Assembly (NCBI GenBank): GCA_011389655.1 | Contig: JAABTX010000028.1 | Coordinates: forward strand, 1 to 34,755 | Length of the DNA: 34,755 nucleotides | DNA from: Thioalkalivibrio sp. | GTDB taxonomy: Bacteria; Pseudomonadota; Gammaproteobacteria; Ectothiorhodospirales; Ectothiorhodospiraceae | Direction of reading: 5' to 3' | Part shown: piece by piece, positions 1 through 34,755 of the stretch | Numbering within the stretch: position 1 is the first letter of the stretch | How the letters are laid out: each line of letters starts with the position of its first letter | The notes under the pieces: generated by a model | The model's database searches: none | Told to the model about the DNA's origin: nothing | What the model saw: the letters and a program-made list of their open reading frames with translations, nothing else | Position numbers and translations under genes: made by a program

Positions 1-981
1 GCTGAACATCCCGCTGATCCGCGCCTGCAGATCTCGTTCTGCGGGCTGCCGTTCAACACTCCGCTGGTGCTGCTGTCGGGGTGTGTCGGATTCGGGGAGG
101 AATATACGCGGGTTGCGGGATTTTCCAACCGCGACGCCGGCGCGATCTGCCTGAAGGGCACGACCGGCGACGCGCGCCTGGGGAACCCGCCGCACCGGGT
201 CTACGAGACGCCGGACGGCATGCTTAACGCGATCGGCCTGCAGAATCCGGGCGTGGGGCACGTGGTGGACGCGATCCTGCCGACCCTGGACTTCTCCGAG
301 ACGCGGTTCATCGCGAATGTCTCCGGCTCCACGATCGAGGAGTACATTGCGGTCACCCGCCGCTTCGACGACTCGCCGATCGATGCGATCGAGATCAACA
401 TCTCCTGCCCCAACGTGAAGGAGGGCGGCGTCGCCTTCGGCAACGACCCGGACATGTCGGCGCGGGTGGTGGAGGCCTGCCGGTCGGTGACCTCGAAGCC
501 GATCATCACCAAGCTGTCGCCGAACCAGACCGATATCGCCGAGAACGCGCGCCGGTGCATCGAGGCCGGCACCGACGGCTTTGCGGTGATCAACACCCTG
601 ATGGGGATGGCGGTGGACGTGGAGCGGCGCGAGGCGGTGATCGGCAACAACCAGGGCGGGCTCTCCGGCCCGGCGATCAAGCCGATCGCGCTGCTGAAGG
701 TGCACCAGGTGCACCAGGTCGCGGGTCCGCACGGGATCCCGATCATCGGGCAGGGCGGCGTGCTGAATGCGCGCGATGCGCTGGAGTTCCTGATTGCCGG
801 CGCCAGCGCGGTGGGTGTGGGCACGGGCCTGTTCTACGATCCGCTGTGCCTGCCCAAGATCCTGGACGGCATGAGCGGCTACCTCGACCGCCACGGGATC
901 GCCCGCATCAGCGACCTCACCGGCACCCTGCGCCTGCACGGCCACATCTCCACCTGCGATCTTCCGCCTGTCTCGGATTAG
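1..981 (+). CDS. pyrD: Dihydroorotate dehydrogenase, class 1 (5' end outside window)
   Basis: Oxidises dihydroorotate to orotate in pyrimidine synthesis, in the cytoplasm with FMN. The reading frame is open from base 1 and the first visible residues (RLQISFCGLPFNTPLVLLSG) match the usual N-terminal strand of class 1 enzymes, so only a few codons should be missing upstream of the window. The NISCPN motif carries the loop cysteine that class 1 enzymes use as catalytic base, KLSPN contributes to FMN/substrate binding, and the C-terminal GASAVGVGTGLFYDP matches the FMN phosphate-binding part of the barrel. Subclass (1A, 1B or a related dihydropyrimidine dehydrogenase-like form) cannot be fixed without the partner genes, none of which is visible. 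It converges on ntrC across an 80-bp spacer. Confidence 0.85.
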   Translation, partial: AEHPADPRLQISFCGLPFNTPLVLLSGCVGFGEEYTRVAGFSNRDAGAICLKGTTGDARLGNPPHRVYETPDGMLNAIGLQNPGVGHVVDAILPTLDFSETRFIANVSGSTIEEYIAVTRRFDDSPIDAIEINISCPNVKEGGVAFGNDPDMSARVVEACRSVTSKPIITKLSPNQTDIAENARRCIEAGTDGFAVINTLMGMAVDVERREAVIGNNQGGLSGPAIKPIALLKVHQVHQVAGPHGIPIIGQGGVLNARDALEFLIAGASAVGVGTGLFYDPLCLPKILDGMSGYLDRHGIARISDLTGTLRLHGHISTCDLPPVSD

Positions 982-996
982 CGCGAGCGTCCCGCA

Positions 997-1024
997 CCCC
1001 CTCCCCGCAAGCGGGGGGAGGGGG
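997..1024. terminator. GC hairpin between convergent pyrD and ntrC
   Basis: CCCCCTCCCCGC pairs across an AA loop with the GCGGGG..AGGGGG strand, leaving a 2-nt bulge. It lies between the stop codons of two convergent genes and could slow transcription from both sides, but no T-run follows, so intrinsic termination is not certain. The sequence resembles C/G-rich intergenic palindromes that are common in GC-rich proteobacteria. Confidence 0.45.
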
Positions 1025-1061
1025 CCTTCATCGCTCGGGGCGGCGCGGATCGCGACGATCG

Positions 1062-2513
1062 TCAGTGTACGTCCGGCTGGTTGGTGCCGGGCTGATCGAG
1101 GCCCAGTTCCTGGATCTTGCGGGTGAGGGTGTTGCGGCCCCACCCGAGCAGCGCGGCGGCCTGCTGCCGGTGGCCGTCGGTCATCCTCAGCGCCTCCAGG
1201 ATCAGGGTCCGCTCGAATTGCGGCTGCACCACGGACAGCAGATCGCGGGAGCCCCCGCGCCAATGAGCCCGCGCCCGCTCGGCGAGGTCGCTGGTCCAGT
1301 CGCGGCCCGGCCGGGCCGGACCCTCCTGCGCCGAGGCGGACTGCGCAGGCTGACTCCGCAGTTCCGGGGGCAGGTCCTCGAGATGCACCTCACGGCCCGA
1401 GGCCATCACGGTCAGCCACCGGCAGGTGTTCTCCAGCTGCCGCACATTGCCCGGCCAGCGCATCGTCTGGAGCTCGGCCATCACCTCCGGGCGCATCACC
1501 TTGGCATCGACGCCCAGGTCGCGCGCGGCCTCCTGCATGAAGTGACGGGTCAGCAGCGGGATGTCCTCCGGTCGGTCGCGCAGCGCCGGCACCTGGATGC
1601 GGATCACGTTCAGGCGGTGGAACAGGTCCTCGCGGAACAGCCCGGCCGCAACGCGGTCCTCGAGGTTCTGGTGCGTGGCGGCGATGATGCGCACGTCCAC
1701 GCGGATCGGCGTATGGCCGCCGACCCGGTAAAAGGTGCCGTCCGAGAGCACCCGCAGCAGGCGCGTCTGGAGGTCGAAGGGCATGTCGCCGATCTCGTCC
1801 AGGAAGAGGGTGCCGCCGTCGGCCTGCTCGAACCGGCCCTTGCGGCCCTGGCTGGCGCCGGTGAAGGCGCCCCGCTCGTGTCCGAAGAGCTCGCTCTCCA
1901 GCAGATCCTTCGGGATCGCGGCCGTGTTCAGTGCGATCAGCGGCTGGCTGGACCGCGGGCTGTGCTGGTGCAATGCGCGGGCGACCAGCTCCTTGCCGGT
2001 GCCGGACTCGCCGTTCACCAGCACGGTGATGTTGGAGCGCGAGAGCCGCCCGATCGCGCGGAACAGCTCCTGCATCGCCGGTGCCTCGCCGATCAGGGCC
2101 GTGGCCGCGGCGCGGTCGGCAACGCTGCCCGACGACAGGCTCTCCCGCCGGGCCTGGAGCGCGCGCTGCACGAGCCCGACCGCCTCCTCGAGATCGAAGG
2201 GTTTGGGGAGGTACTCGAAGGCACCGGTCTGGTAGGCGGAGACCGCGCTTTCGAGGTCCGAGAACGCGGTCATGATGATTACCGGCGGCGGATCCGGCTG
2301 TTCGCGCAGCCGGGCGAGGAAGTCCAGCCCGTTCAGGCCCGGCATGCGCACGTCCGCGAGTATCGTGTCGGGATTGTCGCCTGCCTCCAGCGCGCTCCAG
2401 GCCGAGTCGGCCGATTCGAAGCCGCGGACCTCCAGCCCGGCGCGGTCCAGGGCCCGCTCCAGGACCCAGCGAATCGAATCGTCGTCGTCGATGACCCATA
2501 TGTTGGCGTTCAT
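1062..2513 (-). CDS. ntrC: Nitrogen regulation response regulator NtrC (sigma54 activator)
   Basis: 483-aa sigma54-dependent transcription activator of the nitrogen-limitation response. The receiver domain (residues 1-120) has the acidic pocket near D10-D12 and the phosphorylatable D54 (ILADVRMPG). The AAA+ domain has Walker A GESGTGKE (168-175), the sigma54-contacting GAFTGA loop (215-220) and Walker B GGTLFLDE (233-240). A Fis-type helix-turn-helix ends the protein (DGHRQQAAALLGWGRNTL). The ATG at 2513 is chosen because receiver homology begins there and it overlaps the ntrB stop as ATGA, which implies translational coupling. All motifs needed for activation by phosphorylation are intact. 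It should act with NtrB, and two NtrC-type sites lie upstream of ntrB. Confidence 0.95.
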   Translation of the reverse strand: MNANIWVIDDDDSIRWVLERALDRAGLEVRGFESADSAWSALEAGDNPDTILADVRMPGLNGLDFLARLREQPDPPPVIIMTAFSDLESAVSAYQTGAFEYLPKPFDLEEAVGLVQRALQARRESLSSGSVADRAAATALIGEAPAMQELFRAIGRLSRSNITVLVNGESGTGKELVARALHQHSPRSSQPLIALNTAAIPKDLLESELFGHERGAFTGASQGRKGRFEQADGGTLFLDEIGDMPFDLQTRLLRVLSDGTFYRVGGHTPIRVDVRIIAATHQNLEDRVAAGLFREDLFHRLNVIRIQVPALRDRPEDIPLLTRHFMQEAARDLGVDAKVMRPEVMAELQTMRWPGNVRQLENTCRWLTVMASGREVHLEDLPPELRSQPAQSASAQEGPARPGRDWTSDLAERARAHWRGGSRDLLSVVQPQFERTLILEALRMTDGHRQQAAALLGWGRNTLTRKIQELGLDQPGTNQPDVH

Positions 2514-3592
2514 GGCGCGCCCTCCAGCGGCAGCAGCACGTCGAAATCGGTGCGGCCCGGGCGGGAGTGGCACTCGATCAGGCCGTGGTTGAGCTGCATC
2601 AGGCTCTGTGCGATCGGAAGACCGAGGCCGGTGCCCGATGCCCGGCCGGTCACCATGGGAAAGAAGATGCGCTCGCGGATCTCCTCCGGGATCCCCGGCC
2701 CGTTGTCGCGCACCCGCAGGAGGGCGACCAGGCGGTGACGCTGTCCGGAGATGGTGTACTGACGCAGGATCCGTGACATCAGCCAGATCTCGCCGTGGTC
2801 ACCGAGGGCCTGGATCGCGTTCTGCACCACGTTGAGCAGGGCCTGCACCAGCATGTCGCGATCGACCAGCAGGTCCGGGATGCTGGGGTCATAGTCGGCG
2901 TTGATCTTCAGGCCCAGCGGCAGCTGCACGCTGACCAGTCCGCGGACGTGCTCCATCACCTCGTGAGCGTTCACCCGCTCGCGCCGCGGCATGTTGCTGG
3001 GCCCGAGCATGCGATCCACCAGGCTGCGCAGCCGGTCGGCCTCGCGGATGATGATCCGTGTGTATTCGTGGAGCGAGGGATCGTCCAGTTCGCTCGCCAG
3101 CAGCTGCGCGGCACCCCGCAGGCCACCCAGCGGGTTCTTGATCTCGTGGGCCAGGCCGCGGGTCACCGCGCGGGTGATGGCCTGCTGCTGGCGCAGCTGA
3201 TCCTCGCGCGTGATGCGCTGGTGGCGATCGATGGCCGTGAGCTCCACCAGCAGCCGCCCGCCCGAATCCTCCTCCTGCAGCGGCGAGATCATCAGGTCGG
3301 CCAGGAATTCGGGTGCGCGCAGCGGCCGCAGCCTGCGTCCCCGCAGCGAGACGGGCTGCCCCTCGTCGAGCACCCGCTCGAGCTGGTTCGCGAGATTGCG
3401 GTCCAGGGGCAGCCAGTGTCCCAGCGACCCCCCGACCACCCGATCGCGGCTCAGACCGAGCAGCATCTCCGCGGCACTGTTGACCGCGAGCAGACGAAGC
3501 TGCCCGTCGGTCACCAGTACCGCGGTGGAGAGTTCATCCAGCCACTGGCAGGGGACCGGGCTCGTCGGGGCCGGCAGGGAATTGACGGTCAT
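2510..3592 (-). CDS. ntrB: Nitrogen regulation sensor kinase NtrB (GlnL)
   Basis: 360-aa cytoplasmic histidine kinase/phosphatase that phosphorylates NtrC when nitrogen is short and is controlled by PII in known systems. A PAS-like domain occupies about residues 15-125. The H-box is GLAHEIKNPLGG with H149, the N-box is NVVQNAIQAL, and the ATP lid has DNGPGIP and GTGLGLPIA. No membrane segment is seen, as expected for NtrB. The ATG at 3592 has no recognisable Shine-Dalgarno sequence. It overlaps the TGA of a weak upstream frame as ATGA, and a sigma54-like element (minus strand, 3620-3605) would place the transcript start within a few bases of the ATG. The gene is followed directly by ntrC. Confidence 0.93.
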   Translation of the reverse strand: MTVNSLPAPTSPVPCQWLDELSTAVLVTDGQLRLLAVNSAAEMLLGLSRDRVVGGSLGHWLPLDRNLANQLERVLDEGQPVSLRGRRLRPLRAPEFLADLMISPLQEEDSGGRLLVELTAIDRHQRITREDQLRQQQAITRAVTRGLAHEIKNPLGGLRGAAQLLASELDDPSLHEYTRIIIREADRLRSLVDRMLGPSNMPRRERVNAHEVMEHVRGLVSVQLPLGLKINADYDPSIPDLLVDRDMLVQALLNVVQNAIQALGDHGEIWLMSRILRQYTISGQRHRLVALLRVRDNGPGIPEEIRERIFFPMVTGRASGTGLGLPIAQSLMQLNHGLIECHSRPGRTDFDVLLPLEGAP

Positions 3593-3604
3593 CGACGGGC
3601 CGAA

Positions 3605-3620
3605 AGCAGGAATTGCGCCA
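3605..3620 (-). promoter_or_regulatory. Possible sigma54 (-24/-12) element before ntrB
   Basis: On the minus strand TGGCGCAATTCCTGCT matches the TGGCAC-N5-TTGCW pattern at GG(-24), GC(-12) and most flanking positions, with the exact 10-nt spacing between GG and GC. The predicted start would be only about 2 nt before the ntrB ATG, giving a nearly leaderless mRNA, which is unusual. Treat as a candidate only. Confidence 0.3.
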
Positions 3621-3867
3621 GCGTGCCGGCCGCTGGCGACTCGGCCCCATGGTACGGCCCCATTCGCACGTCATACTGGTTGATCGCCAACCGGATGATC
3701 GGGGATGCTCCGCCGTTGCAGAACGCCCTGCCGATTCCGCCACAACGCCGTGGGACGATCATTCGCGCGCGGCGCGCACTCCTCCAGGGGCCAGGGCGCG
3801 CAGGCGCGGGCGCCGCGCGCGAACAGGACTGCCAAACGGGCGTGAGGCTCATGTCGGGCAAAGCATA

Positions 3868-3912
3868 GCACCAAACTGGTGCGGATATTGCCCATGCGCA
3901 CCAAATTGGTGC
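3868..3912. promoter_or_regulatory. Pair of NtrC-type binding sites upstream of ntrBC
   Basis: Two near-perfect dyads, GCACCAAACTGGTGC (3868-3882) and GCACCAAATTGGTGC (3898-3912), match the known NtrC half-sites GCACCA/TGGTGC. Their centres are 30 bp apart, about three helical turns, as in classical paired NtrC enhancers. They lie 276-320 bp upstream of the ntrB ATG, so autoregulation of ntrBC is the natural inference. The rest of the 363-bp spacer between the DUF4124 gene and ntrB (3593-3955) holds no convincing gene: one weak minus-strand frame with a TTG or ATG start runs through it and ends at the ntrB ATG. Confidence 0.7.
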
Positions 3913-3955
3913 TCAGCATTGCGGAATCTGCGTCCGCATGCCCGGGATGGTCGTC

Positions 3956-4249
3956 TCAGTCGTCCGCCGCTTCTTCGCCAGGCCCGGTCTCCGCATCCGG
4001 TGCCATCGGCTGCCCCGGGACGGACTCGGCTTCGTCGGCCTGTGGGGCATCGCCCGCCGACGGGCGAATCTCGACCGGCTCCGCGCCACGCTCTGCGGGC
4101 GGGCTGTCCCCGAAGTGAACAGTGCCTTCCGCGTCCACCCAGCGATAGATCCCTGTGGCGTTGGCGGCAGCGAGCGTGGCCAGGGCCAGCAGCAGTATCG
4201 CCGTGGCTGCCGCGGAAGGTCGAATCTTTGAGCGTTTTCCGGTCACCAT
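3956..4249 (-). CDS. DUF4124-domain protein, membrane-anchored or secreted
   Basis: 97-aa protein of unknown function with an N-terminal hydrophobic segment (about residues 13-30, AAATAILLLALATLAAANA) that may be a signal peptide or anchor. The DUF4124 signature follows: GIYRWVDAEGTVHFGDSPP. Genes of this family often sit beside ntrB or other envelope genes in gammaproteobacteria, and their molecular role is unknown. The C-terminal 40 residues are acidic and low in complexity (DAETGPGEEAADD), probably disordered. The ATG at 4249 overlaps the TGA of the preceding DUF2782 gene by 7 nt, indicating coupled translation. The domain call is secure by motif; function is not. Confidence 0.8.
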   Translation of the reverse strand: MVTGKRSKIRPSAAATAILLLALATLAAANATGIYRWVDAEGTVHFGDSPPAERGAEPVEIRPSAGDAPQADEAESVPGQPMAPDAETGPGEEAADD

Positions 4250-4704
4250 TGGAACAGGATCCACTGTGGAGGAACGAAATCCGGCCCGAGCCCGCGCCGG
4301 CGGGTGTCCAGCATGCCATCGCCGGTGGTATCGACGAGATAGTAGGGGCGCCCCATCCGCGGCACCACCTCCACCAGAAACAGGCGTCCTGCCACCCGGT
4401 ATTCGCGGATGAGGCCATCCGGCCGCTCGATCAGCGTGATGTCGGCCTCCTCGAGCATCTGCAGCTGGCGCGCCCGCTCGTCCATTACCGGCGGCGGCGC
4501 ATCCTCGTCGATCTCGGGGGGTGGCGGCGCATCGGGCCAGTCCCGGGGCTGGGCGCCGGCTGCGGCCATCAGCGCGAACAGGGCAGTGCCCACGATCCAG
4601 CGCCGGCACTGGCAGCGGGCGCGCAGGGCCGGGGTCGGCCCCCGTGCAAACCGTTGCGTGGAGCCGGTGCTGCGGTGCCCGAGGGCAGTGGCCTCCGCGG
4701 TCAT
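4243..4704 (-). CDS. DUF2782-domain periplasmic protein
   Basis: 153-aa predicted exported protein. A basic N-terminus is followed by a hydrophobic stretch (IVGTALFALMAAAGA, about residues 37-51) that looks like a signal peptide. A proline-rich acidic linker follows (DAPPPPEIDEDAPPP), then the DUF2782 core: ITLIERPDGLIREYRVAGR, MGRPYYLVDTTGDGMLDTR and terminal PPQWILFQW. DUF2782 genes are commonly found next to polA in gammaproteobacteria, as here; no biochemical role is known. The ATG at 4704 has an AGGA about 9 nt upstream but gives an unusually long n-region, so a later start is possible. Its stop overlaps the DUF4124 start. Confidence 0.8.
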   Translation of the reverse strand: MTAEATALGHRSTGSTQRFARGPTPALRARCQCRRWIVGTALFALMAAAGAQPRDWPDAPPPPEIDEDAPPPVMDERARQLQMLEEADITLIERPDGLIREYRVAGRLFLVEVVPRMGRPYYLVDTTGDGMLDTRRRGLGPDFVPPQWILFQW

Positions 4705-4736
4705 GCCGGGCTGTCCTGTCTTGTCCGCATGCGGCG

Positions 4737-5486
4737 CTAGAGCTCCATCAGGCGTTGCTTTTCCTCGGCCGACGGTTCGAAGCTGCGCGTTTCGTAATAC
4801 TCGAAGATCGCGTCAACGGCCGCCTCCGGGGTGTCCACCAGCGAGTATAGCTGCAGATCCTTGCGCGAGATCGTGCGGCGCTCAACCAGCGTGTTCTCGA
4901 ACCAGTCCAGCAGGCCGCGCCAGTAGCTGCTGCCCACCAGCACGATCGGGATGCGCCGGGACTTTCCGGTCTGCACCAGCGTCAGGATCTCGGCGAGCTC
5001 GTCCAGGGTGCCAAAGCCGCCCGGCAGCACCACGTAGGCCGACGCGTATTTCACGAACATCACCTTGCGTGCGAAGAAGTGCCGGAAGCCGAGCCCGATG
5101 TCCTGGTAGTCGTTCGCAAGCTGCTCGTGGGGCAGCTGGATGTTCAGCCCGATGCTCGGCGACTTGCCCGAGAAGGCGCCCTTGTTAGCCGCCTCCATGA
5201 TGCCGGGCCCGCCGCCGCTGACCACCGCGAAGCCGGCATTCGACAGCTGCCGGGCCAGTTCCTCGGCGAGCTCGTAGTCGGGGTGGCCGGGCGGAATCCG
5301 TGCGGAGCCGAACACGCTGACCGACGGCTTGATGCGCGCCAGCCGCTCGAAGCCCTCGACGAACTCGGCCATGATCTGGAAGATCTTCCAGCTCTCGCGG
5401 GTCAGCTCGGAGTCGTCGATCGGTGCGAGCCCGGGGTGGTCACCCCGCTCGCGCCAGTCCTTTCGGGGGTCGTGGTCCTGGCTCAT
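4737..5486 (-). CDS. LOG-family protein (cytokinin-activating-type phosphoribohydrolase)
   Basis: 249-aa Rossmann-fold protein. LOG enzymes remove ribose 5-phosphate from nucleoside 5'-monophosphates; many bacterial members are mislabelled lysine decarboxylase. The two defining motifs are present: SGGGPGIMEAANKGA and PGGFGTLDELAEIL. The start at 5486 (MSQDHDPRKDW) is preferred because homology begins after it; the open frame continues upstream into sequence that does not look coding. It is transcribed away from polA across 250 bp with no clear promoter, and sits 32 bp upstream of the DUF2782 gene, so the three small minus-strand genes may form one unit. Its substrate in this bacterium is not shown by sequence. 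Confidence 0.88.
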   Translation of the reverse strand: MSQDHDPRKDWRERGDHPGLAPIDDSELTRESWKIFQIMAEFVEGFERLARIKPSVSVFGSARIPPGHPDYELAEELARQLSNAGFAVVSGGGPGIMEAANKGAFSGKSPSIGLNIQLPHEQLANDYQDIGLGFRHFFARKVMFVKYASAYVVLPGGFGTLDELAEILTLVQTGKSRRIPIVLVGSSYWRGLLDWFENTLVERRTISRKDLQLYSLVDTPEAAVDAIFEYYETRSFEPSAEEKQRLMEL

Positions 5487-5736
5487 CGCCGCAACCTGAG
5501 CACGCGCCCGGCGCGCTCGGCATCCCCCCGCTGTGGCCCGAAACACAGGGATCGCGGAGTGGGAGTGATCAGGGAGCGATGCGACCGTCCATCGCCTCTC
5601 CGGGTGTCTGGTGTTGCCATGCCCCTTAGCGTAACCCTGCCGGGCCATCGCGAACAGCCCCGCGGAGGCGGCACGGATTCGCGGCCCCTGCGGCCGCGCA
5701 GTACACTGGCCGGCCATCCCAACCGCAACTGCCCGC

Positions 5737-8448
5737 ATGAGCGATGAAGCCCCACTGGTGCTGGTGGATGGTTCGTCCTACCTGTATCGCGCCTTTCATG
5801 CGCTGCCGCCGCTGACGGCGGCCGACGGCCAGCCCACCGGTGCCCTCTACGGGGTCGTGAACATGCTGCGCAAGCTGCGCGCGGACTACGCGCCGCGGCG
5901 CATGGCCGTGGTCTTCGACGCCCCCGGCAGGACCTTTCGCGACGACCTGTACGAGGCCTACAAGGCCAACCGCCCGCCGATGCCGGAGGAGCTGTCCGTG
6001 CAGGTCGAGCCCCTGCACGAGCTGATCCGGGCCATGGGGCTGCCGCTGCTGTGCATCCCCGGCGTGGAGGCCGACGACGTGATCGCGACACTGGCCGAGC
6101 AGGCGCGGGAGCGGCGGGAGCCGGTGGTGATCTCCACCGGCGACAAGGACCTCGCGCAACTGGTCGACGACGGTGTGACACTGGTCAACACAATGACCGG
6201 CACCGTGCTCGATCCGGAAGGGGTCCGCCAGAAGTTCGGGGTGGGACCGGAGCAGATCGTGGATTACCTGAGCCTGGTCGGTGACAGCGTCGACAACGTG
6301 CCCGGCGTGGACAAGGTCGGTCCGAAGACCGCCGCGAAGTGGATCGGCCAGTACGGTAGCCTGGACGCGGTGCTGGCGAATGCCGAGGCGATCGGCGGCA
6401 GGGTCGGTGAGAATCTCCGCGCGGCAAGCGAGCAGCTGCCGCTGTCGCGCGAGCTGGTCACCGTGCGGCGTGACGTGGACCTCGGGATCGACGAGCACGA
6501 GCTGACCCTGGCCGAGCCCGATACCGAGCGCCTGCGCGAACTCCTCACCCGCTTCGGGTTCCGACGCTGGCTCGACGAACTCGAGCCCGCCGGCGCCGAG
6601 AATCAGGGCGTCGGGGGCGCGGTCGGCGGCGTGCCCGGCGCCGAATACCACGTCGTGCGCAGCGCGGAGGCCCTGGATGCGCTGCTGGAACGGCTGGAGG
6701 CGGCCGAACTGGTGGCCTTCGACACCGAGACCACCAGCCTCGAATACATGCAGGCCCGGCTGGTCGGCCTGTCCTTCGCCGTCGAGCCCGGGAACGGCTG
6801 GTACCTGCCGCTGGCCCACCGGGGCGAGGATGCGGAACCACAGCTGGACATGGAGCGGACCCTGGAGCGCCTGCGCCCCTGGCTGGAGTCCGCCCGGCAC
6901 GCGAAGCTGGGCCACCACCTCAAGTACGACCGCAACGTGCTTGCCAACCACGGCATCCGGCTCGAGGGCATCCGGGAGGACACGATGCTCGAGTCCTACG
7001 TGCTGGACGCCGGCGCCAACCGCCACGACCTGGACAGCCTCGCCGAGCGGCACCTGGGCCACCGGACCATCACCTACGAGGACGTGGCCGGCAAGGGCGC
7101 GAAACAGATCCCCTTCGCCGAGGTGCCGATCGAGCGCGCGACGGAATATGCCGCCGAGGATGCGGAGGTCTGCCTGCGGCTGCACGCGGCCCTGGCGCCG
7201 CGCCTGGCCCAGGCCGAAGGGCCGCGCTCGGTATACCGCGAGATCGAGATGCCCCTGGTGCCCGTGCTCTCGGACATGGAGCGCACCGGTGTCCGGGTCG
7301 ATACCGGGCTCTTGCGCGTGCAGAGCGCGGAGCTGCTCGAGCGCATGCAGGAGGTCGCGGAGCTGGCCTTCGCGGAGGCCAGCGGCGCGTTCAATCTGGG
7401 ATCGCCGAAACAGATCCAGGAGATCCTCTTCGACCGGCTCGGTCTTCCGGTGCTGCGGCGCACGCCCAAGGGCCAGCCCTCCACCGCCGAGGACGTGCTC
7501 GAGCAGATGGCGGCGGAGTTTCCGTTGCCCCGGCTGATCCTCGAGCACCGCGGCCTGAGCAAGCTGCGCAGCACCTACACCGAGCGGCTGCCCGAACGGG
7601 TCGATTCCGCCACCGGGCGCGTGCATACCTCCTATCACCAGGCGGTCGCGGCCACCGGCCGCCTGTCCTCCTCCGATCCGAACCTGCAGAACATCCCGGT
7701 GCGCACCGCGGAGGGCCGCCGCATCCGCCAGGCCTTCATTCCGGAGGACGGCATGCTGCTGCTGGCCGCGGACTACTCCCAGATCGAGCTGCGCATCATG
7801 GCCCACCTGTCCGGAGACCGTGGTCTGCGGGCGGCCTTCGAGGCCGGCGAGGACATCCACCGCGCGACCGCGGCCGAGGTCTTCGGCGCGGAGTCGCCGC
7901 AGGCGGTAACCCCGGAGCAGCGCCGCGCGGCGAAGGCGATCAACTTCGGGCTGATCTACGGGATGTCCGCGTTCGGCCTGGCGCGCAACCTGGGCATCGA
8001 CCAGGGCCATGCCCGGGAGTACATCGAACGCTATTTCTCGCGCTACCCGGGCGTGCACGAGTACATGGAGGCCGCCCGCCGGACCGCGCGCGAGCAGGGC
8101 TACGTGGAGACCCTGTTCGGGCGGCGGCTCTACCTGCCGGAGATCGGCAGCCGCAACGCGGCCCGCCGGGCCCAGGCCGAGCGCGTTGCGATCAACGCGC
8201 CGATGCAGGGCACCGCGGCGGACATCATCAAGCGCGCGATGCTGAAGGTGTCGGCGGGTCTCGAGCGTGACCGCCTGCCGGCGCGGATGATCATGCAGGT
8301 CCACGACGAACTGGTGCTCGAGGTGACCAGGGATGCGGTGGCCGAGGTGCGCTCCGCGGTGATCGCGGACATGGCCGGCGCCGCGAACCTCTCGGTGGAT
8401 CTGGTGGTCGATGTCGGTGTCGGGGAGAACTGGGATGCGGCGCACTGA
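5737..8448 (+). CDS. polA: DNA polymerase I
   Basis: 903-aa three-domain DNA polymerase for Okazaki fragment maturation and repair synthesis. The N-terminal 5'-nuclease domain (about 1-290) has the acidic metal motifs VFDAPGRTFRDDLY, GVEADDVIATLA and STGDKDLAQLV. The 3'-5' proofreading domain keeps its catalytic pair in FDTETTSLEYM, so proofreading should be active. The polymerase domain has motif A DYSQIELRIMAHLS (near residue 680), motif B KAINFGLIYGMSAFGLA and motif C QVHDELVLEV (near residue 855), all essentially identical to the E. coli enzyme. Length is close to the usual 900-930 aa. No clear Shine-Dalgarno precedes the ATG. Confidence 0.98.
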   Translation: MSDEAPLVLVDGSSYLYRAFHALPPLTAADGQPTGALYGVVNMLRKLRADYAPRRMAVVFDAPGRTFRDDLYEAYKANRPPMPEELSVQVEPLHELIRAMGLPLLCIPGVEADDVIATLAEQARERREPVVISTGDKDLAQLVDDGVTLVNTMTGTVLDPEGVRQKFGVGPEQIVDYLSLVGDSVDNVPGVDKVGPKTAAKWIGQYGSLDAVLANAEAIGGRVGENLRAASEQLPLSRELVTVRRDVDLGIDEHELTLAEPDTERLRELLTRFGFRRWLDELEPAGAENQGVGGAVGGVPGAEYHVVRSAEALDALLERLEAAELVAFDTETTSLEYMQARLVGLSFAVEPGNGWYLPLAHRGEDAEPQLDMERTLERLRPWLESARHAKLGHHLKYDRNVLANHGIRLEGIREDTMLESYVLDAGANRHDLDSLAERHLGHRTITYEDVAGKGAKQIPFAEVPIERATEYAAEDAEVCLRLHAALAPRLAQAEGPRSVYREIEMPLVPVLSDMERTGVRVDTGLLRVQSAELLERMQEVAELAFAEASGAFNLGSPKQIQEILFDRLGLPVLRRTPKGQPSTAEDVLEQMAAEFPLPRLILEHRGLSKLRSTYTERLPERVDSATGRVHTSYHQAVAATGRLSSSDPNLQNIPVRTAEGRRIRQAFIPEDGMLLLAADYSQIELRIMAHLSGDRGLRAAFEAGEDIHRATAAEVFGAESPQAVTPEQRRAAKAINFGLIYGMSAFGLARNLGIDQGHAREYIERYFSRYPGVHEYMEAARRTAREQGYVETLFGRRLYLPEIGSRNAARRAQAERVAINAPMQGTAADIIKRAMLKVSAGLERDRLPARMIMQVHDELVLEVTRDAVAEVRSAVIADMAGAANLSVDLVVDVGVGENWDAAH

Positions 8449-8463
8449 GATGAGCACGACGCA

Positions 8464-8955
8464 ATGAACGCGCGGACGACGACCACCGGCAGGCGGCTCG
8501 GCCGCCTGGTGCCCTGGCTCGCGGGGCTGGCGGCCATTGGGGCCTTGTGGGTCTGGGCCGACCGGCTCGTCCCGGGCCGCGATGCGGCGGCCTTGCTGGT
8601 GGTGGCGCCGGAGGATTGCGACCTGAACCAGCAAGCCTGCACGGCCGATCTGCCGTCGGGCGGGCAGGCGCTGCTCGATCTGGAACCCCGGCCGGTGCCC
8701 ATGCAGGAGCCGCTCGCGGTCACGCTGCAGCTGACGGGACAGGATCCGGACTGGGTGGAGCTGGATCTGACGGGCGTGGAGATGTACATGGGTTTCAATC
8801 GCGCGCGGCTGGAACGCGTCGCGCCCGGAAGCTACCGCGGCGAGGCGGTGCTGCCGGTCTGTGCCAGCGAATCGATGACCTGGGCCGCAACCCTGCTGCC
8901 CGAGGGTGCAGCGGAACGGGGCCAGGTGCAGTTCCGCTTCGTCACCCGGCGCTAA
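8464..8955 (+). CDS. Conserved-looking small protein with N-terminal membrane anchor
   Basis: 163-aa protein beginning 15 bp after polA and probably cotranscribed with it. Residues 17-34 form one hydrophobic segment (LVPWLAGLAAIGALWVWA), so the rest should be in the periplasm. The soluble part has two cysteines close together (EDCDLNQQACTADLP), a third near the C-terminus (LPVCASE), and a repeated beta-strand pattern with VELDLTGVEMYMGFNRARLE. I do not recognise a named family; the shape is that of a small beta-sandwich and may include a disulfide. The Met-rich MYMGFN is noteworthy but no metal role can be claimed. Function unknown. Confidence 0.75.
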   Translation: MNARTTTTGRRLGRLVPWLAGLAAIGALWVWADRLVPGRDAAALLVVAPEDCDLNQQACTADLPSGGQALLDLEPRPVPMQEPLAVTLQLTGQDPDWVELDLTGVEMYMGFNRARLERVAPGSYRGEAVLPVCASESMTWAATLLPEGAAERGQVQFRFVTRR

Positions 8956-8976
8956 CGGTGACGGCGCAAGCCGGGA

Positions 8977-9220
8977 GGTGGGCCCGCTGCGCCTGGCCCA
9001 CCCTACGCCGCTCGGCGGTTCGTACCCGCCCGTAGGGTGGGCAAAACGAAGTGTGCCCACCACAGACCGCCGTGGCCGGAATGGTGGGCCCGCTGCGCCT
9101 GGCCCACCCTACGCCGCTCGGCGGTTCGCTTCCCGCCCGTAGGCTGGGCAAAACGAAGTGTGCCCACCCCAGACCGCCGTGGCCGGAACGGTGGGCCCGC
9201 TGCGCCTGGCCCACCCTACG
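8977..9220. repeat. Tandem array of nested palindromic repeats (about 107-bp period)
   Basis: Two full units and a leading half unit. Each full unit runs CGTAGGGTGGGC .. GCCCACC .. GGTGGGC .. GGCCCACCCTACG, that is, an outer and an inner inverted repeat. CGTAGG copies start at 9031 and 9138; the second has one change in the arm (GGCTGGGC). The same unit occurs at 31286-31368 and in the array at 34411-34755. It lies between the polA unit and the candidate small RNA and encodes nothing credible. Confidence 0.85.
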
Positions 9221-9290
9221 CCGCTACGGGGCCCGTGTAATACCCTGAATTCGTAAGGGATTTGGTTCCCCGGATCGCATCTTTCTCGCG

Positions 9291-9317
9291 GAACTTTCCC
9301 TGTGGTGCCGCGTCACA
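9291..9317 (+). promoter_or_regulatory. Possible sigmaE/AlgU-type promoter
   Basis: GAACTT (9291-9296) is followed after exactly 16 nt by TCACA (9313-9317), close to the RpoE/AlgU consensus GAACTT-N16-TCtgA. It points to the four-hairpin region and terminator that end at 9433; the predicted start is near 9322. Confidence 0.5.
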
Positions 9318-9321
9318 GTTA

Positions 9322-9433
9322 CAGGCGCTACCCCCAGCGCCTCCCGCTTCCCTCCCTGAGCGGGACGGTTCCGGCCCCCCCTGCCGGAACCCCTCTTGCC
9401 CCGGCCATCCCCCTGTGGCCGGGGCATTTTTTT
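9322..9433 (+). ncRNA. Candidate small RNA with four C-rich-loop hairpins (polA-engB spacer)
   Basis: About 110 nt containing four perfect consecutive hairpins: 9323-9342 (7 bp, loop ACCCCC), 9343-9364 (6 bp, loop TCCCTCCCTG), 9367-9391 (9 bp, loop CCCCCCT) and 9397-9426 (11 bp, loop TCCCCCTG), the last followed by seven Ts. Every loop is C-rich and so could pair with G-rich ribosome binding sites. A sigmaE-like promoter lies just upstream. The position between polA and engB is that of Spot 42 in enterics and ErsA in Pseudomonas, the latter being AlgU-dependent. No open frame explains the terminator, which lies 478 bp beyond the last plus-strand gene. Homology to a named family was not tested. 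Confidence 0.6.
9397..9433 (+). terminator. Strong intrinsic terminator
   Basis: TGCCCCGGCCA pairs perfectly with TGGCCGGGGCA (11 bp, loop TCCCCCTG) and is followed by TTTTTTT. It is oriented for plus-strand transcripts and is separated from the polA unit by the repeat array, so it most likely ends the candidate small RNA. Confidence 0.85.
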
Positions 9434-9522
9434 GCGGATGGCCTGTTGCGGGCCGCGGACCCTCCCGGCGATTCACCGCCCGGGAATGTCTGGCCGTCCA
9501 CGGTGCTCGACCGCGCCCCTGT

Positions 9523-9609
9523 AGGAGCGTGCCCTGCACGCGAATGGGCCTCGTGCGGTGCCCGGCGTGTGGCGCGCCTGCGGCGCGTTCGCGTGCAGGG
9601 CACGCTCCT
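9523..9609. repeat. REP-like palindrome with 22-bp perfect arms
   Basis: The 22-nt arm at 9523-9544 (starting AGGAGCGTGCCCTGCACG) is exactly complementary to 9588-9609; 43 bp lie between. Each arm is itself a small hairpin (GTGCCCTGCAC). It belongs to the GTAGGAGCG..CGCGAA type of REP sequence familiar from pseudomonads. The rest of 9434-9695 holds no gene that I can support. Confidence 0.8.
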
Positions 9610-9695
9610 GCACGGCCGCCGTGGCCCGGTGGCAGGCGCTCTCTCTTGGCGGTCCGCCGCCGGGGAATGTCACCCAAAGGGCTGGCCTGCTGTCA

Positions 9696-10313
9696 TCAAT
9701 CCGGCCCGGGGGCGGTGCCCAGCCACTCCAGCAGCAGTCCCTGGAGGTCCTCCACGCCGTCGCGCTTCAGCGCGGAGAAGGTCTGCAGCGTCGCGTCCAG
9801 TCCCAGTGCCTCCAGCCCGCTGCGCGCCCGCAGCAGCTGTCGGCCGGCCTCGTTCCGGGAGACCTTGTCCGCCTTGGTGAGCACCACGTGCAGCCGTCGC
9901 GGCTGCATCGCCAGCCAGTCCAGCAGACTCCGGTCGAGGTCGGTCATCGGCCTGCGGATGTCCATGATCAGTACCAGGCCCACGAGACTCTGGCGCTCGC
10001 GCAGGTACTGGCCGATCAGGCGGTCCCATTGGGCGCGCTGCGCGGGCGGGACCCGGGCGTAGCCGTATCCGGGGAGATCGATCAGGCGCTGACCGCCGTC
10101 CGGCCGCAGACGGAAGACGTTGATCTCCTGGGTGCGGCCGGGCGTCCGGCTGACGCGCGCCAGCGCACGTCGCCCACACAGGGCGTTCAGTGCGCTCGAC
10201 TTGCCGGCATTGGAGCGCCCGGCGAAGGCGATCTCGGTGCCGGAATCGGGCGGCAGCTGGCCGATCCGGGCGGCGCCGAGCACGAATTCGGCCTCGCGAA
10301 ACGGGTTGTGCAT
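9696..10313 (-). CDS. engB: Ribosome biogenesis GTPase EngB (YihA/YsxC)
   Basis: 205-aa small GTPase needed for late assembly of the large ribosomal subunit. G1 is GRSNAGKSSALNAL, G2 includes the RTPGRTQ segment, G3 is DLPGYGYA, G4 is TKAD and G5 is SALK. The length is normal for the family. The ATG at 10313 is chosen for its GAGGAG Shine-Dalgarno 3-8 nt upstream and because family homology starts at HNPFREAEFVLGA. It is divergent from the cytochrome c4 gene and faces polA across the small RNA region, an arrangement conserved in Pseudomonas and enterics. Confidence 0.95.
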   Translation of the reverse strand: MHNPFREAEFVLGAARIGQLPPDSGTEIAFAGRSNAGKSSALNALCGRRALARVSRTPGRTQEINVFRLRPDGGQRLIDLPGYGYARVPPAQRAQWDRLIGQYLRERQSLVGLVLIMDIRRPMTDLDRSLLDWLAMQPRRLHVVLTKADKVSRNEAGRQLLRARSGLEALGLDATLQTFSALKRDGVEDLQGLLLEWLGTAPGPD

Positions 10314-10468
10314 GGGCTCCTCGGCCGGCGCCCGCCGGCATGGTTTCTTTGCTGCCAAAACCTGCATGTGCTATATAACGCGCCTCTTATTTTGATTCCC
10401 CTCGGCCACGGGGCACAAGCTCCAGCCCCGCGCCGGTTCGCACAAAAGAAGCAGGAGTGTCTCCCATC

Positions 10469-11086
10469 ATGAATTACGTGCGCTCGAGCCTTTTCGCTGT
10501 CCTTTCCCTCGTGCTGGCATTGCCGCTCGGGGTGCAGGCGGGCGATCCGGTCCGTGGCCAGGAACTGTCCGAGGCATGTACGGCGTGCCATGGCAGCGAC
10601 GGTAACAGCGTGAATCCGGAATGGCCGAAGCTGGCCGGGCAGCATGCCAGCTATCTCCACAAGCAGCTGATGGATTACAAGAGCGGCCGGCGCGAGAATG
10701 CCCTGATGGCGGGCCAGGTCGCCGACCTGGACGAGCAGGACATGCGCGACCTCGCCGCTTACTTCGCCCAGCAGGAGGTCAGCCCCGGCACCGCCGACGA
10801 AACGCTTGCGGAGCGCGGCGAGCGCATCTACCGCGGGGGCATCCCGGCAGCCGGCGTCGCCGCCTGCATGGCCTGTCACGGCGCGAATGGCAACGGCAAC
10901 CCCGCGGCGATGTTTCCGGCCATGGGCGGTCAGCATGCCCAGTACAATTCCGACCAGCTGGAGTATTTCCGCAGCGGTCAGCGGGCGAACGACAACGGCC
11001 GGATGATGCGCAACATCGCCGCGCGCCTGTCCGATGACGACATCGAGGCGGTGACCCAGTACATGCAGGGGCTGCGCGCGGAATAG
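10469..11086 (+). CDS. Diheme cytochrome c4
   Basis: 205-aa periplasmic electron carrier with two class I cytochrome domains. A signal peptide (about 1-24, cleavage after GVQA) precedes two covalent heme sites, CTACH and CMACH, about 100 residues apart. Each domain has later methionines suited to be the distal ligand. Cytochromes c4 typically donate electrons to terminal oxidases such as cbb3, which is not in this window. The ATG at 10469 follows AGGAG with 11 nt between; a GTG at 10457 is in frame but overlaps the ribosome binding site. The gene is followed by an intrinsic terminator and then dsbA. Confidence 0.92.
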   Translation: MNYVRSSLFAVLSLVLALPLGVQAGDPVRGQELSEACTACHGSDGNSVNPEWPKLAGQHASYLHKQLMDYKSGRRENALMAGQVADLDEQDMRDLAAYFAQQEVSPGTADETLAERGERIYRGGIPAAGVAACMACHGANGNGNPAAMFPAMGGQHAQYNSDQLEYFRSGQRANDNGRMMRNIAARLSDDDIEAVTQYMQGLRAE

Positions 11087-11111
11087 TCCACACGCCCCGG
11101 CCCTGCCGATC

Positions 11112-11136
11112 GGGTGGCCTGTGGCCACCCTTTTTT
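11112..11136 (+). terminator. Intrinsic terminator after cytochrome c4
   Basis: GGGTGGCC-TGT-GGCCACCC (8-bp perfect stem, 3-nt loop) followed by six Ts, 26 bp after the stop codon. Confidence 0.92.
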
Positions 11137-11294
11137 GTGCACGGGGCGTGGCTGTGCGGCCCCCGTTCCGGCGAGAATACGGGTTTGACGCAGGGCCGTG
11201 AGCGAACCAAAGCGATACCCGGGCGTCGAAATGCCGTGCGCGGCGTCAACACGGTGTCGCGGATTCGCGGTCGAGACCACACGAGGAGAGATGG

Positions 11295-11927
11295 ATGATG
11301 AATCGACGTCGTTTCATGGGTGCCCTGGTCGGCGGCAGCGCACTGCTGGCCTCGGGCGTGGCGCCGGGCCGGGAGTTCACCCCGGGGCAGGACTATCGGC
11401 AGCTGATTCCCCGGGTGGATACCGGACTGCCGGAGGGCCGCCTGCAGGTCGTCGAGGTGTTCTGGTATGGCTGCCCGCACTGTTACACCTTCGAGCCGCT
11501 GGTCAACGAATGGAGCAGGAACCTGCCCGAGCACGTGGACTTCACCCATCTGCCCGCGCCGTTCAATGATCTGTGGACACTGCACGCCCGGGTCTATTTC
11601 GCCGCCGAGGAGCTCGGCGTGCTCGACGAGATCCATCAGCCCTTCTTCGATGCGATCCATGCGCAGGGGCGCCAAATGCGCTCGGAGAGCGCGGTCCTGC
11701 GCTTCGTGGACCAGCGCGGTCTGGATGCCGATGCCTTCCGGGAGGCCATGCGCTCTCCCGAGGTCGGTGCCGCGATCGGCGAGGCGGGCCTGCTGGTGCA
11801 GGCCTTCCAGGTCGAGGGGGTGCCGTCGATGGTCGTCGACGGGCGGGCGGTGGTGTCCGCCGGGATGACCGGCAGCCACGAGGGCATGCTGCGCGTGGTC
11901 GATCACCTGCTGGAGGAATACGCCTGA
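11295..11927 (+). CDS. dsbA: Thiol:disulfide oxidoreductase DsbA
   Basis: 210-aa periplasmic thioredoxin-fold oxidase that introduces disulfides into exported proteins. The active site is C60-P-H-C63, the classical DsbA CPHC, and the cis-proline loop is EGVPSMVVDG. The N-terminus MMNRRRFMGALVGGSALL has a twin-arginine-like motif (NRRRFMG) before a short hydrophobic stretch, unusual for DsbA, which normally uses SRP/Sec. Start may be 11295 or 11298; GAGGAG lies 6 or 9 nt upstream. Its neighbours, cytochrome c4 before and a phosphatase/nuclease-fold gene after, match the Pseudomonas order. Its partner DsbB is not in the window. Confidence 0.93.
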   Translation: MMNRRRFMGALVGGSALLASGVAPGREFTPGQDYRQLIPRVDTGLPEGRLQVVEVFWYGCPHCYTFEPLVNEWSRNLPEHVDFTHLPAPFNDLWTLHARVYFAAEELGVLDEIHQPFFDAIHAQGRQMRSESAVLRFVDQRGLDADAFREAMRSPEVGAAIGEAGLLVQAFQVEGVPSMVVDGRAVVSAGMTGSHEGMLRVVDHLLEEYA

Positions 11928-12082
11928 ACCCGGTGCGGACATACACTTCCTGTCGGAACGTTCTCGCCCTGCCGATGGTCATATAAGAATTGTTTAATGA
12001 TTGTAAACCGGTTCCGGATGACTTCGGGGCCCGGGGCGATGGACCCGCTCCCCGCCATCCGCGTACGCACTGACTGAACCGG

Positions 12083-12943
12083 GTGAAGGGGGAGTACTTG
12101 TCACTAGTCAGTCCGCATGACACAGGCGTCGGCTCGCAGCCGACCGCCGAGCGTAGCGACTCGGGCACCGAGCCGCGGCGTCTGCGCCTTCTCAGCTTCA
12201 ATGCGCAGGTGGGAATCCATTCCTCGCGGCTGCACCACTATGTCACCAACAGCTGGAAGCACTTCCTGCCCTTCAACGGGCGCATGACCAATCTGGACCG
12301 GGTCGCGCGCTTCATCTCCGCGTTCGACGTGGTGGGCCTCCAGGAGCTGGATGCGGGCAGCATGCGCAGCAACTACGTCGACCTGACCGCCTATCTTTCC
12401 GAGCGCGGGAGCTTTCCGCATTCCTACTCACGCGTGAATCGCGATCTGGGAGCCCTGGCCAAGCACTCGCTCGGCCTCCTGACCCGGCTCGAGCCGGAGC
12501 GGGTGGTGATGCATCGTCTGCCGGGTCCGATCCCGGGCCGCGGGGCGATCGAGGCGCGCTTCGCGCTGGCCAACGGCGAGTCCCTGGTGCTGTTTCTGGT
12601 GCACCTCGCGCTGGGTCGCCGCGCCCGGCGCTCGCAGCTGGACTACATCGCCGGGCAGCTGGCCCACGAGCCGCATGCGGTGGTGATGGGCGACTTCAAC
12701 TGCCATCCGGAGAGCCGCGAGCTGCAGACGCTGGTGGCCCGCACGGGCCTGCTCGACCCGATGCCCTGCGCCGCCACCTACCCCTCCTGGGAGCCACGCC
12801 GGGTCTTCGACCACATCCTGCTGACACCGGACCTCAGTGTCAGCGACATCCGGGTCTATAACGTGAACCTCTCCGACCATCTCCCGGTCGGCATCGAGAT
12901 CGAGCTGCCGGGCGAGGGTCGCGTGATCGACGCGGCCCACTGA
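12083..12943 (+). CDS. Endonuclease/exonuclease/phosphatase-family protein
   Basis: 286-aa protein of the DNase I-like/EEP fold. The metal and catalytic motifs are visible: LLSFNAQVG at the first strand, VVGLQELD with the metal-binding Glu, VHLALGRRARR with a catalytic-type His, MGDFNCHPES (Asp/Asn pair) and terminal LSDHLPVGIEIEL. No signal peptide is evident. Substrate could be nucleic acid, phospholipid or a phosphorylated metabolite. The start is uncertain: GTG at 12083 is given, but TTG at 12098 sits just after GGGGGAG, and homology begins only near residue 33. It follows dsbA, the same order as in Pseudomonas. The AT-richer spacer 11940-12010 is the likely promoter region. Confidence 0.82.
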   Translation: MKGEYLSLVSPHDTGVGSQPTAERSDSGTEPRRLRLLSFNAQVGIHSSRLHHYVTNSWKHFLPFNGRMTNLDRVARFISAFDVVGLQELDAGSMRSNYVDLTAYLSERGSFPHSYSRVNRDLGALAKHSLGLLTRLEPERVVMHRLPGPIPGRGAIEARFALANGESLVLFLVHLALGRRARRSQLDYIAGQLAHEPHAVVMGDFNCHPESRELQTLVARTGLLDPMPCAATYPSWEPRRVFDHILLTPDLSVSDIRVYNVNLSDHLPVGIEIELPGEGRVIDAAH

Positions 12944-13083
12944 AGGTTACCCCGGCGCAAGCCGGGATCAGCCGACCAGGTGGCGGTTCCGGTACGGGAT
13001 TGGCCCGCGGACCGCACGCGTCTCGTGATGATGTCCGGCTTCACGTACCATAAGCCGCACAGCCTCATCGCTTGGAGTCCCTG

Positions 13084-13986
13084 ATGGCCGGAGCAGCCGG
13101 AAACGGGCAGCGGCCCCTGATCTTCGGCGAAGTCCTGTTCGACAGTTTCGCGGACGGGGGCGACATCCTGGGCGGGGCACCGTTCAACGTCGCCTGGAAC
13201 CTGCGCATGCTCGGGGCCGACCCGCTGTTCGTCGGCGCGGTGGGGTCCGACGAGCTCGGGCAGCGGGTGCGCGCGGCGATGGTGGACGCCGGCCTCGATA
13301 CCCGGGCCCTGCAGGTGGCGCCCGGGGCCCCGACCGGACGCGTGGAGGTGACGCTGGAGGCGGGCGAGCCGAGCTATGACATCCTGCCCGACCAGGCCTA
13401 CGACGAGGTCCGGGCGGAGGCGCTGGAGGCGGTGGTCCCGGAGCGCGCGCCGCTGCTGTACCACGGCAGCCTTGCGCTGCGCAGCGAGCCGAGCCGTTCC
13501 GCCTGCGACTGGCTGGCGCGGCGCTCGGAGCGGCGCTTCGTGGACGTGAACCTGCGCCGGCCCTGGTATCGGCGCGACACGGTGCTGGAGCTGATCCGCG
13601 GCGCGGACTACGTGAAGCTGAACCTGGACGAACTGCGCGAACTGGCCGACGGCTCGGACGACTTGGCGCGGGTGGCCGGGCTGTTCGAGACCGCGGGCAT
13701 CCGCGAGGCGGTGATCCTGACCGCGGGCACGGCCGGGGCCGGCATTCACACCCGCGCCGGAGACCGCGTGGCGGCGCCGGCCCCCGACGTGACCGATCTG
13801 CGGGATCCCGTCGGTGCCGGCGACGCCTTCGCCAGCATGGTGATCCTCGGACTACTGAGGGGCTGGGCGTGGGCGGACACCCTGGAGCGTGCCCTGGATT
13901 TCGCCGCCCGCGTCTGCACCCTGCAGGGCGCGACGAGCACCGATCCGGACTTCTACGCCGCGGCAAGGGCGCGCTGGGAAGGCTGA
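13084..13986 (+). CDS. PfkB-family carbohydrate kinase (fructokinase-like)
   Basis: 300-aa ribokinase-fold sugar kinase. The N-terminal substrate-binding glycine motif is GDILGGAPFNVAWNL, and the C-terminal signature DPVGAGDAFAS has the catalytic Asp and the anion hole. VDVNLRRPWY and YVKLNLDELREL match the nucleotide-side motifs of fructokinases. The preferred ATG at 13084 has TTGGAG 7-12 nt upstream; an in-frame TTG at 13072 overlaps that site. Fructose or a related sugar is the likely substrate, but sequence alone cannot fix it, and no sucrose or sugar transport gene is adjacent. It stands alone and converges on asnB. Confidence 0.85.
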   Translation: MAGAAGNGQRPLIFGEVLFDSFADGGDILGGAPFNVAWNLRMLGADPLFVGAVGSDELGQRVRAAMVDAGLDTRALQVAPGAPTGRVEVTLEAGEPSYDILPDQAYDEVRAEALEAVVPERAPLLYHGSLALRSEPSRSACDWLARRSERRFVDVNLRRPWYRRDTVLELIRGADYVKLNLDELRELADGSDDLARVAGLFETAGIREAVILTAGTAGAGIHTRAGDRVAAPAPDVTDLRDPVGAGDAFASMVILGLLRGWAWADTLERALDFAARVCTLQGATSTDPDFYAAARARWEG

Positions 13987-14003
13987 GGCCTGGGCGCGTG
14001 GCG

Positions 14004-14170
14004 GTGTGGGAGCGGCCTCTGGCCGCGATGCGGTGTTGGCGAGGGGATCGCGGCTGGAAGCCGCTCCTACAATGCGGGAAGGGGGACAGACTTGCAAATC
14101 TGGTGTGGGAGCGGCCTCTGGCCGCGATGCGGTGTCGGGGGGATCGCGGCTGGAAGCCGCTCCTACAGTG
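14004..14170. repeat. Two REP pairs in direct repeat (99-bp period)
   Basis: Each copy has GTGTGGGAGCGGCCTCTGG.. followed by its inverted partner ATCGCGGCTGGAAGCCGCTCCTAC. Copies start at 14004 and 14103. Between them lies a decayed GGGGACAG palindrome (14080-14098). The unit has the head-to-head layout of REP pairs (BIME-like). Confidence 0.85.
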
Positions 14171-14178
14171 CGGGAAGA

Positions 14179-14210
14179 GGGGACAGATTCATGAATCTGT
14201 CCCCCTTTTT
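14179..14210. terminator. GGGGACAG palindrome acting as terminator between convergent genes
   Basis: GGGGACAGATTCA/TGAATCTGTCCCC is a perfect 26-bp palindrome followed by CTTTTT. It lies between the stops of the sugar kinase (13986) and asnB (14237). Related palindromes occur at 27233 and 29399. Confidence 0.75.
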
Positions 14211-14236
14211 GGGAGGGTGAGGGCAACCGCCGAGGC

Positions 14237-16255
14237 TCAGGGCCGCCAGCCCAGGGCCTCGGCCTTGCGCCGGGCGATGCGCGGGAGGTCGGCGGCGACG
14301 AAGTGCTCGTGCAGCACCTGCACGCCGATCATGTGGTTGATCACCGCATCCAGCTGCACCTGGGTGGAGGCCGGGGTGTCCTCGGCCTCGTGCAGCTGGA
14401 ACAGGCGGCGCACGCCATCGGGATCCAGCAGGCCGGCTTCCCGGATCGCCTCGTCTGACAGGTAGCGGTCCGCCAGCGCCTTCATTGCCGCCCACTTCTT
14501 TGGATCGGTGTGGGCCGGCGGCGCCATGAAGGCGAACTTCTCGCGCTCGTACAGCACCCGCGGCAATACTCCCTTCATCGCCTCGCGCAGCACGTACTTC
14601 TCGGTGCGGCCCTTGATCCGCAGGGTCGGCGGGATCTGGGCCGCGAATTCGGCGAGGTGGTGGTCGAGGAACGGCGGGCGCGCCTCCATGGAGTTCGCCA
14701 TGTCCACGCGGTCGCCGCCCCAGGTCAGGATCTGCCCTTCCAGCATGGTCTTGATCCAGACGTACTGCGCCTTGTCGAGCGGGTGCCGGCCCTCGAGCAT
14801 GTCGCCGTCCAGCGCATCCGCGATTGCGGTGCCCGGCTGGTAGCCCTCCAGCCGCTCGCGGCGCTCGGGTGCAAGCAGGCCGGGGACATGCACCGCGGTC
14901 GCCAGCCAGGGCTGCAGGCAGGACGGCGTGAAGCCGACCAGCCCGGTCAGCGCGGGATCGTCGATCTCGTCCTGGGCCAGCATCGCGCCGGTCACCAGCT
15001 TGTTGCTCTCGCTGAGGAGCTGCTGCCAGGAGGCCCGGTCGGCCTCCGGCAGGGTGTCCAGGCCGTGCAGGAACAGGTCCCGGCGGAAGGCCGGGTATCC
15101 GGCGAAGAGTTCGTCGGAGCCCTCGCCGGTGACCACCACCTTGTAGCCGGCCTTGTTCACGTGCCGGCTCATCAGCAGCTTCGCCACGCCGAGCGTGTTG
15201 TAGATGGTGCGTTCGGCGTGCCAGAGCGTTTCCACGAAGTTGTCGTAGAGGTGGTCGGCCTGCAGGGTCATCACGTCCTGGTCGGCCCCGACGCTCTCGG
15301 CCATCTCCCGGGCGATGGCGGTCTCGTCGTACTCGACATCGTCGAAGCCGATGGTGAAGGCCTTCACCGGGCTCTGCTGGGTGGCGGCCGCCAGCCCCAG
15401 CGTGATGCAGGAATCGATGCCTCCGGACAGGTAGCAGGCCACCGGCACGTCCGCCTCCAGCCGCAGCTGCACGGCCTCCATCAGGTGCGAGCGCACCCCC
15501 TCGATCCAGTATTCCTCGTCCTCGGGCTTGTGTTCGGCGCGTTCCGATGCCAGCGGGAAGTCCATGTCCCAGTACTTCTCCTCGTGGATCTTCAGCTTTC
15601 CGTGCGCGCGTTCCACGATCACCATGTGCCCCGGCTTCACCTGATGCACGCCCTCGAAGGCAGTGGCGCCCGGGACGGTGGTCTGCATCAGCTGGTGGTA
15701 CAGGCCGGCATCCGAGAACCGGCGCGGCACGTCGGGATGCGCGAACAGCACCTTCAGCTCGGAGCCGAACACGAAGGTCCCGTTGGCCTCCGTGAAATAC
15801 ATCGGCTTGATGCCGAAGCGATCACGGATCAGCACCAGCCGGTCGTGCTCGCGGTCATACAGCGCGATCCCGAACTCGCCCCGGAAGTGCGGGAGCGCAT
15901 CCTCCAGGCCGACCCGGCGGTAGAGGTGCATCACCATCTCGGAGTCGCTCTTGGTACGGAACTTCACGCCGCGCAGGGTCAGGTCCGCGCGGATGCGCTT
16001 GTAGTCGTAGAGTTCGCCATTCACCGCGGTCATGATGCTGCCGTCGTCCATCACGAACGGCTGCCGGCCCCGGTTCTCGTCGAGGTCGATGATGGTCAGC
16101 CGGGCGTGGGAGAAGCCTATCCCGCGGTCCTCCTGCACCCGGTAGCCGAAGCCGTCCGGGCCACGGTGGTACTGGATCGCGGCCATCGCCACCAGCGTCT
16201 CGGGATCGACCGGGCGGTCCGGGTCGGCGTTGAAGATTCCTGCGATGCCACACAT
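14237..16255 (-). CDS. asnB: Asparagine synthetase, glutamine-hydrolysing
   Basis: 672-aa two-domain enzyme that makes asparagine from aspartate, glutamine and ATP. The start MCGIAG exposes Cys2, the glutaminase nucleophile after Met removal; AGGAG lies 7 nt before this ATG, so the longer upstream frame is rejected. Glutaminase motifs are YHRGPDGFG and VNGELYDY. The synthetase domain has the pyrophosphate loop YLSGGIDS and GEGSDELFAGYPAFRRD. The protein is longer than E. coli AsnB (about 554 aa) and nearer to the Bacillus AsnB class (about 630 aa); the extra length is mainly in the C-terminal half. A paralogue acting on another carboxylate cannot be excluded, but no special cluster surrounds it. 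Confidence 0.9.
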   Translation of the reverse strand: MCGIAGIFNADPDRPVDPETLVAMAAIQYHRGPDGFGYRVQEDRGIGFSHARLTIIDLDENRGRQPFVMDDGSIMTAVNGELYDYKRIRADLTLRGVKFRTKSDSEMVMHLYRRVGLEDALPHFRGEFGIALYDREHDRLVLIRDRFGIKPMYFTEANGTFVFGSELKVLFAHPDVPRRFSDAGLYHQLMQTTVPGATAFEGVHQVKPGHMVIVERAHGKLKIHEEKYWDMDFPLASERAEHKPEDEEYWIEGVRSHLMEAVQLRLEADVPVACYLSGGIDSCITLGLAAATQQSPVKAFTIGFDDVEYDETAIAREMAESVGADQDVMTLQADHLYDNFVETLWHAERTIYNTLGVAKLLMSRHVNKAGYKVVVTGEGSDELFAGYPAFRRDLFLHGLDTLPEADRASWQQLLSESNKLVTGAMLAQDEIDDPALTGLVGFTPSCLQPWLATAVHVPGLLAPERRERLEGYQPGTAIADALDGDMLEGRHPLDKAQYVWIKTMLEGQILTWGGDRVDMANSMEARPPFLDHHLAEFAAQIPPTLRIKGRTEKYVLREAMKGVLPRVLYEREKFAFMAPPAHTDPKKWAAMKALADRYLSDEAIREAGLLDPDGVRRLFQLHEAEDTPASTQVQLDAVINHMIGVQVLHEHFVAADLPRIARRKAEALGWRP

Positions 16256-16340
16256 GGCATGTCTCCTGTCGTGTTCAATGTCTGGGTGACCGGTCTTCCG
16301 AAATCGCGACGCGAAGCCCTGGCATCCGGAGTGCCGTGGA

Positions 16341-16450
16341 GGGAGGAATGGCGACGGGCCGGTGGCGGGTGTCGGCAGCAGGGATGCTGCCGTCAAGCCT
16401 ACAGGGATGTGTTTACGGCGTCCCGCCACCGGCCCGTCGCCATTCCTCCC
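16341..16450. repeat. Palindromic element: 52-bp core between 29-bp perfect inverted arms
   Basis: The arm 16341-16369 (starting GGGAGGAATGGCGACGGGCC) is exactly complementary to 16422-16450. The 52-bp core (16370-16421) contains the hairpin GGCAGCAGGGATGCTGCC. The same core, in the other orientation, lies at 25374-25425 between different arms. It fills most of the 221-bp spacer between asnB and the carbamoyltransferase gene, and its first arm could also serve as a terminator stem for the operon. Confidence 0.85.
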
Positions 16451-16476
16451 ATCACCCCGGCCTCAATGAGGCCGAG

Positions 16477-17553
16477 TCACTCTTCCGGAGTATCCATCAC
16501 CGCGCTGATCCGGCGCACCACCGAGGTCAGCAGCGCCATGCGGATGAACACCGCGCCGCGGGCCTGGGCGAAGTACCAGTTGTGCGGGGTATCGTCGAGC
16601 TCGGTCGCCAGCTCCTTGCCCCGCGCGAGCGGGTGCAGGATGATCGCACCGGGCTTCAGCGGGGATTCGCGGGTCAGGTGCAGCCCGGAGCCCAGTGACT
16701 CGAAGCTGTCGCCCACCCACGCGATCGCGTTGATGTACACCACGTCCAGCTCCGGCAGCACCGGGTCGAGTTCGCCCACCACCCGCAGGCGCAGGCCGGC
16801 CTCCTCCAGTTCCTTGCGCTGACCCGCGTCGAAATTCTCGGGCTCGTTCGAGACGATCACCACCTCCCCGACGGCCTCCGGGAAACAGGCCAGCAGCAAC
16901 AGCAGGCTGCGCACCGTGCGCATGCGCGACGGTACGCCGATGATCCCGACGCGGATCCGCTCGCCTTCCGGCACCGGTCCCTGCAGCAGCTCCGGCCGCC
17001 ACTTCGCAATCGTGTACAGATCGGCCATCGCCTGGGTCGGGTGTTCGTCGATGCCGTTGCCCGCGTTCACGATCGGAATGCGCAGGGTGTCCAGCATGTC
17101 GTAGACGGCCTGGTCCTCGCTGCTGCGCAGCACGATCACGTCGCCGTAGTTGTTGAACATCTCGGCGATGTCGGCCAGCGATTCCCCCTTGGCGATGCCG
17201 GTGCTCTTCGGGTCGGTGATCGACATCACCGCGCCGCCCAGGCGGTGCCACGCACTCTCGAAGGAGAGCCGGGTGCGGGTGGAGGGCTCGTAGAAGGCAC
17301 TGATCAGGATCTTTCCGGTCAGCGGCAGGTGCATCAGCTGCGGCGTGGATTCGTACTGGGCGGCCAGCCGGAACAGCTGCGCCAGCTTCGCGCGGTCGAA
17401 CTGGCGGCTGGAGACCACGTGTCTCGACGCCAGCTCCAGCAACGGCTCCGGATCCTCGGGCACCGACTCGAGCAGGCCCCTCGGCCGTTCGATGCCGGCG
17501 GTGCCGTCCTTCGGCTGCAGCGGCCGCTGCAGGAGTCTCTCGTGGGTTGTCAC
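16477..17553 (-). CDS. ATCase/OTCase-family carbamoyltransferase, acceptor probably not aspartate
   Basis: 358-aa carbamoyltransferase related to PyrB. The carbamoyl-phosphate site is complete: FYEPSTRTR (STRTR 91-95), R143, H171-P-T-Q174, the 80s-loop lysine K122 and P308. Residues that hold aspartate in E. coli PyrB are altered: the loop with R229 and Q231 (YMTRVQ) reads YINAIA (273-278), and HPLPR reads HPLAR (307-311). An N-terminal extension of about 45 residues precedes the catalytic domain. It is the last gene of a ureide-type operon, starting with a GTG that overlaps the 40-aa gene stop as GTGA; AGAGGGGA is the ribosome binding site. Databases would probably label it aspartate carbamoyltransferase. 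I infer transfer to, or phosphorolysis of, another ureido compound. No pyrI or pyrC is adjacent. Confidence 0.8.
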   Translation of the reverse strand: MTTHERLLQRPLQPKDGTAGIERPRGLLESVPEDPEPLLELASRHVVSSRQFDRAKLAQLFRLAAQYESTPQLMHLPLTGKILISAFYEPSTRTRLSFESAWHRLGGAVMSITDPKSTGIAKGESLADIAEMFNNYGDVIVLRSSEDQAVYDMLDTLRIPIVNAGNGIDEHPTQAMADLYTIAKWRPELLQGPVPEGERIRVGIIGVPSRMRTVRSLLLLLACFPEAVGEVVIVSNEPENFDAGQRKELEEAGLRLRVVGELDPVLPELDVVYINAIAWVGDSFESLGSGLHLTRESPLKPGAIILHPLARGKELATELDDTPHNWYFAQARGAVFIRMALLTSVVRRISAVMDTPEE

Positions 17554-17672
17554 CACACACTTCCCCTCTTCCAGTCACGAATGAACAGTGCGATCAGCAG
17601 GAACGGTGCCAGCGTGGCAACCGCGGTCGCCACCACCACAACGGTGCCCAGGGCCTCGACGGAGATCATCAT
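17550..17672 (-). CDS. 40-aa single-pass membrane peptide between symporter and carbamoyltransferase
   Basis: A short gene that standard length cut-offs miss. It encodes MMISVEALGTVVVVATAV.. with a hydrophobic span at about residues 8-31 and a positively charged end (IRDWKRGSVW). Its ATG at 17672 overlaps the symporter stop as ATGA, its TGA overlaps the carbamoyltransferase GTG as GTGA, and GAGGTG lies 5-10 nt upstream. Removing it would leave a 115-bp hole in an otherwise gapless operon. Its position suggests a small accessory subunit of the adjacent symporter; that is inference. No family is recognised. An in-frame second ATG at 17669 is possible. Confidence 0.75.
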   Translation of the reverse strand: MMISVEALGTVVVVATAVATLAPFLLIALFIRDWKRGSVW

Positions 17673-19150
17673 CGCGCACCTCGCGTTACCGGCGCTGCAC
17701 TGTGCGGCTCGGCCTCGGCCAGCAGCCGCCAGTCGAAGTCACGCGGCGCCAGCCAGGTGGACAGCACGAGCACCGCGAGCGAGACCGCCGCACCGACCAG
17801 CGCCGCGACGTAGAATCCGATGGTGAAGTAACTGACCAGGCCCAGCGTGGTGCCGGCGATCATGCTCAGGCCGGCACCGGTCGGGTTGGCCCGCCGCCAG
17901 TACAGCCCGGCGACCACCGGCCAGATCGCGCTGGCGACGAAGGCGCCGGTGAAATAAAGCACCTCGGCCAGCGAACCGATCACCGGCAGCTCGCCCCGGT
18001 AGCTCGCGGCGGCCCAGGTCACCAGGCCCAGCAGCACCACGATGACCTTGGTCGCGCGGAACTGCTCGTGATCGGATGCCCTGTTGCGGATGTGGCCGCG
18101 GTAGATGTCCCGCGTGACCAGGTCCGATGTCGCGGCCAGCAGCGAGTCGAGGCTCGAGGCCAGGGCCGCGAAGACCACGATGAAGACCACGATCGCGCCC
18201 GTCAGGCCCAGGACCTCGGCCGCGACCAGCGGACCCACCATGTCCGCAACCGGCACGTTGATGCCCAGCGCCGGAGTGGCCAGCGCAACGAAGCCGGCAA
18301 CGATCGGAATCGGCAGCCACAGCAGGCCGGCCAGCAGGTAGGCCCGGAACCCCACGCTCCTGCCGAAGGCGAAGGCTCGCGACCACCACACGTTCGAGTG
18401 GAAGATCTCGCCGACGCCGAAGAACAGATTGTTGAACAGGAACATGATCGCGGCCGGGAACAGCAGATTCAGCAGTTGCGGGCGCTCTTCCATCAGGTTG
18501 AAGTGGATCGCCTCGAAGCCGACCTTGTCGATGGTCAGCCAGGCGATGAAGGCGACGCCGAGCACGATGATGATCGTCTGCACGAAGTCGGTGCCGATGA
18601 CCGCGCGCAGCCCCCCGAGCAGCGTGTAGAGCACGCAGACCGTGAGGATCACCGTCATGCCTACGCGGTAGTCGATGCCGGCGAGGGCGTTGATGAGCAC
18701 CCCGCCGGCCATGGCGAGGCTGACCAGCCAGCCGAAGGCGTAGATCAGCGACACCACCAGAAAGACCCGCCAGGTGAACTTCCCGAAGCGCAGGCGGATG
18801 AAGTCTCCGGAGGTGAAGCCGTGCGGCATCAGCTCGCGGATGCGCCGGGCCAGCGGTGCGAAGAGGATCAGGCCCAGCGCCCCGAGCGAGTAGCCGAACA
18901 TGCCCCAGACGCCCAGCTGCAGCGCCAGCTGTGGCGCGGTCATCGTGGTGTTCGCGGTCACCCAGGTGGCCATCGCGGTAGCCGTGGCCAGTGCCAGGCC
19001 GACGTTGCGGCCGGCCAGCATGTGGTCCTCGGCGGTCTTGTTCTTGCGGCCGAGGTACCAGCCCAGGATCACCCACAGGATGCCGAAGGCAATCAGGATG
19101 CCCCAGGCAATGCCCTCGGGAAGGATCGCGACTTCTTCGGCGGCGGTCAT
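17669..19150 (-). CDS. Sodium:solute symporter, DUR3 (urea-type) like
   Basis: 493-aa SSS-family transporter with about 13 predicted membrane helices. The N-terminal part (MATWVTANTTMTAPQLALQ, then MPHGFTSGDFIRLRFG) and the FNNLFFGVGEIFHSNVWWS segment resemble the DUR3/urea-active branch more than proline or glucose carriers. The conserved helix with ALASSLDSLLAATSDLVTRD, part of the sodium site in this family, is present. The start ATG overlaps the stop of the isochorismatase gene and the stop overlaps the 40-aa membrane gene, both as ATGA. In context it should import the substrate of the two hydrolases, perhaps urea, a ureide or an N-carbamoyl amino acid. Substrate is not provable from sequence. 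Confidence 0.85.
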   Translation of the reverse strand: MTAAEEVAILPEGIAWGILIAFGILWVILGWYLGRKNKTAEDHMLAGRNVGLALATATAMATWVTANTTMTAPQLALQLGVWGMFGYSLGALGLILFAPLARRIRELMPHGFTSGDFIRLRFGKFTWRVFLVVSLIYAFGWLVSLAMAGGVLINALAGIDYRVGMTVILTVCVLYTLLGGLRAVIGTDFVQTIIIVLGVAFIAWLTIDKVGFEAIHFNLMEERPQLLNLLFPAAIMFLFNNLFFGVGEIFHSNVWWSRAFAFGRSVGFRAYLLAGLLWLPIPIVAGFVALATPALGINVPVADMVGPLVAAEVLGLTGAIVVFIVVFAALASSLDSLLAATSDLVTRDIYRGHIRNRASDHEQFRATKVIVVLLGLVTWAAASYRGELPVIGSLAEVLYFTGAFVASAIWPVVAGLYWRRANPTGAGLSMIAGTTLGLVSYFTIGFYVAALVGAAVSLAVLVLSTWLAPRDFDWRLLAEAEPHSAAPVTRGAR

Positions 19151-19884
19151 GAGGCCTCCCGCACCCGGGTGATCTCGGCGATGGCCTGATCCGTGGTCAT
19201 CACGCGCGCGTAGCGGTCGCGAATGGTGGTGATGGTCGCCTCCTGCAGCTCCGGCGTCACGGTGGCGCAGCCGTCCTCGACCAGCGTGACGTAGAAGCCG
19301 AGGTCACAGGCGTCGCGCACCGCAGTGGACACGCACTCGTTCGAGTACACGCCGACGATGAAGATCGAGCTGATGTCGAGGTTGCGCAGCACATAGTGCA
19401 GGTTGGTCGAATTGAACACGCCGCTCGCGGTCTTGTTCAGCACGATCTCGTCACCGACCGGCGCGACGATCTCGAGGAACTCGGCCTCCTTCGATCCCGG
19501 TGGTGCGTGCAGATTCAGGCGCTTGTGGCCCGGACTGCGGTCGCGGCCATCGCGGGTCATCGACTGGATGCGCGAGTGGATGACCTCCAGTCCGTGGGTT
19601 CGGAAGGCATCCTGCAGCCGGCGCACGTTGGGAAGCACGACCGCCTCGAGTTCCTGGAAGTAGTACTCCTGGGCCTTCAGCGGCACGCCCGAGGCCGCTG
19701 CGTCGGCAAACACCCCGAAGCCGCGCGCCGCGTCGAGGTACTGCAGATCGATGCACAGCAGCGCGACGTGATGCCGCGCGAGTTCCTGGCGCAGCAGACG
19801 CGTGGAGATCAGGCTGCCGCGGTACTGCTCGCGGAGCGGATCGAGCGCGTCGAAGTCGGTGAGCGGGGCGACCTTGTCGTTCAT
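19147..19884 (-). CDS. Isochorismatase-fold cysteine amidohydrolase (RutB/biuret-hydrolase type)
   Basis: 245-aa cysteine hydrolase. The catalytic triad expected for ureidoacrylate, N-carbamoylsarcosine and biuret amidohydrolases is visible: D46 (LLCIDLQ), K151 (VLNKTASGVFNSTNL) and C184 (GVYSNECVSTAVRDACDLGF), with the usual cis-peptide region before the cysteine. The spacing and the DACDLGFYVTLVEDGCAT segment resemble RutB-like enzymes. A 39-residue N-terminal extension precedes the first strand. The ATG at 19884 has GAGGAAG 8-14 nt upstream, in the 14-bp gap after the M20 gene. It probably cleaves a ureido or amide bond in the pathway encoded by this operon; the exact substrate is unknown. 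Confidence 0.85.
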   Translation of the reverse strand: MNDKVAPLTDFDALDPLREQYRGSLISTRLLRQELARHHVALLCIDLQYLDAARGFGVFADAAASGVPLKAQEYYFQELEAVVLPNVRRLQDAFRTHGLEVIHSRIQSMTRDGRDRSPGHKRLNLHAPPGSKEAEFLEIVAPVGDEIVLNKTASGVFNSTNLHYVLRNLDISSIFIVGVYSNECVSTAVRDACDLGFYVTLVEDGCATVTPELQEATITTIRDRYARVMTTDQAIAEITRVREAS

Positions 19885-19898
19885 GCGGCGTCTTCCTC

Positions 19899-21185
19899 TC
19901 AGTGCCTCGCGGCCAGCGCGAGCACGCTGCGCAGCATCAGGTTGGCCCCGGCCTCGATGTCCTCCCAGTTGGTCCACTCGCCGGAGGAGTGGCTGCGTCC
20001 CTCGATGCTGGGCACGAAGATCATCCCGGTGCGGGCGACCGCGCTCATGCTCTGCGTGTCGTGAGCGGCACCGCTGGGCAGGCGCAGGTAGTCGAGGCCC
20101 ATCGTCTCCGCCTCGCTAGCGATCAGGTCCAGCAGGCCGGGATCGCAACGGGTCGGGGTGATCTCGGAGAGGACGTCGAACTCGAACATCAGGTCGCGCC
20201 GCCGGGCGATGCTGGACAGTGTGCGCCGCGAGGCGTCGGACAGGGCCTTCAGTACGCGCTCGTCGGTGTCGCGCACCTCGAGGGAGAAGGTGGCCTGTCC
20301 CGGTATCGTGTTCGGCGCGCCCGGCCACAGTTCCACGCGGCCGATCGTCGCGCGGCTGTTCGGGCCACCGTGCTCCTCGAGGATCCTGTTCACCTCGCCC
20401 CCGAACTCCGCCAGCCCCTGGAAGGCGTCGATGCGCATGTCCATGGGCGTGGTGCCGGCGTGGTTCGGCTGACCCTTCAGCCGTACCTCCCATTTGAACA
20501 GGCCGGTGATCGCCTCGACGATGCCGACGCCGATCCGCCTGCGATCCAGCACCGGCCCCTGCTCGATGTGCAGCTCCAGGAAGGCGTGGATGGTCGCCGG
20601 GTCGCGGCGCGCGGTCAGTGCCTCGTTGGCATCCAGGCCCCAGGCGGCCATCGCGTCCACCAGCGTGACGCCCTCGAGGTCGCGCGCGCTCTGGATGCGC
20701 TCCGGGGTCAGCTGCCCCGCCAGCGCCTGTGAGCCGAACATGCCGCCGAAGCGTCCCTCCTCGTCGCTAAAGTCGATCACCTCGAGCGGGTAGCGCAGCG
20801 GAATCCCCGCCTCCTTCACGCGGCGCAGCACCTCCAGCCCGACCAGGACGCCGAGCGCGCCGTCCAGCGGACCGCCCCCGGGGACGGTATCGAGGTGGGA
20901 GCCCATCACCACCGCGGGCCGCTGGCCGTCGTAGTCCAGCCGGCCGTGCAGATTGGCCGCGCCGTCCTGGAACAGCTCCAGCCCGGCGGTGGCCAGGCGC
21001 TGCCGGAACCAGTCGCGGCCCTGCCGGTCGCCTTCGCTGAAGGCGCGCCGGTTCAGGCCCAGCACCGCATCGCGGCCGATCTGCCCGAGGTCGAGGACGT
21101 CCTGGCGCAGGCGGGCCATGTCCACCTGCAGTCCGCCCTCGGTGGCTGCCGGGGTGGTGCGGACGTGTTCGCTTGCGTCGTTCAT
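19899..21185 (-). CDS. M20-family N-carbamoyl-amino-acid/allantoate-type amidohydrolase
   Basis: 428-aa dinuclear-metal hydrolase of the HyuC/AllC/beta-ureidopropionase group, which removes carbamoyl groups from N-carbamoyl amino acids or allantoate. Metal ligands and catalytic residues appear in GSHLDTVPGGGPLDG (H97, D99, D109), FSDEEGRFGG (E142/E143) and ELHIEQGPVLD (H206). GQPNHAGTTPMDMR belongs to the dimerisation/substrate domain, and SGAAHDTQ supplies the last ligand region. The length is typical (about 410-430 aa). AAGGAG lies 7-12 nt before the ATG, which overlaps the stop of the FnIII-like gene as ATGA. Whether it acts on a carbamoyl amino acid, beta-ureidopropionate or allantoate cannot be read from sequence. 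Confidence 0.9.
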   Translation of the reverse strand: MNDASEHVRTTPAATEGGLQVDMARLRQDVLDLGQIGRDAVLGLNRRAFSEGDRQGRDWFRQRLATAGLELFQDGAANLHGRLDYDGQRPAVVMGSHLDTVPGGGPLDGALGVLVGLEVLRRVKEAGIPLRYPLEVIDFSDEEGRFGGMFGSQALAGQLTPERIQSARDLEGVTLVDAMAAWGLDANEALTARRDPATIHAFLELHIEQGPVLDRRRIGVGIVEAITGLFKWEVRLKGQPNHAGTTPMDMRIDAFQGLAEFGGEVNRILEEHGGPNSRATIGRVELWPGAPNTIPGQATFSLEVRDTDERVLKALSDASRRTLSSIARRRDLMFEFDVLSEITPTRCDPGLLDLIASEAETMGLDYLRLPSGAAHDTQSMSAVARTGMIFVPSIEGRSHSSGEWTNWEDIEAGANLMLRSVLALAARH

Positions 21186-21613
21186 GCCAGTCTCCTTCCC
21201 CGTGCGATGGCCAGGATCAGTACCACGAATAGCGCGGCGCCGAGAGCGAAAAACAGGAAGGCCCGGCCGAGCGGATGGTGTTCCACCACCACCACCGCCT
21301 GGTCGGCCCACTCCTCGGCGCCCTCCTCCCGGATCCGGAAGCGGTATTCGCCATTCGGAAGCCCGCTGATGGTCGTGCGGGTGTCGCTGCCCCGGTAGAT
21401 GATGCGTGCGTCCTCGTACTCCGGCCCCGACGCCTGCTCCAGTTCGAAGCGCTCGGCCCCGTCCCAGTTCAGCTTGAAGAAGCCGGCCGAATCCGTCTCC
21501 GGGGGCGAGTCGAAGGCGGGGTCGGCGATACCCTGGGCCGAGAGCGTCAGCCCGACCAGCACCAGCAGTGACCACAGCAGGGACCGGCACCTGAGCCGCA
21601 CGGGAATCATCAT
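21182..21613 (-). CDS. FnIII-like periplasmic domain with C-terminal membrane anchor
   Basis: 143-aa protein. Residues 11-30 look like a signal peptide; residues 42-110 look like a single fibronectin type III beta-sandwich (FFKLNWDGAERFELEQ, then TTISGLPNGEYRFRIRE, the typical strand-E to strand-F pattern). Residues 117-137 form a membrane helix followed by RGRRLA, so the domain should sit outside the membrane with a short cytoplasmic tail. GGGGAGG lies 7-13 nt before ATG 21613; ATG 21610 is in frame as well. The gene is coupled to the M20 hydrolase by ATGA. Such a protein is unexpected in a small-molecule catabolic operon; it could support the symporter or a binding partner. No named family beyond the fold is recognised. 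Confidence 0.75.
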   Translation of the reverse strand: MMIPVRLRCRSLLWSLLVLVGLTLSAQGIADPAFDSPPETDSAGFFKLNWDGAERFELEQASGPEYEDARIIYRGSDTRTTISGLPNGEYRFRIREEGAEEWADQAVVVVEHHPLGRAFLFFALGAALFVVLILAIARGRRLA

Positions 21614-21759
21614 TCGCGGGCCTCCCCGCGGGCAAGGGCGCGCCGGGCCGCGGTGCAGGGTTTGCGCGCGCCGGGCCGCTGGCGCCGGGGCCAGCCGCGC
21701 TCCGCCGGCGCGGGGAGGGGCCAGCCTCCGGTGCATGCGGGTTGCTCGGTGCGGTTCAT
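21610..21759 (-). CDS. Possible 49-aa protein between marR and the FnIII-like gene
   Basis: A short frame, MNRTEQPACTGGWPLPAP.. to ..RALARGEARE, whose ATG overlaps the marR stop (ATGA) and whose TGA overlaps the ATG of the next gene (ATGA). Third positions are almost all G or C, as in neighbouring genes, but the product is Pro/Arg/Ala-rich and the spacer is itself very GC-rich, so the frame could be open by chance. No ribosome binding site is needed if translation is coupled to marR. No homology is recognised. The alternative is a 142-bp non-coding spacer. Confidence 0.4.
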   Translation of the reverse strand: MNRTEQPACTGGWPLPAPAERGWPRRQRPGARKPCTAARRALARGEARE

Positions 21760-22259
21760 CGGATCCCCTCGTAGGGCTGCAGCCCCGCCTTCGGTTCGGT
21801 CGACGCCATGCGGGCGATGACCGACTCCAGGGCCTCTTCCAGGCCCAGCAACTGCCCGGGTTCCATGTCCTGAAGGGCGCGGTTCAGTTCACCCTGCGGG
21901 GCTGCCGGCGCCCGGTCCAGCAGCGCCTGCCCCGCGTCGGTCACGAAGAGTCGGACGATCCGCTGGTCGCGTCCGCGGCGGCGTTCGACCAGGCCGCCCT
22001 GTTCCAGCTTGTCCAGCAGGTTGGAGGCGGTGGAGGGATGCACGGAGAGCTTCCGCGACAGTTCGCTGACGCTCAGGCCAGCCGAGAGCTGGACCTCCCA
22101 GAGCGCCCAGAGCTGCGCGGCGCTGATGCCGCAGGCGCGCTCCACGCTGCGCGAATGGCCCTGCAGCGCGCGAATGATCACCCGCAACTGGCGGATTACC
22201 GAGCGCACGGCGTCATGCGTGTCGGCGGTGTCCGGGGCCGGGACAAGCTCTGTGGCCAT
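21756..22259 (-). CDS. MarR-family transcriptional regulator
   Basis: 167-aa winged-helix regulator, usually a homodimer that is released from DNA by a small ligand. The DNA-binding helices lie in LSVSELSRKLSVHPSTASNLLDKLEQGGLV and the wing in ERRRGRDQRIVRLFVTDAG, which is the classic MarR DxR wing. The ATG at 22259 (MATELVPAPD) has AGGAA about 9 nt upstream; an in-frame TTG at 22304 would start inside the operator and is rejected. It is the first gene of the operon and is divergent from the porin gene. A 20-bp palindrome upstream is the probable operator, so autorepression and control of the whole operon are likely. Confidence 0.88.
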   Translation of the reverse strand: MATELVPAPDTADTHDAVRSVIRQLRVIIRALQGHSRSVERACGISAAQLWALWEVQLSAGLSVSELSRKLSVHPSTASNLLDKLEQGGLVERRRGRDQRIVRLFVTDAGQALLDRAPAAPQGELNRALQDMEPGQLLGLEEALESVIARMASTEPKAGLQPYEGIR

Positions 22260-22290
22260 CTCTGCGGGTTCCTGATCGGTGAACCAGCCA

Positions 22291-22310
22291 TTAGTTTTGT
22301 GCAAAACTAA
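22291..22310. promoter_or_regulatory. Probable MarR operator
   Basis: TTAGTTTTGTGCAAAACTAA is an inverted repeat with 9-bp perfect arms and a 2-bp centre, a typical MarR-site size. It is 32-51 bp upstream of the marR ATG, in a strikingly AT-rich patch within GC-rich DNA. The rest of the 382-bp divergent spacer (22260-22641) holds the porin promoter region and leader and no other supported gene. Confidence 0.75.
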
Positions 22311-22501
22311 TTACAGCGCAAATGCCTCGGCGGCGACGGGCCGGGCCTGGCAAGCGCACAGCCGCGGACCATTGTCGAGCCTTGGCGGAGCCGACGCCAG
22401 CGCACCGGTTCGGGCCCGGTGCCTGTTGCGACGAGGATACACGCAGGCGGGCGTGTGGGCACAAAAGCAACATGCGTCTGGTCTTGATGTGTCAAATCGG
22501 A

Positions 22502-22507
22502 TACAAT
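22502..22507 (+). promoter_or_regulatory. Possible -10 element for the porin gene
   Basis: TACAAT matches the sigma70 -10 box at 5 of 6 positions in a locally AT-richer stretch. No good -35 box lies at 16-18 bp, so an activator may be needed. It implies a leader of about 130 nt. Confidence 0.35.
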
Positions 22508-22641
22508 GACGCAACCTCTTCGTTGGGCGCCGGGAATTCAGGGAGTTGGCCGCCCGTTCGTTACTGGCCGCGTGTGGCCGCAAGGACACCATCAGTCTGC
22601 TGCGCTGCGTCCAAACAATGAAAACACCTGGAGAAACGACC

Positions 22642-23805
22642 ATGCTTTCAAGAAAGCTTCTCGCCGCCGCCGTCGCGGCCTCGCTCGTGGTTCCGGGCGT
22701 CGCCGCCGCCGAATACGACAGCATTCAGGTCGGCAACCTGTCGATCGGCGGCGCTTTGCGCGCGAACTACCGCATTGGCGATTACGACGGCACCCGCAGC
22801 GACTTCGACAAGGGCGGTGACTTTTTTCTGGATACCGCCCGGATCAACCTCGACTACGCAAGCGGACCGTGGCTCGGCAAGCTCGAGTACCGCTGGTACA
22901 GCGGTTACAACATGCTGCATACCGGCTGGGTCGGGTACGACTTCGAAAACGAGAGCCAGGTGCAGGTGGGCGTGAATCGCGTGCCCTTCGGGCCCGGCGC
23001 CTACGGTGTGTCCCAGAGCTGGTTCTTCGATCAGCACTACTATGTGGGTCTTTCGGACGACATGGACCTGGGCGTGAAGTACACCCTGCCGGCTGGCGAC
23101 TGGACCTGGGATTTCGGCTATTACCTGCAGGACGAGGGCGACTGGTCGGGCGACACCCGTGACAGCGCGCGCTACTCCTACGATGTCGTGAACGAGAGCG
23201 GCAGTGGCTACGAGGAGCGCAACCAGGTCAACCTCCGCGGCATCTACAGCCTGCCGAACGTCGCGGTCGATACCGACATCGGCTTCTCGGCGCAGTACGG
23301 CGAGCTGGACAGCAAGGGCCCGCAGGGTGACGGCGATCACTACGCGTTGTCCCTGCACATGGTGAACAAGTGGGACAACTGGACGCTGGCCTCCCAGCTG
23401 ACGGGCTACACCTTCGATGTGTCCGCGGACCAGCCGCTCGGCACCGATGAGCTTGTCCAGTTCGGCGCCTTCGACTTCCCGAATACCGTGGCGGCGGAGG
23501 GCTACATTCCGGCTGTATCGCTCAGCTACTTCCTGGAGACCCCGACGATCCCGTGGCTGGACTTCGTGATCCCCTATGCGGAGTACAGCGCCATCCTGAA
23601 GCGGGAGAGCGACTTCAACGACAGCAATCTCGCCGTGCTGGGCGCGGCCTGGGGTCGCGGCAACTGGTACATCTACAGTGAGTTCGCCTTCTCCGACGGC
23701 AACGAGTTCGTCGGTGGGGACACCGCGTTTGGTGACCGTCTGGGTGCCAACGAAGATGACGACTGGCTGACGCGCTTCAACATCAACCTCGGTTACTATT
23801 TCTGA
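22642..23805 (+). CDS. Outer membrane beta-barrel porin
   Basis: 387-aa outer membrane protein. A signal peptide (MLSRKLLAAAVAASLVVPG, cleavage after VAAA) is followed by alternating hydrophobic/polar strands rich in aromatic residues (for example LGKLEYRWYSGYNML, YEERNQVNLRGIYSL) with acidic loops. The protein ends in NINLGYYF; a C-terminal Phe is the usual BAM recognition signal. GGAG lies 8 nt before the ATG. The barrel resembles porins annotated only as putative porin; specificity is unknown. It is divergent from the marR operon and could be the outer-membrane entry for its substrate, but the shared spacer is the only evidence. An intrinsic terminator follows. Confidence 0.88.
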   Translation: MLSRKLLAAAVAASLVVPGVAAAEYDSIQVGNLSIGGALRANYRIGDYDGTRSDFDKGGDFFLDTARINLDYASGPWLGKLEYRWYSGYNMLHTGWVGYDFENESQVQVGVNRVPFGPGAYGVSQSWFFDQHYYVGLSDDMDLGVKYTLPAGDWTWDFGYYLQDEGDWSGDTRDSARYSYDVVNESGSGYEERNQVNLRGIYSLPNVAVDTDIGFSAQYGELDSKGPQGDGDHYALSLHMVNKWDNWTLASQLTGYTFDVSADQPLGTDELVQFGAFDFPNTVAAEGYIPAVSLSYFLETPTIPWLDFVIPYAEYSAILKRESDFNDSNLAVLGAAWGRGNWYIYSEFAFSDGNEFVGGDTAFGDRLGANEDDDWLTRFNINLGYYF

Positions 23806-23850
23806 CCGCAGCGATTCCGCGCCGCGGTCGGGCGGAATCGCTTCTTCCCG

Positions 23851-23879
23851 GGCCCGCGCCGTATGGCGCGGGCCTTTTT
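23851..23879 (+). terminator. Intrinsic terminator after porin
   Basis: GGCCCGCGCC-GTAT-GGCGCGGGCC, a perfect 10-bp stem, then TTTTT; 45 bp after the stop codon. Confidence 0.93.
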
Positions 23880-23958
23880 ACTTGAGGGTCCTCTCCACCC
23901 GTCGCGAGCCCCCCTGCGGCACGCTGTGATCGCCGGGGGTGACGCGAAACCGAGACGG

Positions 23959-25332
23959 TTAGCCCCGTCCGGGCTGCGGTACGCGATCCGGATTCGCGAC
24001 GCGCATCATGAGCAGGGCGAGCAGGATCGCCGGCAAGCCGATCGCCGCTGCGAAGATGAAGAACCAGGACCAGCCGACGGCCTCGGCCAGCAGGCCGGTG
24101 AAGCCGGCGAGGAACTGCCCGGGAAGGGTCATCACGGAGCTGAACAGCGCGTACTGGGTGGCGGTGTAGGCGCTGTTGGTCAGGCTCGAGAGGTAGGCGA
24201 TGAAGACCGAGATCGCAAGCCCGCCGCTGATGTTGTCCGCGATGATCGCGAAGACCAGCCCGTAGAGCTCGGGTCCCAGTGCGGCCAGCCAGGAGAAGGT
24301 CAGATTGGTCAGCGGCGCGAGCACCGCGGTGAAGATCAGCATGCGCATGATCCCGAAGCGCATCACCAGGAGCCCGCCGAGTGCGGCCCCGGTGAGCGTC
24401 ATCGCAAGCCCGAAGGCCGCGGCCACGTTGGCGATCTCGCCCTTGGTGAAGCCCAGGTCGAGATAGAAGGGATTCGCCATCACGCCCATGAAGATGTCGC
24501 TGATGCGGAAAGTGGCGATGAACAGCAGTACCGCGATCGCGGTCAGGCCGAAGCGCTGCCAGAAGTCCGCGAACGGCCCGACCACCGCGCCGATGAACCA
24601 GGCCGTGAGGTCGCGACGCCAGCCCCGGTGGTGGGTACGGTCGAGGTAGTCGACCACCCGCTGTTCCAGCTGCCGGGTCTGCCGGTCGATGCCGACCTCG
24701 GGCTCGCGGATGATCAGTGTGGTCACGATCCCCACCGCCATCAGCGCGGCCATGGTCCCGTAGGCCGGACCCCAGTCCCAGCCTGCGGCGATGTGCAGCG
24801 CTCCGGCGCCGGCTGCGAGCAGCGCAACCCGATACCCGAAGACGTAGGTCGCCGCCATCGCGCCCTGGCGGTCGCGCGTTACCGCCTCGATGCGGTAGGC
24901 GTCGATCGCGATGTCCTGGGTCGCGGAACCGAAGGCCGCCAGCACCGCCCAGACCGCAACCAGCCAGAGCTGCTCGCGCGGATCGGTCAGGGCGATGCCG
25001 GCCAGCGCGAGCGCGATCACCCCCTGTGCGAGCAGCATCCAGGCACGGCGGCGCCCGAACCAGCGGGTCAGCAGCGGCAGTTGCAGGCGATCGACGATCG
25101 GGGCCCAGAAGACCTTGATGCTGTGGGCCATGCCGACCCAGCTCAGGAAGCCGATCGCGGCCAGTTCCACCCCGAGGTCGCGCAGCCAGGCGGTGAAGGT
25201 GCCGCCGACCAGCAGCAGCGGCAGCCCCGCCGAGAACCCGAGGAACAGCATCCCGATGACCCGCGGGTTCCGGTACACCGCGAGCGCTTCGCGCCAGTCG
25301 TGCTGTCCCGGCTTCGGCGCGGTATCGTTCAT
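23959..25332 (-). CDS. AmpG-like MFS permease (muropeptide uptake)
   Basis: 457-aa major facilitator protein with 12 or more predicted membrane helices. The N-terminal sequence YRNPRVIGMLFLGFSAGLP, the motif FWAPIVDRLQLPLL and the GSATQDIAIDAYRIE segment are characteristic of AmpG permeases, which bring anhydro-muropeptides into the cytoplasm for cell wall recycling. The ATG at 25332 (MNDTAPKPGQ) is used because the upstream frame consists of repeat sequence; it has no strong Shine-Dalgarno. It stands alone, facing away from exonuclease III's terminal region, with a palindromic element just upstream. No beta-lactamase or amidase gene is adjacent. Family call is good; substrate is inferred. 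Confidence 0.85.
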   Translation of the reverse strand: MNDTAPKPGQHDWREALAVYRNPRVIGMLFLGFSAGLPLLLVGGTFTAWLRDLGVELAAIGFLSWVGMAHSIKVFWAPIVDRLQLPLLTRWFGRRRAWMLLAQGVIALALAGIALTDPREQLWLVAVWAVLAAFGSATQDIAIDAYRIEAVTRDRQGAMAATYVFGYRVALLAAGAGALHIAAGWDWGPAYGTMAALMAVGIVTTLIIREPEVGIDRQTRQLEQRVVDYLDRTHHRGWRRDLTAWFIGAVVGPFADFWQRFGLTAIAVLLFIATFRISDIFMGVMANPFYLDLGFTKGEIANVAAAFGLAMTLTGAALGGLLVMRFGIMRMLIFTAVLAPLTNLTFSWLAALGPELYGLVFAIIADNISGGLAISVFIAYLSSLTNSAYTATQYALFSSVMTLPGQFLAGFTGLLAEAVGWSWFFIFAAAIGLPAILLALLMMRVANPDRVPQPGRG

Positions 25333-25355
25333 GCGCGTGTGCCCGGCTTCGATGT

Positions 25356-25443
25356 GGTGGCCCGCCCCGCGGGACGCCGTGAATACCTCCCTGTGGGCCT
25401 GACGGCCGCATCCCTGCGGCCGACACCCGCGAGCCGGGCCACC
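25356..25443. repeat. Palindromic element: second copy of the 52-bp core with different arms
   Basis: Arms 25356-25373 and 25426-25443 (18 bp, 16 paired) enclose a 52-bp core (25374-25425) that matches the core at 16370-16421 at about 45 of 52 positions. The inner hairpin is GGCCGCATCCCTGCGGCC here and GGCAGCATCCCTGCTGCC in the other copy, a compensatory change. It lies upstream of the ampG-like gene. Confidence 0.8.
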
Positions 25444-25532
25444 GCACCGAAGCCCACGGCGCCGCAACTTATCCAGGGAACCCCTGACCGCCGAGAAGGT
25501 CCGCCTTCAGCGGGCGGGGTGTGCAAGTCGGT

Positions 25533-25563
25533 GTAGGGTGGGTGAAGCGCAGCGCACCCACCC
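25533..25563. repeat. Short palindromic repeat GTAGGGTGGGTGAAGC..
   Basis: GTAGGGTGGGTGAAGCGCAG.. runs to GCACCCACCC and forms an inverted repeat related to, but distinct from, the 108-bp GTAGGGTGGGCAAAACG unit. It lies between ampG and xth. The remainder of 25333-25596 shows no gene. Confidence 0.6.
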
Positions 25564-25596
25564 ACCGGCGTCGCGACCAGCCCCCACGACCGCCGT

Positions 25597-26376
25597 TCAA
25601 CCCCCCGGCTCAAAATCGTAGTCGATCCAGAACGGCGCATGATCCGAGAACCGCTGGTCCTTGAAGATCACCGGATCCCGTGCGGTGGCGGCGAGCGCGG
25701 GCGTTGCCACCTGGTAGTCGATGCGCCAGCCCACGTTCTTCGCCCAGGCCTGGCCGCGGTTCGACCACCAGGTGTACTGCTCCGGGCGCTGGTCGAGTCT
25801 TCGAAAGACGTCGACCAGTCCCGCCTCGCCGAAGACCCGGTCCATCCAGGCACGCTCTTCCGGCAGGAAACCGGAATTCTTCCGGTTCGACTTCCAGTTC
25901 TTCAGATCGATCTCGCGGTGCGCGATGTTCCAGTCGCCGCAGATCAGCCACTCGCGCTCGTCCTTCGCCCGCTGCGCGAGCCAGGGCAGGAAGAAGTCCA
26001 GGAAGCGATACTTGGACTCCTGCCGGTGGTCGCCCGACGAGCCCGACGGCAGGTAAAGCGAAACGACGGAGAGTTCGCCGAAGCGCATCTCGACGTAGCG
26101 ACCCTCGCGGTCGGCCTCCTCGAGGCCGCAGTGCGTGATCACCGCGTCGGGCTGTACCCGGCTGTAGAGGGCCACGCCGCTGTAGCCGGGCCTCTCGGCA
26201 TCGACATAGGCGCAGTGGTAGCCCGCCGGGTGGAAGACGGGGTCGGCCAGCTGCTCGATGCGCGCCCGCGTCTCCTGCAGGCAGACGACGTCGGCATCCG
26301 CCTCGGGCAGCCACTCGAAGAAGCCCTTGCGGGCGGCGGCACGGATGCCGTTCGCGTTCATGCTGAGTACACGCAT
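25597..26376 (-). CDS. xth: Exodeoxyribonuclease III / AP endonuclease
   Basis: 259-aa DNA repair enzyme that cuts at abasic sites and trims 3' ends. All catalytic elements are present: [10 protein letters not shown] (Asn), VCLQETRA (metal-binding Glu), [25 protein letters not shown] (Asp/Asn pair), VGWRIDYQV and [12 protein letters not shown] (catalytic Asp-His). These residues rule out a catalytically dead Crc-type protein, which shares the fold and is also often placed beside pyrE. The ATG at 26376 ([10 protein letters not shown]) is the family start; upstream codons come from repeat DNA. It is divergent from pyrE across a hairpin-rich spacer. Confidence 0.94.
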
Positions 26377-26426
26377 GGGGCGGAAAGATACTCGCGCCGG
26401 GGTCCCCGGGGAAGGGCAAAGGCCTT

Positions 26427-26525
26427 GGAGTGCGGGAGCCTGCTCCCGCTTTGGGTTGCGGAAGCTCGCTTCCGCGGCAGGAGGCGAGCCTCCTGCGGGA
26501 AAGCGGCGGCAGGCCGCCGCACTCC
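26427..26525. repeat. Array of four perfect hairpins enclosed by a closing stem
   Basis: Four consecutive hairpins with 2-nt loops: GCGGGAGC-CT-GCTCCCGC (26432-26449), GCGGAAGC-TC-GCTTCCGC (26458-26475), GCAGGAGGC-GA-GCCTCCTGC (26477-26496) and GCGGCGGC-AG-GCCGCCGC (26503-26520). GGAGTGCGG (26427-26435) can also pair with CCGCACTCC (26517-26525) to close the whole block. It is in the spacer between divergent xth and pyrE. The hairpins are REP-like. Confidence 0.8.
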
Positions 26526-26581
26526 CGGGGCGCCGGGAACCTGTCGGTGTGCGACAATCAGGCCTTTTCGGGATCTCGCTC

Positions 26582-27217
26582 ATGTCCGCGAAGGAATTTC
26601 TTGCCTACTGTCTCGAACGCGACGTGCTGCGCTTCGGGGAGTTCACGCTGAAGTCGGGCCGCGTGAGCCCGTACTTCTTCAACGCCGGCCTGTTCAACCG
26701 CGGTTCCGACCTCGCGCGCCTCGGGCGCTACTACGCCGAGGCGATCACCCGCAGCGGGCTCGAGTTCGACCTGGTCTTCGGGCCGGCCTACAAGGGCATC
26801 CCGCTGGCCGCGTCCGTCGCGATCGCACTGCATACCGAGCACGGGCGCGACCTGCCGTGGGCCTTCAACCGCAAGGAGGCGAAGGACCACGGCGAGGGGG
26901 GCAACGTGGTCGGCGCGCCATTGCGCGGGCGGGTGCTGATCATCGACGACGTGATCACCGCCGGCACCGCGATCCGGGAGGCGGTGGAGCTCATCCGCGC
27001 CGCAGGTGCGGAGCCGGTCGGGGTCGCGATCGCGCTGGATCGTGAGGAGCGCGGACGGGGCGACCGCTCGGCGATCCAGGAACTCGAGGCCGGGGCCGGC
27101 CTGCGGGTGATCCGCGTCGCCCGTCTGACGGACCTGATTGCGATGCTCGAGGCGGACGCGCGGGACCCGAAGCACCTGGCGGCGCTGAGGGCCTACCGGG
27201 AGCAGTACGGGGTCTGA
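26582..27217 (+). CDS. pyrE: Orotate phosphoribosyltransferase
   Basis: 211-aa type I phosphoribosyltransferase that converts orotate and PRPP to OMP. The PRPP-binding motif is [17 protein letters not shown], the N-terminal hood has [16 protein letters not shown], and the catalytic loop has [13 protein letters not shown] with the flexible-loop Lys and His. Length matches E. coli PyrE (213 aa). The start [14 protein letters not shown] is the family start. pyrD is 25 kb away in the window and none of the other pyrimidine genes is adjacent. A GGGGACAG palindrome with a T-run follows 15 bp after the stop codon and should act as terminator. Confidence 0.96.
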
Positions 27218-27232
27218 GCGGAGTGGTGCCCC

Positions 27233-27262
27233 GGGGACAGATTGATAAATCTGTCCCCTTTT
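27233..27262 (+). terminator. GGGGACAG palindrome as pyrE terminator
   Basis: GGGGACAGATT-GATA-AATCTGTCCCC (11-bp stem) followed by TTTT, 15 bp after the pyrE stop. Confidence 0.8.
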
Positions 27263-27309
27263 CCCTACTTTTCCCTTTCCTCCCGTCCCCCGCGGTAACC
27301 ACCGGGTTA

Positions 27310-27336
27310 TTGCAAAGCCCGCTGCGCTTCTATAGC
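27310..27336 (+). promoter_or_regulatory. Probable thiC promoter
   Basis: TTGCAA (27310-27315) and TATAGC (27331-27336) with a 15-bp spacer; ATTGCA one base upstream gives 16 bp. It lies directly before the TPP aptamer, so the transcript would begin close to 27343. Confidence 0.45.
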
Positions 27337-27349
27337 GTGCTGGGCGTAC

Positions 27350-29381
<2,032 letters not shown>

Positions 29382-29398
29382 GCACAGTGCGGTGCCGC

Positions 29399-29422
29399 GG
29401 GGACAGATTTGAAATCTGTCCC
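29399..29422. repeat. GGGGACAG palindrome after thiC
   Basis: GGGACAGATTT-G-AAATCTGTCCC (11-bp arms), 18 bp after the thiC stop. Unlike the copies at 14179 and 27233 it lacks a T-run, so termination is less sure. Confidence 0.7.
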
Positions 29423-29481
29423 GGCCTCCCGTGATACTCGGACATCAGAATCGCTCGGTGGGCGGGCCCAGGAACGCGGGA

Positions 29482-29913
29482 ATGGACACGATGTCTCTAC
29501 GGAAACGCAGCGCCGGCCCTGGCACCGCGGTGCTCGTCCTGTCGCTGGTCGGCCTCCTGCTGGGCGGCTGCGCTGCGGTGGAGAAGGACAAGCGTGTGCT
29601 TGGCCTCGACGCGACCACGAGGGCCTATCTCGCCGCACTGCGCTGGAGTGACTTCGAGGGCGCCGTCGCGTTCCTGCCTCCGGAAACGCGGCCGCAGGAA
29701 TTGCCCGGGATGTTCACCGACCTGCGTATCACGCGCTACGAGGTCCTGCGGCCGCCGGTGATGCTGTCGGAGACGCGGGCGACCCAGACCGTCGGAATCG
29801 AGTATCTCTACGAGTACAGGCAGATCGTTGAGAAGATCACCGACCGCCAGTCATGGCGCTGGGACGACGAGGCGCAGACCTGGTGGCTCGAATCGGGTTT
29901 GCCCGATTTCTGA
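29482..29913 (+). CDS. Small lipoprotein of unknown function
   Basis: 143-aa predicted lipoprotein. A basic N-terminus and hydrophobic span (TAVLVLSLVGLLLGGC) end in lipobox LGGC, so the mature protein should begin with the lipidated Cys. The mature part has TTRAYLAALRWSDFEGAVAFLPPE, resembling alpha+beta cone folds of the NTF2/SnoaL kind, and a C-terminal QSWRWDDEAQTWWLESGLP. I do not recognise a named family. The ATG at 29482 has AGGA 8 nt upstream; ATG 29491 is an alternative. It follows thiC by 100 bp and converges on another lipoprotein gene. Confidence 0.75.
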   Translation: MDTMSLRKRSAGPGTAVLVLSLVGLLLGGCAAVEKDKRVLGLDATTRAYLAALRWSDFEGAVAFLPPETRPQELPGMFTDLRITRYEVLRPPVMLSETRATQTVGIEYLYEYRQIVEKITDRQSWRWDDEAQTWWLESGLPDF

Positions 29914-29953
29914 TGCCGGGGGTGGCCGGAAGCCGGTCATCATGGCTGAACGA

Positions 29954-30505
29954 TCACGGCAGACGCAGGCTGGCGACCGCACCGAGGGCCTGCCGGATCT
30001 GCTCGATGCTCGGCGGACGCACTTCGTGGGCGCGTGCGTAGGACCCCACGCAGGTCAACCGCAGGACATCCGGCTGCTCGGCGCTGGACAGCCACAGGTG
30101 ATGGCCCCGCCACATCCAGGTGTTGCCGCCGCTGTCATAGCCCGCGCGCAGGCCGGCGCGCATCAAACCGCCGTCCGGAATCCGCTGTCGGGCGAAGTCG
30201 TCCATGCCCTGAACCCGGATCACCTCGAAACGCCCCGGTTCCACCGTCTGGCTCCGTTCGCGGTCGAGCGTGTTCACCTCGAGGTTGCACGCCGGATGCC
30301 ACCAGTCCTGCCCCGCGACCACACTGCCGCGCTGCAGCCAGACGCGCGTGCGCCCCGCCGGAATCGTGATTGGCTGGTGAATCTCCAGCACCGATCCCTC
30401 CGGGACCGGGTAAAAGGGAGAGGCCGGATCGGGCTCGACCTCGACCAGCGCGCAGCCGGACAGGGTCAGTACGGCAATCAGCAGCAAAGGGATTGGTGGC
30501 ATCAT
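29954..30505 (-). CDS. Lipoprotein of unknown function
   Basis: 183-aa predicted lipoprotein with signal MMPPIPLLLIAVLTLSGC (lipobox LSGC, Cys 18). The mature region has a beta-rich pattern: VLEIHQPITIPAGRTRVWLQ, then GQDWWHPACNLEVNTL, and later WMWRGHHLWLSS and RLTCVGSYA. The two non-lipid cysteines (PAC, LTC) could form a disulfide. GGAGG lies 7-11 nt before the ATG (or before the second ATG, three bases on). It stands alone between a convergent lipoprotein gene and a REP pair. No family is recognised. Confidence 0.75.
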   Translation of the reverse strand: MMPPIPLLLIAVLTLSGCALVEVEPDPASPFYPVPEGSVLEIHQPITIPAGRTRVWLQRGSVVAGQDWWHPACNLEVNTLDRERSQTVEPGRFEVIRVQGMDDFARQRIPDGGLMRAGLRAGYDSGGNTWMWRGHHLWLSSAEQPDVLRLTCVGSYARAHEVRPPSIEQIRQALGAVASLRLP

Positions 30506-30554
30506 GGCTTTCCTCCCATGGTCTCTTGGGGGCCCCCTCGGTGGGAGGCGGGTC

Positions 30555-30629
30555 GTGGGAGCGGCTTCCAGCCGCGATTCGGCGCTGCGTTGAGTGCCAA
30601 GTGCCATCGCGGCCGGAGGCCGTTCCCAC
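30555..30629. repeat. REP pair (GTGGGAGCGGCTTCCAGCCGC..)
   Basis: GTGGGAGCGGCTTCCAGCCGCGA at the left is matched by ATCGCGGCCGGAGGCCGTTCCCAC at the right, with 30 bp between. It belongs to the same class as 14004-14170. Confidence 0.8.
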
Positions 30630-30653
30630 AGGCAGCGCGTATCGGCATGATCG

Positions 30654-31103
30654 TCAGGTGCAGGGGACCAGCACCGATCGGGTTGTGAAGGTCGCCTGCT
30701 CGGCCACCTGCGGCACCGACACCATCTGATAGGGCCGGGTCAGCGCCTGGGTGGTGATGCATTCGGGGCCCGGTGACTGCAGCACCACCTCCACCATCAG
30801 CTCGTCATCTCCGAGTACCGCCCGATCGACCCGGATGCTGTGTCCGCCGGTGGGCTGTTCGCCCAGGAAGACGGCGATGACGCCATCGCGCTCGAAGTCC
30901 ACCGAGGGCCGAGCTCCGGTCTGCGTCGTCTCCCACAGGGATTCGAACCCATCGGGATCCGTGATCCACTCGAAGCGCGTCTCTGTCTGCAGGCTTTGCT
31001 GGCCCTGGGCCAGAACGGTGATCGGCAGTTCCTCCTCCGGAATCTCCGGACCCAGGCAACCTGCCGCCAGCAGCGGAAGCGCGAGAATCAGAAATCGGTG
31101 CAT
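30654..31103 (-). CDS. PrcB C-terminal-domain lipoprotein
   Basis: 149-aa predicted lipoprotein. The signal MHRFLILALPLLAAGC ends in lipobox LAAGC. The conserved core is DFERDGVIAVFLGEQPTGG followed by HSIRVDRAVL and a late RPYQMVSVP, which matches the PrcB C-terminal domain, first named from the PrcB subunit of a Treponema protease complex. The cysteines in GPECITT and VPCT may pair. The ATG at 31103 is chosen because the signal peptide starts there. The function here is unknown and no subtilisin-type PrtP partner is nearby. Confidence 0.75.
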   Translation of the reverse strand: MHRFLILALPLLAAGCLGPEIPEEELPITVLAQGQQSLQTETRFEWITDPDGFESLWETTQTGARPSVDFERDGVIAVFLGEQPTGGHSIRVDRAVLGDDELMVEVVLQSPGPECITTQALTRPYQMVSVPQVAEQATFTTRSVLVPCT

Positions 31104-31285
31104 CGCTGGCTCCAGTATTCGTCTTGCGGGCCATTCGGAAAGGCGCGTCGTCACGGGACCACCATACCGTTTCTGCCGCGCACCCGCTCCCCCCTCCACC
31201 GCAGGCGGGAGAGGGCAGGGCAGGCCGCGATTTCCATGCTTACTGTTACTGCACCCGTGCGTCATCCCCGACCATGAAAGAAGGG

Positions 31286-31368
31286 CGTAGGGTGGGCAAA
31301 ACGAAGTGTGCCCACCACAGGCCGCGACGGTCAGGATGGTGGCCCCGCTGCGCTTGGCCCACCCTGCG
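31286..31368. repeat. Single copy of the GTAGGGTGGGCAAAACG nested palindrome
   Basis: Same outer and inner arms as the arrays at 8977 and 34411, with a few changes (GGCCCCGC, CACCCTGCG). It fills much of the 306-bp spacer between the PrcB-domain gene and the Cache-domain gene; no gene is seen in the rest. Confidence 0.85.
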
Positions 31369-31409
31369 CCGAAGAGCGGCTCGCGGCGGGAGTGGAGAGG
31401 GCCTTCACG

Positions 31410-32357
31410 CTAACCCGTGTCACCCAGCCAGAAGCCCACCGAGCGGTCCAGAAACTCCTTCCAGGTCATGTAGTGCGAGCCGTCGCAGGAGAAGGTGAGG
31501 CTGATCATGCCGTTGAACAGATTGATCGAGGAGGAGCGCAGGTAGACGGTTTCATCGGCGAAGCGCAGGGCCTTCAGGTTCTCGAGGATCTCCGGGATCG
31601 CCTCCGCCGGCATCAGGGCAGTGTCCGGATAGGGCATCCGGGGAAAGGCGAGACAGGTGTCCGGCTCGCTCAGTGCGTCGTGGGTCAGGATGCGGTAGCG
31701 GTAGGGGTCCTCCAGCGTCCAAACGGTCGCCCGGCTGCTCGAGAAGTGCAGCACACACTGGAATACGCCGCGTTCGCTGAAGAGCTCTTCCAGCACGGAG
31801 AGCACGCTGTCCATGTCCCGGTCCATCAGGCTGTCGGTGCGCGTCTGCAGGAACACCGTGCCGCGGATCGACGGGTCGCCCTTGATCTGCCGCCACTCGG
31901 TCGATTCCTCGTACAGGTCTCCGCTGTGCGGCAGGTTCCGCAGGTCGAAGTCGGCCCCGAGGAAGCCCAGCGCGGTCCCGTCGGCTTCGCGCACCAGTTG
32001 CAGGGCCGTCAGCGAGGGGCGGCGTCCGATCAGGCTGATGTAGGCCTCGGAGAGGAGGAATCCGTCCGCAGGCACCACCTCCTTCATGTACGGCCGCTGC
32101 GAGCGGTCGCGCCCGTAGTGCTCCGGCAGCAGGCCCGCGTGCGACACGTTGTCGCAGATCTGGATGCCCCCGGTGCTCAGCGCGTAGAGATAGGTGCAGT
32201 GCGGCAGTTCCCGGATCGAATTCTGCAGGGCGGTGGTCACCGGGCCGCGTTCCGGCCACGCACCGCGCAGACGCTGTGCGATGCGATCCAGCGGTTCGTG
32301 CAGCTCCTGCTGCAGCCGCCGCCGCTGTTCGTCGATGTTGCTTCGCAGCATGTCCAT
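31410..32357 (-). CDS. PDC/Cache-type sensor-domain protein without membrane segments
   Basis: 315-aa protein. Residues about 40-150 resemble a PDC/Cache ligand-binding domain: CTYLYALSTGGIQICDNVS, YGRDRSQRPYMKEV and DGTALGFLGADFDLRNLP are typical of the extracytoplasmic sensors of chemoreceptors and kinases. Here neither a signal peptide nor a transmembrane helix is seen and no output domain follows. A charged helix (DEQRRRLQQELHEPLDRIAQRL) comes first and an unassigned second half ends MTWKEFLDRSVGFWL. The ATG at 32357 is chosen; a TTG at 32399 is possible. It is divergent from the DUF2061 gene. It may be a cytoplasmic sensor or act with a partner protein. Confidence 0.7.
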   Translation of the reverse strand: MDMLRSNIDEQRRRLQQELHEPLDRIAQRLRGAWPERGPVTTALQNSIRELPHCTYLYALSTGGIQICDNVSHAGLLPEHYGRDRSQRPYMKEVVPADGFLLSEAYISLIGRRPSLTALQLVREADGTALGFLGADFDLRNLPHSGDLYEESTEWRQIKGDPSIRGTVFLQTRTDSLMDRDMDSVLSVLEELFSERGVFQCVLHFSSSRATVWTLEDPYRYRILTHDALSEPDTCLAFPRMPYPDTALMPAEAIPEILENLKALRFADETVYLRSSSINLFNGMISLTFSCDGSHYMTWKEFLDRSVGFWLGDTG

Positions 32358-32418
32358 GGTTGTTGGTCTCGCCTGCGCCTCCCGAGTTCGTGGGGGCAAT
32401 CATTTCAAAAGTCTATAC

Positions 32419-32439
32419 AGACAATAGTTTCAATTGTCT
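32419..32439. promoter_or_regulatory. AT-rich inverted repeat in divergent promoter region
   Basis: AGACAAT-AGTTTCA-ATTGTCT (7-bp arms, 7-bp spacer) in the 139-bp spacer between the Cache-domain gene and the DUF2061 gene. The surrounding 40 bp is AT-rich, unlike the rest of the window, and includes TATACA, so this is a likely promoter/operator region. The protein that binds is unknown. Confidence 0.45.
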
Positions 32440-32496
32440 TTCAACATGGTGATCGTGGCTCGATACTACACCCAAGGAATTTGCGGGAGACAAGCC

Positions 32497-32709
32497 ATGA
32501 CAAAGACCATCTCGTTCGGCATCGTCCATTTCACGGTGGCCATCGGGGTCGTGTACGCGTTGACCGGCAGTCTCGTGATCGGGGGACTGATCGCGTTGAT
32601 CGAGCCACTGGTGAACACCGCTGCCTACCACTACCACGAAAAGGCGTGGGCCTGGTTCCGCGCGCGACCCTGCGGGCGGCAGCGCGCCGCCTGCGCGCTG
32701 GTGAGCTGA
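32497..32709 (+). CDS. DUF2061-family membrane protein
   Basis: 70-aa protein with two hydrophobic segments. The DUF2061 signature is clear: KTISFGIVHFTVAIGVVY, then ALTGSLVIGGLIALIEPLVNTAAYHYHEKAW. Members are small predicted integral membrane proteins of unknown function. The ATG at 32497 has GGGAGA 7-12 nt upstream, whereas the longer upstream frame lacks such a site. It is followed 3 bp later by the GNAT gene and so forms an operon with it. Confidence 0.85.
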   Translation: MTKTISFGIVHFTVAIGVVYALTGSLVIGGLIALIEPLVNTAAYHYHEKAWAWFRARPCGRQRAACALVS

Positions 32710-32712
32710 GCC

Positions 32713-33210
32713 ATGGCAGCCGTTCTCAGCCGGGGTGTCGCGCCCCGGATTCGCCAGGCCGGTGGCTACGATCTCGACGCGGTGAACGCGGTCGTGGAGG
32801 CCGGTGTGCGCAGCTGGGATCTGCCGGAGCGCGTGAAGCGCCTCGTGATGCCGAGCTACCGCTACACCGCGGCCGATCTGGAGCACCTGGACCTGCGCGT
32901 GCTCGAATTCGAGGGTGAGCTTGCCGCGGTGGCCGCGTGGGAGCCGCTCGCGCCGGAGGAACTGCCCGAGCCGGTTCCGGCAGCCCTCCTGCACGGCCTC
33001 TACGTGCGTCCGACCCACCATCGCCGCGGCCTCGGCACCCTCCTGGTGGAGGACGGGGCGCAAGCGGCCCGCGCGGCCGGGCAGGCCGGAATCCTGGTGC
33101 GCGCGCAGGCCGGGGCCGAGGGCTTTTTCGCCGGTCGCGGATTCACCCGGCTTCCGGTCCGCGACGAGGCCCGCGATTACGCGGCGCGCCTCTGGCGCCC
33201 GGTCTCGTGA
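32713..33210 (+). CDS. GNAT-family acetyltransferase
   Basis: 165-aa N-acetyltransferase. Acetyl-CoA binding motif A is LHGLYVRPTHHRRGLGTLLV, with the R/Q-x-x-G-x-G core, and motif B is near ILVRAQAGAEGFFAGRGF. The N-terminal part (IRQAGGYDLDAVNAVVEAGVRSW) matches the usual first strand and helix. The substrate cannot be predicted. It is 3 bp after the DUF2061 gene. No Shine-Dalgarno is obvious, so translation may depend on that gene. Confidence 0.85.
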   Translation: MAAVLSRGVAPRIRQAGGYDLDAVNAVVEAGVRSWDLPERVKRLVMPSYRYTAADLEHLDLRVLEFEGELAAVAAWEPLAPEELPEPVPAALLHGLYVRPTHHRRGLGTLLVEDGAQAARAAGQAGILVRAQAGAEGFFAGRGFTRLPVRDEARDYAARLWRPVS

Positions 33211-33264
33211 CCGCGGGCTTCTCTGGTAATCTAATGGGCTCTCCAGTCATTGTGAGGTGAGCCG

Positions 33265-34272
33265 ATGAGCGATTCCCGGGAGTGCCGTGTCGCGGTCTTC
33301 AGCGCGCAGAAATACGACCGCGTGTTCCTCACACAGGCCGCGACCGACAGCAACGTTCAGTTCCACTTCCTCGAGCCCCGGCTGGAACCGGACACGGTGG
33401 TGCTGGCACAGGACGCGACGGCCGTCTGTGCGTTCGTCAACGACCGCCTGGATGCCGAGGTGCTGAATGCACTGAAGTCCTCGGGCATCGATCTCGTCGC
33501 GCTGCGCTCCGCGGGCTTCAACAACGTTGACCTGGAGACGGCCGAGAAGCTCGGCGTGCGCGTCGCGCGGGTGCCGGCCTACTCGCCCAGCGCGGTGGCC
33601 GAGCACGCGGTGGCGCTGATCATGACCCTGAACCGCAAGACCCACCGGGCCTTCAACCGGGTGCGCGAAGGCAACTTCCTGCTCGACGGCCTGATCGGCT
33701 TCGATCTCAACGGCCGCACCGTGGGGATCGTCGGTGCGGGCAAGATCGGGCGCACCTTCGGCCGGATCATGCAGGGCTTCGGGTGCACCGTGGTCGCCTT
33801 CGATCCCTACCCGGATCCCGAGGTCGAGGAGAGTGGCATCGAGTTCCTGCCCTGGGAGGCCTTTCTCAGCCGCTGCGACGTGATCAGCCTGCACTGCCCG
33901 CTGACGCCCGAGACCCACGACATGATCGACGCCGAGGCGATTGCGCTGATGAAGCCGGGCGTGATGCTGATCAACACCAGCCGCGGCACGATCATCGACA
34001 CCGCGGCGGTGATCGACGCCCTGAAGAGCGGGCATATCAGCAGCCTCGGTCTGGACGTCTACGAACAGGAGGAGAACCTCTTCTTCAAGAATCTCTCCGA
34101 CGAGGTGATCCAGGACGACCTGTTCCAGCGCCTGCTCACCTTTCCGAACGTGCTCGTGACCGGCCACCAGGGCTTCCTGACCCGGCAGGCGATGGAAGAG
34201 ATCGCCCGCACCACGGTGGAAAACCTGCGCTGCCTGAGCAACGACGAGCCCTGCATGAACCGGCTGGTGTAG
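33265..34272 (+). CDS. ldhA: D-lactate dehydrogenase-type 2-hydroxyacid dehydrogenase
   Basis: 335-aa NAD-dependent D-2-hydroxyacid dehydrogenase. The nucleotide motif is GIVGAGKIGRTFG with the acidic selector in VVAFDPYPD, favouring NAD. The catalytic residues are visible as Arg in LINTSRGTIID, Glu in LDVYEQEENLFF and His in TGHQGFLT. The segment DEVIQDDLFQRLLTFPNVLVTGHQGFLT closely resembles E. coli LdhA, so D-lactate/pyruvate is the best guess. GAGGTGA precedes the ATG by 6 nt. It seems to be a single-gene unit, followed by a large palindromic element. Confidence 0.88.
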   Translation: MSDSRECRVAVFSAQKYDRVFLTQAATDSNVQFHFLEPRLEPDTVVLAQDATAVCAFVNDRLDAEVLNALKSSGIDLVALRSAGFNNVDLETAEKLGVRVARVPAYSPSAVAEHAVALIMTLNRKTHRAFNRVREGNFLLDGLIGFDLNGRTVGIVGAGKIGRTFGRIMQGFGCTVVAFDPYPDPEVEESGIEFLPWEAFLSRCDVISLHCPLTPETHDMIDAEAIALMKPGVMLINTSRGTIIDTAAVIDALKSGHISSLGLDVYEQEENLFFKNLSDEVIQDDLFQRLLTFPNVLVTGHQGFLTRQAMEEIARTTVENLRCLSNDEPCMNRLV

Positions 34273-34293
34273 GCGTCCGGGCGTCGGGGAAGG

Positions 34294-34401
34294 GCCGGAG
34301 CGTGGGGCTCCGTGACCGGACACGCTCGAGCCTTCCCAGGGCGCTCGATGGCGGCCATCCGTGGCCGCCAACGGTCCGGTCACGAAGCCCCACGCTCCGG
34401 C
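34294..34401. repeat. Palindromic element with 27-bp inverted arms and structured 54-bp core
   Basis: Arm 34294-34320 (GCCGGAGCGTGGGGCTCCGT..) pairs with 34375-34401 at 26 of 27 positions. The 54-bp core has hairpin GGCGGCCA-TCCG-TGGCCGCC in its 3' half. Its architecture equals that of 16341-16450 and 25356-25443. It lies 21 bp after the ldhA stop codon. Confidence 0.8.
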
Positions 34402-34410
34402 CTTCAGGAC

Positions 34411-34755
34411 CGTAGGGTGGGCAAAACGAAGTGTGCCCACCACGGACCGATCCGGCCGGGACGGTGGGCCCGCTGCGCTTGGCCCACCCTACGCCCGAGC
34501 GCGGCTGCGAACGCGGACCGTAGGGTGGGCAAAACGAAGTGTGCCCACCACAGATCGCCGCGGCCGGGATGGTGGGCCCGCTGCGCTTGGCCCACCCTAC
34601 GCCCGAGCGCGGCTGCGAACGCGGACCGTAGGGTGGGCAAAACGAAGTGTGCCCACCACAGATCGCCGCGGCCGGGATGGTGGGCCCGCTGCGCTTGGCC
34701 CACCCTACGCCCGAGCGCGGCTGCGAACGCGGACCGTAGGGTGGGCAAAACGAAG
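34411..34755. repeat. Tandem array of 108-bp nested palindromes, cut by window end
   Basis: CGTAGGGTGGGCAAAACG starts at 34411, 34519, 34627 and 34735, an exact 108-bp period; the last copy is cut by the end of the window. Copies two and three are nearly identical. Each unit has outer arms CGTAGGGTGGGC/GGCCCACCCTACG and inner arms GCCCACC/GGTGGGC. The period is a multiple of three, so a meaningless 36-residue repeat frame stays open on the minus strand. No gene is supported here. Confidence 0.9.

What the first reader, a model, noticed from the sequence alone, without database searches (positions are those of the whole stretch)
16477..22259. Compact operon for a ureide or N-carbamoyl compound, perhaps an undescribed pathway
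Seen: eight minus-strand frames (marR, a possible 49-aa ORF, FnIII-like membrane protein, M20 carbamoylase type, RutB-like cysteine amidohydrolase, DUR3-like symporter, 40-aa membrane peptide, carbamoyltransferase). Six of seven junctions are 4-nt ATGA/GTGA overlaps and the seventh is a 14-bp gap with a strong ribosome binding site. Known: M20 HyuC/AllC enzymes, RutB-like enzymes and carbamoyltransferases all handle ureido groups, and DUR3 carriers move urea. Inference: one imported compound carrying at least one carbamoyl group is dismantled, or its carbamoyl group moved, for nitrogen. No hydantoinase, allantoinase, carbamate kinase or urease is adjacent, so it is not a standard allantoin, hydantoin or Rut cluster.
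Basis: partly seen in the sequence, partly recalled or inferred. Interest (0 to 1): 0.78.

Follow-up and report, generated by a model that had tools for sequence, protein, structure and literature searches.

The report
Salt-protectant operon carrying carbamoyl-glutamine amide genes
A nine-frame operon that looked like a nitrogen-scavenging cluster most likely makes, imports and recycles carbamoyl-glutamine amide, a small salt-protecting molecule known since 1991 for which I found no published genes.

Summary
The eight frames, their coordinates and the tight junctions are confirmed. The operon is longer than stated: a ninth gene (14237-16255), an asparagine-synthetase-like amidotransferase, follows the carbamoyltransferase across a 221-bp gap that holds a dispersed hairpin repeat. 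Related operons show that this pair is the core. The amidotransferase lies on the same strand near the carbamoyltransferase in 64 of 65 relatives with enough flanking DNA. In 370 Gammaproteobacteria genomes the same 23 carry both (Fisher 4e-37). The M20 and isochorismatase-like hydrolases are often absent. An ATP-using amidotransferase points to synthesis, not breakdown.

Best reading: carbamoyl phosphate + L-glutamine -> N-alpha-carbamoyl-glutamine -> its 1-amide (CGA), a compatible solute known from Ectothiorhodospira marismortui. The genome of strain DSM 4180 (L023) carries the pair. The carbamoyltransferase keeps every carbamoyl-phosphate residue and Arg167 but has lost the aspartate residues Arg229 and Gln231; the amidotransferase has lost the aspartate arginine of AsnB. 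The layout parallels the NAGGN osmolyte operon, MarR repressor included. The hydrolases would recycle CGA; the symporter would recapture it.

No enzyme was assayed, published Thioalkalivibrio solute analyses do not mention CGA, and glutamine as acceptor is inferred. I found no paper naming CGA genes; subscription journals could not be searched.

The parts
22290..22311 (.). Candidate MarR operator, palindrome ATTAGTTTTGCACAAAACTAAT (10-nt arms, 2-nt centre), about 30 bp upstream of the marR start codon
   Evidence: Perfect inverted repeat; 0 of 1000 mononucleotide shuffles of the 242-bp region reach 10-nt arms. Counterparts upstream of marR in relatives: TAGTTTTGCACAAAACTA (L032), TATTTTTGTACAAAAATA (L009, L012, L013, L018, L020, L024, L029), TATTTTTGCGCAAAAATA (L014, L015); not found in every relative, and none in Ectothiorhodospira
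21756..22259 (-). MarR-family regulator, 167 aa, first gene of the operon
   Evidence: Pfam MarR/MarR_2 E 1e-11; heads the operon in Thioalkalivibrio and Ectothiorhodospira relatives
21610..21759 (-). 49-aa ORF, probably only a translational coupler
   Evidence: 4-nt overlaps on both sides; sequence conserved only in L032 (75%)
21182..21613 (-). FnIII-like single-pass membrane protein, 143 aa; probable accessory of the symporter
   Evidence: Model with signal helix, beta-sandwich domain, TM helix, FN3 folds as best PDB matches; stays next to the symporter when that moves elsewhere in Ectothiorhodospira (L101, L102)
19899..21185 (-). M20 N-carbamoyl-L-amino-acid amidohydrolase, 428 aa
   Evidence: Over the cut-off of NF006771 (509 vs 399 bits) and TIGR01879 (350 vs 204); second-best family is N-carbamyl-L-glutamate amidohydrolase ErtE (387 vs 520, below cut-off); nearest structure N-carbamoyl-L-amino acid hydrolase 3n5f
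19147..19884 (-). Isochorismatase-fold cysteine amidohydrolase, 245 aa, catalytic triad D46-K151-C184
   Evidence: Triad invariant in 40 aligned sequences; nearest named families biuret hydrolase and RutB, both far below cut-off
17669..19150 (-). SSS-family Na+/solute symporter, 493 aa
   Evidence: PF00474; next to the carbamoyltransferase in 56 of 65 relatives with full flanks; kept unlinked in Ectothiorhodospira and Thiorhodospira
17550..17672 (-). 40-aa single-helix membrane peptide, possible small subunit of the symporter
   Evidence: 35-92% identical homologues next to the symporter or the carbamoyltransferase in about 33 loci and in unlinked symporter locus L101 (55%)
16477..17556 (-). 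Carbamoyltransferase, 359 aa, proposed glutamine N-alpha-carbamoyltransferase
   Evidence: ATCase fold; carbamoyl-phosphate residues invariant, aspartate side-chain residues replaced; below the ATCase and OTCase cut-offs
16256..16476 (.). 221-bp intergenic region with a dispersed hairpin repeat (arms 16336-16369 / 16422-16455; another copy at 25369-25430)
   Evidence: the repeat finder I1 and I4; the gap is 6-25 bp in many relatives
14237..16255 (-). Asparagine-synthetase-like glutamine-dependent amidotransferase, 672 aa, proposed to amidate the alpha-carboxyl of carbamoyl-glutamine
   Evidence: GATase_7 + Asn_synthase; the most constant neighbour of the carbamoyltransferase

Best explanation
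[quoted passage not shown] Step 1 (inferred): the carbamoyltransferase moves the carbamoyl group of carbamoyl phosphate onto the alpha-amine of L-glutamine. Step 2 (inferred): the asparagine-synthetase-like enzyme activates the alpha-carboxyl with ATP and amidates it with ammonia from glutamine, as AsnO does for the osmolyte NAGGN. Step 3 (inferred): the FnIII-SSS-40-aa unit takes CGA, or leaked CGA, back up with Na+. Step 4 (inferred, accessory): when salt falls or nitrogen is needed, the cysteine amidohydrolase removes the 1-amide and the M20 enzyme removes the carbamoyl group, giving back glutamine, CO2 and ammonia. The MarR protein is proposed to repress the operon from a palindromic operator. 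Shown here: gene content, conservation and co-occurrence, preserved catalytic residues, replaced acceptor residues, presence in the CGA-producing strain.
For: (1) Carbamoyltransferase and amidotransferase are an obligate pair: the same 23 of 370 class genomes carry both, adjacent in 22 (Fisher p 4e-37); same strand near each other in 64 of 65 full-flank loci; kept in another class at 44% and 51-53% identity with FN3, SSS and M20 beside them; kept but unlinked in Thiorhodospira sibirica. (2) Carbamoyl-phosphate residues (ATCase S52 T53 R54 T55 K84 R105 H134 Q137) and R167 are invariant in 80 relatives, whereas R229 and Q231 became A/S (one T) and P268 became A: an alpha-amino-acid acceptor without an acidic side chain, such as Gln. 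(3) Amidotransferase: Cys nucleophile, SGGxDS and the AsnB catalytic Glu/Lys invariant in 74; the AsnB aspartate arginine is replaced by Gly. (4) CGA was found in E. marismortui, also called E. mobilis (PMC1224877); its type strain is DSM 4180 (PMC7824335); the E. mobilis DSM 4180 genome (L023) carries marR-M20-ISO-CT-AsnS. (5) The NAGGN osmolyte operon (asparagine synthase, Ngg, aminopeptidase, MarR repressor PA3458) has the same plan (PMC8070244). (6) The cultured, named carriers belong to genera known from saline, soda or marine habitats (habitats from own knowledge); in Ectothiorhodospira the divergent neighbour is sucrose synthase. (7) pyrB and argF are separate genes.
Against: No enzyme activity or solute was measured. 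Published solute analyses of Thioalkalivibrio name glycine betaine and sucrose only (PMC5328954, PMC9062515), and a Raman study found no CGA signal in E. marismortui, though CGA was not in the reference library (PMC3857566). Carriers are not enriched for ectoine synthesis (2/23 vs 52/347, p 0.55). The amidotransferase passes the generic asparagine-synthase cut-off TIGR01536. Glutamine as acceptor rests on the residue pattern and on strain DSM 4180. Whether the isochorismatase-like enzyme cuts the 1-amide or the ureido group is unknown.
Confidence: 0.7

Rival explanations
1. Same logic, different solute: the pair makes another N-carbamoyl amino-acid amide (for example from glutamate, asparagine or another neutral amino acid), or amidates first and carbamoylates second.
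For: The acceptor pocket cannot be read exactly from sequence; only loss of the acidic-side-chain residues is shown.
Against: CGA is the N-carbamoyl amino-acid amide osmolyte known from the strain that carries the pair (PMC1224877); the related osmolyte NAGGN also ends in a glutamine 1-amide; the M20 enzyme's second-best family acts on N-carbamoyl-L-glutamate.
Confidence: 0.15
2. One reading: import and breakdown of a ureide or N-carbamoyl compound for nitrogen, with the carbamoyltransferase running backwards to yield carbamoyl phosphate.
For: Two amidohydrolases and a DUR3-like carrier are present.
Against: An ATP-consuming amidotransferase is the most constant partner; the hydrolases are missing from many operons that keep the pair and the carrier; no carbamate kinase among the neighbouring genes scanned; Rut, Biu and All cut-offs are not met.
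Confidence: 0.08
3. Extra aspartate carbamoyltransferase and asparagine synthetase serving ordinary pyrimidine and asparagine supply.
For: ATCase fold; TIGR01536 cut-off passed.
Against: Aspartate-binding residues are lost in both enzymes; separate pyrB and argF exist; strict co-occurrence of the two with each other is not expected.
Confidence: 0.03
4. Biosynthesis of a carbamoylated, amidated secondary metabolite or signal rather than a bulk osmolyte.
For: Asparagine-synthetase-like enzymes also act in natural-product pathways (PMC13060819).
Against: No other biosynthetic genes are conserved around the pair; conservation across a whole family, 38 of 38 near-complete genomes, fits housekeeping stress physiology better.
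Confidence: 0.04

Closest known systems
NAGGN (N-acetylglutaminylglutamine amide) osmolyte pathway: asnO/ngg, PA3458-PA3461 of Pseudomonas aeruginosa
   Same: Blocks the alpha-amine and the alpha-carboxyl of glutamine units; asparagine-synthetase-like amidotransferase for the 1-amide; a turnover hydrolase in the cluster; MarR regulator (PMC8070244)
   Different: N-cap is a carbamoyl group added by a carbamoyltransferase instead of an acetylated dipeptide made by Ngg; has its own symporter unit; the amidotransferase scores 307 bits against a TIGR03104 cut-off of 570, and the genome holds a separate protein over that cut-off
[quoted passage not shown]
   Same: Proposed product; the E. mobilis DSM 4180 genome carries the pair
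   Different: No gene had been assigned in the papers I could search
Aspartate carbamoyltransferase catalytic chain (PyrB)
   Same: Fold (TM about 0.87 by target length), carbamoyl-phosphate site
   Different: Aspartate side-chain residues replaced; not paired with pyrI or pyrC; below the family cut-off
Asparagine synthetase B
   Same: Class II glutaminase and PPi-synthetase domains with conserved catalytic residues
   Different: About 100 residues longer; aspartate arginine replaced by glycine; paired with a carbamoyltransferase
M20 N-carbamoyl-L-amino-acid hydrolases (HyuC, AllC, ErtE)
   Same: Over the cut-off of the general hydantoinase/carbamoylase families
   Different: Not AllC or ErtE by curated cut-offs; sits with an osmolyte-type synthase pair

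Membership tests
Aspartate carbamoyltransferase (TIGR00670) | Curated score cut-off | tested here: not met
   192 bits against 237
Aspartate carbamoyltransferase (TIGR00670) | Carbamoyl-phosphate residues STRT, K84, R105, H134, Q137 | tested here: met
   Invariant in 80 relatives
Aspartate carbamoyltransferase (TIGR00670) | Aspartate side-chain residues R229 and Q231 | tested here: not met
   A/S (one T at the R229 position) in all 80 relatives; the separate PyrB of the same genome keeps both
Ornithine carbamoyltransferase (TIGR00658) | Curated score cut-off | tested here: not met
   91 bits against 281
Asparagine synthase (TIGR01536) | Curated score cut-off | tested here: met
   411 bits against 267
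Asparagine synthase (AsnB function) | Aspartate-binding arginine of the TTIRA motif | tested here: not met
   Gly (TLGV motif) in the family alignment
NAGGN amidotransferase (TIGR03104) | Curated score cut-off | tested here: not met
   307 bits against 570
NAGGN pathway | Ngg N-acetylglutaminylglutamine synthetase next to the amidotransferase | tested here: not met
   No such gene among the conserved or scanned neighbours
Rut pyrimidine cluster (RutB TIGR03614) | RutB cut-off | tested here: not met
   44.5 bits against 378
Biuret amidohydrolase (NF050097) | BiuH cut-off | tested here: not met
   63 bits against 370
Allantoate deiminase AllC (TIGR03176) | Curated cut-off | tested here: not met
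   248.5 bits against 598
Hydantoinase/carbamoylase family amidase (TIGR01879) | Curated cut-off | tested here: met
   350 bits against 204
DUR3 urea symporter | Urea transport | not testable with these tools
   DUR3 is only the nearest solved structure (E 3e-34)
CGA compatible-solute biosynthesis | Gene set present in the CGA-producing strain | tested here: met
   L023, E. mobilis DSM 4180 (PMC7824335)
CGA compatible-solute biosynthesis | Enzymes form CGA; salt-dependent accumulation | not testable with these tools
   Needs enzyme assay and solute NMR or LC-MS

The most novel reading that the evidence does not exclude
[quoted passage not shown] The solute, reported from one organism, would then be widespread among saline Gammaproteobacteria, marine Leptospiraceae and MAGs labelled Synechococcus.
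Probability: 0.65. Interest if true: 0.8.

Novelty: new variant of a known kind. Interest (0 to 1): 0.72.

Why it matters
CGA was described in 1991 as a compatible solute, was still called known from one organism only in 2013 (PMC3857566), and a 2020 genome survey of phototroph osmolytes mentions it without naming genes in the passages read (PMC7824335). Two marker genes would turn it into a searchable trait, predict it in 38 of 38 near-complete genomes of the window's family and in Idiomarina, Kangiella, Leptospiraceae and Synechococcus-labelled MAGs, and correct annotations that read aspartate carbamoyltransferase and asparagine synthase. It also shows a second way, beside NAGGN, of neutralising glutamine into an uncharged solute.

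Tried and rejected
Nitrogen-catabolic ureide operon: rejected as the core function because the hydrolases are dispensable in relatives and an ATP-dependent amidotransferase is not. Rut, biuret, allantoin and ErtE (ergothioneine) pathways: curated cut-offs not met. NAGGN operon proper: cut-off not met, Ngg not seen nearby. MarR related to a regulator at the NAGGN-type locus of the same genome: no significant match there. Association with ectoine synthesis as a halophile marker: none. The 2010 NAGGN pathway paper is not held. Literature searches for CGA genes found nothing.
Full report
OBSERVATION. The eight minus-strand frames are real, at the stated coordinates, with six 4-nt overlaps and one 14-bp gap. 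Pfam and NCBIfam confirm MarR, M20 carbamoylase, isochorismatase fold, SSS symporter and carbamoyltransferase. The FnIII-like protein models as signal helix, beta sandwich and membrane helix, with FN3 domains as best fold matches. The 49-aa ORF is poorly conserved and probably a coupling spacer.

THE NINTH GENE. Fetching 80 relatives of the carbamoyltransferase and looking for shared neighbours showed a protein of about 670 aa directly downstream in nearly all. In the window it is the asparagine-synthetase-like gene 14237-16255, which begins MCGIAG. Counting only loci with more than 5 kb on both sides, the amidotransferase is near the carbamoyltransferase in 64 of 65, the symporter in 56, M20 in 44, the isochorismatase-like gene in 32 and marR in 25.

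STRENGTH OF THE PAIR. In 370 Gammaproteobacteria genomes, the carbamoyltransferase (E<=1e-70) is in 23 and the amidotransferase (E<=1e-150) in the same 23, adjacent in 22; the exception lies on split contigs (p 4e-37). In the window's family the carbamoyltransferase is in 38 of 38 near-complete genomes. A genome of another class keeps FN3-SSS-carbamoyltransferase-amidotransferase with M20 beside it, the three enzymes and the symporter at 44-56% identity. Thiorhodospira sibirica (G046, matched to L027 by contig coordinates) keeps the pair and the symporter at three separate places, and Ectothiorhodospira species keep the FN3-SSS unit elsewhere, so the genes persist even without linkage.

ACTIVE SITES. 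Aligned with E. coli PyrB, the carbamoyltransferase keeps S52, T53, R54, T55, K84, R105, H134, Q137 and R167 in all 80 relatives. From general knowledge of ATCase, R229 and Q231 hold the aspartate side-chain carboxylate; PMC6056424 confirms R229 and R167 as active-site residues. R229 and Q231 are replaced by Ala or Ser (one Thr), and P268 by Ala, inside two family signatures (Y-I-N-A-I-A-W-x-G and H-P-L-A-R-G); the divergent copy in another class shows the same replacements. The same genome has its own PyrB and ArgF. The amidotransferase keeps the class II glutaminase cysteine, the SGGxDS loop and the AsnB Glu and Lys, but the AsnB aspartate arginine is glycine. The expected substrate is therefore an alpha-amino acid with a neutral side chain, whose carboxyl is then amidated.

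PRODUCT. [quoted passage not shown] It is a compatible solute of Ectothiorhodospira marismortui, also known as E. mobilis (PMC1224877), described in 2013 as found in one organism only (PMC3857566). PMC7824335 gives the type strain as DSM 4180; L023 is E. mobilis DSM 4180, with marR, M20, the isochorismatase-like gene, the carbamoyltransferase and the amidotransferase in a row, and sucrose synthase divergent to it as in the other Ectothiorhodospira loci. PMC7824335 found no known osmolyte genes in T. sibirica and itself named this solute among candidates there; T. sibirica carries the pair.

PARALLEL. The NAGGN operon of Pseudomonas aeruginosa has an asparagine synthase, a synthetase, an aminopeptidase and a MarR repressor, and supports growth in high osmolarity (PMC8070244). 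The present operon has the same kinds of part with a different N-cap. A perfect 10+2+10 palindrome lies about 30 bp before marR (22290-22311), is not reproduced by shuffles, and has counterparts in about ten Thioalkalivibrio loci.

ROLE OF THE HYDROLASES AND THE CARRIER (inferred). M20 carbamoylases act on N-carbamoyl-L-amino acids with a free carboxyl (general knowledge), so the cysteine hydrolase, with its triad D46-K151-C184 invariant in 40 aligned sequences, would first remove the 1-amide. Their absence from Idiomarinaceae operons suits an optional recycling branch. The symporter's nearest solved relative is DUR3; uptake of an uncharged, urea-like solute is plausible but untested.

LIMITS. 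No activity or solute was measured. Thioalkalivibrio solute studies name betaine and sucrose only (PMC5328954, PMC9062515), so CGA may be minor or conditional there. Carriers are not enriched for ectoine synthesis. Habitats of carriers were judged from organism names. The literature held is open-access only, so a report of CGA genes in a subscription journal cannot be excluded.

Noticed in passing
16336-16455 and 25369-25430: Dispersed GC-rich hairpin repeat (34-nt arms, 94% complementary) inserted between the carbamoyltransferase and amidotransferase genes; a second copy lies 9 kb away.
   Followed up: partly
34407-34755 and 8977-9266: Tandem array of about 108-bp units (95% alike) at the window's end and a related 106-107-bp array near 9 kb.
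   Followed up: no
L090 5789-7747 (G000:C113): A second amidotransferase over the NAGGN cut-off (906 bits) lies between a RuBisCO-like large-subunit gene and leucine-biosynthesis genes, with no Ngg seen next to it.
   Followed up: partly
L022 4796-7240 and seven other Ectothiorhodospira loci: Sucrose synthase gene divergent from the operon, linking it to another compatible solute.
   Followed up: partly
L077 14419-15965: In Synechococcus-labelled MAGs the pair is followed by a different M20, a DUF1028 protein and a class I glutamine amidotransferase.
   Followed up: no
L039 7034-7498: A P-II nitrogen-regulatory protein gene lies upstream of the operon in Spirochaetota MAGs.
   Followed up: no
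L027 9861-9980: In Thiorhodospira sibirica the 40-aa peptide stayed in front of the carbamoyltransferase although the symporter moved away, so the peptide may not belong only to the symporter.
   Followed up: no
G010:C1:1194650-1195701: The carbamoyltransferase is split over two frames in one complete Ectothiorhodospira-genus genome while its amidotransferase is intact; frameshift or sequencing error.
   Followed up: no
22546-23805 +: A 419-aa porin-like outer-membrane protein is divergent from the operon (no Pfam hit); Thioalkalivibrio L009 has a Porin_4 gene in the same position.
   Followed up: partly
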